Assembly: GCF_900096755.1 (NCBI RefSeq)
Contig: NZ_LT615227.1
Coordinates: 972,489-1,036,488 of the forward strand
Reading direction: 5' to 3'
Length of the DNA stretch: 64,000 nt
DNA from: Polynucleobacter necessarius
GTDB lineage: Bacteria; Pseudomonadota; Gammaproteobacteria; Burkholderiales; Burkholderiaceae
Shown: positions 1 to 64,000 of the stretch, in pieces
Numbering within the stretch: position 1 is the first letter of the stretch
Layout of the letters: each line of letters starts with the position of its first letter
Notes under the pieces: model-generated
What the model was told of the DNA's origin: nothing
Databases searched by the model: none
The model's input: only the letters and a program-made list of their open reading frames with translations
Program-made: the position numbers and the translations under genes

Positions 1-224
1 GTAATCAAACATCTCGGTTTTATTAATTATTTTTTGTCTGTTTCGGCATGGTGCTGGGCAGTAGACTGTATTTCGGTTGGGTCTAGATGGCATCAAGCTA
101 AATGACTTTCCCGAAGTCACCAAATGCATTCTAGTGGGTAGTGCATTTAGTTAAATTCCCTTTAAATATTGAATATTGAAGGTAATTTCCTCAAATCCTG
201 GTCATATTATTTATAATCAATCTT
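1..224 (+). other. Window edge: possible gene tail plus upstream region
   Basis: Frame 1 is open from the first base to a TGA at 103-105 (34 codons, hydrophobic then basic), so this could be the C-terminus of a gene lying outside the window. I do not recognise it. Bases 106-224 are AT-rich and hold no gene that I can support. They presumably contain the leader of the sugar dehydratase gene that follows. Confidence 0.3.
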
Positions 225-2138
225 GTGCCAATTAATGCAACCAAACAGTCGCTTTTAAATTTACCTCGATCGGTTAAGCGGGGTGTAGTAATAACTTGCG
301 ATATTTTAATTTGCGTGTTGAGTGTTTGGCTTGCATTTGGACTTCGCTTAGATCTGTGGCGTAATTTTGATGGGAAGCAACCGCTAGTGCTTGTTGCAAC
401 TATTGGGCTTGCTATACCTCTCTTTATTCATTTTGGACTATATCGAGCTATTTTTAGATATGTAGGCTCGGCCGCCTTTATGTCCATAGCAAAAGTTTTT
501 GTTATCTATAGCTCTATTATTTTCTGTATTTTTACACTTCTCGGGGTGGATGGTGTACCGAGATCAATCGGCGTCATTCAGCCACTCTTATTGTTTGTGG
601 GAATTGGAATAAGTAGGTATATTGTGCGTCATTGGTTGGGCAGCATCAATTATGTTCAAAATTCATTTCGCCGGGTTCAACCTATCGCATTAATTTATGG
701 AGCTGGTTCGGCGGGCCGTCAATTAGCATTAGGCTTATCAAGCAATAAAGAAATTTTAGTCAAAGGTTTTATTGATGATGATTATCGCTTGCATGGAAGT
801 ACTATTAATGGAATTTCCGTTTATCCTAGAAATGGCTTGCAGGAGATCATCAGTAAACAGGACATTACGGATGTGCTTTTGGCGATTCCTTCTGCTAAAC
901 AAGAGCGAAGAACTGAAATTATCGCCTCATTAAACGGGCTTGGGGTTCGCGTTCGAACATTGCCAGGGCTGATAGATATAGCCTCAGGCCGATTAAGAGT
1001 ATCGGATTTACATGATTTAGATATGAATGATTTGCTTGGTAGGGAGGTTGTTCCTCCCCGGGTTGAGTTGTTAAAAAAAAATATTTTAAATCAAGTGGTT
1101 TTGGTAACCGGGGCGGGCGGCTCAATTGGTAGCGAGTTATGTCGTCAAATTATTAAATTTTCGCCAAAATCATTAATTCTGGTAGATAGTAGTGAACATT
1201 CCCTATATTTGATTTATGAAGAGTTAAAGAATATCCTTTTATCAGAGAATATTTATTCAAGATCAACAATACAGTTGCTGCCATGTCTAGTCTCGGTGCG
1301 AGATAGAAGTTTGCTGCTTAAGATATTTAAAGAATACAAGCCTGCTACAGTTTTCCATGCGGCCGCTTATAAGCATGTTCCATTGGTTGAGCAAAATCCT
1401 GAAGAGGGTATTCGGAACAATGTATATGGAACCTTAATCTGTGCCCAGGTGAGCCTAGATTGCGCCGTCTCTCAATTCATCTTGGTTAGTACTGATAAGG
1501 CCGTAAGACCAACGAATGTCATGGGCTGTAGCAAACGTATTTCTGAAATGATTTTACAGGCAATGGCAGATTCTGCGGTGAGGGGCGGCCACTCAACAAA
1601 TTTTTCTATGGTGCGATTCGGTAATGTGCTTGGATCATCAGGGTCTGTTGCGCCGCTTTTTAGTGCCCAAATTGCTGCTGGAGGCCCCATAACACTGACG
1701 CATCCTGAGGTGACGCGATATTTCATGACTATACCTGAGGCGGCGCAGTTGGTTATTCAAGCTAGTGCAATGGCTAAAGGCGGCGATGTATTTGTATTGG
1801 ATATGGGTGAGCCAGTGCGTATTTATGATTTGGCTGTCAAGATGATTTATTTATCTGGTTTATTGCTAAAAGATGGCGCTCATCCTCATGGCGATATTGA
1901 AATTGAAGTCACTGGTTTGCGCCCTGGAGAAAAGCTCTACGAGGAGCTCCTGATTGGCGATAATCCCCAGCCAACAGCCCACCCTAAAATTATGATGGCA
2001 CATGAGGAATTTTTGACTTGGGCTGATTTACAAAAATCACTCAATATGCTTAATCTAGCGTTAGATCAAGGTGATTTCAATGCTATTAAGCTCATACTCA
2101 AGGAATTGGTGCCCGGCTATCAACCATTGGGGATGTGA
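225..2138 (+). CDS. Membrane-bound nucleotide-sugar 4,6-dehydratase (WbpM/CapD/FlaA1 family)
   Basis: This 637-residue protein is likely a UDP-N-acetylhexosamine 4,6-dehydratase that starts the synthesis of deoxy or amino sugars for O-antigen or capsule. About four hydrophobic segments occupy residues 15-135. A first Rossmann-like domain has GAGSAG near residue 160, and the catalytic SDR domain has VTGAGGSIGSE near 290. The active site reads STDKA followed by NVMGCSKR, where Met replaces the usual Tyr, as in WbpM-type enzymes. The length matches the family's long membrane-anchored form. The start is GTG with a weak ribosome-binding site. It is followed convergently by the broken chaA. The exact substrate cannot be read from the sequence. 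Confidence 0.9.
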   Translation: MPINATKQSLLNLPRSVKRGVVITCDILICVLSVWLAFGLRLDLWRNFDGKQPLVLVATIGLAIPLFIHFGLYRAIFRYVGSAAFMSIAKVFVIYSSIIFCIFTLLGVDGVPRSIGVIQPLLLFVGIGISRYIVRHWLGSINYVQNSFRRVQPIALIYGAGSAGRQLALGLSSNKEILVKGFIDDDYRLHGSTINGISVYPRNGLQEIISKQDITDVLLAIPSAKQERRTEIIASLNGLGVRVRTLPGLIDIASGRLRVSDLHDLDMNDLLGREVVPPRVELLKKNILNQVVLVTGAGGSIGSELCRQIIKFSPKSLILVDSSEHSLYLIYEELKNILLSENIYSRSTIQLLPCLVSVRDRSLLLKIFKEYKPATVFHAAAYKHVPLVEQNPEEGIRNNVYGTLICAQVSLDCAVSQFILVSTDKAVRPTNVMGCSKRISEMILQAMADSAVRGGHSTNFSMVRFGNVLGSSGSVAPLFSAQIAAGGPITLTHPEVTRYFMTIPEAAQLVIQASAMAKGGDVFVLDMGEPVRIYDLAVKMIYLSGLLLKDGAHPHGDIEIEVTGLRPGEKLYEELLIGDNPQPTAHPKIMMAHEEFLTWADLQKSLNMLNLALDQGDFNAIKLILKELVPGYQPLGM

Positions 2139-2156
2139 TGCTTTGGTGGATAAATC

Positions 2157-3196
2157 CTAGGGCACCAAACTCAAGAACAGATATTCAAAAAATATAATGA
2201 GGTGCACAACACCCTGTAGTGGGGTAGTTCTGCCTATGGCTAGCGTTAATGCCCCAATAAAGAAGGTTAGATACATCAAGGTGATATTGAGACTGCTGAT
2301 GCCTAGACTCAGTGGCAAATTGAAGAAAATGGCAATTGCTGCAATAGTAGGGATGGAAAGTCCAATACTCGCTAATGCGGAGCCTAGAGCGAGGTTTAAG
2401 CTGCTTTGTAAGCGATTTGCTCTAGCGGCTCTGACTGCGGCATAAGCTTCTGGCAGCACAGTACAAGCATTGCAATCGCGATACCCACAATCGTTTTCGG
2501 TGCTCCAGCAGCTTTCACCCCAGCCTCAATTGCTGGGCTGAGCAGTTCTGCAAGAACTACCACCACAATCAAAGAAATGATCAGTAGCACAACGCTAACT
2601 GCAGTTTTGAGATTGCTTGGCTTAATTAAGTGCATGAAAGTTGATATCGGTTTTCTTATCCTCTGCTTTGGGCAGGTAGTAGTCGCGATGACTCACTGTT
2701 TGGAAGAATAAAAATGCTGCATAGAGTGCAAAAGAGGCAATCCCAGCAAAAGCCAATTGGCTCTTAGTGAAGTCAGGGCCTGGTGTGCTGGTGGTGACAA
2801 TTGGCATTACCAGAATGAATGTTGCTAAAGCAGTCAGCACAGCCAATGCAGAGTTCGTACCCTCATTACGAAAGCTCATCTCATGGTGATGTAGGCCGCC
2901 AATAAAAATACACAAACCAATCACGCCGTTAATCACAATCATGACTGTGGCAAATACGGCACATCACGAGCGATGAATTGAGATCCATCATGTCCAGAGA
3001 GCATCATGGAGATGATGAGGGAGACTTCAATAATCGTTACGCTAATCGCCAGTACTAGGGCGCCATAAGGCTCGCCTGTTTTATGCGCAATGACTTCAGC
3101 ATGATGTACTGCTGAAAGCACGCCTCCAATCAAGATGATTGCCATAATGGCAATAAACCAAGTTTGACCAGCGAGTTCATGAATCAGATTTGCCAT
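2157..3196 (-). pseudogene. chaA: ChaA-type cation/proton antiporter, three frameshifts
   Basis: Four overlapping reading frames together give one complete ChaA-like calcium or sodium/proton antiporter of about 345 residues. The C-terminal RAARANRLQSSLNLALGSA stretch is typical. Two frameshifts are explained by an extra CA dinucleotide, at 2960-2963 (restoring ARDAVFATVM) and 2457-2460 (restoring LVLLPEA). The third, near 2630, looks like one extra base. The net +5 nt agrees with the gene length of 1040 nt. All transmembrane segments survive in pieces, but no full protein can be made, so this is a recent pseudogene unless the sequence is wrong. Confidence 0.85.
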
Positions 3197-3326
3197 AAGG
3201 ATTAATTAAATAATAAATGCGTATTAAATGCGTTAGGTATAACGAAGATTGGTAAATACTATTAAGATGTCTCAATTATCCAATGATTGGTGTGATTTAG
3301 AGGTATTTCTGGAAAATATATAGAAA

Positions 3327-3689
3327 ATGAAAGCAGTCATTCTATTTGGGCACGGTGCCCGTGACGCCCGTTGGCGCGAGCCCTTTGATCGCCTAGCCGA
3401 TTTATGGCGTGCGCAGCATCCAGGCACACCAGTGCAGCTCGCTTTCCTGGAAATGATGACCCCATCACTAGAAGATGCTGTATCTACCTTAAGAGCTCAG
3501 GGCGCCACCCAAATCACCGTAGTGCCTGTCTTCTTTGGCCAGGGTGGCCATTTGCGTAATGATTTCCCGGTATTGCTAGAGGCTTGCCAAGCCAAGTTCC
3601 CGCAAATTGCCTTAAGCGCGACGAATGCTGTTGGGGAGGATCTCGCCGTCTTGCAAGCTATTGTCGATTTCTCCGCTAGAGCGCTCTAA
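3327..3689 (+). CDS. cbiX: Sirohydrochlorin chelatase, short CbiX/SirB type
   Basis: A 120-residue single-domain chelatase. The N-terminus VILFGHGARD carries the metal-binding His, and VPVFFGQGGHLRNDFP carries the second His-containing motif. It would insert iron (or cobalt) into sirohydrochlorin. Beside cobA and the siroheme-containing sulfite reductase on the opposite strand, iron insertion to make siroheme is the likely role. Its 3' end overlaps the 3' end of the convergent cobA by about 78 nt. Length is normal for the short form and the frame is intact. Confidence 0.88.
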   Translation: MKAVILFGHGARDARWREPFDRLADLWRAQHPGTPVQLAFLEMMTPSLEDAVSTLRAQGATQITVVPVFFGQGGHLRNDFPVLLEACQAKFPQIALSATNAVGEDLAVLQAIVDFSARAL

Positions 3690-4505
3690 ATTCTCTTCAG
3701 AGCTTTCGCTCTGACCTTCATTGTGATTTCTTAATGCTTCGCCAACCATAATCAGTGCTGGCGAGTTGCTATCAAACCAATCATCTGCTTTACCTGCTGC
3801 TAATGCTTCTAAAGTGCTAGTCCACAAACGTTCACGTGCAGTCGATACGGCTTCTAATATGTGAACCGGTGTCTCTTTGTGATGGTTCTTGCTTTTCTCA
3901 ATGAGCTGCTTTGCAATATTGGCAGCATCTTTACGACCCATGTAATACACCAGAGTGTCTGCGTTAGGATTGACAATTGGCTGTCCTGGAGCAACATTCT
4001 CATTGCCTTGCGCAAGCGTAATAAAGGCAACGCTTCGGCTAATGCCTCTCAGTGTCAATGATTGCTGAATACTGGCTGCCCCTGCAAGCGCCGTAGTGAT
4101 GCCGGGGACTACTTCAACCGCAATGCCTGCTGCCTTAAGGGATTGGATTTCTTCATCAGCTCTACCAAAGAGCATGGGATCGCCACCTTTAAGGCGAACA
4201 ATGACTTGGTGTTTATGAGCAGCGTCTACTAGACGCTTATTAATAAATTGCTGTGCAGAAGAAAGCTTACCGCAACGCTTACCTACTGCTACTAGTTCAG
4301 CTTGAGAGCAAAGCAATAGCATCTCTGGATCAACCAAGGCATCATGAAAAACAATATCAGCCTGAGCTAGTAGCTTGGCACCACGAACCGTGATGAGATC
4401 TGCCGCACCAGGACCTGCGCCTACCAAATACACTTTTCCGGGCGCATTGAATTTGCCGGAAATAGTTGACGTAGTCATTGTTGGCTTGCTGTTATTGGGC
4501 TTCAC
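3612..4505 (-). CDS. cobA: Uroporphyrinogen-III C-methyltransferase
   Basis: This SAM-dependent methylase converts uroporphyrinogen III to precorrin-2, the first committed step of siroheme synthesis. Family motifs are VYLVGAGPGAADLITVRG near residue 26, DALVDPEML near 55 and RLKGGDPMLFGRADEE near 103. A GTG start at 4505 overlaps the end of the DUF934 gene. An ATG nine codons later (4478), just past that stop, is an equally good start. The C-terminal tail after about residue 265 is acidic and not conserved, and it overlaps cbiX on the other strand. The gene is cotranscribed with cysI and DUF934, so it probably supplies siroheme to the sulfite reductase. Confidence 0.92.
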   Translation of the reverse strand: MKPNNSKPTMTTSTISGKFNAPGKVYLVGAGPGAADLITVRGAKLLAQADIVFHDALVDPEMLLLCSQAELVAVGKRCGKLSSAQQFINKRLVDAAHKHQVIVRLKGGDPMLFGRADEEIQSLKAAGIAVEVVPGITTALAGAASIQQSLTLRGISRSVAFITLAQGNENVAPGQPIVNPNADTLVYYMGRKDAANIAKQLIEKSKNHHKETPVHILEAVSTARERLWTSTLEALAAGKADDWFDSNSPALIMVGEALRNHNEGQSESSEENLERSSGEIDNSLQDGEILPNSIRRA

Positions 4506-5106
4506 TGAATTGGGCGCCTAATGTCGCGCGCATGGTTCTTTGACCGCGCCAGCTGTTTTGAGTCGTAACGGAGAACAAATCAAATTGCTTAAGCGCAACA
4601 TCTAAACTTTGATCTGGACGCAATGCAAAACTATTAAAACCAACTCGAGCTCCTTGCAATAGTTGATCAATGAGTACATCGCCAATGGCACGAATCTCAC
4701 CAGTCCACTGGAATCGATCGCGCAATAGTGCCGCAGTACTAAAGCTTCTGCCATCTCTAAAGATGGGGAAGTGTGCTGCCACCAGTGGCCACACAGTCTT
4801 GCTATGCTCAATCACGTCAGCATGCTTAAGGATGTCATCATTCGTTGCAAACCAAACACCGATTTGGCCGGCTTTGGCTTTACTCTGAATATTTGCTTCA
4901 TGGTGGTGAGTGATCCACCAAGAAAACGGTACTAGCACCTTGCTTTTGCCGTGCTCTAAATCAGGCAGGCCACCTTCATCCTGACTGCCGCTCCAGATAA
5001 GCCATTCATTAGGGCCCAAGCTGGGTTGTTGCCCCTTTGGAAAATGCACGATTTGATCGTGGGCTGCTATGACGTTGTTGTTGGTTTGGCTATTGGCTTG
5101 GCTCAT
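4492..5106 (-). CDS. DUF934 family protein of the sulfite reductase operon
   Basis: A 204-residue soluble protein. FRDGRSFSTAALLRDRFQWTGEIRAIGDVLIDQ is the hallmark stretch of DUF934, a family almost always found directly after the sulfite/nitrite reductase gene in beta- and alphaproteobacteria. Its biochemical function is unproven. A helper role in electron supply or sulfate reduction has been assumed from context. The start codon overlaps the cysI stop and its own end overlaps cobA, so the three genes are translationally coupled. In relatives cysH, cysD and cysN usually lie in this operon. They are absent here. Confidence 0.85.
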   Translation of the reverse strand: MSQANSQTNNNVIAAHDQIVHFPKGQQPSLGPNEWLIWSGSQDEGGLPDLEHGKSKVLVPFSWWITHHHEANIQSKAKAGQIGVWFATNDDILKHADVIEHSKTVWPLVAAHFPIFRDGRSFSTAALLRDRFQWTGEIRAIGDVLIDQLLQGARVGFNSFALRPDQSLDVALKQFDLFSVTTQNSWRGQRTMRATLGAQFSEAQ

Positions 5107-6821
5107 GATGCACTTCCTGTTGCTTTGGCTTCATCTTTTTTCTTGGCGTTCTCGAGCTTATCTTTATATGCAGCCTCTTTGAATGGAGTCACTCCAAGGC
5201 GGCGGTACGCATCAATAAAGGCCTCGCCTTCATTGCGTTGTGCAACATAGGTATTAATGATGTTGCTCATGACGTCGGGGATTTCATCGGCGTAGAAAGA
5301 AGGTCCAATCACCTTACCAATGGCAGCGTCATTGCCTTGCTCGCCGCCTAAAGTAATTTGATACCACTCTTCACCGTCTTTATCGACGCCCAAGACACCA
5401 ATATTGCCCACGTGATGATGGCCGCAAGAGTTAATGCAGCCAGAGATATTCAGGCTGATATCACCGAGATCAAATAGATAATCTAAGTCATCAAAACGTT
5501 CTTGAATCGCTTTAACAATTGGCAAAGACTTGGCATTAGCTAAAGAGCAGAAGTCACCACCTGGGCAGGCAATGATGTCTGTTAACAGTCCTATGTTAGG
5601 CAATGCCACTTTTTGCTTTTTCGCCTCTTGCCAGAGTTCGTAGAGCTTGGCTTGCTCAACATCAGCTAGAACCAAGTTTTGTTCATGGGTAGCGCGCAAT
5701 TCACCAAAACTATATTGATCAGCCAAGTCCGCAATGGCATTCATTTGTGCAGTCGTAGCATCACCGGGCGCAACAGTGCCGTGCGGCTTGAGTGACAAAA
5801 TTACGCTGGCATAACCAGGCACTTGATGTGGTTTCACATTACGCTCTAACCAGCGCGTAAATGCAGCTTTCTCAGACTCTTGTGCCTGATTAATTACTGC
5901 TTCAGTGCTTAAGGCTGACAAGCTCTTATAAGCAGGCTTGGTAAAGTGTTTTGCAACGCGATCCCATTCTGCTTGGGTGAAATTATCATCACCCTCTTTG
6001 TTATAGAGCCATTCGTCTTCTACTTGACGAGCAAACTCTTCAGGGCCAAGCGCTTTTACTAAGATCTTGATGCGAGCCTTATAGAGGTTATCTCTGCGAC
6101 CAAAGCGGTTGTAAACACGCAAGAGGGCAGTTAGATAGCTAGGCAATAGTTGCCATGGTAGTTCTTGCTTAATGAGTGATCCCAAGATTGGCGTGCGACC
6201 CATGCCACCGCCAGCATAGATGTCAGCAATGAGATCACCTTTTGCATTTTTCTTAAGCTCAATGCCAACGTCGTGGCAGAGCAATACTGTGCGATCTTCT
6301 TTAGCGCCATTAACAGCAAACTTAAATTTGCGTGGCAAGTGTGCAAATTCTGGGTGAAGTGTTGACCACTGACGAAGCAGTTCGCAAATCGGGCGGGTAT
6401 CAACATACTCATCACCAGCCACACCAGCAAACGCATCGCTCGTAATATTGCGAATACAGTTGCCTGAAGTTTGGATGGCATGCATTTCTACTTTGGCTAA
6501 GTCAGCCAAAATATCTGGTGTGTCTTCTAGCGTTACCCAGTTGTACTGAATGTTCTGACGCGTAGTGAAGTGACCATATCCGCGATCATATTTTTCAGAA
6601 ATATTCGCCAAGGTTCTGAGCTGTTTGGAATTAAACAAGCCATAAGGGATAGCTACGCGCAGCATGTAAGCATGGCGTTGATGGTAGAGACCATTCTGCA
6701 AACGCAGTGGACGGAACTCTTCTTCAGCCAAAGTGCCATTGAGGCGTCTTGCAACTTGATCTCGAAATTGTGCAACCCGTTGATCTAAAAGGGTTTGGTC
6801 AATGTGGTCATATTTATACAT
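5103..6821 (-). CDS. cysI: Sulfite reductase hemoprotein (siroheme, [4Fe-4S])
   Basis: A 572-residue sulfite/nitrite reductase subunit that reduces sulfite to sulfide in six electrons. The N-terminal half contains RNGLYHQRH-like and TTRQNIQYNW substrate/siroheme motifs (here LQNGLYHQRHAYMLR and FTTRQNIQYNW). The iron-sulfur and siroheme ligands are in CPGGDFC and NISGCINSCGHH. I prefer the ATG at 6821 (MYKYDHIDQ), since family members start there. The open frame extends 15 codons further upstream. It is the first gene of the cysI-DUF934-cobA operon and is intact. Confidence 0.92.
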   Translation of the reverse strand: MYKYDHIDQTLLDQRVAQFRDQVARRLNGTLAEEEFRPLRLQNGLYHQRHAYMLRVAIPYGLFNSKQLRTLANISEKYDRGYGHFTTRQNIQYNWVTLEDTPDILADLAKVEMHAIQTSGNCIRNITSDAFAGVAGDEYVDTRPICELLRQWSTLHPEFAHLPRKFKFAVNGAKEDRTVLLCHDVGIELKKNAKGDLIADIYAGGGMGRTPILGSLIKQELPWQLLPSYLTALLRVYNRFGRRDNLYKARIKILVKALGPEEFARQVEDEWLYNKEGDDNFTQAEWDRVAKHFTKPAYKSLSALSTEAVINQAQESEKAAFTRWLERNVKPHQVPGYASVILSLKPHGTVAPGDATTAQMNAIADLADQYSFGELRATHEQNLVLADVEQAKLYELWQEAKKQKVALPNIGLLTDIIACPGGDFCSLANAKSLPIVKAIQERFDDLDYLFDLGDISLNISGCINSCGHHHVGNIGVLGVDKDGEEWYQITLGGEQGNDAAIGKVIGPSFYADEIPDVMSNIINTYVAQRNEGEAFIDAYRRLGVTPFKEAAYKDKLENAKKKDEAKATGSAS

Positions 6822-6939
6822 AGGCCACGATTGTCGGGGATTTTCAATATTCCTGCAAATACTCAAAAATCGGTCTTATATAACTTGTAGATATATAGAT
6901 TTAATCTCTGTAGGCGGGGGGGTAAGTTGAATAAGCGTA

Positions 6940-6962
6940 AAAAAGCCCCATTCCAGGGGCTT
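6940..6962 (-). terminator. Rho-independent terminator
   Basis: GCCCC and GGGGC arms with a 6-nt loop are followed, on the minus strand, by a run of six T. It lies just past the end of the small membrane-protein gene at 6995-7366. Confidence 0.75.
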
Positions 6963-6994
6963 TTAATGGGGTGCTTCTTGGTATTTACGTTGCC

Positions 6995-7366
6995 TTATAG
7001 GCCATATTCTCGATAGTGCCTGTACAGGTTTGCAATAGAAGTAAATCCCAGAATCACGATAAGCACCGCAAATAGGTAGTCGACCGTGAGGTAGGTAAAG
7101 ACTCCAAAGTGAACGAGCGCTACTGCCGCAATAAAGGTGGCAATGGAGCCAAAAGCCACCAGCTTGAAGTTGGGGATGAAGGCACCCAGAGTAATCGCAA
7201 TAAACACGATGTAAAGATCAGAGACGAGTTGATCGGCTGTTACAAAAACCGTATTCGTAAACTCTGGATTAATGACCTTGCCCAGTACTGCAATAATCAG
7301 AATCAGTGCCAAGATCGCAAAGTTAAGCTTTGCTTTGGTGAGGATGGCTTTGAGTTGATCGCTCAT
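6995..7366 (-). CDS. Small four-helix membrane protein, unknown function
   Basis: A 123-residue protein with about four hydrophobic helices (residues 14-30, 44-60, 66-88, 92-110) and a short basic/aromatic C-terminal tail. I do not recognise a family. It sits 14 nt downstream of another small membrane-protein gene on the same strand, probably as a two-gene operon that ends at the terminator near 6950. The reading frame is clean, and the composition matches the neighbouring genes. Confidence 0.6.
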   Translation of the reverse strand: MSDQLKAILTKAKLNFAILALILIIAVLGKVINPEFTNTVFVTADQLVSDLYIVFIAITLGAFIPNFKLVAFGSIATFIAAVALVHFGVFTYLTVDYLFAVLIVILGFTSIANLYRHYREYGL

Positions 7367-7380
7367 AAGAGTTCGTTTGC

Positions 7381-7605
7381 TTAAGCGCCGTTGCCGTTGA
7401 ACACCAAGCTAATACCAAGCCATAGCAATACAAACGCTACGAGTACGGTAAAGCCAATCTTTTTCAGAAAGTATTCCAAGCTATCCATATAGGCTTCATC
7501 GTTACGACCAAACCATTGATCAAAGCGTTTCCAGACTAAGCGGCCAACTACCAATGGCAAAAGCATGGCAACGATGCCTAAAATGACGGTGAGAGTGGTA
7601 TCCAT
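7381..7605 (-). CDS. Small two-helix membrane protein, unknown function
   Basis: A 74-residue protein with a helix at residues 4-24, a charged cytoplasmic-looking loop rich in Trp, Arg and Asp, and a second helix at 49-68. No family is recognised. It is the first gene of a likely pair with 6995-7366. Confidence 0.55.
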   Translation of the reverse strand: MDTTLTVILGIVAMLLPLVVGRLVWKRFDQWFGRNDEAYMDSLEYFLKKIGFTVLVAFVLLWLGISLVFNGNGA

Positions 7606-7784
7606 CGCGGACGCCTTTCTGCATAAGGGTGTTTGAAAGGCTAAAGAATACCTGTTTTCTTGAGGGACTCTGATGGACTGGCATTTGGCACTAGCACATA
7701 GCCATATTTATTCAATATCAGGGTTTATTGATACAGTAGAGGCCTTATGCCATTTTTGGCAATTACCACTTAGAAAGTAAACAC

Positions 7785-8344
7785 ATGGCCGAATTAAGCA
7801 CAGCTCAGTTAAACGAAATCCGTACGAAAGTTTTAGGAGCTGCAGGTAAGGTTCCTGGCGCACTCATTGGGCTTGGTATTTTGTTCATCGTATTGGGCAT
7901 GATTGGAGTGGCGGGCCAGGTATTGTTTTCTTTGGTATTTTTCTGTTTGCTGGCGGTTTACTGCAAGGTATTCATGCATTTAAATCAACAGGATGGAAAA
8001 GTGTTGGCGTACAACTGATTTTTGCTATTTTGTATATTGCAGCGGCAATCTATGTATGGGCATTCCCAATTCCAGCGCTTGAGGCAATCACTCTGTGGCT
8101 AGCGGCAATTTTCTTTATTACCGGTTTCTTGCGTTTGATCTCTGCATTTCAGCATCGTCATTTTGCTGAATGGTTCTGGCTGGCTTTATCTGCCGTAATT
8201 TCTATTTTGATGGGCGTGCTCATCATGAATAACTTCCCAGCAGCTAGCTTATGCTTGCCAGGCTTGTTAATCGCCGTGGAATTACTGTTGCAGGGCTGGT
8301 CATTGTTCTTCATGGGTCTGGCAGCGCGCTCACTTACGAAGTAA
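7785..8344 (+). pseudogene. HdeD/DUF308-like membrane protein, frameshifted
   Basis: Two overlapping frames (7785-8018 and 8030-8344) join into one protein of about 186 residues with six helices, resembling the HdeD/DUF308 family of small membrane proteins linked to acid tolerance in enterobacteria. The true frame resumes near 7922 as IVFFGIFLFAGGLLQGIHAF. The total length of 560 nt is one short of (or two over) a multiple of three. A +2 insertion after GGCCAG or a -1 deletion would each explain it. Family assignment is moderate. Confidence 0.65.
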
Positions 8345-8406
8345 ATCAGTAAGTAATTAACGAATCACACTAGTGATATTTATTTAGAGGCTTAAGGCGC
8401 ATTCAT

Positions 8407-8586
8407 ATGGCGATGAAGAAAACAGATCTTTATAAGAGTCTTGCTCTGACTACTGCTCAGCGTATGAAGAATGCTGCCAAAGCCCCTAAGCTCGGCACGG
8501 CCGAAGAAAAGGCTAAAAGTAAGAAGGAGCTAGCAAAGGCAAATCCGCTGCTAGCTTCTCTCATGGGTAAAGACAAATCCAAGTAA
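8407..8586 (+). CDS. Short basic protein, unknown function
   Basis: A 59-residue Lys- and Ala-rich protein beginning MAMKKTDLYKSLALTTAQRM and ending LLASLMGKDKSK. It has no membrane segment or signal peptide, and I do not recognise a family. It is a clean open frame between two decayed genes, 16 nt before the acyltransferase start. Its persistence hints that it is real, but evidence is limited to the frame and its Lys/Ala composition. Confidence 0.5.
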   Translation: MAMKKTDLYKSLALTTAQRMKNAAKAPKLGTAEEKAKSKKELAKANPLLASLMGKDKSK

Positions 8587-8601
8587 GGATTCACTGTTCT
8601 T

Positions 8602-9662
8602 TTGAAAAAAGCCGCACCCTTATTGCTTATTGATTTTCTGAAGGTCTTTGCAGCCCTTTTAATTATTCTTCATCATTTGTCTAGCTATGGGCAAATTGCT
8701 GAAGATGCTCGCACCGTATTGCCTGGCGTGATGACCTGGCTGTTTGAATATGGTCGTTATGCGGTGCAAATATTTTTGGTCATGGCAGGGTATTTAGCGG
8801 CGCAATCGTTGAGTCGTTATGCCGATGACAAATTTAGCGCGCAGGGTTTGCTCAAAATTATTCTCAATCGTTATCTACGATTGTTTGCCCCATATGCTGC
8901 AGCACTAGTCTTTACGATTGTCTGTGCGTATGTCGCTCGCTTTTGGGTAAATGATGAATTCGTTGGCGAATCTGAAACCCTTTCCCAATTTTTGGCGCAC
9001 CTATTTTTCATTCAAGGTATTTTGGGTTTGGATTCTATTTCTGCTGGCGCTTGGTATATCGCCATTGATTGGCAGTTGTATTCAGTGCTAGCTATTTTGT
9101 TGATTTCATTTTCTACGTATCAATCAGTGATCTGGGTTATCAGCATCCTGGCCGTTGCTTCATTGCTGATCTTTAATTGCTCGGCTAGCTATGAAGCCTA
9201 TTTTATTTACTTCATCGGCTCTTATGGTTTGGGTGTTCTAGCCTATTTGGCTAGAGATTTTCAGAATCAGAGGGCGTCAATCGTTTGGCCAGAATTAGTC
9301 TTGTACTTATTGGCATCGTGATTGTGATTTCTTCGTTTCAACAGGTATGGTTACGTAATTTCTTGGCCTGGTTTGTGGCAATCGCCTTGTTGTTCTGGGG
9401 CAGTGCGACTTACCCAGCTCATGCGCACGGCAAGGCTTTATTTCTGAAGGCAATCTCTTGGGGTAGCAAACGCTCTTATTGCGCTTTCTTGATTCACTTT
9501 GCCTTTATCTTGCTTGCGAACACGCTTTACATTGCCCTTGGCTTACACATATACGAGAGTGGAGTATTAGCAATTGCTTTGATGGTGGCAGTAGTTGCCA
9601 GTAGTGTGCTTGCTGCAAATTATTTATACTGATGGATTGGAGCTGCCATCGATGAGACTTAA
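8602..9662 (+). pseudogene. Acyltransferase 3 family membrane protein, frameshift and late stop
   Basis: The N-terminus DFLKVFAALLIILHHLSSYG is typical of the acyltransferase-3 family, which O-acylates cell-surface sugars. About ten hydrophobic helices follow. Near 9280 the frame shifts, best explained by loss of one T in a T-run (GTTTT to GTTT), since the second frame continues as LARISLVLIGIVIVIS. At 9630-9632 a TGA interrupts NYLY-WIGAAIDET. CGA (Arg) to TGA is the simplest cause. The start is TTG. Two independent lesions make function unlikely. Confidence 0.75.
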
Positions 9663-9686
9663 GGTCTAGCAATTACTCTAGACGAT

Positions 9687-10219
9687 TTAGAGCCCCATAT
9701 CTTTTAGGACTCGGAAGATTTCGCGATAAGCCTTAGGAGGCTTATTTTGTTCTTTCTCTCTACGCGCATTGCGAATCAGGGTGCGCATATTCTGAATATC
9801 CATATCTGGATATTGCTCAATCATTTTGGTGAATGCTTCATCATTGGCAATGAGGCGATCACGATAGGATAGCTTTCTAAAAAATGCAATTTAGCGGTTT
9901 CGGCTTTACTTACACCTTGAATCGCATCTAGTCTTTTCTGAATGGCATCTAGCTCTTCGTCATCCAAGAATCGCATGAGCTTGCCAAGATATTGTTTGTG
10001 ACGTCTGATAGCCTCAAAACTTTTAATCTTGTTGGTTTCTGCGATTGCTGCCTTGATGGCTTCATCTAGTGGAATCGATTTGAGGGCATCGCTACTCAGG
10101 GCAGCCAAGACTTCCGCCAATTTTTGGCGTTCGGTCATTTGGCGCTTTAGCTCTGATTTGCTAGGGCCTTCATCGGCTTCAACCAATTTGGGCGTGCGAT
10201 TCTTCTCATTAATATGCAT
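9687..10219 (-). pseudogene. darP: DarP/YjgA (DUF615) ribosome-associated protein, 5-bp duplication
   Basis: The protein would be a 175-residue DUF615 member, a factor associated with 50S subunit assembly in E. coli. The first 118 codons are intact (PSKSELKRQMTERQKL is the hallmark). At 9863-9872 the 5-mer GATAG is present twice in tandem. Removing one copy restores LESYRDRLIANDEAF and an open frame to the TAA at 9687. The 533-nt length equals 528 plus 5, as expected. As written, the C-terminal third is lost. Confidence 0.85.
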
Positions 10220-10334
10220 TTGGCTATTTTAGACGGGTATTGGGACCCAACTGGATCAATGCTCAAATTTGGAGTTTGGTAAATAATAGAGCGATCAATC
10301 AGACTAAATATGGTTCAATTCGATATTTAAAGCC

Positions 10335-11960
<1,626 letters not shown>

Positions 11961-12305
11961 CTCTTCTCGGCATCAGCAAATGCCGGCAAGCCATCTGTTA
12001 TTGGCTTTGGCTATCGTAGTAAGAACAACAACATTGCATCTCCAGTTTCTGCTGCACAAGGATATGACTCTGTTTACCTCTTGGCAGCTGCGATCAAGCA
12101 AGCAAACAGCACAGAAGGGCCAAAGATTGTTGCAGCATTGCAAGATCTGAAGGCTCTAGTTGATGGCGTTGTGATTACTTACAACAAGCCATTTACTGCA
12201 GCTGATCACGACGCTATCAAGATGAAAGACGTTGTGATGGGTGTGGTTGAGAATGGTCGTGTTGAGTTCTTGAACGCTGAGGATGCAACTCCTAAGAAGA
12301 AGTAA
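11961..12305 (+). pseudogene. livK: Remnant of branched-chain amino-acid binding protein (LivK C-terminus)
   Basis: About 114 codons remain (KPSVIGFGYRSKNNN, then AAQGYDSVYLLAAAIKQA), matching the C-terminal lobe of periplasmic Leu/Ile/Val-binding proteins and ending ATPKKK-TAA. The signal peptide and some 260-280 N-terminal residues are gone, and the fragment starts directly at the stop codon of the GMC gene, so one deletion removed the region between them. It stands where livK normally precedes livH. Confidence 0.85.
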
Positions 12306-12365
12306 TTCAACCCATTAAGCAGGCAATCTAAATATTTATTTAGCACTGCAGCATTGGATAAAACA

Positions 12366-12392
12366 AAGCGCCGCCCAAAAAGCGGCGTTTTG
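12366..12392 (+). terminator. Likely terminator after the livK remnant
   Basis: Inverted repeat CGCCGC / GCGGCG with an A-rich loop, followed by TTTTG. It matches the frequent arrangement in which a hairpin after livK attenuates transcription into the permease genes. Confidence 0.55.
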
Positions 12393-12448
12393 CTTACAAT
12401 GGCGGATTCGTTAATAAGACAGTTTTAAGTATCTTTTAGGCCAATACC

Positions 12449-13328
12449 ATGGAAATGCTTGCACAAATCCTTTCGAGCGGTATCGCGGTAGGGATGATCT
12501 ACGCGGTCATCGCTTTCGGATTCCAGCTCACTTTTGCCACATCTGGCACATTAAACTTCGGTCAAGGTGAAGCCCTGATGTTGGGCGCACTAGTCGGTTT
12601 GACTTGTGTGGATACCTTTGGCATGAACTACTGGGTCATGATTCCAGTGGTGTGTTTGTTCGGCATGGTGCAAGGTGGCTTCGTTGAGTTAATCGGCGTA
12701 CGCCCTGCAATCAAAATTAAATCCGAGTTTGGTTGGATTATGTCCACCATCGCTCTCGGTATTATTTTCAAGAACGTCGCTGAAAACATCTGGGGTCGCG
12801 ATGCATTGCCATTCCCATCACCATTGCCAATGGAGCCAATGAATTTCTTGGGCGCAAGTATTTTGCCAATGGAAATTTTGGTGGTAGTTGGCGCGCTTGT
12901 AATGATGTTGTTAGTTGAGTTCTTTAACCGTAAAACAATTCACGGTAAGGCAGTGGTTGCCACTGCTAACGATCGTGATGCCGCTGGCTTGATGGGCATT
13001 TAACACTAGCGTAGTTATTACCTTCTCTTATGCGCTTTCTTCTTTAACTGCAGCATTTGCTGGTGTGTTGGTTGCGCCGTTAACGCTGACTGGCGCAACC
13101 ATGGGTGGCGCATTAGGTTTGAAGGCATTCGCAGTGGCGATTATTGGCGGCTTATCTAGCGGCATGGGCATCATTGTGGGTGGTTTGATCTTGGGCATTG
13201 TAGAAACAGATACCGGTTTTTATATCTCTACTGGCTATAAAGATGTTCCAGGTTTGATTTTGTTATTGCTTGTACTTGCATACAAACCATCTGGTCTCTT
13301 TGGTAAATCTGCAATTAAGAAAGATTAA
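12449..13328 (+). pseudogene. livH: LivH permease, +1 T frameshift
   Basis: Branched-chain amino-acid ABC transporter inner-membrane permease of about 292 residues. The first frame runs from ILSSGIAVGMIYAVIAFGFQ to NDRDAAGLMGI. It stops at a TAA created by one extra T at about 13001-13003 (GGCATTTAAC). Without it the sequence continues as NTSVVITFSYALSSLTAAF and through GATMGGALGLKAFAVAIIGG to the true stop. The 880-nt length is one over a multiple of three. The stop overlaps the start of livMG. Confidence 0.85.
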
Positions 13329-15256
13329 TGATGAAGAAGTCTCTAATACCTCTATTAATTGCAATCGCAGCACTCTTCGCGCTGCCGTTGTTTGTTCACA
13401 ATCCTTATTACATTCACTTAGTTGAAACCATCCTGATCTACACCATCTTGTTATTTGGTTTAGATATCGTGGTGGGTTATGTTGGTCAGGTTTCTTTAGG
13501 GCATGCCGCTCTATTCGGTATTGGTTCATACACTGCGGGTGTCTTGTACTTCCACTTTGGTTGGACTATCTGGGGAACATTGCCTGCGTCTATCGTAGTG
13601 ACTGCGATCTTCGGCGGTATCTTGGCTCTTCCCGCATTAAAGGTAATCGGACCTTATTTGGCGATGGTGACCTTGGCTTTCGGAACGATTGCACAGATCC
13701 TCATTAACGAGATGACTTGGATGACTGAAGGCCCATTGGGTATCAAGATTCCTAAGCCTGATTTAATGGGTGTGCCGATGACCAAGGCCGAGTATTTCTG
13801 GATGGTGGGCATCATCTTGATCCTATCTTTGATCGTGGTGGATCATTTTGTTAAATCACAAATCGGCCGTGCTTTTGAAGCGTTACGCGACAGTCCTATT
13901 GCTTGTGACTGTATGGGTGTATCCGTTTATCGCTTTAAAGTGATCGCGTTCGTGATCAGTGCCGGCTTTGCTGGTTTGGCTGGTTGCTTGTACGCTTACT
14001 CAGAGCAATACATCTCACCAAATACCTATAACAACGAACTGGCTGTGTTGTTCTTGCTCGGCATCATCATGGGTGGACGTAAGTCACGCTTAGGTGCAGT
14101 GATTGGCGCTGTCATCATCGTGTTATTGCCTAAACTCTTGGATGACATTTTCTTGTTCCGTATTGTTGCTTCGATCATCGCGATCGTAGTAGTAGCCGGT
14201 GCTGCAATGGCCTTGTCTAAGAAAGTCACTACTCCACGCCGTGTAGCGGTACCTATCGCTGTTGTGGTTGGTTTGGCTGCATTCTCATTCTGGCTCAATA
14301 GCATCTCTGACTGGCGCTTGAGTATTTTCGGCTTCATGATTTTGTTGGTGGTGTACTACTTGCAAAACGGTATCGTTGGCTTTGCGAAGAGCTTCTATCA
14401 GTCAATTGTTGGTAAAGCTAAAACTACCCGCGGTGGCGATGCTGAAGTGGTGGATGACTCCATTAGCTTTATTAGCGCCGTTTCAAATACCAATACTGGC
14501 GCTGAGCTCTTGAAGGTTGATTCTGTATTGATGCAGTTCGGTGGCTTGAAAGCGCTGAACAATGTTGATTTGAGCATCAAGCGCGGCACCATTCATGGCT
14601 TGATCGGTCCAAACGGCTCCGGTAAGAGCACCATGATGAACGTGCTCACAGGTATTTACATTCCTACTGCCGGTAACGTGTTGTATGCCGGTGAAAGCGT
14701 CGTTGGTAAGACTTCATCTGACATTGCCTTGTCAGGTATTGCTCGTACCTTCCAAAACGTTCAACTCTTCGGTGAAATGACAGCAATCCAAAACATTTTG
14801 GTTGGCTTGCATCACACCTTCAAATCCAACATGGTAGAAATTGCTTTGCATCTGCCACGTTACAAGAAAGAAGAAGCTGAAGCTCACGCTCGCGCAATGG
14901 CCCTCCTTAAATTCGTTGGCCTGGATGATTTGGCTAACGAAGAGGCTCGTAACTTACCATACGGTAAGCAACGTTTGCTAGAAATTGCACGTGCATTGGC
15001 TCTCGATCCTGAGTTACTCCTCTTGGATGAGCCAGCTGCAGGCTTGACAGCTCCAGACATCAAAGAACTCTTGCGCATTATTCGCAAGATTCGCGATAGC
15101 GGTATTACCTTCATCCTGATTGAGCATCACATGGATGTGGTTATGTCAGTTTGCGATACCGTTTCTGTATTGGACTTCGGTCAGAAGATTGCAGAAGGTA
15201 GGCCAGCTGAAGTTCGGGCAGACGAGAAGGTGATTCATGCCTACTTGGGTACTTAA
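13328..15256 (+). CDS. LivM permease fused to LivG ATPase
   Basis: A 642-residue fusion of two ABC-transporter parts that are separate in E. coli. Residues 1-335 form a LivM-type permease (VGYVGQVSLGHAALFGIGSY, ALRDSPIACDCMGV). Residues 395-642 form the LivG ATPase with Walker A GPNGSGKS, a signature region at LPYGKQRLLEIARAL, Walker B LLLLDEPAAGL and the switch His in EHHMDV. Such fusions are common in Burkholderiales. The frame is intact although its partners LivK, LivH and LivF are damaged, so the protein probably has no working complex. Confidence 0.9.
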   Translation: MMKKSLIPLLIAIAALFALPLFVHNPYYIHLVETILIYTILLFGLDIVVGYVGQVSLGHAALFGIGSYTAGVLYFHFGWTIWGTLPASIVVTAIFGGILALPALKVIGPYLAMVTLAFGTIAQILINEMTWMTEGPLGIKIPKPDLMGVPMTKAEYFWMVGIILILSLIVVDHFVKSQIGRAFEALRDSPIACDCMGVSVYRFKVIAFVISAGFAGLAGCLYAYSEQYISPNTYNNELAVLFLLGIIMGGRKSRLGAVIGAVIIVLLPKLLDDIFLFRIVASIIAIVVVAGAAMALSKKVTTPRRVAVPIAVVVGLAAFSFWLNSISDWRLSIFGFMILLVVYYLQNGIVGFAKSFYQSIVGKAKTTRGGDAEVVDDSISFISAVSNTNTGAELLKVDSVLMQFGGLKALNNVDLSIKRGTIHGLIGPNGSGKSTMMNVLTGIYIPTAGNVLYAGESVVGKTSSDIALSGIARTFQNVQLFGEMTAIQNILVGLHHTFKSNMVEIALHLPRYKKEEAEAHARAMALLKFVGLDDLANEEARNLPYGKQRLLEIARALALDPELLLLDEPAAGLTAPDIKELLRIIRKIRDSGITFILIEHHMDVVMSVCDTVSVLDFGQKIAEGRPAEVRADEKVIHAYLGT

Positions 15257-15287
15257 TCACTAGAACAATATTGAATCGGTAAATACC

Positions 15288-15890
15288 ATGTTATCTATTA
15301 AGAATCTTGAAGCAGGCTACGGCAAAGTAAAAGTTCTGCACGGCATCAATATTGATGTTCCTAAGGGGCAAGCTATTACTTTGATTGGCTCTAACGGTGC
15401 CGGCAAAACAACTACGATGCGTGCCATTACTGGCATGATCAAGCCAACAGCTGGTGAAGTCACTTTGGGCGGCGAAAAAATTGACGGTTACGACTCTCAT
15501 AAAATCGCCCGCTTAGGTTTGGCCCACAGTCCTGAAGGCCGTCGCGTGTTTACGACCATGTCAGTAACTGACAATTTGTTGCTAGGCGCATTCCCACGCT
15601 TTACTGGTAGCCGCCCTAAGGGTGATATCAAGAACGATCTTGAGAAGTCTCTGGAAATGTTCCCACGCCTCAAAGAGCGTCGCAATCAGTTAGCTGGAAC
15701 GCTATCTGGTGGTGAGCAGCAAATGTTGGCAATGGCTCGTGCAGTGATGTTAAATCCAGAGATTATTCTCTTGGATGAGCCATCGATGGGTCTGGCACCA
15801 ATCTTGGTTGAAGAGGTATTTAAGATCATCTCCAATCTCAAGTCACAAGGCGTGACGATGTTGTTGGTGGAGCAGGTGGCCACTAAGTAG
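15288..15890 (+). pseudogene. livF: LivF ATPase, C-terminus missing
   Basis: Walker A GSNGAGKT, signature LSGGEQQMLAMARA and Walker B IILLDEPSMGLAP are all present. The protein ends at residue 200 with MLLVEQVATK, whereas LivF proteins run to about 233-240 residues. The tail with the ADRGYVLE-like strand is gone. A small deletion joining codon 196 to noncoding sequence is the simplest cause. The catalytic core is kept, so partial activity is conceivable, but I class it as a truncated gene. Confidence 0.7.
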
Positions 15891-15910
15891 TGCTTATAGT
15901 TGCAATAAAA

Positions 15911-15932
15911 AAGCCCTTAGCAATAAGGGCTT
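15911..15932. terminator. Bidirectional terminator
   Basis: AAGCCCTTA / TAAGGGCTT arms around a 4-nt loop, flanked by A-run and T-run. It separates convergent livF and the minus-strand gene at 15952. Confidence 0.85.
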
Positions 15933-15951
15933 TTTCTTTTTCTGAGCTAGC

Positions 15952-16516
15952 TCAGTTTGATATCAGCTTAATCGCTTCGCGTATCAAGAGTGCACGGTAT
16001 CCTATATAGATTGCTACCAACGTAAATCCGAACAAAAAGAGTTTGGGAATTAACGCCCCTTCAATGACCAGCTGGCTATTCAGTAGGCCGATAGCTACAG
16101 CCAGGAAGAATAGGGCCCCTAAGGCCAGCATGAGCCAATTTCCATTACTGCTTACTTGCTGCGTTTGATTGTTATAAGCAAGAACCTGAAAGGCGCCATC
16201 CTTTTGATATCCAGAAACGGTAATCTGATCACCTTCAGTAATTATCATTGGTGAAGAAAACTTCGCCTGTATTGCCTGATCCCCTAGATTGAATTTGGAG
16301 ACAAAAAATCGTTTGTAGTACTGCGATGAGTGATCATGCGTAGGTTTTTCTGGGTTCACATATTCCAGTAACTCATTATTGAGGTTACTGACAGTTCCAG
16401 AAATGGCGCTAATAGAGCTAGATAAAAAAACGACTCGGTTTAATGGCTGACATTAGCAGAATCCCCAAAAGGCTGAATACAAGTATAAATAGAAGCGATT
16501 GAATTGGTCTTCTCAT
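15952..16516 (-). pseudogene. Unknown membrane protein coupled to the TSUP gene, frameshifted
   Basis: The gene begins with ATG at 16516, overlapping the stop of the upstream TSUP gene (ATGA), which suggests translational coupling. MRRPIQSLLFILVFSLLGIL forms an N-terminal helix. A soluble region with an OB-fold-like look follows (EGDQITVSGYQKDGAFQVLAYNNQT), then two helices and LLIREAIKLISN at the end. A run of seven T near 16415 (six would keep the frame) breaks it. Length 565 nt is one over a multiple of three. I do not recognise the family. Confidence 0.55.
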
Positions 16517-17335
16517 AAAGCATTAATGCCCTTGGCTATCAAGCTAACTGCCACTACAAATGTGAACATGGAAAAAATTTGCTGAAGCCTAGGGCCACTC
16601 AATTTGTTGCCCGCCATTCGGCCAATCAGAAGGCCGCCTAAAGCGCCTAGAGAGAAAGGTGCTGCAAGCGCCAAATCTAGATTGCCGGATATTGCGGAAA
16701 AGACTACCCCACCACTAGAGATAATTGCCAGGACTCCTAATGAGGTGGCAACAATTGATTGCACCGGTAGGTCGGTATAGCGCTTTAATGCCGGCACAAT
16801 CACAAAGCTACCCACCTACACCCAGTAACCCAGAAAGAAAGCCTGCTAATCCACCTGAAGACATCAGGGCTCTAGCGCAAGGAATATTCCATGCCAATTT
16901 GCCTCTGGAGGTATCCAATAAGCATGGTGGCGGAGGCTTACCCTCAAAATCAGGCATGCCCCTCATTTCTTTATGTGCCTGGCGATATAGGCGAATAGAA
17001 ACATAGAAGAGGATGAGGCTAAAGAGGATCAATAGTGGCGCATTGGGAATTCTTTGTGCAACCCAAAGGCCAAGCGGGGATAAGAGGAGGCCAAATATAG
17101 CCATGAAGCCGGCCGCCTTGTAACGCAAAATTTTATTTTTTAGCCCTAGTAGTGCGCCAACTCCTGCAGAGAGTGCAATGGCCGATAGGGAGACTGGCGC
17201 CGCTTCGGTAATCGGTAGATGCAGCACGAATACCAATAAAGGAACGGATAGGATGCCGCCTCCAGCGCCGGTAAGGCCCATAAGTAGGCCAACGATAAGG
17301 CCTAAGCCTGGGGCGATGAAAGTTGTGTAGTCCAT
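16513..17335 (-). pseudogene. TSUP (TauE/SafE) sulfur-anion transporter, +1 frameshift
   Basis: A TauE/SafE-type membrane protein of about 273 residues. The two characteristic repeats are visible: GLTGAGGGILSVPLLV near residue 20 and GLLGVGGSFVIVPALK near 170. The second repeat is cut by one extra G at about 16811-16814 (GGTGGGTAGC for GGTGGTAGC), creating a premature TAG. Divergent from the persulfide dioxygenase-like gene and sharing its palindromic operator region, it probably moved sulfite or another sulfur compound. Confidence 0.82.
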
Positions 17336-17356
17336 TGCAATTAATTTTATATTAAG

Positions 17357-17382
17357 ATAATATATATAAATATATATATTAT
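17357..17382. promoter_or_regulatory. 26-bp perfect palindrome, probable BigR-type operator
   Basis: ATAATATATATA and its exact complement flank a central AA. It lies midway in the 91-bp intergenic region between the divergent TSUP and MBL genes, beside an encoded BigR/SqrR-like repressor (18301-18612). AT-rich palindromes are the known targets of BigR. The assignment rests on position and symmetry. Confidence 0.65.
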
Positions 17383-17426
17383 TTACTCACTTCAGTAGTA
17401 AATGCAGCATTGTCAGGAAAATTGCC

Positions 17427-18299
17427 ATGAAACCAAATCCACTTGCAGATGTTAAGGCGTTTTTTGATCCAGAAACCTGGACTTTCACTTATGTGGTTTA
17501 TGCGGGCAAAGCGAGCCCATGTATAGTCATAGACTCCGTATTGAACTATGACTCTAAGTCTGGCAGAACCTCTACGCAGTCTGCTGATGAGGTCATTGGC
17601 TTTATACAAAGCGGGCAATTACAGCTGACTTGGATCTTAGAAACCCATGCGCATGCCGATCATCTGACTGCGGCACCATATATACAAGAGAAGTTGGGCG
17701 GCAAGATCGTGATCGGAGATCACATCGTTAATGTGCAAAACGTCTTTAAGGGCGTATTTAATCTTGATGAGCGATTTGCCGTTGATGGATCCCAGTTTGA
17801 TCAATTATTAAAAGACGGCGAATCATTGCCATCCGGAGCACTCTCATTAAAGGCGCTTTATGTCCCCGGCCATACGCCAGCTTGTATGGCTTATGAAATC
17901 GGTAATGCACTCTTTGTAGGCGACACCATCTTTATGCCTGATGTTGGTACGGCCAGGTGTGACTTCCCCGGGGGTAGTGCTCAAACTTTGTATCAGTCAA
18001 TTCAAAAAGTATTGTCCTACCCTGACGAGACAAAGTTATATATGTGCCACGACTATCCACCTACAGATCGACCCGTGGCGTATTGCACAACCGTGGGCGA
18101 AGAGAAGAAATCTAATATTCATGTGCATGATGGCGTGAGTGAAGCTGAATTTGTGCAGATGTGCAACAAAAGGGATGCCACTTTAGATATGCCTAATCTC
18201 ATATTGCCATCGATACAGGTCAATATTCGCGCAGGCCACCTGCCTGAACCGGAGGCTAACGGCAAATCGTACTTAAAAATTCCTTTGAATGCTCTTTAA
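17427..18299 (+). CDS. Persulfide dioxygenase-like metallo-beta-lactamase protein
   Basis: A 290-residue MBL-fold hydrolase of the ETHE1/Blh type, which oxidises glutathione persulfide to sulfite. The metal motif THAHADH is at residues 73-79, further ligands are in VPGHTPAC and FVGDTIFMPDVGTARCDFPGG, and MCHDYPP follows near 208. The GTARCDFPGG stretch favours persulfide dioxygenase over generic glyoxalase II. It is followed immediately by the ArsR repressor gene (overlapping or 1 nt apart) and a DUF2892 gene, a classic sulfide-detoxification arrangement. It is intact. Confidence 0.85.
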   Translation: MKPNPLADVKAFFDPETWTFTYVVYAGKASPCIVIDSVLNYDSKSGRTSTQSADEVIGFIQSGQLQLTWILETHAHADHLTAAPYIQEKLGGKIVIGDHIVNVQNVFKGVFNLDERFAVDGSQFDQLLKDGESLPSGALSLKALYVPGHTPACMAYEIGNALFVGDTIFMPDVGTARCDFPGGSAQTLYQSIQKVLSYPDETKLYMCHDYPPTDRPVAYCTTVGEEKKSNIHVHDGVSEAEFVQMCNKRDATLDMPNLILPSIQVNIRAGHLPEPEANGKSYLKIPLNAL

Positions 18300-18300
18300 T

Positions 18301-18612
18301 ATGGCCATTACTAAATCCGAGCTTAAGAAAATGCAAGCGTCAGCAGCCGATGCTTGCAAGTTAATGAAAGTCTTATCCAATAGCGATCGCATGATGTTGT
18401 TATGTGAAATTGGTCAAGGTGAAAAATGTGTCGGCGAACTAGAGGCTGCGTTAGATCTGCATCAGCCCACGCTATCTCAGCAATTAACAGTGTTGCGCAA
18501 AGAGAAGTTGGTTAAGACGCGTAGAGAAGGCAAGCAAATTTACTACTCCCTAGCTAGTGAGGTTGCTGTAGCTGTTATGGGCTTGCTCTATAAGCACTAT
18601 TGCAAAAGATAG
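18301..18612 (+). CDS. ArsR-family repressor, BigR/SqrR-like
   Basis: A 103-residue winged-helix regulator starting MAITKSELKK. An in-frame ATG four codons earlier (18289) overlaps the MBL stop. The recognition helix region is HQPTLSQQLTVLRKEKLVKTRREGKQIYY. Cys35 (MLLCEIGQGE) and Cys101 (KHYCKR) are 66 residues apart, the same spacing as the persulfide-sensing Cys41/Cys107 pair of SqrR. That supports sulfide/persulfide sensing and repression at the nearby palindrome. Confidence 0.88.
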   Translation: MAITKSELKKMQASAADACKLMKVLSNSDRMMLLCEIGQGEKCVGELEAALDLHQPTLSQQLTVLRKEKLVKTRREGKQIYYSLASEVAVAVMGLLYKHYCKR

Positions 18613-18657
18613 TTTTAAAAATATACAAGTAATTAATTTTTTACAAAGAAGGAGTTC

Positions 18658-18870
18658 ATTAAATGCAATGTCGGTGGTATTGATCGAATTATCAGAATTG
18701 CTGTAGGGGCCTTATTAGTTGGTCTTGCTGCAAATGGAGTTATAGGATGGTGGGGTTGGCTCGGCTTTATTCCTCTTGCAACAGGCTTATTCCGTTTTTG
18801 TCCTGCTTATCCCTTGTTGGGAATCAATTCATGCGCAATCTCTTCCGGTAAAGACTCTTGCTGTAAGTAA
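18658..18870 (+). CDS. DUF2892 (YgaP-type) small membrane protein with ATT in start position
   Basis: The frame reads KCNVGGIDRIIRIAVGALLVGL and then PLATGLFRFCPAYPLLGINSC, the conserved DUF2892 pattern found in sulfide-response operons. The position where relatives have the initiating Met is ATT (18658-18660), preceded by AAGGAG three bases upstream. No ATG, GTG or TTG is available in frame nearby. Either ATT is used inefficiently, or an ATG to ATT mutation has silenced the gene. The protein would be 70 residues with two helices. Confidence 0.7.
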   Translation: MKCNVGGIDRIIRIAVGALLVGLAANGVIGWWGWLGFIPLATGLFRFCPAYPLLGINSCAISSGKDSCCK

Positions 18871-18942
18871 TCTCAAATTGGATTGAAGGGGTATATGCTT
18901 AAGACATATACCCTCAATTTCTGGCTACACTAGGATTCAAGT

Positions 18943-19461
18943 ATGAATATGACCCATTACATGCAGCTGCTAGCAGATAATCAACCATGGAATTTGTTGA
19001 TCTTTATGGCAATACCTGTGGTGCTTGCAGAGACTTTGGCAATCACCGAGCTTTATATTCTCTTCACTAGAAAGCTGCATGGCTTTGTGTGGCTGCTGAA
19101 CCGCATTGCTGGTGCTGCGGTTGGTGTTTATTTCATTGGCATCATCGCCTATCTCCTGGCTACGGCTGTCATTCCGATTACCAAGGCTGGCGAGTGGAGA
19201 ACAGTCATTGACATGGTGGCGGTTGGCTCTTACTTGATTGGTGGTTTGCCGCTAATCTGGATTGCTTTTCAAGAATTTGGCTTGGTGAATAAAAGTCTTA
19301 CCCAGGAGGGCAAGCTAAAGGTTCATGCAATTTGCGTAGCCCTCTTTTTGGTCTTTGGACATATCGCCATGATTAGCGGTATGCTTGACCCAGTATTGCT
19401 TGGCTACCAGGGTTCAGTGCATTCTATGGACGCACCTATGCCGGCTGCTCACGCGCATTAA
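18943..19461 (+). CDS. Five-helix membrane protein, unknown function
   Basis: A 172-residue protein with hydrophobic segments at about 17-45, 52-80, 94-112, 127-148 and a His-rich C-terminus (HSMDAPMPAAHAH). Either of two ATGs (codon 1 or 3) could start it. I do not recognise a family with confidence. It faces the convergent gene 19458-19898, overlapping it by 4 nt. Confidence 0.6.
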   Translation: MNMTHYMQLLADNQPWNLLIFMAIPVVLAETLAITELYILFTRKLHGFVWLLNRIAGAAVGVYFIGIIAYLLATAVIPITKAGEWRTVIDMVAVGSYLIGGLPLIWIAFQEFGLVNKSLTQEGKLKVHAICVALFLVFGHIAMISGMLDPVLLGYQGSVHSMDAPMPAAHAH

Positions 19462-19898
19462 TTTGAGCTCAAGTCTTTGCTTGTATTTTGAGGTTTTAGT
19501 CTTGAGCAGGCATGCAATAAAAAGATGCTAAAAAATAGTAGACCGACTATCCAATGGGTCTTAATTACGCCATCACGAATCTCTTCAGGGCCGTAATTTA
19601 GAAGCGCTCCAGAAGCTAACAGCACAAGTAAGAAGGCAAGTTGACTAAAGCCACTTAGCCATTTGCGCTTAGATTTGTAGCCAGCCTTGATGTGAAAGGG
19701 CAAAACTGATCCTAGTGCTAAGGTCGCAAACATGGCTGCAATGCCATGGGCAGCCAGGATGCTGTGTGAGCCAAAGGCTGCTCGCTGGATCTGGAATTCA
19801 TGCCCCATTAAGTAAGCAATGCCTGTGCTGGAGCAGGCGAGCATCCCCCCGATAACAAAGGATCTTTGCCAGCTAGGCATCTTTCCAAGTCGACTCAT
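19458..19898 (-). CDS. Four-helix membrane protein of the Fur-linked operon
   Basis: A 146-residue protein with four hydrophobic segments. His residues within or near the helices (GHEFQIQ, GSHSILAAHG, KTHWIVG, LLHACS) would allow haem binding, but that is speculation. The start overlaps the end of the apbE remnant (4 nt), so it was the last gene of the operon behind the Fur boxes. It is intact although the genes before it are decayed. Confidence 0.55.
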   Translation of the reverse strand: MSRLGKMPSWQRSFVIGGMLACSSTGIAYLMGHEFQIQRAAFGSHSILAAHGIAAMFATLALGSVLPFHIKAGYKSKRKWLSGFSQLAFLLVLLASGALLNYGPEEIRDGVIKTHWIVGLLFFSIFLLHACSRLKPQNTSKDLSSN

Positions 19899-20165
19899 GC
19901 TGCAATCCTGATAGCTTGCGCTGAGAATTTAGCAAAGCAGGGATGCTGGTCATCATTGGATAGAGCCAATACTTTGGTTAGTGCGTCTGCATAAACACAT
20001 TCTTTTGCAAAGATGGAGAATGAGCCAGTAGCTTCTGCATGGATCTCGGATGAAGTTTTGGCTAATGGATTAATGAGGTAACTTTCTTGTTGATCCCGTT
20101 TGGCGAAGTACAAGCCGCTAGTAGCGATTGCGCCGTTTTCTAGAGAGCCAATTTGAATAAGCTCC
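19895..20165 (-). pseudogene. apbE: ApbE (FAD:protein FMN transferase) C-terminal remnant
   Basis: Only the last 90 or so codons remain: LIQIGSLENGAIATSGLYFA, then SYLINPLAKTSSEIHAEATG and CVYADALTKVLALSND. This matches the C-terminal part of ApbE, which attaches FMN covalently to target proteins. The N-terminal 200 or more residues, including the FAD-binding part, are missing. The fragment is joined directly to the 3' part of an outer-membrane protein gene near 20165, so a deletion removed everything between. Confidence 0.75.
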
Positions 20166-20927
20166 TGTGGCGATAGTGGGTTTCGAATCTGAATGTGGCG
20201 CGTTGCACTTGATTACGTAAATTCAGCTCTGAATAGTCGTTATGAAAGCGAGCCTCTACACCTGCAGACCATTTGGGTGCAAAGCGATAGCTAGCCCCCA
20301 CTAAGAAATCGAGCATGGATTCCGGGACATTACCATTCTCAATAAACTTCAAGCGTTCATTTGCAACGACAACGTTTCCTGCAAGGATCAAACGATCATC
20401 AATGAAGTTCGACTGCAGAAGTAGGGAGCCTCTAACTCATCTTTGTTTCGTCCCCAGGTTGGCTCGAGATAGAGTCCAACGCCTACCGGCGAAGTGACCG
20501 GGTTGCTTATTCGATAGATTGCTTCTAAAGACCCACCCTCTATCCCGCTCTTTCTGTACGGTGTAGATGGATCATGGGATGACGGTACCCCATATCCGCC
20601 AGTGCACGTTGCGGAGTCGCCGCACGCTTCGGGGTTGGTGTAGTTTTGACTGGCATCGGTGTAGTAAGAGTTGATATAGCCAGCGATTTGCAAATCATTC
20701 GTCAGGCCATACTCCAGCTCTGTTCTTGAGGTCCAGGCGTTATAGGTACCTGAGGCCTGTTGTTGATTGAGTTGCAATCGTTGCTCAAATTCCAGCTTGC
20801 CCTTTGGTTGAAGGTCTAGCGTGTAGATCCACCCAAAAGCACCTTCGCCAGCATGGGCGAAAGAAAAGTGAAGGGCGGTAATAAGAAAAAGGCTGAAGGC
20901 GAAAAGTCTTTTAATGGTGATTTTCAT
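20166..20927 (-). pseudogene. Outer-membrane beta-barrel-like protein, frameshifted and fused to the apbE remnant
   Basis: The start is ATG 20927, MKITIKRLFAFSLFLITALH, a signal peptide cleaved after AHA. The mature part has alternating aromatic/polar strands (WIYTLDLQPKGKLEFEQRL, LEYGLTNDLQIAGYINSYY, VGVGLYLEPTWG). Near 20415 the frame shifts. Loss of one C from a C-run would restore LLLQSNFIDDRLILAGNVVV. The barrel continues to about 20170, where apbE sequence begins. Placed first behind two Fur boxes, it probably belonged to an iron-responsive operon. The exact family is uncertain. Confidence 0.65.
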
Positions 20928-20959
20928 ATTGGTGGGGTAGTGGGTTATAAAAATGTCTA

Positions 20960-21009
20960 ATTGAGAATGGTTCTCAATATAGCATATGAAATGAGAACCA
21001 TTCTCATTT
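20960..21009 (-). promoter_or_regulatory. Two adjacent Fur boxes
   Basis: Box 1 (20960-20978) has ATTGAGAA / TTCTCAAT arms around TGG. Box 2 (20989-21009) has AAATGAGAA / TTCTCATTT arms around CCA. Both are perfect inverted repeats of the GAGAAT-NN-ATTCTC type bound by Fur, centred 30 bp apart, 33-82 bp upstream of the outer-membrane protein start. They imply iron repression of the minus-strand operon. Confidence 0.8.
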
Positions 21010-21083
21010 GTGAAAATGCCCATTGCCCTATAAATGGCGGAATTTGTAAGGTTTACTAACTTTGCTTGTAAGATTTCCGCTAG

Positions 21084-21326
21084 ATGAATGCAGAAGCCCT
21101 CGAAAAACTCGTACTTATGAAGATGCCGTTTGGCAAGCGCGCTGGACGTGCGTTGGCTGATTTGCCGGGAAATTATTTAGCGTGGTTTGCGCGCGAGGGG
21201 TTTCCAAAAAGCGAGCTAGGTCAGTTGTTGGAGTTGATGCACACGCTAGATCACAATGGCTTGCGTGGACTTTTGGCGCCCATTCAAAGGGCGCACGGAC
21301 TGCAAGCTAAATCAAAATTACTTTGA
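21084..21326 (+). CDS. DUF3820 family protein
   Basis: An 80-residue soluble protein. MKMPFGKRAGRALADLPGNYLAWFAREGFP is the signature of DUF3820, a small widespread family without an established biochemical role. The length is normal and the frame is clean. It stands alone, divergent from the Fur-box operon. Confidence 0.85.
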   Translation: MNAEALEKLVLMKMPFGKRAGRALADLPGNYLAWFAREGFPKSELGQLLELMHTLDHNGLRGLLAPIQRAHGLQAKSKLL

Positions 21327-21329
21327 GCG

Positions 21330-22356
21330 TTATTTTGAGCGAATGATCGCCGTGACCTGGTTTCGTTCGTAACTCACAGTTGTTGAGTCTGGAGGGCTGC
21401 TTTGCAGCAGGCTGGCAGACATGCTGGTTTGGGTTTCTATCTGCGCTGCTAGCTTTTTGGCCAACTCGCTATTGCGATCATATTGAATTTGAATGCTCGC
21501 CACTTTACCTTCCTTGATGCGAGCAACGATTTCATTGAGCTTGCTGGGTGAGTAATCATCAAAAAATACTGGATACCATCCGCCTACCAATGCCTTCTGA
21601 GCCTTTACTGGCGTGATTTCTAGGTTGATAGGGTGAGCGTCGCCCAGTAATGAGTAGTTGAAAATCGATACCCGTTTTTTGCACAAGCTCTTGATATGTA
21701 ATTGGCGGAGTCATTCTGGCTTCATTTGTATTTTCTATCCAGTAAGCCCATGCTGTTTTCTTGCTAGGGTCATAGACCAATTTATATAAATAGCTTGGGA
21801 TGGTGACTCGACCCTTTCCAATGCTTCCGCTATTTCCGGTTGACCCGGTAAAGATATAGATATCGCCAGGCGCTCTTTTGACATAGGCTCTCGTTGGCGC
21901 CTCAACATTCTTTGCCCAGATGCCCTGATTGTTTTGTCTTGCCTGAGGCATCATGTTGGCCAATGAGAATGATTGAGCCATGGAACGCTCATTACTCATA
22001 TCGCCTGCAGGAGCATTGTGGCCGCGATCGTAGCCGCTGCCACGGTAGTCTGCGAGCAAGGCTCTTTCGGAGAAGGGAAGTCTAGCTTCTTCGTAAAACT
22101 GGTTGCTTCTGCGAGGGTGTGGTGCAGAAAGCTGTTCTTTGTTTAACTTCTCCACGGTATAGATAGGCTTCTTATCTAGAGGCGAGTAGTAGATTGCAAA
22201 GCTATCAAAACACAAGTCTCGCCCTACTTGGGTGGCAACTGGAACCTTCTGGTCTGGGAAGAGGTCTTTGCAGTCCTCAAAGGCAGCCTGCGCGCTTAAG
22301 GAGGTTAAAGGCGCCGAAAGAACTAAAACGGTAAAAAGGCTGCGAAGGAATTTCAT
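21330..22356 (-). pseudogene. DNA/RNA non-specific endonuclease (NucA family), frameshifted
   Basis: The N-terminus MKFLRSLFTVLVLSAPLTSL is a signal peptide, so the nuclease would be exported. The catalytic motif is DRGHNAPAGDM, with the metal-binding Asn in NQGIWAKNVE. At about 21655 the frame shifts from GIDFQLL into LLGDAHPINLEITPVKAQ, which continues to a proper C-terminus at 21330. Length 1027 nt is one over a multiple of three. The catalytic domain is largely encoded before the shift, so a shortened product with activity cannot be excluded. Confidence 0.78.
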
Positions 22357-22865
22357 GGGTTCTAAGTGTAGGGTGTGTTGTCGTTGATTGCCGGACTTTA
22401 CGTTCTTGATTAGCTCCGGAGCTAGTGATGTTGAGGCAAATTCTGATCTCTGATCCGGCTAATCGGTGAGGTGTTTTCAGGAAATTCTCTGTTAAATAAT
22501 GCCTTGCAGCAAAACCTGGCCGTGTACTACCGGTAGAAAATGGGCTGTCCAGAAACACTAGACGTATGGTTTTTGGGTGCGATTTTTCCCCTAAATTGAA
22601 AAAAAGTCTGAATTCAGACAATTTTTTATAGTATGAAATTAGCGCCTCCTAACTTCTATAAGTCACTGATTTAATTATATTTAATCGATATATGAGAACA
22701 GTCATTCGGGATATCCTGTATTTCTAGATCAATAAGTTATCGAAAGTAGGTTCTTTATTCTTGACTTGATATAAAAACCTTTTTAGGATGACCCATGTTT
22801 TTTACATATTGCGATGCAGCATAAATCAGCTTATCGGTTTTTTAATGGGGTCTCGCAAAAAATGA
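22357..22865. other. 509-bp intergenic region, no gene recognised
   Basis: No protein, tRNA or known riboswitch is recognised. The minus-strand frame across 22277-22621 has no family resemblance and overlaps the endonuclease start. The region holds a 14-bp perfect palindrome, GTCTGAATTCAGAC, at 22606-22619 and is AT-rich from 22620 to the start of the transglycosylase gene. It presumably contains both promoters. Confidence 0.5.
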
Positions 22866-23858
22866 ATGAGTAAATGTTTATCTAACAATTTGAGTGATCA
22901 GCAGAATACGCAACCAAGCATCTTGGCTGCGAAAGAGCAGCTAGCGCATGCCATGGCTCCGGTCTACCGAGTTATTAATGGCTTACTCGTTGTCACCGTA
23001 TTTATGGTTGTTGGGCTTTGGCTTTCAGGTAACGGTGCGAATGCCGGCGCTTTTGATTTGGCGCGCATCCTAGTTCCTGATGAAGCTCGTCACATGGTGT
23101 GGAGCAATGGCTTTGGCATGCTCAACCAATATAGAGATTCAACTGAGGTTTCTGCAGCGCAAGTTTCCGATACTGAAATCGCAGCGGTGATCTATAGCAA
23201 GTCCAAGACTGCAGGCAACTCTGGCTTTGTCAGCGCTAAACAGCAAACAGTAGCCTTGCTAATGCCTTCCGTAGCGCAGCTACAAGTCAAATCAATTTCC
23301 CATTTGTCTGATCGCATTCCTTCTTCGAAGATTGATCCCCAGGCTTTGGATAGCAACTTGATGGGCTCAATTCAGAATCAACGCGCAGTTGCCGACTTCT
23401 TCGAAAAGAAATACAGCTTAGATCGCGCCAAGATTGAAGAATATGTTTCCAACACAATCTTGATTGCCAAAGAAGTGAATATTGATCCAGTGCTGTTGTT
23501 GGCGGTGATTTCAGTGGAGTCAAACTTCAATCCAAACACCAAGAGTCATGCTGGTGCTGAAGGCCTCATGCAGGTTATGACTTCAGCGCATAAAGACAAG
23601 TACGCTCTTTTTGGCGGAACATCAGAGGCATCTAAACCAGAGGTCAATATTCGTGTTGGCGCCTATATCTTGAAATACCTCATTGCAACAGCTGGTTCTT
23701 TGCGCAATGGCTTGAAGTATTACGTTGGTGCTGCAAATGCCGAGGATGATGGCGGCTACGCTGATAAGGTGATGGCCGAAAGAAATCGTTTGATCAGCTT
23801 ATGCCAAAATCGCTCACCCAATCGTTTGACTTTGAACGGCAAAGATTTGCGCTCATAA
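22866..23858 (+). CDS. Membrane-anchored lytic transglycosylase (SLT domain)
   Basis: A 330-residue protein. A single helix at residues 38-57 (INGLLVVTVFMVVGLWLSG) anchors it to the inner membrane. The SLT domain begins near residue 185, with the catalytic Glu in LLLAVISVESNFNP, then AGAEGLMQVM and the substrate motif NIRVGAYILKYL. It would cleave peptidoglycan glycan strands, forming 1,6-anhydromuramyl products. The ATG start at 22866 lacks a strong ribosome-binding site. It is transcribed alone and ends in a strong terminator. Confidence 0.88.
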   Translation: MSKCLSNNLSDQQNTQPSILAAKEQLAHAMAPVYRVINGLLVVTVFMVVGLWLSGNGANAGAFDLARILVPDEARHMVWSNGFGMLNQYRDSTEVSAAQVSDTEIAAVIYSKSKTAGNSGFVSAKQQTVALLMPSVAQLQVKSISHLSDRIPSSKIDPQALDSNLMGSIQNQRAVADFFEKKYSLDRAKIEEYVSNTILIAKEVNIDPVLLLAVISVESNFNPNTKSHAGAEGLMQVMTSAHKDKYALFGGTSEASKPEVNIRVGAYILKYLIATAGSLRNGLKYYVGAANAEDDGGYADKVMAERNRLISLCQNRSPNRLTLNGKDLRS

Positions 23859-23883
23859 TCTAATCTATCGAGCTGCATAAAGC

Positions 23884-23907
23884 AAAGGCCACCCTAGGGT
23901 GGCCTTT
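23884..23907 (+). terminator. Strong terminator after the transglycosylase gene
   Basis: Perfect arms AAAGGCCACCC / GGGTGGCCTTT around TA, followed by TTGTTT. Convergent with the FKBP gene. Confidence 0.85.
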
Positions 23908-23940
23908 TGTTTACTGTGGCGGCTAACTCAGTTGATGAGA

Positions 23941-24292
23941 TTAGTTTACGCCGTGTAATTCCACATCAAATACCAGAGTTGCATTTGGAGGGATAACGCC
24001 ACCAGCGCCACGCGGACCATAGCCCATTTCGGATGGAATGATGAGAGTGCGTTTGTTTACCGCCGATTTTCATACCAGCCACACCTTCATCCCAGCCTTT
24101 GATCACATGTCCAGCGCCCAAAGGAAAGCTAAAGAGTTGACCGCGATCTAATGAGCTGTCAAATTTTTGACCCTTGTTATCAGAGGCATTCTCGTCAAAG
24201 AGCCAACCCGTGTAATGAACGTCCACGTGATTTCCTGCAGCAGCTTCTTTGCCTTCACCAACAACGGTATCGATTTTTTTGAGTTCACTCAT
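23941..24292 (-). pseudogene. FKBP-type peptidyl-prolyl isomerase, 4-bp duplication
   Basis: A 115-residue single-domain FKBP ([51 protein letters not shown]). After GGK the sequence carries a perfect 4-bp tandem repeat (GTTTGTTT on the plus strand, 24051-24058). Removing one copy gives [21 protein letters not shown] and the expected end [10 protein letters not shown]. The length 352 equals 348 plus 4. The last third, including the flap and C-terminal strand, is lost as written. Confidence 0.88.
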
Positions 24293-24378
24293 GATGTTTT
24301 TCTATTTCACACAAATTGACTGGCTAGTATATTCTGAGCCTTATTAATTCATCAGGTGAGCTTTACTTAGGGGCGTGC

Positions 24379-25396
24379 ATGACAAATTACTGGCCCAATT
24401 CTGCGTATAAAACCTTAAATACCAGTCCAGACAACCAATTGTTGGTTACAGATGACTTTTTGCGCACCTACTTGCATAGGCCGGAGCTATAGAGTTGGTT
24501 GCTGAATCTTGCGATGCTGAGCGAGCCTTGCATCAGCGCTTACTGGATGATCCTCGTGCCGATATCACCGAAGGTGTAATTGACGCCATGGCAGATGAGG
24601 ATATTCGGGAGAATTATCGAATTTGGTTCCGTTACAGGGCGCGCCTGCTTGCTGCAAGCTCATTGGAAGGTTTTTATATGAGCCTATTTAAGGGTGATGG
24701 TGTTGATGTGCCCCCTTATTTGTAGCGCAGCTGGCCCAAATCTTCGTAAGACATATTCTTGGGGATGAAGCACACCCAATGGATGTTCGTATGGGGGAGA
24801 TCTTTTTTAGATCACAAAAGATTAGCGTGATTGAAGAGGGTATTGTGATGGCTGCAGACGATGAGACTGTCACACGCAATGCGCAGACTGGGGATACTGG
24901 AAACATTATGGATTTACTTAAGGGTAAATCGATGGCGATGCGCTCCGCTGATCTAGATGTCCTTCATGAAGATAATGCCGATGAGTATTGGGCGCGCAAC
25001 GAAGACTTCGAGTTTGCGGTGCAACTCAATTTTGGACATGAACCCATTAATCATTTTTGTCGTGTCCTTGAGAAATGGTTAAAACATTTTTTGGGGATTG
25101 CCGTGCGCATTACCCCAATGCAGCAAATTACCGACCCTAAATGGTCTTGGCATGTAGGCTTGGATGTAGTGGCAACAGAAATATTGAACAAGCTTTATAA
25201 CAAAGAGACTGTAGAGGCTGATGAGCTGGAAAAGATTATTTGCTTATTTCGTCTCGACTTTGTGGATCAGGCTGCTGTAGCCAAGTTTCAGGAGGGTAAG
25301 CCTGTCTATATGGCGATTGCGATGAATGAGCAAAAGCTGTTGAAGTTAAAGCCCCAAAACCTCTTATTTAATTTGCCGCCGGCAAAGGCTTCCTGA
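24379..25396 (+). pseudogene. DUF6352-like protein, two frameshifts
   Basis: Three frames combine into a protein of about 338 residues. It starts MTNYWPNSAYKTLNTSPDNQ and continues VTDDFLRTYLHRPEL, then LVAESCDAERALHQRLLDDP and VAQLAQIFVRHILGD. I recall this as a Burkholderiales family numbered DUF6352, with unknown function. The first break is a duplicated TA at 24488-24491. The second, near 24715, is best explained by one missing T (restoring VPPLFVAQ). Plus two minus one gives the observed +1. The C-terminal 200 codons form one clean frame. Confidence 0.65.
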
Positions 25397-25410
25397 CCCG
25401 CCATTGCCAG

Positions 25411-26608
25411 TTAGTGAGAATGCTGTTGTTTGGTTTTTCCAGAAAGCCAAATTAAGGCTAATGCGGTAACTATGACGGGCGCTATAGATCCCAAATTGAG
25501 GATGTTCCATCCCTGTGAGGTGATCAGGGCGCCGGAACTAAAAGAGGTAAAGGCGCCATCCGTGCCAAAGACAAAAAAGTTGATGGCCGCCTGGGCCTTA
25601 TCGCGCTCATTGGGTTTGTATGCTGTCATTGCTAGCGATGTTGAACCTGTAAATAAAAAGTTCCAACCAACGCCTAGTAAAAACAGTGCAATGAAAAATT
25701 GATGGAGATCTGTGCCGGTAAGCACAATCAAGATGCAAAGAAAGTTTAGGGCGACTCCTACACCCATAATTTTGAGTGTGCCAAAGCGCTGAATTAAGGA
25801 GCCCGTAAAAAATCCTGGAGCAAACATGCCAATCACATGCCACTCTAAAACGAGGGCGGTATCAGAAAAGGGTAGTCCGCAAATTTGCATCGCTAGAGGA
25901 GTGGCTGCCATCAGCAAGTTCATTACTCCGTATCCAAGGGCAGCTCCAATCACTGCAACCATAAAGACGGGTTGCCTCAAGATGGTTTTGAGTGGGCGAC
26001 CATCTGAAAGGGCGTGCTGGGTTTTGAATTCTTCTGGGAAGTGAATGCACTGCATCACGAAGATACCCATGAAGCCGGCAATTGATAGCGTGAGATAGGC
26101 CCCTAAGAATGCGGTGTCAAACAAATCTTTGGTCCAGGAGGCTAGGTTGGGCCCAATGACTGCTCCCAATATTCCTCCAGCAAGAACCCAGGACACTGCT
26201 TTGTCACGCTGGCTTACCTCGGTAAGTTCTGCGGCAGCAAAGCGGTACAGCTGCCCATTGGCGCTGTAGTAGCCCGCAATAAAAGCGGCCCATCACCAGG
26301 AGCCAAAAGTTCCTGCTAATGGCGGCATAGGCGCAGAAGAGGGCGGACAGCATGGCCACCAGTAGACCGAGTTGAAAGGAGATCTTGCGACCAAAGCGAT
26401 TTTGAGATTTGACAACAATCGAGGTTGAAAAGGCTCCCCCAATGACATATCCCATGACGGGCAGGGTTGCCATCCACCCTACGGGGGCGAGACTGAACCC
26501 AACAAGCCCATTAATTGCAATAAAAGTGACGTTATTGGTGAGGAATAAGCCCTGGCAAATAATGAGTAAAACGAGGTTTCGGTTAAGTAGGGGGTGTCTG
26601 CTGGGCAT
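25411..26608 (-). pseudogene. Major facilitator superfamily transporter, +1 T frameshift
   Basis: About 398 residues and 12 helices when repaired. MPSRHPLLNRNLVLLIICQG starts it, NRFGRKISFQLG is the MFS loop 2-3 motif, and RDKAVSWVLAGGILGAVIGP belongs to helix 5. One extra T in a T-run near 26284 (GGCCGCTTTTATTGC for GGCCGCTTTATTGC) shifts the frame after VMGRF. The correct continuation is IAGYYSANGQLYRFAAAEL. Length 1198 nt is one over a multiple of three. The substrate is unknown. Confidence 0.8.
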
Positions 26609-26856
26609 GGAACCCAGTTTAAGGTGTATTTACTCTTTTGGTTGCCTCGGTGGATTCCCTTAAATTGAGGCTTTATGGGGCAGTTTGAGGTGCAAAGCCC
26701 CATTTTTGCCAATGCCGATGATTTAAAATGTAGGACTCGCCTCGTTGGCAAAGTGAAAGTGAAAGTGCCCGCTAAAAGCGGCTTGCGAAATGTGGAATAT
26801 GAGAGAGTTGGGTAAAAACCTGACTCTGAAAATTTATCAATATTGAGGAAACTTTA

Positions 26857-29091
26857 ATGGCTTCAGAGAAATCAAAGATTATCTACACGCTGACAGATGA
26901 AGCGCCACTTTTGGCGACTTGTGCTTTTCTGCCGATTATCCGCACTTTCACAGCACCTGCTGGAGTAGAGATTGTGAAGAGCGACATTTCTGTTGCTGCT
27001 CGTATCTTGGCTGAATTCGCTGACTGCCTCACTGCAGAGCAAAAAGTTCCCGATAACTTGGCTGAACTTGGCAAGATGACTTTATTGCCTGATACCAACA
27101 TTATTAAGTTGCCGAACATTAGTGCCTCCGTCCCTCAATTGCTTGCAGCTATTAAAGAGTTGCAATCTAAGGGCTACAAGATCCCGAATTTCCCAGAAGA
27201 TCCAAAAACAGACGAAGAAAAATCGATCCGCACTCGTTATTCCAAGTGCCTAGGTAGCTCTGTAAACCCAGTATTGCGCGAAGGTAACTCTGACCGTCGT
27301 GCACCGCCCGCTGTTAAGCGTTACGCTCGCAAAAATCCTCACTCTATGGGTGAGTGGAGCCAAGCTTCCCGTACGCACGTATCCCACATGCATGGCGGCG
27401 ACTTCTACTCTAGCGAGAAGTCAATAACCATGACTAAGGCGTGTAATGTGGCCATGGACTTGGTAACCAAAAGCGGTAAGACTATTGTTCTCAAGGCAAA
27501 GACCCCTCTGTTGGCTGGCGAAATTATCGACAGCATGTACATGAGCAAAAAGGCACTTTGCGAGTTCTATGAAAAAGAAATCGAAGATGCTTATAAGACT
27601 GGCATGATGTTGTCCTTGCACGTGAAGGCAACCATGATGAAGGTATCTCACCCAATCGTGTTTGGTCATGCTGTAAAGATTTTCTACAAAGACGCTTTTG
27701 CAAAGCATGCTAAGTTGTTTGAAGAGTTGGGTGTGAATGCCAATAACGGTATGAGCAGCCTATACGAAAAGATCAAGACTTTGCCAGAATCTAAGCGCGA
27801 AGAAATCATTCAAGATCTGCACGCATGTCATGAGCATCGTCCGGCTTTGGCAATGGTTGACTCTGCTAAAGGTATTACCAACTTGCATTCTCCAAGCGAT
27901 GTGATCATTGATGCTTCTATGCCAGCAATGATTCGTGTCGGTGGCAAGATGTGGGGTGCGGATGGTCGTTTGCACGACACCAAAGCTGTGATTCCAGAAA
28001 GTACTTTTGCCCGCATCTATCAAGAAATGATTAATTTCTGTAAGACACATGGCAACTTTGATCCAACAACGATGGGCACAGTGCCTAACGTGGGTTTGAT
28101 GGCTCAACAGGCTGAAGAGTACGGCTCACATGACAAGACATTCGAGATCCCAGAAGCTGGCGTGGCACGTATCGTTGCTGACGACGGCACTGTATTGATC
28201 GAGCAAAATGTAGAAGAGGGTGATATCTGGCGTATGTGCCAATGTAAAGATGCCCCGATTCGTGACTGGGTGAAATTGGCCGTGAATCGTGCACGCCTCT
28301 CCAATACTCCAGCAGTATTCTGGTTAGACGAGCACCGTCCACACGAAGCTGAATTGATCAAGAAGGTAAATACTTACCTCAAAGACTACGATCTCAAGGG
28401 TGTAGACATTCAGATCATGTCTCAGACTCGTGCAATGCGTTACACATTAGAGCGCGTTATTCGCGGTAAGGACACAATTTCTGTTACTGGCAACATCTTG
28501 CGTGATTACCTCACGGACTTGTTCCCAATTATGGAATTAGGTACTAGCGCTAAGATGCTTTCCATCGTGCCTTTGATGGCTGGTGGCGGCCTCTTTGAAA
28601 CTGGTGCTGGCGGTTCTGCTCCTAAGCACGTTCAACAGTTAGTGGAAGAAAACCACTTGCGTTGGGATTCACTCGGTGAGTTCTTGGCTTTAGCTGTATC
28701 TCTAGAAGATATTGGTGATAAGACTGGCAATCCTAAAGTGAAGATCTTGGCACGTACTCTCGATGAGGCTACTGGCAAATTGTTGGATAACAATAAGTCA
28801 CCTTCTCCACGTACTGGTGAGTTGGATAACCGCGGTAGTCAGTTCTACTTGGCCATGTACTGGGCTGAAGCATTGGCAGCGCAAACTGAAGATAAAGAGC
28901 TCCAGGCCTACTTTGCGCCTTTAGCTAAATCTTTAGCTGAAAATGAGGCGAAAATTACCGCCGAATTAAAAGCAGTTCAAGGCAAGCCGGCGGATATCGG
29001 TGGTTACTTTGTTGCTGACCCAGAAAAGTGCAAAGCGGTGATGCGTCCAAGCGCTACCTTTAATGCAGCTTTGAAGGCGATGCGTGCTTAA
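26857..29091 (+). CDS. icd: Isocitrate dehydrogenase, monomeric NADP-dependent
   Basis: A 744-residue monomeric-type enzyme of the TCA cycle that oxidises isocitrate to 2-oxoglutarate and reduces NADP. The family's length is about 740. Recognisable stretches are [59 protein letters not shown] and [21 protein letters not shown]. The frame is intact and the codon use is strongly biased toward common codons, as in highly expressed genes. It has its own terminator at 29139. Confidence 0.95.
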
Positions 29092-29138
29092 TAGGTAGAA
29101 CCCATAAGTACTAATTTTCTAAATTAGTCCTAAAATTC

Positions 29139-29167
29139 AAAGGCAAACTTTCGGGTTTGCCTTTTTA
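29139..29167 (+). terminator. Terminator of icd
   Basis: AAGGCAAAC / GTTTGCCTT stem with a short TTTCG-type loop and a T-run. Confidence 0.8.
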
Positions 29168-29213
29168 ATTTGTAATTCTTATTAATCGTTTCTCTATTAC
29201 CCATTCTTGAGTT

Positions 29214-29620
29214 ATGCCAAAGCCAAAAGACCTGGTTGAATTGAGTTATCTGAGCGAAGCAGTCTCGGATATGTCTTTTCTAGGTTTGATGCGACTTCTA
29301 GAGTTGGCGCGTGCTTTCAATCAGAAAAATGGTATTACCGGCATCCTTCTGTATGACAACCAGCAGTTTGGTCAAATCATCGAAGGCGAGCGCGCCAGCA
29401 TCATGAAGGTCTGGAAACGTATTCAGGACGATAAACGTCATCATCGCGTTGAGCTCTTAGAAATTCGTGAGATTGCAGAGCGCAGTTATCCTGAGTGGCT
29501 ATTGCGTTTTTATGGTGGCGAAACGCTGACTCGAGACTATCCAGCACTAGCGCAAATGGTGGGGGCATGGATAAGCATAGTATGGCCCTGATGAATAAGA
29601 TGCGCGAAACCGAGCGCTAA
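29214..29620 (+). CDS. BLUF-domain blue-light sensor, possibly with a frameshifted tail
   Basis: A short BLUF photoreceptor that binds FAD. The residues aligning with AppA Tyr21, Asn45, Gln63 and Trp104 are Tyr12, Asn36, Gln54 and Trp95, with identical spacing. ITGILLY and FGQIIEGER are family motifs. No output domain follows, so signalling would be by protein contact. The first frame ends at 29591 after QMVGAWISIVWP. Shifting frame in the G-run at about 29561 gives GGGMDKHSMALMNKMRETER and a stop at 29620, which looks like the original tail. The sensor domain is unaffected either way. Confidence 0.82.
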
Positions 29621-29695
29621 TACTTCTTTAGGCGTCTTCAGCAATAAAACAGTATCAGTAGCAAAATAGCCTCATTACATTCATTGAGGTGAGAT

Positions 29696-30658
29696 ATGCG
29701 TTTTATTGATAGAACCATCCTTCCGAGTGATATTACCCCTCAAGCAGTTTTTGAAAATCGCCGCTCCTTGATTAAGGCTGCCGCTGCAGGTAGCTTTGGT
29801 AGGGCCCTGGCGCCTTGGTTTTCTAGAGAGGCGCTTGCGGCTAATCCTGAAAAGCTGAATGTACAACTCAATGCTACGTATTCCGCCGCAGATGAAACTA
29901 CCCCCTATAAATACGCCACCACGTATAACAACTTTTATGAGTTTGGAACGGATAAAGCAGACCCCGCTGCAAATGCACACACCCTACAAATAAAGCCATG
30001 GTCTATTTCAATTGAGGGCTTAGTAAAGAAGCCTGTCACTCTTGATATGGACGCATTGCTCAAGCTAGCGCCAATGGAAGAGCGCATTTACAGAATGCGT
30101 TGTGTTGAGGGTTGGTCGATGGTCATTCCTTGGGATGGATTTTCTTTATCGAAGCTGATCAATAAAGTCGAGCCGTTGGGATCTGCAAAGTTCGTCGAAT
30201 TTATTTCCTTGGCAGATCGTAAACAAATGCCGGGGGTAAAGAGCAATATTATTGATTGGCCTTATCGTGAGGGCTTGCGAATGGACGAGGCTATGAATCC
30301 TTTGACTCTACTGACATTTGGTATGTATGGTGAAACCCTACCAAAACAAAACGGAGCCCCGGTGCGTATTGTGGTGCCATGGAAGTATGGCTTTAAGAGT
30401 GCTAAATCGATTGTCAAAATCCGATTTACTGAAGAGATGCCTAAAACGAGTTGGAGTCAATTTGATGCACGGGAATATGGCTTTTATTCCAACGTAAACC
30501 CCCAGGTTGATCATCCGCGCTGGAGCCAGGCATCGGAACGTCGGATTGGTGATGGTAAGGGCGTATTTGCACCCAAGATCAAAACCCAAATGTTTAATGG
30601 GTATGCCGACCAAGTAGCAGGCATGTATGCGGGAATGGATCTCAAGAAATACTATTAA
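29696..30658 (+). CDS. msrP: Periplasmic methionine-sulfoxide reductase catalytic subunit
   Basis: A 320-residue molybdoenzyme (MsrP/YedY) that repairs oxidised methionines in periplasmic proteins. A twin-arginine signal is seen at residues 22-40 ([18 protein letters not shown]). Cys136 in [13 protein letters not shown] is the molybdenum ligand. The C-terminal [20 protein letters not shown] is typical. It needs Mo-molybdopterin and the haem membrane protein MsrQ. Both the Moco genes (44-47 kb) and msrQ (37.4 kb, away from msrP) are broken in this window. The msrP frame itself is intact. Confidence 0.92.
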
Positions 30659-30668
30659 GTATGATTGA

Positions 30669-31229
30669 GTGATGACCAAACTTTATTCCGCAGTATTTGC
30701 CGGCATTTTCTGCTTTATTTCTTTGACTGCCTATGGCCAGTCAGATGAAGCAGTTAAAACCATTTCATCTTTGGATGTTCCACGATATTTAGGTACGTGG
30801 TATGAAATAGCCAAGTTTCCGAACTGGTTTCAGAAAAAGTGCGTCGGGAATATAAAGGCCGTGTATTCAGTTAGGCCGGATGGAAATCTGAAAGTGCTCA
30901 ATAGCTGTAAAACGGCCGATGGCAGCATGTCTGATGCTGAAGGTACAGCACGCCAGCTTGGCGCAAAAGACTCCCCTAAGTTGGAGGTACGCTTTGCACC
31001 CGCATGGCTTTCTTTCTTGCCCATGGTGTGGGGGGATTACTGAGTGATTGACCTGGACCCGCAGTATCAAGTTGCCGCCGTCAGCGATCCACGCCGAGAA
31101 TATTTATGGGCTCTATCTAGAACCCCTCAGTTGGACAAGAAAGTCTATGACGATTTGCTGCAACGTTTGCAGGCGCAGCAGTTTGACGTGCGCAAACTAG
31201 AGATGACCACTCAAGCTGTATCGAAATAA
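30669..31229 (+). pseudogene. blc: Bacterial lipocalin (Blc), in-frame TGA
   Basis: Signal peptide MTKLYSAVFAGIFCFISLTAYG, then the lipocalin hallmark RYLGTWYEIAKFPNWFQ. The frame is open for 187 codons except for TGA at 31041-31043 in VWGDY-VIDLDPQYQVA. Relatives have Trp there (GDYWV), so TGG to TGA is the likely change. The remainder ends RLQAQQFDVRKLEMTTQ, as expected. Lipocalins of this type bind lipids in the envelope. The loss of two strands and the closing helix should prevent folding. Confidence 0.85.
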
Positions 31230-31245
31230 CAGAAATAAGAAAATC

Positions 31246-32181
31246 GTGACTGCACATCTATTGCCGCCAGGTATTGAAGTTTTTGAGAGAGGCTGGCTAT
31301 CAGCTAATAACATCCTGCATTATGGTGACGCTGATGTGTCTTTGGTGGACAGCGGTTTTCATGCTCATCAGAATCTTACTTTATCTTTAGTTAGACATGC
31401 ATTAGAAAAAAATGGGTTAGGTCAGCTAAATAAAGTAGTTAACACTCATCTCCATTCAGATCACTGTGGTGGTAATGCTGCTCTAGAAAAAGCGTTTGAT
31501 TGTGAGATCTATATTCCGGCTGCCGAAGCCTTGGCTGTCAAGACATGGGATATGAATTTACTCAGCTATGAAAACCTTGGGCAAGAGTGTCCCCGGTTTG
31601 CGCATCACAATGTATTGGTCCCAGGGCAGCAGATACAGTTGGGTCGATATCGATGGGATATCTTGGCGGCCCCTGGTCATGACCCGCATTCGGTGATGTT
31701 TTACCAGCCAGAGCATGAGATCTTGATTTCAGCTGATGCCTTATGGGAAGAAGGATTTGGTGTCATTTTCCCGGAGCTGTGGGGTGAGCCTGGATTTGAA
31801 GAAGTGGCGCAAACTCTAGACTTAATTGAATCGCTGTCGATCAATCTGGTGATTCCTGGTCATGGCAAACCTTTTGCGGATGTTGAAAAATCTTTATCTA
31901 CAGCGCGCTCTCGATTGGATTATTTGGCCTCAGATCTTGATCGTAACGCTAGGCATGGTGCAAAGGTTTTATTGAAATACCGGCTATTGGAGTGGCGCAA
32001 TCAAGAATTATCATTAATCAATGAGTGGATTGCTCAGACGCCTGCATTAATTAGTTCGGCCAAAATTCTAAATATGAGTATTGAAGAGTTTGCCGAATGG
32101 TTGCCAAGAGCTTTGGTGAAGCAACCGCAAGACGTTTTTTGGCTAATGGTCATAAAGTCATTGCTGTTGGCAGAAGATTAG
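31246..32181 (+). CDS. MBL-fold hydrolase, 3' end replaced by deletion
   Basis: A metallo-beta-lactamase-fold protein with THLHSDHCGG (residues 67-76), APGHDPHSV and IPGHGKPF metal-binding motifs, so the catalytic core is complete. The authentic sequence runs to about MSIEEFAEWL near 32098. After that the frame passes into the next gene's sequence read out of frame, giving a foreign tail of about 26 residues. It may still be functional. The substrate is unknown. Confidence 0.7.
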   Translation: MTAHLLPPGIEVFERGWLSANNILHYGDADVSLVDSGFHAHQNLTLSLVRHALEKNGLGQLNKVVNTHLHSDHCGGNAALEKAFDCEIYIPAAEALAVKTWDMNLLSYENLGQECPRFAHHNVLVPGQQIQLGRYRWDILAAPGHDPHSVMFYQPEHEILISADALWEEGFGVIFPELWGEPGFEEVAQTLDLIESLSINLVIPGHGKPFADVEKSLSTARSRLDYLASDLDRNARHGAKVLLKYRLLEWRNQELSLINEWIAQTPALISSAKILNMSIEEFAEWLPRALVKQPQDVFWLMVIKSLLLAED

Positions 32182-32843
32182 AGCGCTTAGAGGCATTGAA
32201 AAACTCATTGCCTGCTGATCAACAGAAAAAACTCCTCACCATGGTGGTAGATGTTTGTGATAGCGCCAAGGTGGACGCTCTGGCTGCCGCTTTGCCCGCT
32301 GAGTTTTCGAAGGTTACTGTGCTCGTGAATAATGCTGGCCTGGCATTAGGCTTAGAGCCTGCGCATAAAGCGTACTTGAGTGATTGGGATCAAATGATTG
32401 ATACCAATATCAAAGGCTTGGTACACATGAGCCGCGCTTTTTTACCGGGAATGGTTGAGCGCAAATGTGGGCACGTGATTAATTTGGGATCTGTGGCTGC
32501 AAATTACCCCTACCCAGGTGGAAATGTCTATGGTGGTACTAAGGCATTTGTAAAGCAGTTTAGTTTGAATTTACGCGCTGACTTGATTGGGACTTCAGTG
32601 CGAGTCACTTGTATTGAGCCTGGTATGTGCGCTGGAACAGAGTTCTCAAACGTTCGCTTTAAGGGTGATGATGAGAAAGCGGAGAAGGTTTATACCGGTG
32701 TGAAGGCTTTGAGTGCTGACGATGTTGCAGAAACAATCTATTGGTCAGCTACTTTGCCGAGCCGTATGAATATCAATGTGCTTGAGGTGATGCCAGTGCA
32801 GCAAGCATTCAATGCATTTAACGTGCATCGCGGAGAGTTTTAA
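32097..32843 (+). pseudogene. YdfG-like short-chain dehydrogenase lacking its NAD-binding start
   Basis: From SFGEATARRFLANGHKVIAVGRR onward this is a classical SDR: VLVNNAGLALG, then NLGSVAANYPYPGGNVYGGTK with the catalytic Ser, Tyr and Lys, and CIEPGMCAGTEFSNVRF. The beginning, which should contain the TGASSG cofactor loop, is absent. The nearest ATG (32097) belongs to the MBL gene in another frame. A single deletion joined the MBL 3' end to SDR codon 12 or so. Without the glycine loop, cofactor binding should fail. Confidence 0.78.
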
Positions 32844-33410
32844 ACTCCAGGCTTTTTCCATTGATAAAACTGGGGATAGACTCGCATCACAACGGGTCCA
32901 TCAAAGTCCCAAGATTTGCAGGTGCCCAAATATTTAGGAGGCTCTTTGCCTTCTGGGTCAAAGAATGCGCCTGGAATGGATTGAAAGGCTGCTGTCGCTA
33001 GACTGTTGAGAAGTTCTCGCAAGTGAGTGCAGCCTTTGATTCCACCTAAATTCATATCAATCGTTTTTCGCCAGCCTTTTTCAAGCTTTGCACCAATCAA
33101 TGAGAGATTTCATAGGGGGAACGGCGGCGGTGCATTCGGCATGTGGGTGTCCATCCATGACTGCTTCAATGTCTTGTACAACCAGATCGCTATTTACTGT
33201 GACGCGCACCCACATGTCATGAAACGCCTCACCAGGCTGCCAGGTTTTAGCGCTCGTAACAAAGGGGTTTGATTTGAAGTCTTTTAGATGACCTTCAATA
33301 TCCCAAAGTCCATCCTCCCTTGCATACCCCTGAAAGGTAATTTCTCTTGTATGAAGTGGTGAGCGGGGTTGTGGGGCTGAAAGCATGTCAATAGATAGGT
33401 GTGAGGGCAA
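32840..33410 (-). pseudogene. DUF2889 protein, 4-bp duplication
   Basis: PRSPLHTREITFQGYAREDG, DGLWDIEGHLKDFK and GGIKGCTHLRELLNSLATAA are DUF2889 landmarks. The family's function is unknown. CAAT is tandemly repeated at 33094-33101. Removing one copy restores PPMKSLIGAKLEKGWRKTI. The length 571 equals 567 plus 4. A repaired protein would have 188 residues. Confidence 0.82.
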
Positions 33411-33469
33411 TATCTAATGATATCAACTGCTAGAAAATCGGGGGTGCCCTGTAGTATTCTCTGCAGCAT

Positions 33470-34195
33470 ATGGCAAACCCCATTTCTTTAGAAAAAATCC
33501 TCTTTAGCCAAGGCTTTGGTACACGTCGCTATTGCAGTGGTTTGGTATACGCTGACCTCGTTAAAGTGAACGGGGTGCAGGCGGAGGATCCTGAGCAGCG
33601 CATTCCTACTGAAGGTTTAATGCTAAATGTTGAGGGTAAGGATTGGGAATATCACGAAAAGGCTTACATTGCCTTTAATAAGCCGCCTAACTATGAGTGC
33701 TCGCATAAGACTACACATCATCCTAGCGTCTATAGCCTCTTACCCAGTCCTTTTGTAGAGCGAGGGCTGCAATGCGTTGGACGTCTAGACTATGACACTA
33801 CCGGTCTATTATTAATTTCTGATGATGGTCAGTTCATTCATAAGATGACTACCCCAAAGAAAAATATCGGTAAGGTTTATGAAATCACTACACCTGATCC
33901 AATCACTCAAGGCCAAATAGACCACCTACTCAACGGAGTAGTGTTGGACGATGATCCTAAGCCTTGCTACGCCACTGCTTGTAAGTTGATTTCTGAGAAC
34001 GTATTGGCGATGAGCATCGTTGAAGGTCGCTATCATCAGGTCAAGCGCATGATGGCTGCCGTGGGTAATCATGTTGCCAAATTACATCGAGTTGAAATTG
34101 GTGCTTACATCATGCCTGCAGATTTGGCTGAGGGCCAGTGGCGCTGGCTATACCCAGAAGATTTAAAGCAACCATCTCAAAGTGTTGCCGCTTAA
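33470..34195 (+). CDS. rsuA: 16S rRNA pseudouridine synthase, RsuA family
   Basis: A 241-residue protein with an S4 RNA-binding domain at the N-terminus (LEKILFSQGFGTRRYCSGLVYADLVKVNG) and the catalytic motif VGRLDYDTTGLLLISDDG. VEGRYHQVKRMMAAVGNHV is the C-terminal family motif. This subfamily isomerises a uridine of 16S rRNA (U516 in E. coli). It overlaps or abuts the pterin dehydratase gene with no gap, so they may be cotranscribed. It is intact. Confidence 0.87.
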   Translation: MANPISLEKILFSQGFGTRRYCSGLVYADLVKVNGVQAEDPEQRIPTEGLMLNVEGKDWEYHEKAYIAFNKPPNYECSHKTTHHPSVYSLLPSPFVERGLQCVGRLDYDTTGLLLISDDGQFIHKMTTPKKNIGKVYEITTPDPITQGQIDHLLNGVVLDDDPKPCYATACKLISENVLAMSIVEGRYHQVKRMMAAVGNHVAKLHRVEIGAYIMPADLAEGQWRWLYPEDLKQPSQSVAA

Positions 34196-34495
34196 ATGAA
34201 TAACGCTTCGTTGCCTGTCGATTTTGATTTTGTGGGCGGCGCACTTTTATGGGTGCAGGATGTTGAGCGCAAGATTATCCAGCGCGAGTTTGTATTTAAA
34301 GACTTTGACCAGGCTTTTCAATTCATGACGCTTAGCGCCCAATATGCCCAAGAGATTGACCATCATCCCGACTGGTCAAATTCTTGGAGTCGGGTGATGG
34401 TGCGCTTAACAACGCATTCTGCTGGCGGACTGACTCAGCTTGATATTGAGATGGCTCAGGCAATGAATCAATTTGTCGAGCAAGTCAATTATTAG
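34196..34495 (+). CDS. Pterin-4a-carbinolamine dehydratase family protein
   Basis: A 99-residue protein with EIDHHPDWSNSWSRVMVRLTTH, containing the two adjacent catalytic His residues of the DCoH/PhhB family, and AGGLTQLDIEMAQAMN at the end. It would dehydrate 4a-hydroxytetrahydropterin. No phenylalanine hydroxylase is in the window. A role in Moco or folate-linked pterin metabolism has been suggested for the family. Confidence 0.85.
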   Translation: MNNASLPVDFDFVGGALLWVQDVERKIIQREFVFKDFDQAFQFMTLSAQYAQEIDHHPDWSNSWSRVMVRLTTHSAGGLTQLDIEMAQAMNQFVEQVNY

Positions 34496-34498
34496 TAA

Positions 34499-34714
34499 TT
34501 AGTGCTCGTCACCTTCGTGATCTTCCTCGTTCATGCTCATGAGGATCGTGGCTAATAGACCGTAGACTACTTCAGTAGAAATCATGCCATCTTCATCAAG
34601 CTCATCAATTAAGTCATTCAAACGATCTTCAGTGGGCTCATTGAGCAAGGTCATTGCACATTCACACCCATAGTCAAAATCTTCGTCGTTTTGGGTTTGA
34701 TTCTCTTCGGTCAT
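34499..34714 (-). CDS. Short acidic protein, unknown function
   Basis: A 71-residue, strongly acidic protein (EDRLNDLIDELDEDGMISTE, ending EEDHEGDEH) with four Cys/Met-rich central positions. It shows no signal or membrane helix. The frame is clean and it converges tightly on the dehydratase gene (3 nt). No family is recognised. Confidence 0.5.
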   Translation of the reverse strand: MTEENQTQNDEDFDYGCECAMTLLNEPTEDRLNDLIDELDEDGMISTEVVYGLLATILMSMNEEDHEGDEH

Positions 34715-34910
34715 ATATATCCTTAATTGAGGCTTCAGAATAGCAAATTACGACCAAATTCGATAGGAATAAATGATTCCCGCCCGGACCGCCTTAGCTA
34801 GATACTGGTCCATTGGGCTCAAGGGATCAAAAGCAGGGTGAAAAAATGTGCGCCTGCAAAAAGCCAATAATGATTTATAGTGATTTGAAAATAAAACTAT
34901 AGGAGACAGT

Positions 34911-35408
34911 ATGAAACTCAATGTAAATGGAAAAGTCCACGATATTGATGTGGAGCCGGATATGCCCTTGTTGTGGGCAATACGTGAGGTGGTTGGCTTA
35001 ACGGGTACTAAGTACGGTTGTGGTGTTGCTCAATGCGGCGCTTGTACTGTTTATTTGAATGGCGAACCAGTGCGTTCATGCTCCATTCCGGTATCAGCCG
35101 TCGCAAATGCAAAAATCACAACGATTGAAGCGCTCTCTAAAAATAATACGCATCCTGTACAGCAAGCTTGGATTGCGCTGGATGTTCCTCAGTGTGGATA
35201 TTGCCAGTCAGGACAAGTAATGGCAGCTGCTGCACTCCTAAAGAGAAATCCTAAACCAACTGATGCGGATATTGATAGCGCTATGGGCAATCTTTGTCGC
35301 TGCGGTACATATCAAAAGATTCGGGATGGCATTCGTGTTGCATCCGGTCAAAAGAAATTGGCAGATGTTCTGGCGCAATACGACGCAAGTCTAGCGACTC
35401 GCGGATAA
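34911..35408 (+). CDS. (2Fe-2S) subunit of an isoquinoline/aldehyde oxidoreductase-type molybdoenzyme
   Basis: A 165-residue protein with a plant-type ferredoxin domain [17 protein letters not shown] and a four-helix [2Fe-2S] domain [17 protein letters not shown] plus [17 protein letters not shown]. All eight Cys are present. It is the small subunit of a two-subunit IorAB-like enzyme. The large subunit gene follows 10 nt later and is broken. A strong AGGAGACAGT ribosome-binding site precedes the ATG. Confidence 0.88.
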
Positions 35409-35418
35409 GGAGAAGAAT

Positions 35419-37290
35419 ATGACATTAGAAAATACTTCCCGCCGCGAATTTATTATCAAAGGCACGATGCTTGGTATTGGGCATTGGCGCTATACCAGAT
35501 GCGCTTGCGCAAGCCGGCGTTGCATACGATCCGAATACTCCAACTCAATATGGTGAGGCCGAAGTCAATGCTTGGGTCAGCATTAAGCCGGATAACACGG
35601 TATATATCCGTATAGCGTGTTCAGAGATGGGTCAGGGCACTCGTACCGGTTTAGCTCAGCTAGTGACTGAAGAGCTTGAGTGCAACTGGAAAAAAGTCAA
35701 AACTCAGTCTGCAACCCCTGGGCAAAGTTTGGCGCGTAAACGTGTTTGGGGTGAGCATGGCACAGGCGGTAGCCGTGGCATTCGAATCTCCGAGGACTAT
35801 GTGCGTCGCGGTGCTGCCGCTGCTCGCATCATGTTGCTTCAAGCGGCTGCCGATCAGTGGAAGGTCTCTGTAGGTGAGCTAAAAGTGGATAAGGGCGTTA
35901 TCACACATATTCCAACAGGGCGTAAAACTACATACGGCAAAGTTGCTGAATTGGCATCCACCTTAACGCCGCCTGATCCTAAGTCGATTACCTTACGCAA
36001 TCCTCGAGATTGGAAGGTTGCTGGGCAGCCTTACGCACGTCTTGATACTGCCAATAAGGTAAATGGTGCTAAGGTATACGGCTTGGATCTACAGCTCCCT
36101 GGAATGGTTTGTGCATCTATAAAGGCATGCCCTGTATTTGGCGGCAAACTGGTGAGTTATGACGAAGCCAAGATCCAAAATATGCGCGGAGTTAAGGGGG
36201 TTGTCAAAATTAATGACAGCACTCTAGCTGTCGTGGCTGATACCTGGTGGCATGCCAATAACGCATTAAAGGCTTTACCAATTGTTTGGGATGAAGGTAA
36301 AGCTGCTGGCGTCTCGCAAGATGGTATCGATAAGATGTTGCGTGAAGGCTTAGATGAGCAAGGAGACTTTTGGCAACGCAAAGTCGGCGATGCACCTCAG
36401 GCAATTAATAGTTCTGCCAAAAAGGTCGAGGCCATTTATTACACGCCATATCGCGCACACGTCACGATGGAGCCGATGAATGCCGCCGTAAAGATCACTG
36501 GTGATCGCGCAGAAGCTTGGGTACCAACTCAAAATGGCGAGGGCTCACTTGCAGCGCTATCAGAAGCCACTGGGTTCCCGCTAGCCAATTGTGAAGTTTA
36601 CAAATTAGATTCTGGTTGCGGATTAGGGCGTCGCGGATCAACACAAGACTTCACGACTTTTGCTGCCAAAGTGGCGCAAAAATTTCCGGGAGTTCCTGTG
36701 AAGGCTATCTGGAGTCGTGAGGAAGACATGACTCATGATTACTATCACCCGATTGCGATGGCGAAAATGACTGCCGGTATAGATGGTTCAGGCAATCTAA
36801 CACAGGTATGCATATTAAAGTTGCGGGCCAATCGATTAATGCCACATTAGCGCCACAGAACATTAAAGATGGCAAGGATGAGCGTCAGCTTCAAGGCTTC
36901 TATGAAAAAGTCACCCGTTTAGTATTCGCCCTCAATTCTGGACATGTCGTTAATCCATACTTAACGCGTGAACAAATTGAAGGCTCTGTTGCAATGGCTT
37001 TGGGCGCTATTTTCTTGCCTGAGATTTCAGTCGAAAAAGGCCGCATCAGGCAGCAGAATCTGGATACTTATCCACTCCTCAAGCTTTCAGCAACCCCTAG
37101 AATTGAAACTGTTCTGGTGCCTACCTATGACTTCTGGGGCGGGGTAGGTGAGCCTACTATCTGCGTTGTGGGTCTTGCTGTGGCAAATGCGGTTTCTGCT
37201 GCGATTGGAAGGCCAGTTCGAAACTTCCCGCTAAGTAAGGAGGGTTTAACTTTAGCGAAAGTTTTGCCAAGGCTTTACTTGGAAAAATAA
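35419..37290 (+). pseudogene. IorB-like molybdopterin subunit, two frameshifts and an internal deletion
   Basis: The start MTLENTSRREFIIKGTMLG carries a twin-arginine signal. One extra C near 35472 breaks it (repair gives LVLGIGAIPDALAQA). The body has MGQGTRTGLAQLVTEEL and VWGEHGTGGSRG, typical of xanthine dehydrogenase-family large subunits. A duplicated CA at 36801-36804 shifts the frame again (repair: NLTGMHIKVAGQSIN). GFYEK is then joined directly to VTRLVFALNSGHVVNP. Family members have roughly 100-150 additional residues there, with Moco-contact loops. Three lesions make it inactive. Confidence 0.85.
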
Positions 37291-37291
37291 A

Positions 37292-37312
37292 AAGGCCGCT
37301 GATGCGGCTTTT
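37292..37312 (+). terminator. Terminator after the iorAB-type operon
   Basis: GCCGC / GCGGC stem with a TGAT loop and a T-run on the plus strand. Confidence 0.8.
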
Positions 37313-37351
37313 TTATTGCTTTGAGATTGTTTTGATCATCTAATATGGCTT

Positions 37352-37960
37352 ATGAAATTGTTTAAGAGCGCTATTTTTGTTGCTGGCCTGATACCGCTAA
37401 TGCGTCTATTTTGGTTTGGCACGAATGATGGTCTTGGCGCCAATCCTATCGAATTCATTACGCGCTCTACTGGAACATGGGCTTTAGTATTTTTGTGCAT
37501 TACCTTGGCAATGACACCGCTGCGAGTGTTCAGTGGATCGACATCTTGGATTAAGGTGCGACGGATGCTGGGACTATTTAGCTTCTTCTATGCCTGTATT
37601 CATTTTTCAATTTGGTTTTGGCTTGATCAGGATCTAGACATTAGTGTAGTGCGATGTGGGCAGACGTTATTAAGCGCCCCTTTATTACTATGGGTTTTTT
37701 GTCGTTTGTTCTGCTTATTCCGCTGGATCTCACCTCCAATCAGTGGGCGGTTCGTCTATTGGGGAGGCGCTGGGCTTTATTACATAAACTCATTTATCTC
37801 ATTGCTTGTACTGCCATTGTTCACTACCGGTGGCATAAGGCCGGAAAGAATGATGAGGGTGTTGTGATGATTTTATGGTGCAGTGATTTTGGTATTGCTG
37901 CTTTATCGTTTGCCAATGATCAAAGCGTTTCTACAAAACAGAATAAAACCGAAGTCGTAA
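37352..37960 (+). pseudogene. msrQ: MsrQ haem-binding partner of MsrP, two frameshifts
   Basis: A six-helix ferric-reductase-like membrane protein of about 200 residues that feeds electrons to MsrP. AFVLFLCITLAMTPLRV-like helix 2 (here LVFLCITLAMTPLRVF), RRMLGLFSFFYACIHFSIW and LGRRWALLHKLIYLI contain the haem His residues. TAGTG is duplicated in tandem at 37642-37651 (repair: LDISAMWADVIKRPF). One extra T near 37873 breaks the end (repair: VVMIYGAVILVLLLYRLP). The net +6 keeps total length divisible by three. Confidence 0.87.
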
Positions 37961-37965
37961 AAAGT

Positions 37966-37994
37966 AGGTTTTGAGTTTTGAGTTTTGAGTTTTA
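37966..37994. repeat. 7-bp tandem repeat between convergent pseudogenes
   Basis: GTTTTGA occurs three times in tandem followed by a degenerate fourth copy. It lies between the ends of msrQ and the outer-membrane protein pseudogene. Confidence 0.8.
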
Positions 37995-37998
37995 AGAT

Positions 37999-38890
37999 TT
38001 AAAACTCTGTGGTGTAGCGCATGATGAAGCGACGTGTTTCTACAAAACCATTTTTGATTTCCATATCGCGACCGTATTGAAGGCTGATACGGCCAAAGGG
38101 GTAGTAGGCCAACGCGCTCAATAAAAATCTTTGAGTATTGAACTACATTATTTTGATAGGTATTGCCAATCGTTGTAGCGCCACCAGCTACATAGAAATA
38201 CGATGCGCCAACGGTGTATGTCTGGTTGAACTTGTAGATGGGGCCAAGTTGCGTAGTTGTCAGCGATTTTTGTGTAAGAGAGGTGTTGGTTGCAGAGAGG
38301 CAGGCTGCAGCGCACTGACTATTGCCGCCGAACCACATCGTATCGACCGCAATCATGCCATCTAAGCTTCCAATAATGGGCTGTTGATAGCCCATCTGAA
38401 TATCAGATTTATAGCGATTTTCTCCGGTATTGAAGGGTTGTTGGCTGTTATAGCTTCCGGTTGGTGCGGTAAGGTAACCGGCAATACCCAAATATCTACG
38501 ATTAACTCGATCAGAGTATGGCCAGATGGCTGTAGCAAAAGTTAAATCACCAATGCCGGTATCTGTTGGGTATCCGGCAAGAGAGCCTGCTGGTTTGATA
38601 GTTCCATAAGGCAGTTGTAAATACGATACTGCTGGTAGGTCGCTCACAGAATAGTATGTGAGCAAACGCAGAATTGCACTTTGAGTGCTGATATCTGGGC
38701 TCTTGTAGGGGCCTGTTGAGACTACTGAGCCATTTCTGTAGAACGTGCTGTTATCAGTATTGAGATAACTGATCATTGCATGATTTTTACCTGGTATGGG
38801 GGCATACGATATCATTCGGTTGTAAATCAATTGCCAGCGCAGTAAACGGCAGGGCCATCGAGGCAAAAGCAAGTGATCTAAAAAATTTCA
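37999..38890 (-). pseudogene. Outer-membrane protein of the MetA-pathway (phenol degradation) type, frameshifted
   Basis: The repaired protein begins with a signal peptide (RSLAFASMALPFTALA) and continues PIPGKNHAMISYLNTDNSTF, LPYGTIKPAG, GDLTFATAIWPYSD, IAGYLTAPTGSY and GYQQPIIGSLDGMIAVDTMW. This strand pattern matches the Phenol_MetA_deg outer-membrane family. Three frameshifts are needed: one missing T near 38882, one extra base near 38805, and one indel near 38120, after which the original end YGRDMEIKNGFVETRRFIMR is read. Its transport substrate is unknown. Confidence 0.72.
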
Positions 38891-38984
38891 TGTGAATATT
38901 GTAATTAATATAAAAATTACATGCTGAATAGACGGTAATGCATTGGTATTGAGCTCTGTTTCAATATTCACCTACAATGAATTG

Positions 38985-39308
38985 ATGAAATCACTCTATT
39001 TAAGTTTGTGTAGCGCCCCTTTCTTGTTGAGTGCTTCAGTGCTGGCTCAAACCCCAGTAAATCAAGGCATGCAGACCTTTTCTCCGTATTCAGCGCAGCA
39101 AATTAATGAGTTTAATCATCAGCTGATATCGCCGGTAGAAGGCCCTTTTGGTCCAGTTGCGCCAAATGCCCAGGAGATGAACTTAAGACAAAAACCCACT
39201 TTAGATTCTAAGTTTTACAACAACCCTGAAGGTGAGGATGAGGCTGAGGCACTCGAGACTGAGTCAGCGGAACCCTATCAGCCTTCGAGCCCTGCTATCA
39301 GTTTTTAA
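38985..39308 (+). CDS. Small exported protein, unknown function
   Basis: A 107-residue protein starting at the ATG at 38985 (MKSLYLSLCSAPFLLSASVLAQ), with a signal peptide cleaved after VLA. The mature part is short, Pro- and acid-rich (GEDEAEALETESAEPYQPSS) and probably unstructured. The open frame extends 14 codons upstream, but the signal peptide fixes the start. No family is recognised. Confidence 0.55.
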   Translation: MKSLYLSLCSAPFLLSASVLAQTPVNQGMQTFSPYSAQQINEFNHQLISPVEGPFGPVAPNAQEMNLRQKPTLDSKFYNNPEGEDEAEALETESAEPYQPSSPAISF

Positions 39309-39332
39309 GTCGAGAGCTTATATAAAGCTGAC

Positions 39333-39922
39333 TTAAGCAATTTCGAGATCTGGAATCGAACTGAGCTGCAGTAAGGAATGAGCGGTATCTGGGCTTGCGT
39401 TTAACCAATCGCTAAATAACTCAGGCCTCATTGGCACTATGTATGGTGCGCTTTTCGTCTTCTAGTTTATGAAAACGTTTCATGATCGGATGTTCGCTAG
39501 CATCAATAGTTAACATTGAAAATGACACGATCAATTCACCGGTTTCGGGTTCTGTCCAGGTGTCCCATATGGATGCAATCGCCATAGGTTCACCATTCGA
39601 TTGTTTGATTCCCGTTCGTACCGCTTTACCTGTTTCATAGTTGGGTTCATAAAACGTATCGGCTAAAGTCAGAGCGTAATGACGCTTTGACCATGCGTTT
39701 CTATAAGAAGGTTTTTCGACCAAACTCTTCGTCTTTTGCCCAGGATGGAATTAAGCCAAATCGAGCCAGGCCGATAGCAGTACGGCCAGTATTGTGGCTC
39801 TTCAGCACAATGGCCCCAGGATAGGTTGGAAATACATCGTGAGCGGCGGCAACGGGAAGATCAAGGTCAAAATGATTTTTGACCCAATCAATGTTGGCCG
39901 TGGTGAGGTATTGAACACACAT
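39333..39922 (-). pseudogene. SRAP (YedK/HMCES) protein, deletion plus 4-bp duplication
   Basis: SRAP proteins shield abasic sites in single-stranded DNA through a covalent bond to Cys2. Here the start is MCVQYLTTANIDW with that Cys. FGLIPSWAKDEEFGRKTF is followed by VEKPSYRNAW, so the conserved NARSET segment is missing. The deletion lies between similar CGAAAAACCTT-like stretches near 39712. Downstream, TATG is duplicated at 39438-39445. Repair gives RTIVPMRPELFSDWLNASPD. The loss of NARSET, which contacts DNA, should inactivate it. Confidence 0.83.
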
Positions 39923-40003
39923 GTTTTTATTCTACTGTGGCTAGGGCTTGCTGACGACCCTCTCCTGTTACTATTGGGTCTACTTTTTAGAAAGACTTTA
40001 TTC

Positions 40004-40848
40004 ATGAAACCCTTGATTTCCTTCCTTAAGCCAAAAATGATCAGCATGCTTGCTGGAGCGATTTTGTCGGGCGCATTTACTGCCGCCCCCTCTATGCACA
40101 GCAAAGTGGTTTGCCGCTTAATGCGGCCGCATCCGTAAATGGAGCCATCATTACTAATAACATGGTGGAGCAGGGAATTAAGATGGCGCTATCTCAGGGT
40201 CAGAAAGATTCTCCTGAGCTGCACAAGGCTGTAGTGCAAAAATTTATCGAAGTATTCCTCTTGTCCCAGCAGGCTGAAAAGGATGGCTTAGCGAATTCGG
40301 AAAAGGCAAACAGTCAGTTGGCACTCATTCGTCAAAATTATTTGGCCGATCTTGAGCTTTCTACATACATGGCCAAGAATCCAATTTCCGATGCCGATGT
40401 ACAAGCTGAATACAACAAAGAAATTGCTTCGCTTGGGCCACAGGGCGCGATTGTGGAATACAAGATCAGTGATATTGCTGTAGCAAGCGAGGCGGATGCC
40501 CAAGCTGCTTTAAACAGAATTAAAAAGGGCGAAGCTTTTGATAAGGTCGCTAAGAGTGCTTCTTTGACCCCTAATAAAGCTCAGGGTGGAGCAGTTGGTT
40601 GGGTTCAGCCTGGACAGGTCGGCCCGCAAATCGGTGCGGTATTGATGAATCTAGCTAAAGGTCAGGTATCACAAGCCCCTATTCAGGTTCAACAGGCTTG
40701 GTATTTGATCAAGCTGGAAGATAAAAAATCTAGTAAGCCGCCAACCTTTGAGCAGGCTAAACCAGCGATTCGTGCTGGTATGACGCAAAGAAAGCAGCTC
40801 GAGTTTTTATCTCAAATTGCAAAAGACTCCAAGATTATTGTGCAGTAA
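40004..40848 (+). pseudogene. Parvulin-type (PpiC/SurA-like) peptidyl-prolyl isomerase, frameshifted signal region
   Basis: MKPLISFLKPKMISMLAGAILSG begins a signal peptide, but the frame is lost in a C-run near 40086-40090. Removing two C, or adding one, gives AALYAQQSGLPLNAAASVNGA. The rest is a clean frame: an N-terminal chaperone-like helix region, then a rotamase domain (EYKISDIAVASEADAQAALNRIKKGEAFDKVA, GGAVGWVQPGQV). It would assist folding in the periplasm. Initiation at TTG 40111 would give a cytoplasmic, probably useless form. Confidence 0.75.
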
Positions 40849-40860
40849 AAAATAAGGGCT

Positions 40861-40886
40861 CCTAGGAGCCCTTATTCATTGATTCA
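40861..40886. terminator. Bidirectional terminator, perfect 26-bp palindrome
   Basis: AATAAGGGCTCC and its exact complement meet at the centre (with TA between). It separates convergent ppiC-like and folA genes. Confidence 0.8.
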
Positions 40887-40914
40887 ACATTTCAGTTGAA
40901 TCTTATGCGGTACT

Positions 40915-41406
40915 TTATTTTCGCTCTTCTAGCGTTACAAAGTTAAAAGTAATGTCGCCTTCTGATCCTGGGGTGCGTTCAACGGCCTTCCACTCTGATT
41001 CATTTGGAACCTCAAAGAAGGTGTCACCACCATCGACATCCATATCAATTTCAGTGATGTAGAGGCGATCGGCTTTATCAAAGGTTTGTTTAAAAAGCTG
41101 CTCTCCGCCAATCACGAATACACGTGGAAATTCATTTAGAGAGTTGAGAGCTTCATCTAGAGAGTGCACAACCTCAGCGCCTGTAAGCTCAAGATCTTTA
41201 TTGCGAGTTACGACGATATTGCGACGTCCTGGCAAAGGGCGGCCAATGGATTCCCAAGTCTTGCGGCCCATGATGACAGGGTGGCCCATCGTAACGCGCT
41301 TAAAGAATTGCAAATCCGCTGAGATCTTCCAGGGCATCTGGTTATCACGACCGATTACGTGATTGCGCGAACGCGCAACGATCATGGAGATGGCAGGCTG
41401 AGTCAT
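40915..41406 (-). CDS. folA: Dihydrofolate reductase
   Basis: A 163-residue enzyme that reduces dihydrofolate to tetrahydrofolate with NADPH. IGRDNQMPWKISADLQFFK holds the catalytic Met20-loop region and Asp, MGRKTWESIGRPLPGRRN is the NADPH-binding motif, and VFVIGGEQLFKQ is the second glycine pair. Directly behind thyA (10 nt) on the same strand, it recycles the dihydrofolate produced by ThyA. It is intact. Confidence 0.95.
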   Translation of the reverse strand: MTQPAISMIVARSRNHVIGRDNQMPWKISADLQFFKRVTMGHPVIMGRKTWESIGRPLPGRRNIVVTRNKDLELTGAEVVHSLDEALNSLNEFPRVFVIGGEQLFKQTFDKADRLYITEIDMDVDGGDTFFEVPNESEWKAVERTPGSEGDITFNFVTLEERK

Positions 41407-41416
41407 GGCGTTGTTC

Positions 41417-42211
41417 TTAAATGGCTACAGGAGCCTTGATGTGGGGATGTGATTCATAGCCAACAATCTCAAAATCTTCGAACTCATAGTCAAAAATCGA
41501 GTCAGGCTTACGCAAAATATTCAACTTAGGCAACGGGAAGAAGTCTCTAGAAAGCTGGAGATCGATTTGTTCGAGATGGTTGCTATACAAGTGGCAATCA
41601 CCACCGGTCCAAATAAAATCGCCCACCTCTAAGTTGCACTGTTGCGCCATCATATGGGTAAGCAATGCATAGCTAGCGATATTAAAAGGAACGCCCAAGA
41701 AAATATCAGCACTACGCTGATAGAGCTGGCATGACAATTTGCCATCAGCCACATAAAACTGAAAGAAGGCGTGGCATGGAGCCAAAGCCATGCGAGTTAT
41801 ATCAGCAACGTTCCAGGCGGAAACAATGATGCGACGTGAGTCTGGATTTTTCTTGATGGTCTCAACGACTTCGGAGATTTGGTCGATGTGCTTCCCGTTT
41901 GGGGCTGGCCAAGAGCGCCATTGATAGCCATAGATTGGGCCTAAATCGCCGTCTGGGGCAGCCCATTCATTCCAAATGGATACGCCGCGATCTTTAAGCC
42001 AGTTGTTATCAGTGCTGCCTTTGAGAAACCAGAGTAATTCGTAAATGATCGATTTAAGGTGTAGCTTCTTGGTCGTCACCATCGGGAAACCATCTGCCAA
42101 GTTAAAGCGCATTTGATGGCCAAACACTGAGACGGTACCAGTACCAGTTCTATCGGATTTATTGACGCCCTTAGCTAGGACTTCTTTCATGAGATCGTGA
42201 TATTGGCGCAT
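41417..42211 (-). CDS. thyA: Thymidylate synthase
   Basis: A 264-residue enzyme that methylates dUMP to dTMP using methylene-tetrahydrofolate. The catalytic Cys is in [12 protein letters not shown], and the substrate motifs are [34 protein letters not shown] and [10 protein letters not shown]. Length equals the E. coli enzyme (264). First gene of a thyA-folA operon. It is intact. Confidence 0.97.
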
Positions 42212-42311
42212 AGATGTATTGGCTTATTTAGATTTCTAAAGACCTAGTTCAAAACTTTAACGGGGCTATTAAGATCGATGCAATAGGTCTTGCATCGACT
42301 GATAAAGGCTC

Positions 42312-42635
42312 TTACTTTACTAACTGATCCAGTTTATTTTTAACGTCTTTCCATTCTTCGGCTTCAGGTAGAGCGGATTTAGATTTGGTGATGGACTTCC
42401 AAGAAGGCGATAGATCAGCATTGAGCTTGATAAATGCCTGTTGATCGCCAGGAACATCATCTTCTGCATAAATTGCATTTACCGGGCACTCTGGAACGCA
42501 AACTGCACAATCAATACATTCGTCTGGATCGATTACGAGAAAGTTAGGGCCTTCGCGGAAGCAGTCAACTGGGCAAACGTCAACGCAGTCAGTGTATTTG
42601 CAGCGGATGCAGGATTCGGTAACAACGTAAGTCAT
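42312..42635 (-). CDS. fdxA: 7Fe ferredoxin
   Basis: A 107-residue ferredoxin of the FdxA type. The N-terminal cluster motif [18 protein letters not shown] and [16 protein letters not shown] bind one [3Fe-4S] and one [4Fe-4S] cluster. The C-terminal extension [19 protein letters not shown] is typical of the family. An electron carrier whose partner is unknown. It is intact. Confidence 0.93.
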
Positions 42636-42754
42636 AGCGGTTTTATTTTAAGGACCCTAAATTCGAGCTTGCTAAGTTGTAAAACCTCAATTTTAGCCGA
42701 ATTAGCCTAATTTTCAGGCTAAAGGGTTAATTTACTTGAGGTAAAGTTCCCCTT

Positions 42755-43581
42755 ATGAATACACAAGTTACCCCGCAAACTGGCAGCCAAAAGCCCAAAA
42801 TTCTTGTAGCTAGGGCTATTTTCCCTGAGGCTTTGGCCAATGCAAAAGATTTAAAGGTGGTGGCCAATATCTCTGTGGGCTATAACAATTTTGATGTACC
42901 TGCCATTACCGCAGCTGGTGTGATGGCAACCAATACGCCAGACGTATTGACCGACACAACTGCTGACTTTGGTTTTGCATTGCTAATGGCTACTGCGCGC
43001 CGCATTACAGAGTCTGAGCATTGGGTAAGGGCGGGCAAATGGGATAAGTGGTCGATTGTGAACAACCCATTGGGTATGGATTTGCATCACTGTTGGCATC
43101 ATTGGCATGAATGTGATTTATCACAACCGTAGCCATCTATCAGATGCTGATGAAAATGCTTGTGGCGCAATGTATGTTTCCAAGGAAGAGTTGCTGCGTA
43201 CTGCTGATCATGTCGTTTTGGTTCTGCCATACACAGCACAGAGTCATCACACCATTGGTGCAGCAGAAATCGCACTTATGAAACCCACTGCAACCCTCAT
43301 AAACATTGCTCGCGGGGGTATTGTGGATGATGCGGCTTTGGCGCAAGCACTGAAAGAAAAGAAGATTTTTGCTGCTGGTCTCGATGTATTTGAAGGTGAG
43401 CCTTCGGTTCATCCGGAATTGCTCCAATTGAGCAATGTTGTTCTGGCTCCACATATTGCTAGCGCAACAGAAAAGACTCGTAGGGCTATCTATGGTGGAT
43501 TTGGCTATAGAAAACTTACGTGCTGCATTAGATGGCAAAAAGCCGCCGAGCTTAATCAATGCTGAAGCGCTAAAGACTTAA
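42755..43581 (+). pseudogene. 2-hydroxyacid (glyoxylate-type) dehydrogenase with deletions and a 4-bp duplication
   Basis: The C-terminal catalytic motifs are visible (INIARGGIVDDAALAQAL, LDVFEGEPSVHPEL, LAPHIASATEKTR). VARAIFPEAL is joined to ANAKDLKVVANISVGYNN, so about 45 residues of the substrate domain are missing. Near 43085-43105 a frameshift is followed by GIIGM joined to NVIYHNRSHL, which eliminates the GxGxxG NAD-binding loop. CTAT is duplicated at 43486-43493. Repair gives RRAMVDLAIENLRAAL and the true end at 43581. It is clearly dead. Confidence 0.87.
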
Positions 43582-43604
43582 TCAAGTTAGTTCGACAGAT
43601 AAAA

Positions 43605-43633
43605 AATAAAGCCGAGTCATGCTCGGCTTTATT
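43605..43633. terminator. Bidirectional terminator
   Basis: AATAAAGCCGAG / CTCGGCTTTATT, 12-bp perfect arms with a 5-nt loop, between convergent genes. Confidence 0.88.
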
Positions 43634-43650
43634 GATTGAAGTTTGCGAAT

Positions 43651-43944
43651 TTACTCAGCGTCGATTTCTTCGGGGAGATCGCGCAGGGCTAATTCAATGC
43701 CACCGAATTTCCCGGCTACCCAGTTGTAAACCTCGCAAGCAATCCACAACAGGCCAAAACCTAGTAAGGCATTCAGAATTAAAGCGGAGAGCACTGTAAA
43801 GCCAGGGATTGCACCGTCACGAATAAAGGCAACAAACAGCGCCAATAAAACGATTGGAACGGAGAAGCAGAGGTAAACCAATACTAAGGTTTTGGCAGTG
43901 TGTGCTGGATCTAGAAATACAAGTTCTTTTTTGCTAAGTTTCAT
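43651..43944 (-). CDS. Small two-helix membrane protein, unknown function
   Basis: A 97-residue protein with KLSKKELVFLDPAHTAKTL at the N-terminus, helices at about 20-42 and 50-75, and an acidic tail (LRDLPEEIDAE). It sits just downstream of moeA on the same strand with a 12-nt gap. No family is recognised. Confidence 0.55.
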   Translation of the reverse strand: MKLSKKELVFLDPAHTAKTLVLVYLCFSVPIVLLALFVAFIRDGAIPGFTVLSALILNALLGFGLLWIACEVYNWVAGKFGGIELALRDLPEEIDAE

Positions 43945-43956
43945 AATGACGCAATC

Positions 43957-45250
43957 TTAAAGCAGTCCATCAAAAAGCGCTATATCCACCCAGTCTCCAG
44001 CGGCAATATTTTCTTGGTCATGGCCCAGAATGACAAAGCAGTTCGCCTCACTCATTGAGCGCAAAATGCCCGCTCCTTGGCTGCCAGTAATTTTGACCGT
44101 TGGCCTGCCTTCCGCATTGCGCCCCAAGATGGCGCGCTGAAACTCTGTACGCCCAGCTTTTTTCCGAATAGGCTCTACCGAGATGGCCTGCATTAGAGTG
44201 GGCTCTGTTTGGCTGGCCCCGTTGAGTTGCAAAAGGGCGGCGCGCACAAATTGATAGAAGGTGACCATTACGGCAACCGGGTTACCCGGCAAGCCAAAGA
44301 ATAAAGTTGAGCAGGATTTTCCAGGCACTGCTTTGAGTGTCCCAAAGGCCATGGGCCGTCCTGGACGCATCGCAATCTTCCAGAAGCCTACGTCTCCTAG
44401 TTCTTGCATGATTTGCTTGGTGAAGTCGGCTTCTCCGACAGACACGCCGCCAGAAGAAATCAATACATCTGCTTTAGTTGAGGCATCAATAAATGCTGCT
44501 TTCAGCGAGGAAGGGTCATCACGCACGATGCCGCAATCCACAATCTCCATATTGAGACGGTTGAGCAGTCCGGTGAGGCTATAGCGATTGCTGTCATAAA
44601 TACTGCCAGACACCAAAGGTTGACCGAGGGCACAAAGCTCATCTCCTGATGACAGGATGACAACCCTGAGTTTGCGTTTTACTGGCAGTGTTGCAATTCC
44701 CAATGATGCTGCTAAACCAATATCAGAGGGACGCAATAAACGACCCGCAGCAATCGCGGGCTTTCCCTTTTGTAGATCTTCGCCACGCAAGCGACGGTTA
44801 TTGCCCGGCTTTAATTGGTTTTGCTGAAATGTAATACTGTGCTGGTCTTGTGTGCTGACGAGCTCCTGAGGAATGACGGTATCGCAACCAGCTGGCATGA
44901 GGGCGCCAGTCATGATTTTGAGGCATTCACCAGGGCCGATGCTGCCTTCATAAGGCTTACCCGCCAGGGCGATTCCACTGTCTTTTGTTTCAAGGCACTT
45001 GCCATTAAATGCAAAGCCGTCCATGGCAGAGTTATCTGCTGCAGGAACGTCTATCGGCGAAAGTAGGTCTGTAGCCAGAATGCGATTGATTGCTTGATCT
45101 AAAGAGACTGTTTCAATCTCAGAAACGCCATCATTGGATGCTGATGTCTTGATGAGCTCATCGACGAGCTTGGCAATCGCTTTTCGTGCTTCATCAACAT
45201 GTAGTGATGAGGTTAGGAGAATAGGATCGTTTGTTTGGTGAAAGACTCAT
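43957..45250 (-). pseudogene. moeA: MoeA molybdopterin molybdenumtransferase, N-terminal frameshift
   Basis: MoeA inserts molybdenum into molybdopterin. The start at 45250 reads MSLSPNKRSYSPN and then shifts near 45207. One extra A is the simplest cause, and repair gives TSSLHVDEARKAIAKLVDE. Everything afterwards is intact: DQAINRILATDLLSPIDVPAADNSAMDGFA, LKIMTGALMPAGCDTVIPQE, SSGDEL, SSGGVSVGEADF, LPGNPVAVMVTFYQF. Internal initiation at 45024 would remove the MDGFA-preceding part, leaving a partial enzyme. The start overlaps the mobA stop. Confidence 0.83.
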
Positions 45251-45782
45251 ACGAAGGTTTCCTCCAAATGCTTTAACTCCTCTGGCGTATTGATATTTGC
45301 AAAAGCGCTAGCATCCTCAAACATTACTGTGCTGTTGCGTAACTCTTTAAACCAATGATCAATTTTAAGATCCCCTTTTGCAAGGAAGGCTTCCAGTGAG
45401 GGCAATACAATACATCGGCGCGCATCAAGCAAAACACGGGCTGCGCCCATACCTTGCCATCCGATTCTGTCGTAGATGCGTAAACAATTTGAAAGTCGCC
45501 TTGCTCCATCTCCTGAGTTAGTTTGGCCGCCAGATCTTTTGGGAGCAGTGGCGAATCACAAGGTGTTGTGAGGAGGTAGCGGGTTTTGCATGCTTTGAGA
45601 CCTACCGAGAAGCCGGCTAATGGCCCTGAAAAGTCGGGTGTCTCATCCATGATCACGGCGTAGCCATAGGCTGCGTACTTCGTGATATTGCGATTAGCAT
45701 TAATGACAATGGGGCCAACTTGAGGTTTGAGTCGAGTAATCGTGGATTCAATCAAAGGCTTTTATAAGAAAGGGATTAAGCC
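45247..45782 (-). pseudogene. mobA: MobA 3' part (outside the inversion)
   Basis: MobA couples GMP to molybdopterin. This piece encodes LIPFL-stop-KPLIESTITRLKPQVGPIVINAN to the C-terminus (HWFKELRNSTVMFEDASAFANINTPEEL). It carries TAA at 45762-45764 (CAA to TAA is likely), and a CAATA tandem duplication at 45403-45412. Repair of the latter gives MRADVLPSLEAFLAKGDLKI. Its 5' end lies at 46459 on the other strand because of the inversion. Three separate lesions make the gene certainly non-functional as written. Confidence 0.85.
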
Positions 45783-46459
45783 TTTCTACAAAGATTAACA
45801 GTCAGTCTTGATGGTCTAAATGATGATATCTTCAAAAAAATGAATGATGTCGATTTTCCAGTCAACGATGTGTTAGATGGAATTAAAGCCGCCCAAGAAG
45901 TTGGTTTTAAAAATATCAAAGTAAACATGGTCGTCAAAAAAGGCACTAATGATCACGAGATCGTTGCTATGGCCAAGCACTTTAAGTTAAGGCTAGCGGC
46001 GTCATTCTGCGCTTCATTGAATTCATGGATGTTGGCAGTTCTAACGGCTGGAATATGGAACAGGTACTTCCCTCTAAGGAAGTGATTGCCAGAATTCATG
46101 AGCACTTTCCGCTAGAACCCATTGAAGCCAATTACACAGGTGAAGTTGCTCAACGCTGGTGCTATGTGGATGGCTCCGGTGAGGTTGGCGTGATCTCTAG
46201 CGTGACTCAAACCTTCTGTCACGAATGCACACGCGCTCGTATTTCCACTGATGGCCAAATGTATCTCTGCTTATTTGCGAACGAAGGATTTGATTTCAAA
46301 ACCTTACTGCGCTCAGGAAAAAGTGATTTAGAAATTGCTATTGCTGTCATGAATACTTGGGCACAGCGTAATGATCACTACTCAGAGATCCGAGGATCGC
46401 AGAAAGCAAACCCATCGACCGGTAATCGCAAGGTCGAAATGTCTTACATTGGTGGCTAA
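45783..46459 (+). pseudogene. moaA: MoaA 3' part, inverted
   Basis: This plus-strand piece encodes the second half of Moa[39 protein letters not shown] and the C-terminal [4Fe-4S] region with [23 protein letters not shown], ending MSYIGG. TTAAG is tandemly duplicated at 45982-45991. Repair gives [13 protein letters not shown]. Re-inverting the segment joins it in frame to codon LKAA of the N-terminal half at 46534. Confidence 0.88.
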
Positions 46460-46533
46460 TGATTCTGGCTGAGCACATTACCGGTCTTATTTTGGCGGGC
46501 GGTCGCGCCCAAAGAATGGGCGGCATTGATAAA
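46459..46533 (+). pseudogene. mobA: MobA 5' part, inverted
   Basis: ATG at 46459 overlaps the moaA stop (TAATG) and encodes [20 protein letters not shown] then GGIDK, the GTP-binding LAGGxxxRMGGxDK motif of MobA. It breaks off at the inversion point. The rest of the gene is at 45247-45782 on the minus strand. Confidence 0.88.
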
Positions 46534-46992
46534 GGCTGCTTTTAGCGCAGCAGCCTTCTTGCGCAAGATGCTGCCATTCGTAGTTAAGGTGAGATCTAGT
46601 GGTTTGTTTTCTAAAGAGCGAACCTTGGCTAACATCTTAATCAGAATCTCTAGGTTTTTACGAAGTAGTGGCTCTCCACCAGTAAGGCGAATTTTTTCAA
46701 TGCCTAATGTGGCAAAAATTGAAGTCAGTCTAGTAATTTCTTCGAAGCTGAGCAATTCTTTGTGAGAGAGGTATGGGTAATTTTGATCAAATACTTCTTT
46801 AGGCATGCAGTACGTGCAGCGGAAATTGCAGCGGTCCGTTACGGAGATGCGTAGGTCACGTAAAACCCTGCCGCGAGTATCTGTTGTCCGGCCATGAGGC
46901 TTGACAAGCTCAGTGCCAATAGACGGCGGCACAAGTCCTTTGCCTTCATCAATGCGAATAGGGATTACTTTTGGAATTGCTTTTTCAACCAT
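46534..46992 (-). pseudogene. moaA: MoaA 5' part (outside the inversion)
   Basis: MoaA is the radical-SAM enzyme that starts molybdopterin synthesis from GTP. The piece starts best at ATG 46992 ([15 protein letters not shown]). It holds the SAM/[4Fe-4S] motif [10 protein letters not shown], the [13 protein letters not shown] motif and [20 protein letters not shown], and is then cut by the inversion. Read onward, 21 foreign residues follow before a stop. Half an enzyme remains, without the second cluster. Confidence 0.88.
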
Positions 46993-47345
46993 GTTCTCAA
47001 TTATGGCTGTGAAACGGGGTTTCTGCCAAACCGCCAAATATCCTTGTGGGATAAATGACGGTCTGGAGAAAAAGCTTTAGATGGCTTAAACCGTTTTTTC
47101 TTGGCCGCCGGTTTCAACTAAAACCATAGGGCCATCAGGAAGGCTAGCTGCAGGCTTGGGCGCTCTGCCTAAGTTGTGAGCAGCAGGCTCTGCCTGGATT
47201 TGACTTTGTGCTTCTGCATGCTTTGATGAATCAGTAGCTACCCAGATCATTCCGGCAGACTGGACAACGCTATGCAAAGGCGTTTCTTCAAGTGCCTGGA
47301 AGGCAACTTTAGGAAGTTCGGGTGCAGGTTTAGCAATGACTTCTA

Positions 47346-47819
47346 CCGGAGCTACAACTGCAGCAACTGGTGCTGGAGTTGATGCTGCTGGAGAGGTTGA
47401 TGCAGCAGGAGCAGATCCTTGTGCAGGGCGATTAGATTGACGCGGCGCACGCGGCGCACGCGGCGCACGCGGCGCACGCTCTTGTCGCTCTTGTTTTTCT
47501 GCAGCAGGTTTTGCATTGCCAAAACTGTTGGCGATGTTCTGAATCGGCATCGAGGCAGATGCGCCAGCCATACCAATAGGAGCCGGAGCTACAACTGCAG
47601 CAACTGGTGCTGGAGTTGATGCTGCTGGAGAGGTTGATGCAGCAGGAGCAGATCCTTGTGCAGGGCGATTAGATTGACGCGGCGCACGCGGCGCACGCGG
47701 CGCACGCGGCGCACGCTCTTGTCGCTCTTGTTTTTCTGCAGCAGGTTTTGCATTGCCAAAACTGTTGGCGATGTTCTGAATCGGCATCGAGGCAGATGCG
47801 CCAGCCATACCAATAGGAG
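47346..47819 (-). repeat. 237-bp tandem duplication in rne, in frame
   Basis: Two adjacent copies (47346-47582, 47583-47819) appear identical. Each encodes 79 residues of the disordered C-terminal half, including MAGASASMPIQNIANSFG and four RAP repeats. The junction shares an AG. The open frame is preserved. Confidence 0.93.
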
Positions 47820-48082
47820 GGCCTGAAAATGGGCTAGCTGATACAGCTGTTGAAGTGTTGACTGATGTAGGCGCTACATTGTTATTTGCTTCGCCATTCT
47901 CAGTGCGCTCACCACGTTGTCCACGACCACGACGCTCTTCGCCTTCGGCGCCAGGAGTTGCTTCGCTGCCTGGAGCTGCTTCAGTAGCTGGAGTTACAGC
48001 GGCTGGGTTAGCTTGGTTGCGAGTGCCGTTACGGTTGTTGTTACCGCCTTCAGTAGCTGCACCTTTGGCTGCATTTGCTGCC

Positions 48083-48138
48083 GGACGCTCAGCGCGATCA
48101 CCATTGCGATCACCATTGCGATCACCATTGCGATCACC
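48083..48138 (-). repeat. 12-bp tandem repeats encoding GDRN
   Basis: GCGATCACCATT is repeated about four times, encoding (GDRN)n in the Arg-rich RNA-binding part of RNase E. This is ordinary low-complexity expansion. Confidence 0.85.
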
Positions 48139-48832
48139 GCGACGATTGCGGCCACGGTTACGGTCACCGCCATTACGGCCTTGATTGCGGCCACGATTAT
48201 TGCTTGGCGCTGGTTTCTCTTCTGCCGCTGGAGATGAGGAGAAGAGCTTCTTAATGAAGCCAAAGAAACCACCAGAGCTTTCGGTCGCCGCTTTTTCAGC
48301 GCGCACAGGGCGTGGCTGACTAATTGGCGCAGGCTGAGTTGGCGTAATACCTTTTACAGTAGCTTCAGGACGTACTTTAACGTCAGCATCCTTTTTGCTC
48401 ACTGTTGTGTCTGTCTCGAGTTCACGAGCTGCTTCTTCAGCCATTACATAGCTGGCCTTTTGGTCATCCAGACGTGGGTCATCGTGACGTAAACGCTCTA
48501 ACTTGTAATGTGGTGTTTCTAGGTGCTTGTTTGGAACCATCAAGACGTTCACTTTGAAGCGAGTCTCGATCTTGATAACTTCAGCACGTTTTTCATTCAA
48601 GAGGAACGCAGCCACTTCGACTGGAACCTGAGTATGAATAGCTGCTGTGTTCTCTTTCATTGCCTCTTCTTGGATGATGCGCAGAACTTGCAATGCAGAG
48701 GATTCGGTATCACGGATGTGGCCAGTGCCGTTACAACGTGGGCAGGTTACATGGCTGCCTTCAGACAAGGCTGGGCGCAAACGTTGGCGGGACATTTCCA
48801 TCAAACCAAATTTGGAGATCTTGCCCATCTGA

Positions 48833-49190
48833 ACGCGTGCACGGTCATGGCGCAGCGCATCGCGCAAACGATTCTCAACATCTTTCTGTGCTTTGCTCGA
48901 TTCCATATCAATGAAGTCGATCACGATCAAGCCGCCCAGGTCACGTAAACGTGCTTGACGAGCGATTTCATCGGCAGCCTCTAAGTTCGTGCGAGTTGCA
49001 GTCTCTTCAATACGCGTGCACGGTCATGGCGCAGCGCATCGCGCAAACGATTCTCAACATCTTTCTGTGCTTTGCTCGATTCCATATCAATGAAGTCGAT
49101 CACGATCAAGCCGCCCAGGTCACGTAAACGTGCTTGACGAGCGATTTCATCGGCAGCCTCTAAGTTCGTGCGAGTTGCAGTCTCTTCAAT
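48833..49190 (-). repeat. 179-bp tandem duplication in rne
   Basis: Copies 48833-49011 and 49012-49190 cover [20 protein letters not shown] through [11 protein letters not shown]. The junction shares one A. 179 is not divisible by three, so the frame is lost. Confidence 0.93.
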
Positions 49191-49359
49191 ATCGGAGCCA
49201 CGAGTTGCGCGTGCAGAGTTAACGTCCACAGAAACCAAAGCTTCAGTGTGGTCGATCACGATTGCGCCGCCAGATGGCAATGGCACAGTGCGTGAGTACG
49301 CAGTTTCAATTTGATGCTCAATTTGGAAGCGTGAGAACAAAGGCACATCATCTTGATAG

Positions 49360-49811
49360 CGCTTTACTCTTGGCAAATTGTCAGGCATCACCACAGACAT
49401 AAATGCTGCAGCTTGTTCGTAGATGTCATCGGTATCGATGAGGATCTCGCCAATATCTGGCTGGAAGTAATCGCGAATAGCGCGAATCACTAAGCTAGAT
49501 TCGAGGTAGATCAATAGCGGTGCTGAGTTACCTTTGGCAGCTTCATCAATCGCTTTCCATAACTGCATGAGGTAACTTAAGTCCCCGCTTTACTCTTGGC
49601 AAATTGTCAGGCATCACCACAGACATAAATGCTGCAGCTTGTTCGTAGATGTCATCGGTATCGATGAGGATCTCGCCAATATCTGGCTGGAAGTAATCGC
49701 GAATAGCGCGAATCACTAAGCTAGATTCGAGGTAGATCAATAGCGGTGCTGAGTTACCTTTGGCAGCTTCATCAATCGCTTTCCATAACTGCATGAGGTA
49801 ACTTAAGTCCC
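49360..49811 (-). repeat. 226-bp tandem duplication in rne
   Basis: Copies 49360-49585 and 49586-49811 cover [20 protein letters not shown] through [10 protein letters not shown]. The junction shares one C. 226 is not divisible by three. Confidence 0.93.
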
Positions 49812-49891
49812 ACTGCAATTCTGTCGCGTCGCGACCAATGCCAGCGGTACGAGCAATGATGCTCATGCCGTCTGCTACTTCTAATTGAGTC

Positions 49892-50555
49892 ATGGCTTCA
49901 CGCAACTCTTGACGGTCTTCGCCTTCAATGCGACGGGATACACCGCCTCCGCGTGGGTTATTTGGCATCAATACCAAATAACGGCCTGCCAGGGAGATAA
50001 AGGAGGTGAGGGCGGCGCCTTTTTGGCCACGCTCTTCTTTTTCTACCTGAACAATGATTTCTTGACCTTCGCGCAAGGCATCCTTAATGGATGCATTGCG
50101 GACGTCGATACCCTCTTTAAAGTAACTACGGGCAACTTCCTTGAATGGTAAAAAGCCGTGGCGTTCTTCACCGTAATTGACAAAGCAAGCCTCCAGGGAG
50201 GGTTCAATGCGGGTAATAACACCATGGCTTCACGCAACTCTTGACGGTCTTCGCCTTCAATGCGACGGGATACACCGCCTCCGCGTGGGTTATTTGGCAT
50301 CAATACCAAATAACGGCCTGCCAGGGAGATAAAGGAGGTGAGGGCGGCGCCTTTTTGGCCACGCTCTTCTTTTTCTACCTGAACAATGATTTCTTGACCT
50401 TCGCGCAAGGCATCCTTAATGGATGCATTGCGGACGTCGATACCCTCTTTAAAGTAACTACGGGCAACTTCCTTGAATGGTAAAAAGCCGTGGCGTTCTT
50501 CACCGTAATTGACAAAGCAAGCCTCCAGGGAGGGTTCAATGCGGGTAATAACACC
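49892..50555 (-). repeat. 332-bp tandem duplication in rne
   Basis: Copies 49892-50223 and 50224-50555 cover [20 protein letters not shown] through [11 protein letters not shown]. The junction shares a single C. 332 is not divisible by three, so the first frame loss in translation happens here. Confidence 0.93.
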
Positions 50556-50735
50556 TTTGTAGATATTGCCTTTGCGTTGTTCACGACCGGCAGCTTCGAT
50601 ATCGATATCAATGAGTTTTTGACCATCAACGATGGCAACTCGCAACTCTTCTTGTTGAGTTGCATTAAACAACATGCGTTTCATAACACTCTCCTATGGG
50701 GGAGGGCGTCGTTGCGCGCTAGCGTTAGGGGACAA

Positions 50736-51215
50736 GTTAAGTACCGCTAAGGACTGAGCCTTGTGCGGTTTAAGAGTGTGGTTCATGCAAATCTCATTTT
50801 TTGCTTAGTTCACCAAGTTAACGCTTGGTTAATTCGGTGCCACACTTGACGATCGCCGCAGAGACCTCCTTCCTTTAGGTCATCAATGCAGGCGCGCGCC
50901 TGAAAACTGTCTTCTAATCGCGGGTCGCGGCATACGGCACACCAACCCTGCGCCTCATTACAACGGGGGAGGGGCGTTAAGTACCGCTAAGGACTGAGCC
51001 TTGTGCGGTTTAAGAGTGTGGTTCATGCAAATCTCATTTTTTGCTTAGTTCACCAAGTTAACGCTTGGTTAATTCGGTGCCACACTTGACGATCGCCGCA
51101 GAGACCTCCTTCCTTTAGGTCATCAATGCAGGCGCGCGCCTGAAAACTGTCTTCTAATCGCGGGTCGCGGCATACGGCACACCAACCCTGCGCCTCATTA
51201 CAACGGGGGAGGGGC
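50736..51215. repeat. 240-bp tandem duplication of the rne leader/promoter region
   Basis: Copies 50736-50975 and 50976-51215 appear identical and lie wholly between rne and the divergent rluC. No junction homology is visible. If real, the rne promoter and long 5' leader are present twice. In E. coli this leader mediates autoregulation of rne. Whether that holds here is unknown. Confidence 0.92.
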
Positions 51216-51392
51216 AACCCCGGGAGTCTATATTAAAGGGCGACTCCAAGCTCCACGATTTAAACCTGACTTTAGGTTGGTCTTGGGCCAATAAATTGGC
51301 TAGAGCGTTGATTATATGGCACAAGTTGAATGACAATGGGGTATCGTTGAGTCCCTTGTTATCCTCTGTCGAGGTGGCCAGAGAGATAAATC

Positions 51393-52424
51393 ATGAAACC
51401 CGACCCAGTATCCAAGCCAAAAGCAGCCCAAACTAAAGCCCCAGCCGCAGTCCATTTGCAGACTATTGGCCCGGAAGAGGCTGGCCAGCGCTTAGACAAC
51501 TATCTATTGCGTTGGGCCAAAGGGGTCCCTAAAAGCCATGTTTACCGAATTATTCGGTCTGGCGAGGTGCGGGTGAATAAAAAACGGGCAGAACCCACAA
51601 CTCGCCTCATTGAGGGTGATGTGGTCCGTTTACCCCCAGTCCGGATTGCTGAGCCATCCCAAATGGCGGCTGTTAATACCGCCCAAACCAAATCTCGGGC
51701 GCGAGGCTATTCAGACAAAATGCCCATCCTTTTTGGGGACGAGGCGCTCTTAATAGTGGATAAACCTGCCGGATTAGCCGTGCATGGCGGTTCCGGAATT
51801 GCGCTGGGCGTTATTGAAACCTTACGGATTACCCGTCCTGAGCTTAAGTTCTTGGAGTTAGTGCATCGCTTAGACCGAGATACCTCAGGTGTTTTGTTGT
51901 TGGCAAAAAAGCGTAGCGCCTTGGTGGAGTTGCATCGCCAAATTCGTGAAGGTCAAACAGATAAGCGCTATTACTTGCTTGCACATGGTGAAATTGTGCA
52001 AGGTGCGCAGGTCATGCAACTCAAATATCCATTGCATAAATATCTGCTGCCCAATGGAGAGCGCCGTGTTCGTGTCGACCCAGATGGGTTGCCAAGTCAT
52101 ACTGCTTTGCGCGTCATCAAGTCCATGAAGCGAGAAGATGCAGCTATTACATTGGCTGAGGCGCAATTAAAGACTGGTCGTACCCATCAGATTAGGGTGC
52201 ATCTACAAAAGTTAGGGCACGCCATTTTGGGTGACGATAAATACGGCTTTGAAGACTTAGACAAACTGATTAAATCAAAACGTTTGTATCTGCATGCCCA
52301 TCTTGCCGGCTTTACTCATCCACGCACTGGTGAAAAGATGCGCATAGAGTCACCGTTGCCATCAGAGTTTGCTGCCATGATGAAAAACTTCCCACCATTA
52401 ACTCAAGATGTCTCCAGTGAATAA
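51393..52424 (+). CDS. rluC: 23S rRNA pseudouridine synthase RluC
   Basis: A 343-residue enzyme that isomerises uridines at positions 955, 2504 and 2580 of 23S rRNA in E. coli. The S4 domain is at residues 25-75 (RLDNYLLRWAKGVPKSHVYRI). The catalytic motif is VHRLDRDTSGVLLLAKKRSA with the essential Asp. The C-terminal motif TGRTHQIRVHLQKLGHAILGD follows. Divergent from rne, as in many proteobacteria. Its stop overlaps the following HAD gene. It is intact. Confidence 0.93.
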   Translation: MKPDPVSKPKAAQTKAPAAVHLQTIGPEEAGQRLDNYLLRWAKGVPKSHVYRIIRSGEVRVNKKRAEPTTRLIEGDVVRLPPVRIAEPSQMAAVNTAQTKSRARGYSDKMPILFGDEALLIVDKPAGLAVHGGSGIALGVIETLRITRPELKFLELVHRLDRDTSGVLLLAKKRSALVELHRQIREGQTDKRYYLLAHGEIVQGAQVMQLKYPLHKYLLPNGERRVRVDPDGLPSHTALRVIKSMKREDAAITLAEAQLKTGRTHQIRVHLQKLGHAILGDDKYGFEDLDKLIKSKRLYLHAHLAGFTHPRTGEKMRIESPLPSEFAAMMKNFPPLTQDVSSE

Positions 52425-53082
52425 AGCAGATCGCCGTTATGACCTGATTGTGTGGGACTGGGATGGAACCATTATGGATTCCACGCCAACCATTGTGTAT
52501 TGCATTCAGCAAGCTTGCCGTGATTTAGGGTTCAAGGCGCCGGACGATACTTTGGCGAGTTCGGTGATTGGTTTGGGTATTCAGGATTCTTTGCGAAGAG
52601 CGGTGCCGCGGATTGAGCCGATTCATTTTCAAAAGCTCACCGATCGTTTTCGCTATCACTACCTTGCAAAAGATCATGAGTTAGACCTCTTTGTTGGTAT
52701 TCGTGAATTACTAGAAAAGCTCCGCGATGATCAGTACTTATTGGGGGTGGCAACTGGCAAATCTCGCGTGGGGCTAGATCGCTCTTTAAAGCATCATCAA
52801 ATTGGGCATCTTTTCCATGAAACGCGCACGGCAGATGAATCCTTTTCTAAACCGCATCCAGGGATGTTGTTGGAGCTATCGGATGTCACTCAAGTGCCTA
52901 CTCGGCGCATGCTCATGATTGGAGATACGACTCATGACTTGGATATGGCGGCCAATGCTGGTGTCGATGCGGTAGCGGTTACCTATGGGGCGCATCCACC
53001 TGAAACGCTCAAGACCTCGCAGTCATTGGCGCACGTCAATGATGTTGCTGAACTTGCGCAATGGCTTAAACAGAATTTGTAA
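52408..53082 (+). CDS. HAD-family phosphatase, Gph-like
   Basis: A 224-residue haloacid-dehalogenase phosphatase. The nucleophile motif is IVWDWDGTIMDST, motif II is GVATGKSR, and motif IV is MIGDTTHDLDMAANAGVDAVAVTYG. It overlaps the rluC end by 17 nt and precedes sppA, an order widespread in Burkholderiales. Phosphoglycolate is a plausible substrate but is not proven by sequence. It is intact. Confidence 0.87.
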   Translation: MSPVNKADRRYDLIVWDWDGTIMDSTPTIVYCIQQACRDLGFKAPDDTLASSVIGLGIQDSLRRAVPRIEPIHFQKLTDRFRYHYLAKDHELDLFVGIRELLEKLRDDQYLLGVATGKSRVGLDRSLKHHQIGHLFHETRTADESFSKPHPGMLLELSDVTQVPTRRMLMIGDTTHDLDMAANAGVDAVAVTYGAHPPETLKTSQSLAHVNDVAELAQWLKQNL

Positions 53083-53127
53083 TGTAGTAATTGAATTAGC
53101 AAGTAAGCAGGCAAGCAAAGGAATTAA

Positions 53128-54120
53128 ATGATGGAAAACAACTCAAATCCGAATTGGGAGCGTCAGGCTCTTGAGCATTTGTTATTAGAGAATTTAAAAG
53201 AGACACGCAAAGCGCGTCGCTGGAGGGTGGTATTGCGCATCCTCACCTTGCTAGTGATTATTGCGGCCTTACTATCTGTATTTGATTTTCATTTGCCAGG
53301 TCGTGGCATGAATATGGATATGGATATGGAAAAGCATACCGCTTTGGTAACGCTAGAGGGTGAGATTTCATCTAGTTCAATGGCTAATGCCATGGGCATC
53401 AATTCCTCATTGGCAGCTGCATTTGAGAATGAAAATAGTGCTGGTGTTGTCATGAGAATCAATAGCCCTGGCGGCTCTCCAGTTCAGGCTGGAATGATCA
53501 ATGATGAAGTTCACCGCTTGCGTAAGTTGTATCCCAATAAGCCGTTCTATGTCGTAGTTGAAGATATTTGCGCCTCGGGTGGTTATTACGTTGCTGCCGA
53601 TCAAATCTTGGTGGATAAAGCGAGCCTGGTTGGATCTATCGGCGTCATCATGGAGGGCTTTACCGGTTTAATGGATAAGTTGGGCGTCACACGTCGCATG
53701 ATTACCGCGGGCTCCAACAAGGGCATGATGGATCCATTATTTAGCAAAGAAGATCCTAAGCAAGTTGAAATGGTGAAAACCATGATTGATGAAATTCATC
53801 AGCAATTTATTGCAGCAGTTAAAGAAGGACGTGGTGCTCGCTTAAAAGAATCTACTGATTTATTCTCTGGCCGCATTTGGAACGGCGAGCAAGCTGTGAA
53901 GATTGGTTTGGTGGATGGCTACGGCACAGTGGATACAGTGGCGCGTGATGTTTTCAAGGCGCCAGATGTGCTTGACTACACCATGAAAGAAAACTTTGCG
54001 GAGTGTGTTGCTAAGCGCTTTGGTGCCGAGGCTGGTGCCGCTGCTGGTAAGGCTTTAGTAAAAACGCCAGACCTCAGTAAGTCAGCAAAAATCAGGGCTC
54101 AACAGAGCTTATCAAGTTAG
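53128..54120 (+). CDS. sppA: Signal peptide peptidase SppA, S49 family
   Basis: A 330-residue membrane protease that degrades cleaved signal peptides. A single helix is at residues 33-55 (VVLRILTLLVIIAALLSVF). MRINSPGGSPVQAG and VEDICASGGYYVAADQI contain the nucleophilic Ser, and SLVGSIGVIMEG and the Lys of LFSKEDPKQ/MIDEIHQQF region complete the fold. It is the short, single-domain form. It is intact. Confidence 0.9.
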   Translation: MMENNSNPNWERQALEHLLLENLKETRKARRWRVVLRILTLLVIIAALLSVFDFHLPGRGMNMDMDMEKHTALVTLEGEISSSSMANAMGINSSLAAAFENENSAGVVMRINSPGGSPVQAGMINDEVHRLRKLYPNKPFYVVVEDICASGGYYVAADQILVDKASLVGSIGVIMEGFTGLMDKLGVTRRMITAGSNKGMMDPLFSKEDPKQVEMVKTMIDEIHQQFIAAVKEGRGARLKESTDLFSGRIWNGEQAVKIGLVDGYGTVDTVARDVFKAPDVLDYTMKENFAECVAKRFGAEAGAAAGKALVKTPDLSKSAKIRAQQSLSS

Positions 54121-54505
54121 GCCAACAGTAGAAATACAGTTGGCCTATTTTGTAATGAGGCGCATGCAGCTTCATTCGGATAGCGCTTGCGCCAGTCCGC
54201 AATCGACAGCGTTGTAATCATTTCAGACTCAGATCTACGCCAAGACAAAGCAAGCTTTGTGGCGCTAAAGAATTTAAACAGGCCATCAGCATCGCAGTAA
54301 TTTCTTGAATTGAGCAGGCCAATGGAGAAACGCTGTCAATCGATTTTAATAAAGCACGCGCTGTTTTTGTGTCTTCCACAATCCAGTATTTTAGTTTGGC
54401 CGATTGCGCAATAGTTTCGCTAGGAAGCACCCATGGTAATTGCTCGACACGAGCATCATCACCTAGGGTGTTGGGAACTAAATAAAGAGTGCCAAGCTTT
54501 GTCAT
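54117..54505 (-). pseudogene. RsmI-like tetrapyrrole-methylase-family methyltransferase, large internal deletion
   Basis: The N-terminus MTKLGTLYLVPNTLGDDARV and the segment IVEDTKTARALLKSI are typical of the SAM-dependent methyltransferase that neighbours sppA and maf in Burkholderiales. After SIQEI the sequence jumps to the last quarter (LMACLNSLAPQSLLCLGVDL), then a frameshift leads to MITTLSIADWRKRYPNEAA and an end at 54117. The central SAM-binding half is missing. The gene is 389 nt against an expected 700 or more. Confidence 0.78.
54121..54145 (+). terminator. Terminator after sppA
   Basis: GCCAAC / GTTGGC stem with a 12-nt loop followed by CTATTTT. A weak but plausible rho-independent signal. 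Confidence 0.5.
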
Positions 54506-54534
54506 GAATGATGTTTTCTGTTGATTGCTTCTTT

Positions 54535-55152
54535 TTACTGCTGAGTATTTTTTGGCGGGATTGCAAAACCTGCATCACGCAATAAGCCGGTTAAAGCAAT
54601 AAGCGGTAAGCCAATTAGCGCAGTGGGGTCATCACTCTTAATAGATTCGAGCAGGCTGATTCCAAGGCCTTCTGACTTGGCGCTACCTGCGCAATCATAA
54701 GGTTCTTCTGCAAGCAAGTAGGATTCCAAAACGCTATCGGGAAGTTTGCGAAAAGTTACTTCAGTAGGAACACACAATGTAGTTTGCGTATTCCCCTTCA
54801 TTAAGCATAGTGCCGTTTGAAAAATCACCGATTGACCGCGCATGAGTTGTAGTTGGGCTAATGCTCTTTCAAAATCACCTGGCTTACCAATAGCGGCACC
54901 ACAAAGATCAGCAACTTGATCGGAGCCAATCACCCAGGCATCGGGATAATCTTTTGCAACAGCCGCTGCTTTAGCGTGTGCGAGACGAAGCGCTAAATCA
55001 AGAGTGCTTTCGCCGGTGAGCGGTGTCTCATCTACCTTTGGTGAAATCACTTCAAATGGAATGCGCAGACGCTCTAAAAGTTCGCGACGATATTTGGATG
55101 TAGAAGCCAAGATGAGGCTTGGATTTTGGGACGCATTGGTGGAGGTACTCAT
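54535..55152 (-). CDS. Maf-family nucleotide pyrophosphatase (YceF-like)
   Basis: A 205-residue Maf/HAM1-like protein that removes modified or non-canonical nucleoside triphosphates. LILASTSKYRRELLERLRIPF is the Maf N-terminal motif, VDETPLTGES and VIGSDQVADL carry the catalytic acidic residues, and EEPYDCAGSAKSEGLGISL is typical of the YceF (7-methyl-GTP) subgroup. Divergent from DUF177. It is intact. Confidence 0.9.
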   Translation of the reverse strand: MSTSTNASQNPSLILASTSKYRRELLERLRIPFEVISPKVDETPLTGESTLDLALRLAHAKAAAVAKDYPDAWVIGSDQVADLCGAAIGKPGDFERALAQLQLMRGQSVIFQTALCLMKGNTQTTLCVPTEVTFRKLPDSVLESYLLAEEPYDCAGSAKSEGLGISLLESIKSDDPTALIGLPLIALTGLLRDAGFAIPPKNTQQ

Positions 55153-55195
55153 GTTTAGCTGTGCTTTCTAGTGCGCCTTCATTTAGACTGATGCT

Positions 55196-55771
55196 ATGAA
55201 TCGTAATCAAGTTTTACCTCAAGTCGAACTATCTGCCGAGCCCAGCGCTTTAAAAAAGGTGGATTTTTGCGCCCCACAATCCTATAAAGGGTCTGGTTTT
55301 TTAAGCATCCCAGACTTGCCAAGGGTGGCTGAGGGGGCTTCTGTCATCAATCCTGGGGATGGCTTTGATTGGTCTGTAAGAACCCATTTTGAAGATTCTC
55401 CAGGTAGCGAGCCACGCCAAATTTTGGATTTAGGTCTAAAAGGCCATCTACACCTGGTTTGCCAGCGCTGTTTACAAGATTGCGCGGTAGATTTTGACGA
55501 AAGTCGTCGATTTATCCTGGTGTCTACAGAAGAGGAGGCTGATTCCCACCCTCTGGAGGATGAGGAGCAAGAGCCACTGGTCGTTAGCCAGCATTTCAAC
55601 CTCCTAGAAACTATAGAAGATGAGATTTTGCTGTCTTTACCCTTGATTCCTAAGCACCCAGAGGGATTTTGTGAGCCTCACGCCTCAACCTTTGGCGATG
55701 AGGGGGTGGAAGAAGCTTCAAATGAGCGTGAAAATCCCTTTAACATTTTGAAAAATATGAAGAAAAACTGA
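55196..55771 (+). CDS. DUF177 (YceD) protein, upstream of rpmF
   Basis: A 191-residue protein. LKGHLHLVCQRCLQDCAVDFD, with paired Cys, and a C-terminal ENPFNILKNMK are the landmarks of DUF177, almost always encoded directly before rpmF. In E. coli and plants members are implicated in 23S rRNA accumulation. The acidic insert EEEADSHPLEDEEQEP is typical. It is intact. Confidence 0.88.
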   Translation: MNRNQVLPQVELSAEPSALKKVDFCAPQSYKGSGFLSIPDLPRVAEGASVINPGDGFDWSVRTHFEDSPGSEPRQILDLGLKGHLHLVCQRCLQDCAVDFDESRRFILVSTEEEADSHPLEDEEQEPLVVSQHFNLLETIEDEILLSLPLIPKHPEGFCEPHASTFGDEGVEEASNERENPFNILKNMKKN

Positions 55772-55876
55772 AATCAGGGGTTCTGTTTTAGCTGTTGTTT
55801 TGAGTGCGGTTTGTCGATAAATCAAGCATTTACATGCTTTTCCATGCTAGAATGTCGCCTTGCTTAGGAGTTCAAT

Positions 55877-56056
55877 ATGGCCGTTCAACAAAACAAAAAA
55901 TCACCTTCCAAACGTGGCATGCATCGTGCGCACGACTTTTTGACCGCACCTGCTACGGCTGTTGAAGCCACAACTGGTGAGGCTCATTTGCGCCACCACA
56001 TTTCACCAAACGGCTACTATCGTGGTCGTAAAGTTGTTAAAACCAAAAACGACTAA
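55877..56056 (+). CDS. rpmF: 50S ribosomal protein L32
   Basis: 59 residues: [20 protein letters not shown] at the start, then [21 protein letters not shown]. Length and sequence are standard for the proteobacterial non-zinc form. A TTAGGAG ribosome-binding site is located 8 nt before the ATG. DUF177-rpmF-plsX-fabHDG is the classical order. Confidence 0.97.
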
Positions 56057-56075
56057 TTTTTTAGTCAAAACAGAT

Positions 56076-56106
56076 AGAAGCGGCTCCAGTAAAAGCCGCT
56101 TTTTTC
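56076..56106 (+). terminator. Terminator/attenuator after rpmF
   Basis: AGCGGCT / AGCCGCT stem with an 8-nt loop and a run of T. Located between rpmF and plsX, it could set the ratio of ribosomal protein to lipid-gene expression. Confidence 0.75.
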
Positions 56107-56139
56107 TTGGATAAATCACTTGCAGCAATCAATGAGTTT

Positions 56140-57156
56140 ATGAGCGTTACTCTTGCTATTGATGCCATGGGCGGAGATCATGGAGTCGTCGTGACGGTTC
56201 CAGCTGCCTGCGATTTTTTAGAAAAACATTCTTCTGATGTGAAGATTGCCTTGGTGGGTGATCCAGATTTAATCAAGCAAGTCTTGAGTAAATCCCCAAA
56301 AGCTCCGATGGAGCGAATTCAAATTATTCCCGCGAGTGAAGTTGTGTTGATGGATGATCCCATCGAGGTGGCTTTGCGTCGTAAAAAAAATTCTTCAATG
56401 CGCGTTGCGATTGAGCAAGTGAAAGAGGGTGCTGCTGATGCAGTGATCTCTTCCGGCAATACCGGTGCGTTGATGGCGATTTCTCGCTACATCCTGAAAA
56501 CCCTTGAGGGCGTTGACCGTCCAGCCATTGCTACTGCCATTCCTAATGAGTTGGGGCGCGGTACCACTATGTTGGATCTCGGTGCAAATGCAGACTGTGA
56601 GCCAATGCACTTGGTTCAATTTGCTCAAATGGCGAACGTTATGGTGCAGGTTGTTGATGGCAAACAAAACCCTTCAATTGGCCTCCTGAATATTGGCGAA
56701 GAAGTCATTAAGGGCAATGAAGTTGTTAAGCAAACTAGTGAACTTCTACGTCAAACCAATTTAAACTTTTACGGCAACGTAGAGGGCAACGATATTTTTA
56801 AGGGCACGGCCGATATTGTTGTCTGCGATGGATTTGTTGGTAACGTGGTTCTCAAGGCAAGCGAAGGTTTAGCAAAAATGATGAGCGGCATGATTCGTGA
56901 AGAATTTAATCGTTCGTTGCTAACTAAATTGATGGCTATTTGCGCAATGGTGCCTTTGCTTAGAGTGCGCAAGCGTGTTGATCATCGTCGTTATAACGGT
57001 GCGGTATTGTTGGGTTTACGTGGCTGCGTCATTAAGAGCCATGGAGCTGCTGATCGCTTTGCGTTTGGCTTTGCCTTAGATCGCGCTTATGAGGCGGCTA
57101 AAAATCGCATGGTAGAACGTATTGCTGCAGCCTTTGTGGTAGAGACAAAAGTATGA
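56140..57156 (+). CDS. plsX: Phosphate acyltransferase PlsX
   Basis: A 338-residue enzyme making acyl-phosphate from acyl-ACP for phospholipid synthesis. The start at ATG 56140 gives [18 protein letters not shown]. The open frame extends 11 codons upstream to a TTG inside the terminator, which is less likely. Other motifs are [27 protein letters not shown] and [17 protein letters not shown]. It overlaps fabH by 4 nt. It is intact. Confidence 0.93.
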
Positions 57157-58139
57157 GCATCTTTGCAAGAATCGCCGGAACCGGAAGCTATCTTCCGGAA
57201 ATGCGTTTAACAAACCAGGATTTGGTTGAGCGCTTAGCTAAAACAGGTTTGGAAACCAGTGATGAATGGATTACCACTCGCAGTGGTATTTCTGCGCGTC
57301 ACTTTGCCGCTGAAAATGAACTCACTAGCGATCTCGCAGTGAAAGCTTCTCAAGCTGCTTTAGCGAGCGCCGGCATTACTTCTGAGGATTTAGATCTCAT
57401 TATTTTGGCCACTTCTACGCCAGATCATTTGGGCGGCTTTCCAAGTACCGCTTGTGTAGTGCAAGATAAGTTAGGTGCACACACTTCTTGTGCTGCTTTT
57501 GATGTCCAGGCAGTATGTGCTGGCTTCACTTATGCGCTCGCTATTGCTGATGCGTTTATTCGTTCTGCAACCTATAAAAAAGTATTGGTGATTGGTGCGG
57601 AGACTTTTTCGCGCATCCTAGACTTCCAAGATCGTGGCACCTGTGTTTTATTTGGTGACGGTGCAGGCGCAGTAGTGCTTGAGGCTTCGAAAGAACCAGG
57701 CATTCTCTCTACTGCCTTGCATGCTGATGGAAGCCAGCGCGACATTTTGTGTGTCCCAGGACGATCTGGCAATGGCAAGGTACATGGTTCCCCATTCATG
57801 ACCATGGATGGTCAAGCGGTATTTAAATTGGCTGTGAAGGTATTGGAGCAAGTGGCGCATGAAGCGCTCGAGAAGGCCAACCTTAAGCCAGAGCAAATCG
57901 ATTGGTTGGTGCCACACCAAGCCAATATCCGCATCATGGAAGGAACTGCCAAGAAGATGGGTATGTCCATGGATAAAGTCATTGTGACAGTCCATGAGCA
58001 TGGCAACACTTCTGCGGCATCCATATCATTGGCCTTAGATAGCGGTGTGCGTTCTGGCCAAATTCAACGTGGCCAACATCTCTTATTAGAGGGTGTTGGC
58101 GGCGGATTTGCTTGGGGTGCTGTAGCTCTCAAGTATTAA
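57153..58139 (+). CDS. fabH: Beta-ketoacyl-ACP synthase III
   Basis: A 328-residue enzyme that starts fatty-acid chains by condensing acetyl-CoA with malonyl-ACP. The catalytic triad is visible as Cys in [13 protein letters not shown], His in [10 protein letters not shown] and Asn in [11 protein letters not shown]. The [15 protein letters not shown] end is typical. It overlaps plsX and is followed by fabD. Confidence 0.95.
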
Positions 58140-58195
58140 GAACTTATTATTTCTTTTTATTCATTTATTAGTTTCTTATTTAGCGAATTAATCTC

Positions 58196-59131
58196 ATGAC
58201 ATTTGCATTTGTATTCCCAGGCCAAGGTTCCCAATCAGTGGGCATGCTCAATTCGATTTCTGAGCGCCCAGAAGTACGCGCAACATTACAAGAAGCTTCT
58301 GAAGCTTTGGGTGAAGACGTTGCCAAATTAATTGCCGAAGGCCCTGCGGAGGCTTTGTCCTTGACTACCAATACTCAGCCAGTCATGTTGACTGCTGCTG
58401 TAGCGTTTTATCGTGCTTGGTTAGCTGCTGGTGGTTCTGCCCCTAAGGTCATGGCTGGTCATAGTCTTGGTGAGTACTCAGCATTAGTAGCATCAGGCGT
58501 AATTTCATTTAAAGATGCAGTGCCATTGGTGCGTTTTCGTGCTGAGGCAATGCAAACTGCAGTGCCTGTTGGTACTGGCGGCATGGCTGCCATTCTGGGT
58601 TTAGATGATGCAACCGTCATTAAAGTTTGTGCTGAAGCTAGTGCTGCCTCTGGTGGTGTTGTAGAGGCGGTAAATTTCAATGCACCAGGACAAGTGGTGA
58701 TTGCAGGTGCTAGTGATGCTGTTGCTAAAGCGTGCGAGTTATTAAAAGCTGCTGGCGCTAAGCGAGCCTTACCTTTGCCAGTTTCTGCGCCGTTCCATTC
58801 ATCCCTATTGCAACCAGCCTCTGAAAAACTCAAAGGCTACTTGGCAAATATCGAATTTAAAGCTCCAACTATTCCTGTGATCAATAACGTAGATGTAGAA
58901 ATCTTGAATGATCCTGCTGCGATTAAAGATGTATTGGTGCGCCAAGCTGCGAAGCCAGTGCGCTGGCAAGAAACTATTCAGGCAATGGCTAGTCAAGGCA
59001 TCACTCAAGTAGTGGAGTGTGGTCCTGGCAAAGTATTGGCTGGCCTGACTAAGCGTATTAATGATCAAGTTACCGGTGTGCCAGTATTTGATGAAGCTAG
59101 CTTGATTGAAGTTCTAGTAAGTCTTAAATAA
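58196..59131 (+). CDS. fabD: Malonyl-CoA:ACP transacylase
   Basis: A 311-residue enzyme with FVFPGQGSQSVGM at the start, the nucleophile in GHSLGEYSALVASG, the catalytic His in SAPFHSSLL and the end motif VVECGPGKVLAGL. It provides malonyl-ACP for elongation. It is intact within the fab operon. Confidence 0.95.
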   Translation: MTFAFVFPGQGSQSVGMLNSISERPEVRATLQEASEALGEDVAKLIAEGPAEALSLTTNTQPVMLTAAVAFYRAWLAAGGSAPKVMAGHSLGEYSALVASGVISFKDAVPLVRFRAEAMQTAVPVGTGGMAAILGLDDATVIKVCAEASAASGGVVEAVNFNAPGQVVIAGASDAVAKACELLKAAGAKRALPLPVSAPFHSSLLQPASEKLKGYLANIEFKAPTIPVINNVDVEILNDPAAIKDVLVRQAAKPVRWQETIQAMASQGITQVVECGPGKVLAGLTKRINDQVTGVPVFDEASLIEVLVSLK

Positions 59132-59181
59132 AATCTAGATAAAAGAAATCTAAAGAAACAAAAAAACAGCGGAAGACAAAT

Positions 59182-59925
59182 ATGAATCTCGACTTAAACG
59201 GACAAATTGCTTTAGTAACTGGCGCCTCACGTGGTATTGGCCAGGCGATTGCGGATGAGTTAGTAAAGTGCGGCGCAAAAGTGATTGGTACTGCTACCTC
59301 CGAAAGTGGAGCAAAAGCAATTGATGAGCGCTTAAAAGCATCGGGCGGTGCCGGTAAAGTATTGAATGTGACTGCGCCGAACGCTTGCGAAGAAATTATT
59401 GATTTGATCGTTAAAGAGTATGGCGGCATCAATATTTTGGTTAATAACGCTGGCATCACTCGCGATAACTTAGCAATGCGTATGAAGGGTGGCGAGTGGA
59501 CCGATGTGATTGACACCAACTTAAGTTCAGTTTTCCGTCTGTCGCAGGCGGTTATGCGTCCAATGATGAAGGCTCGTGGTGGCCGCATTATCAATATCAC
59601 TTCTATTGTTGGTCATATGGGTAACCCTGGCCAAGCGAACTATGCCGCTGCAAAAGCGGGTGTTTCTGGTATGACCCGTGCTTTAGCTCGTGAAATTGGC
59701 AGTCGGAATATCACCGTGAACTGCGTTGCCCCTGGATTTATTGATACCGATATGACACGCGCCCTGAGCGAAGAGCAGCAAAACGCCCTAAAAGTGAACA
59801 TTCCGTTAGCTAGACTGGGTAGTCCTGAGGATGTGGCCCAGGCAGTGGCATTTTTGGCCTCTCCAGCCGCCGGATACATTACGGGGAATACCCTACACGT
59901 CAATGGCGGACTCTATTTGGCCTAA
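59182..59925 (+). CDS. fabG: 3-oxoacyl-ACP reductase
   Basis: A 247-residue SDR with the NADPH loop TGASRGIGQAIADEL, NNAGITRDNLAMRMK, the active-site Ser in ITSIVGHMGNPGQ with Tyr/Lys in YAAAKAGVSGM, and VAPGFIDTDMT. It reduces the ketoacyl intermediate of fatty-acid elongation. It is intact. Confidence 0.96.
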   Translation: MNLDLNGQIALVTGASRGIGQAIADELVKCGAKVIGTATSESGAKAIDERLKASGGAGKVLNVTAPNACEEIIDLIVKEYGGINILVNNAGITRDNLAMRMKGGEWTDVIDTNLSSVFRLSQAVMRPMMKARGGRIINITSIVGHMGNPGQANYAAAKAGVSGMTRALAREIGSRNITVNCVAPGFIDTDMTRALSEEQQNALKVNIPLARLGSPEDVAQAVAFLASPAAGYITGNTLHVNGGLYLA

Positions 59926-60027
59926 CGGCAAAGCAAGAATTTGATCATTTTTAGGCGAATTTGCTAATTCGGTCCGCCAAACTGATAAAATCCTTTTCAT
60001 CGTTTTTTACAACCCCTGGGGAAATTA

Positions 60028-60267
60028 ATGGACAACATCGAACAACGCGTTAAGAAAATCGTCGCTGAGCAATTAGGCGTCGCAGAAGCAGAGATCAAAA
60101 ATGAATCTTCTTTTGTGAACGACTTGGGCGCTGACTCTCTTGACACTGTTGAGCTGGTTATGGTTTTGGAAGATGAATTCGGCATCGAAATTCCTGATGA
60201 GGAAGCTGAAAAGATCACCACAGTTCAGCTCGCGATCGACTTCGCTAAATCAAAAGCTCAGGGTTAA
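60028..60267 (+). CDS. acpP: Acyl carrier protein
   Basis: A 79-residue acidic helical protein. The phosphopantetheine Ser is in [13 protein letters not shown], followed by [14 protein letters not shown] good ribosome-binding site (TGGGGA) precedes the ATG. It carries the growing acyl chain. It is intact. Confidence 0.97.
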
Positions 60268-60288
60268 TTCCCTAGCTTAGGTATTACT

Positions 60289-61536
60289 GTGTCAGCATCA
60301 AATGGCCGACGCCGGGTAGTAGTTACCGGCCTAGGTCTCATCTCACCTGTTGGTAATTCAGTTGATGTAGCTTGGTCTAATTTGCTCGCGGGCAAATCAG
60401 GCATCGCTACCATCACGAAGTTTGACTACACTCCGCTTAGCGTTCATTTCGCTGGAGAAGTGAAAGATTTCAATGTCGAAGAATATGTTTCTGCTAAAGA
60501 AGTGCGCCATATGGGTACCTTTATCCATTACGGTATTGCTGCTGGTACGCAAGCTATTCGCGACAGCGGTCTAGAGATTACAGAACAAAACGCCGAGCGC
60601 GTTGGCGTAATGGTTGGCTCTGGCATTGGCGGCTTGCCAATGATTGAGGAGACCGGTGCAGAGCTTTTAGCTTGTGGCCCTCGTCGCATCTCGCCATTCT
60701 TTGTTCCGGGCTCAATCATTAATATGATTTCTGGGCACCTCAGTATTTTGTTTGGTCTTAAAGGTCCAAACGTAGCTGCAGTGACCGCCTGTACTACTGG
60801 TTTACACAGCATCGGATTGGCTGCTCGTTTAATTCAGTATGGTGATGCTGACGTCATGGTTGCTGGTGGCGCTGAATCAACCATTTCTGCCTTAGGTGTT
60901 GGCGGCTTTGCTTCCGCAAGAGCGCTATCAACACGTAATGATGATCCTGCAACTGCATCACGTCCTTGGGATAAAGACCGCGATGGTTTTGTTCTTGGTG
61001 AAGGTGCTGGTGTAGTCGTGCTCGAAGAGTATGAGCATGCAAAGGCACGTGGCGCAAAAATTTATTGCGAACTGCTTGGCTTTGGCATGAGTGGCGATGC
61101 GTATCACATGACTGCGCCAAATATGGATGGCCCACGCCGTTGTATGGTTAACGCCATGCGTGACGCTAAATTGAATCCAGACCAAATTCAGTATTTGAAC
61201 GCTCACGGAACTTCTACACCGCTTGGTGATAAGAATGAAACCGAAGCAATCAAAGCAGCTTTGGGCGATCACGCTAAAAAGGCCTTAATCAACTCCACTA
61301 AGTCCATGACGGGCCACCTTTTGGGCGGCGCTGGCGGCTTGGAGTCTGTTTTCACAATTCTGGCTCTTCATAACCAGAAATCACCACCTACGATCAACAT
61401 CTTCAATCAAGACCCTGAGTGCGACTTGGACTACTGCGCCAATACCGCTAGGGATGTGAAGATTGACCATGCAGTCAAAAACAATTTTGGCTTTGGGGGT
61501 ACTAACGGTACCTTGATTTTCGGCAAATTGACCTAA
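60289..61536 (+). CDS. fabF: Beta-ketoacyl-ACP synthase II
   Basis: A 415-residue condensing enzyme beginning at GTG 60289 ([16 protein letters not shown]), 21 nt after acpP. The catalytic residues are Cys in [13 protein letters not shown], His in [14 protein letters not shown] and His in [28 protein letters not shown] closes it. It elongates acyl chains, including temperature-dependent unsaturated ones. It is intact. Confidence 0.96.
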
Positions 61537-61586
61537 TATTCTCTTTATCTTCATCGTTGGTTTTCACCAAGTAGGTCTATAGCATT

Positions 61587-63035
61587 ATGAAAAAGCACTT
61601 TATTGCGCTCTTGGCTATTTTGAGTCTGGGGCAAGTCGCATTTATTCCAAATGCATCCGCACAAAATCCTCGGGTAACGATTCCTGATTTTGCGGATTTG
61701 GTTGAGCGCGCCAGTCCAGCAGTAGTAAATATTCGGACCACTGAAAAAGTCGCAGTACAGCAGACTCAAGGCGGCATTCCAGGAATGCCTGAAGACCAAG
61801 CGGAATTCTTTCGTCGTTTCTTCGGTGTGCCGATTCCAGGAATTCCAAATGGACCAAAGCAAGCGCAACCAAGCCCAGGCAAACCACAAGAAGCGGATCG
61901 TGGCGTAGGCTCAGGTTTCATTATCGAATCGAATGGTTTGATTTTGACGAATGCACACGTAGTTGAAAGTGCTACTACTATCTATGTGACCTTAACGGAC
62001 AAGCGCGAATTTAAAGCAAAGTTGTTGGGTATGGATAAGCGCACTGACGTGGCAGTTCTCAAAATTGAAGCACGCGATTTACCAAGATTGCCGCTGGGAG
62101 ATTCTTCTAGAGTGCGTGTTGGTGAATGGGTCCTTGCGATTGGCTCTCCATTTGGCCTTGAGAATACAGTGACTGCAGGCATTGTCTCTGCAAAGAGCCG
62201 CGACACAGGCGACTACTTACCCTTCATACAAACTGACGTTGCGGTTAACCCAGGAAACTCTGGAGGCCCGCTGTTAAATACCGCAGGTCAAGTCATTGGC
62301 ATCAACTCGCAAATCTTTAGTCGCTCTGGTGGCTACATGGGAATTTCATTTGCGATTCCAATTGATGAGGCAATGCGAGTTGCAGATCAATTGCGTACTA
62401 ACGGAAAGATGGCCCGTGGTCGCATTGGTGTTGCTTTAGGTGAAATGACAAAAGAAGTGGCCGAAAGTTTGGGTTTGGGTAAACCTCGCGGCGCCTATGT
62501 TCGCAATGTTGAACCAGGTGGTCCTGCTGCCTTAGGTGGCATTGAGTCTGGTGATGTCATTTTGAATTTTAACGGGCGCGATATTTCTAAGTCAACTGAT
62601 TTGCCTCGGGTGGTTGGAGAGACTAAGCCAGGCACAACTGCCAACGTTCAAATTTGGCGTAAAGGTTCGACTCGTGATTTATCGGTGACGGTCATCGATA
62701 CAGATGCTTCTGCATCAGCCAGTAAAAAACCAGATGCATCCCCAAGTAATGGCGCTAGCGCCAATGCTTTTGGAGTGGCGGTGAGCGATGTCTCGGACGC
62801 CAAAAAGAAGGATTTGAATATCAAGGGCGGGGTTGAGGTCACTGGTTTGGGCGATGGGCCTTTGGCTAGGGCCGGCATCCGTCCTGGGGACGTCATTATT
62901 CGGATTGCGGATGCCGATATTACGGGCGTGAAGCAGTTTGAGTCCCTGGTGAAGGGGTTGGACGCCAATAAGGCCGTTCCGGTCTTTATCCGCCGCGCTG
63001 ATAGCACCTTGGTCATCCCAGTTAAGCCAAAATAA
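61587..63035 (+). CDS. mucD: Periplasmic serine protease, DegP/MucD (Do) family
   Basis: A 482-residue exported protease/chaperone. The signal peptide MKKHFIALLAILSLGQVAF is cleaved after ASA. The catalytic triad is His in LTNAHVVES, Asp in KRTDVAVLKI and Ser in NPGNSGGPLLN. Two PDZ domains follow, at about 275-365 and 385-475. It lies only 50 nt after fabF. In relatives rpoE, rseA and rseB usually lie in between. They are absent here, so its envelope-stress regulation is probably changed. Confidence 0.93.
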   Translation: MKKHFIALLAILSLGQVAFIPNASAQNPRVTIPDFADLVERASPAVVNIRTTEKVAVQQTQGGIPGMPEDQAEFFRRFFGVPIPGIPNGPKQAQPSPGKPQEADRGVGSGFIIESNGLILTNAHVVESATTIYVTLTDKREFKAKLLGMDKRTDVAVLKIEARDLPRLPLGDSSRVRVGEWVLAIGSPFGLENTVTAGIVSAKSRDTGDYLPFIQTDVAVNPGNSGGPLLNTAGQVIGINSQIFSRSGGYMGISFAIPIDEAMRVADQLRTNGKMARGRIGVALGEMTKEVAESLGLGKPRGAYVRNVEPGGPAALGGIESGDVILNFNGRDISKSTDLPRVVGETKPGTTANVQIWRKGSTRDLSVTVIDTDASASASKKPDASPSNGASANAFGVAVSDVSDAKKKDLNIKGGVEVTGLGDGPLARAGIRPGDVIIRIADADITGVKQFESLVKGLDANKAVPVFIRRADSTLVIPVKPK

Positions 63036-63171
63036 CCCTAATTTTGGCTTAAAAATGGGGTTAGGCGCCTTTTGGGCGCCACCCATTACAATCACTTTAA
63101 GACGGCTTTTTGCAGCGCATCATTGTGGTGCGTTCTGACAAGGCGTTTTTTGAATGACCTATTAAGACGCT

Positions 63172-64000
63172 ATGGATTTAATCCGCAATTTTTCTATCAT
63201 CGCCCATATCGATCACGGCAAATCGACGCTTGCTGATCGCATTATTCAACTTTGTGGCGGTCTTTCTGATCGCGAAATGGAAGCTCAAGTTCTTGACTCA
63301 ATGGATATTGAGCGTGAGCGTGGCATCACCATTAAGGCGCAGACTGCAGCTTTAAATTACAAAGCTAAAGACGGCAAGATTTACAACATTAATCTGATTG
63401 ATACCCCGGGGCACGTCGACTTTTCCTATGAGGTAAGTCGCTCTTTGTCTGCTTGTGAGAGCGCATTGCTGGTGGTGGATGCAAGTCAAGGTGTCGAAGC
63501 TCAAACTGTTGCTAACTGTTATATGGCGCTTGAGCTCGGCGTCGAAGTTGTGCCGGTCCTCAATAAGATTGACTTGCCGCAAGCTGACCCTGATCGCGCC
63601 AAAAAAGAAATTGAAGATGTGATCGGCATTGATGCCTCTGAAGCGGTAACCTGCTCAGCCAAAACTGGCTTGGGTGTTGAGGATGTCATCGAAGAAATGA
63701 TTGCTAAGGTGCCGCCGCCAAAAGGCAGCGCGACAGATCCATTGCAAGCGTTGATTATTGATTCCTGGTTTGACAACTACGTTGGCGTTGTCATGCTTAT
63801 ACGGGTAGTTAATGGCACCTTAAAGCCAAAGGAAAAAATTACCTTAATGGCAAATGGTTCAAGCCATTTAGTCGAGCACGTCGGTGTGTTTAGTCCGAAG
63901 TCGGTGGATCGTCCAGAGTTATCTGCCGGTCAAGTAGGCTTTGTGATTGCCGGTATTAAAGAATTAAAAGCTGCCAAAGTTGGCGATACGGTTACGCATT
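63172..64000 (+). CDS. lepA: Elongation factor 4 (partial, runs off the window)
   Basis: The first 276 codons of LepA, a translational GTPase acting on stalled ribosomes. G1 is [10 protein letters not shown]2 [10 protein letters not shown]3 DTPGHVDF, G4 NKIDLP and G5 CSAKTG. Start of domain II follows ([17 protein letters not shown]). It begins at ATG 63172, 136 nt after mucD. The frame is intact up to the window end. Confidence 0.96.

What the first reader, a model, noticed from the sequence alone, without database searches (positions are those of the whole stretch)
47346..51215. Five large perfect tandem duplications packed into the rne locus
Within 3.9 kb there are tandem duplications of 237, 179, 226, 332 and 240 bp, each apparently identical between copies and with 0-2 bp of shared sequence at the junction. 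I saw no comparable duplication elsewhere in the 64 kb. Three break the rne frame, and deleting one copy of each restores exactly 954 codons. Clustering in one gene, of an enzyme normally important for growth, demands an explanation: an assembly artefact confined to this contig region, a local hotspot (long staggered breaks repaired by fill-in), or selection against RNase E activity.
Basis: partly seen in the sequence, partly recalled or inferred. Interest (0 to 1): 0.85.

Follow-up and report, generated by a model that had tools for sequence, protein, structure and literature searches.

The report
Assembly errors duplicated within RNase E gene
Five stretches in and just before one bacterial gene appear twice in a row in the database sequence, most likely because overlapping pieces were pasted end to end during genome assembly rather than because the living cell carries the copies.

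Summary
The five perfect tandem duplications (237, 179, 226, 332, 240 bp; 0-1 bp homology) are really in the sequence, four in rne and one in its leader. They are very probably assembly artefacts. The window comes from a 1.706-Mb single-contig Polynucleobacter genome, of which I read 74%. Comparable duplications elsewhere in that part lie only at two joins marked by a single N between exact 248-bp copies (rng, and 460 kb), and in the record's last 1.26 kb (94 and 372 bp). There the record stops inside a gene, and the nearest relative has 25.4 kb more, not found here. That relative is single-copy at all nine sites. A near-identical, intact, single-copy RNase E exists on another contig. The frame-breaking junction tail tested occurs only in this genome's record among 120 listed hits. 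Pieces between joins (574-1429 bases) look like reads or mini-contigs laid end to end without merging overlaps. A neighbouring 752-bp moaA/mobA inversion and many pseudogenes look genuine. Raw reads were not available; a real local event keeps about 6%.

The parts
47086..50684 (-). rne (RNase E), the only full-length match in the genome, frame broken by three of the duplications
   Evidence: ORFs; tblastn pieces in three frames; one full match in G000
47346..47819 (.). tandem duplication, 2 x 237 bp, in frame, 0 bp homology
   Evidence: single copy in G036
48833..49190 (.). tandem duplication, 2 x 179 bp, frame-breaking, 1 bp homology
   Evidence: single copy in G036
49360..49811 (.). tandem duplication, 2 x 226 bp, frame-breaking, 0 bp homology
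   Evidence: single copy in G036
49891..50554 (.). tandem duplication, 2 x 332 bp, frame-breaking, 1 bp homology
   Evidence: single copy in G036; junction tail only in this genome's record among 120 listed hits
50736..51215 (.). tandem duplication, 2 x 240 bp, upstream of rne (leader), 0 bp homology
   Evidence: single copy in G036

Best explanation
Assembly artefact. Pieces of sequence of about 0.57-1.4 kb (finishing reads or mini-contigs) whose ends overlapped by 179-333 bases were laid end to end through rne without merging the overlaps, so each overlap stands twice as a perfect tandem duplication with arbitrary ends. The same fault left 248-bp duplications around a single N at two other joins, and 94- and 372-bp duplications at the unfinished end of the record. 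Shown: the duplications and their exactness, the N at two joins, the position at the record end, single copies in the nearest relative, an intact near-identical RNase E elsewhere. Inferred: that unmerged overlaps are the cause, and that the pieces were reads or small contigs.
For: A 248-bp duplication at 124700/124949 (rng) has a single N exactly at the junction and another N at the same place inside both copies. An unrelated site at 460208/460457 again shows exactly 248 bp with one N at the junction. Two more (94 and 372 bp) stand in the last 1.26 kb of the record, which ends inside a gene; the matching places of the record's end and start lie 25.4 kb apart in G036, and that stretch was not found in G000. 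G036 is single-copy at the five rne sites, the rng site, the 460-kb site and both end sites. P0001, an 863-aa intact RNase E on a 28,457-base contig, is identical to the window's pieces through residue 372 apart from the junction tail. The out-of-frame tail of the 332-bp junction is in 1 of 120 listed hits, this genome's own record. The rne frame shows no other damage. Pieces between joins are 574, 637, 753 and 1429 bases in rne and 590 and 577 at the record end.
Against: The five rne junctions and the two end junctions carry no N. The N joins have a fixed length of 248 and the others do not, so more than one assembly step may be at fault. Both RNase E/G family genes are hit, which is odd, although rng was met only because it resembles rne. 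Other single Ns in the genome (299018, 963515, 963870, 972488, 1145821) have no long duplication beside them. The shared N inside both rng copies could also arise from ambiguous read mapping to a real duplication. No raw reads were seen.
Confidence: 0.9

Rival explanations
1. One real, very recent local catastrophe: clustered staggered breaks with overhangs of 180-330 nt across 3.9 kb, filled in and end-joined in order, giving five blunt tandem duplications at once.
For: Blunt or 1-bp junctions, identical copies and tight clustering fit one event. Nothing comparable in the 400 kb.
Against: Ku (PF02735) is absent from G000 and from 18 of 18 other same-genus genomes searched; other end joining was not tested. 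The event would destroy the only rne. It would not explain the N joins or the record end.
Confidence: 0.06
2. Ordinary real decay: rne lost its role in this decaying, probably host-bound genome, and the duplications arose one after another.
For: 22 of 59 G036 ORFs matched in the window are interrupted by a crude test, so gene loss is under way; RNase G is present with an open frame apart from one N.
Against: The rest of rne shows no frameshift or stop, and its catalytic half is identical to P0001. Other broken genes here are broken by frameshifts, stops, deletions and one inversion, not by long duplications.
Confidence: 0.03
3. Selection against RNase E activity favoured repeated disruption of rne.
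For: Three of the five break the frame.
Against: After the first frameshift there is nothing further to select for; one duplication is in frame and one outside the gene. RNase E is called essential, with only C-terminal truncation viable, in the passages read of PMC8386462.
Confidence: 0.01

Closest known systems
'Homotype' false duplications in genome assemblies (PMC8081667; passages read)
   Same: Extra identical copies at contig boundaries; described there as often lying at contig boundaries and about as long as the reads.
   Different: Described for vertebrate long-read assemblies; here a bacterial record with copies of 94-372 bp. Read depth and k-mer copy number, used there to tell them, could not be tested.
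Tandem duplication by fill-in of staggered breaks and end joining (recalled, no call)
   Same: Blunt or near-blunt tandem copies of variable length.
   Different: Needs end joining, which the missing Ku argues against; would not place copies at N-marked joins or at the end of a record.
Tandem duplication between short repeats by slippage or recombination (recalled, no call)
   Same: Head-to-tail copies.
   Different: Needs flanking homology; here 0-1 bp.

Membership tests
False duplication from unmerged overlaps (homotype) | copies identical in sequence | tested here: met
   100% in all five; also at the rng, 460-kb and end sites
False duplication from unmerged overlaps (homotype) | located at contig boundaries or joins | tested here: inconclusive
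   met at two N joins and at the record end; no mark of a join survives inside rne
False duplication from unmerged overlaps (homotype) | duplicated or piece length near read length | tested here: inconclusive
   pieces of 574-753 and 1429 bases are suggestive; read lengths of this assembly are unknown
False duplication from unmerged overlaps (homotype) | reduced read depth and no spanning reads | not testable with these tools
   no raw reads
Staggered-break fill-in duplication | blunt or near-blunt junctions | tested here: met
   0-1 bp
Staggered-break fill-in duplication | end-joining machinery (Ku) | tested here: not met
   no PF02735 match in G000; 0 of 18 other same-genus genomes; 3 of all 31 searched have one, all in other families. 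Other end joining not tested
Slippage or recombination between repeats | homology at the ends of the unit | tested here: not met
   0-1 bp

The most novel reading that the evidence does not exclude
A real one-off shattering of a 3.9-kb stretch in a bacterium without Ku, healed by fill-in into five blunt tandem duplications that switch off RNase E, leaving its paralogue RNase G (open frame apart from one N) to do the work.
Probability: 0.05. Interest if true: 0.75.

Novelty: not a real feature. Interest (0 to 1): 0.1.

Why it matters
It prevents a false claim that a bacterium has lost RNase E, and shows that a single-contig genome scored 99.98% complete can still carry joins that break genes. 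Perfect long tandem duplications with blunt ends, clustered or beside a single N, are a usable warning sign in genome scans. If the copies were real, the case would be a rare local rearrangement in a gene normally needed for growth.

Tried and rejected
Considered and rejected: selection against RNase E (see rivals). Also considered: that the neighbouring moaA/mobA inversion belongs to the same event or artefact. Its ends share only a few bases and show no long overlap, the inverted genes carry further frame changes, and its junction protein is held, letter for letter from its ATG on, from a 1092-base contig, so it looks like genuine decay. The source of that contig is not shown, so the same sample is not excluded.

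Looked for a general tendency to tandem duplication: the other exact direct repeats of 50 bp or more within 5 kb in the stretches read are short-unit arrays (units of 6, 9, 25 and 30 bp) and one 93-bp unit in a repetitive gene. TRF and self-BLAST of the first 464 kb (window and 20 stretches) found no older, diverged long duplication. Repeats that cross the edge of a stretch were not tested.

Led nowhere: a paper on symbiont genomes of this group is not held; searches for an account of this assembly, for false duplications in bacteria and for rne essentiality gave listings only, apart from passages of PMC8386462 and PMC8081667. The contigs of P0001 and P0121 could not be read.

Full report
OBSERVATION. 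The five duplications exist as described. Both copies of each are identical; junction homology is 0, 1, 0, 1 and 0 bp. The rest of the 64 kb has no comparable repeat. The gene is rne, minus strand, ATG at 50684 and stop ending at 47086; four duplications lie in it and the fifth in its leader. Three lengths are not multiples of three. The span less these three is 954 codons including the stop, and 875 if the in-frame 237 is also subtracted (arithmetic). The listed relatives that are not short pieces have 856-888 aa.

GENOME. The window is G000:C1:972489-1036488 of a 1,705,691-base single contig scored 99.98% complete. The nearest of 60 same-genus genomes searched is G036 (95-96% in the listed rne pieces). 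Its contig length, 1,921,418, is the one listed for the RNase E of Polynucleobacter sp. AP-Kolm-20A-A1, so I take it to be that strain. Of 59 ORFs of the G036 region with a match in the window, 22 are interrupted by stops or frame changes by a crude test; the 22 include rne and one spurious ORF in its leader; right of 51300 it is 1 of 13. So this looks like a decaying genome. That it is a ciliate endosymbiont of the P. necessarius kind is inference from the pseudogenes and the genus (the link of that species with ciliates is in the abstract start listed).

RELATIVES. G036 matches across each of the five duplications as a single copy. In 99 of 99 loci of relatives tested there is no exact tandem repeat of 60 bp or more. 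Not all of these hold the whole gene: the 19 same-genus loci hold its start and leader but not the last 600 bases or so (so not the 237-bp place), and 70 of the 80 named loci hold the whole gene and 300 bases of leader by a rough projection; one of the 80 gave no match in that check. A protein search with the 614-aa C-terminal ORF found P0001, an intact 863-aa RNase E on a 28,457-base contig whose source is not shown. The window's pieces match it at 100% over residues 44-256 and 182-372, and at 98.7% over 1-157, where the two differences lie past residue 154 in the junction tail. The piece for residues 313-841 matches at 88%, with gaps: it holds the 79-aa repeat, other microrepeat copy numbers and at least three substitutions seen by eye. 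So a very close relative has a normal gene. A search with the 213-aa ORF that crosses the 332-bp junction found its out-of-frame tail in 1 of 120 listed hits, this genome's own record (P0241, contig 1705691). By contrast the junction protein of the moaA/mobA inversion, 0.8 kb from the cluster, is held on a 1092-base contig (P0121).

THE KEY COMPARISON. The paralogue rng at about 124 kb came up by similarity. It has a 248-bp duplication with a single N exactly between the copies and another N at the same place inside both; its frame is open for 486 aa apart from that N, and G036 is single-copy there. I then read 60 stretches of the genome; with the window they make 1,261,488 of 1,705,691 bases, 74%. 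Two stretches were chosen for a reason: the one holding rng and the end of the record. In the other 58 one more long duplication appeared, at 460208/460457: again exactly 248 bp, again one N exactly at the junction, single-copy in G036. The end of the record held two more, 94 bp at 1704431/1704525 and 372 bp at 1704743/1705115, single-copy in G036. Other exact direct repeats of 50 bp or more within 5 kb are short-unit arrays with units of 6, 9, 25, 30 and 93 bp. Single Ns at 299018, 963515, 963870, 972488 and 1145821 have no such duplication. Repeats that cross the edge of a stretch were not tested.

THE RECORD END. The record stops and starts inside genes by the look of its sequence. In G036 the matching places are 25.4 kb apart (between 1231215 and 1256595). 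Two searches with 12,000 and 12,500 bases of that stretch found only short matches of 45-71 bases in G000. So the ends are an unclosed gap or the edges of a deletion. Duplications at just this place are what one expects if reads or small contigs were added outward from a contig end without merging overlaps.

MECHANISM. Reading each junction as a boundary gives pieces of 1429, 574, 637 and 753 bases in rne and 590 and 577 at the record end, overlapping by 179-333 and by 94 and 372 bases. Lengths near 570-750 suggest single reads or mini-contigs; this is inference. False duplications at contig boundaries, about as long as the reads, are described for other assemblies (PMC8081667, passages). A biological origin is a poor alternative: Ku is missing here and in 18 of 18 other same-genus genomes searched, the only rne would be destroyed while the rest of its sequence shows no decay, and RNase E is called essential, with C-terminal truncation viable, in passages of PMC8386462 on Bordetella pertussis (that it belongs to the same order is recalled).

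WHAT SPEAKS AGAINST. The rne and record-end junctions have no N. The N joins have a fixed length and the others do not, so more than one assembly step may be at fault. That both RNase E/G family genes are hit is odd, though rng was met only because it resembles rne. The shared N in both rng copies could also come from ambiguous mapping to a real duplication. Raw reads decide the matter and were not available.

VERDICT. Observation confirmed; an assembly artefact with about 90% confidence.

Noticed in passing
window 45786-46537: A 752-bp inversion relative to G036 turns the middle and C-terminal part of moaA and the start of mobA around; its ends share only a few bases, the genes carry further frame changes, and the junction protein is held on a separate 1092-base contig.
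   Followed up: partly
window 8629-54505: Many interrupted genes relative to G036: 22 of 59 matched ORFs by a crude test, 1 of 13 right of 51300; a decaying genome.
   Followed up: partly
L129 (G000:C1:124700-125196), rng: 248-bp tandem duplication with a single N at the junction and a shared N inside both copies; G036 single-copy.
   Followed up: yes
L175 (G000:C1:460208-460704): Second 248-bp tandem duplication with a single N at the junction; G036 single-copy.
   Followed up: yes
L148 (G000:C1:1704431-1705691): 94- and 372-bp tandem duplications in the last 1.26 kb of the record; 25.4 kb of G036 sequence lies between the places matching the record's end and start.
   Followed up: partly
window 47440-47479 and 48094-48138: Pure 9-bp and 12-bp microrepeats in the C-terminal part of rne; their copy numbers differ from the near-identical P0001.
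   Followed up: no
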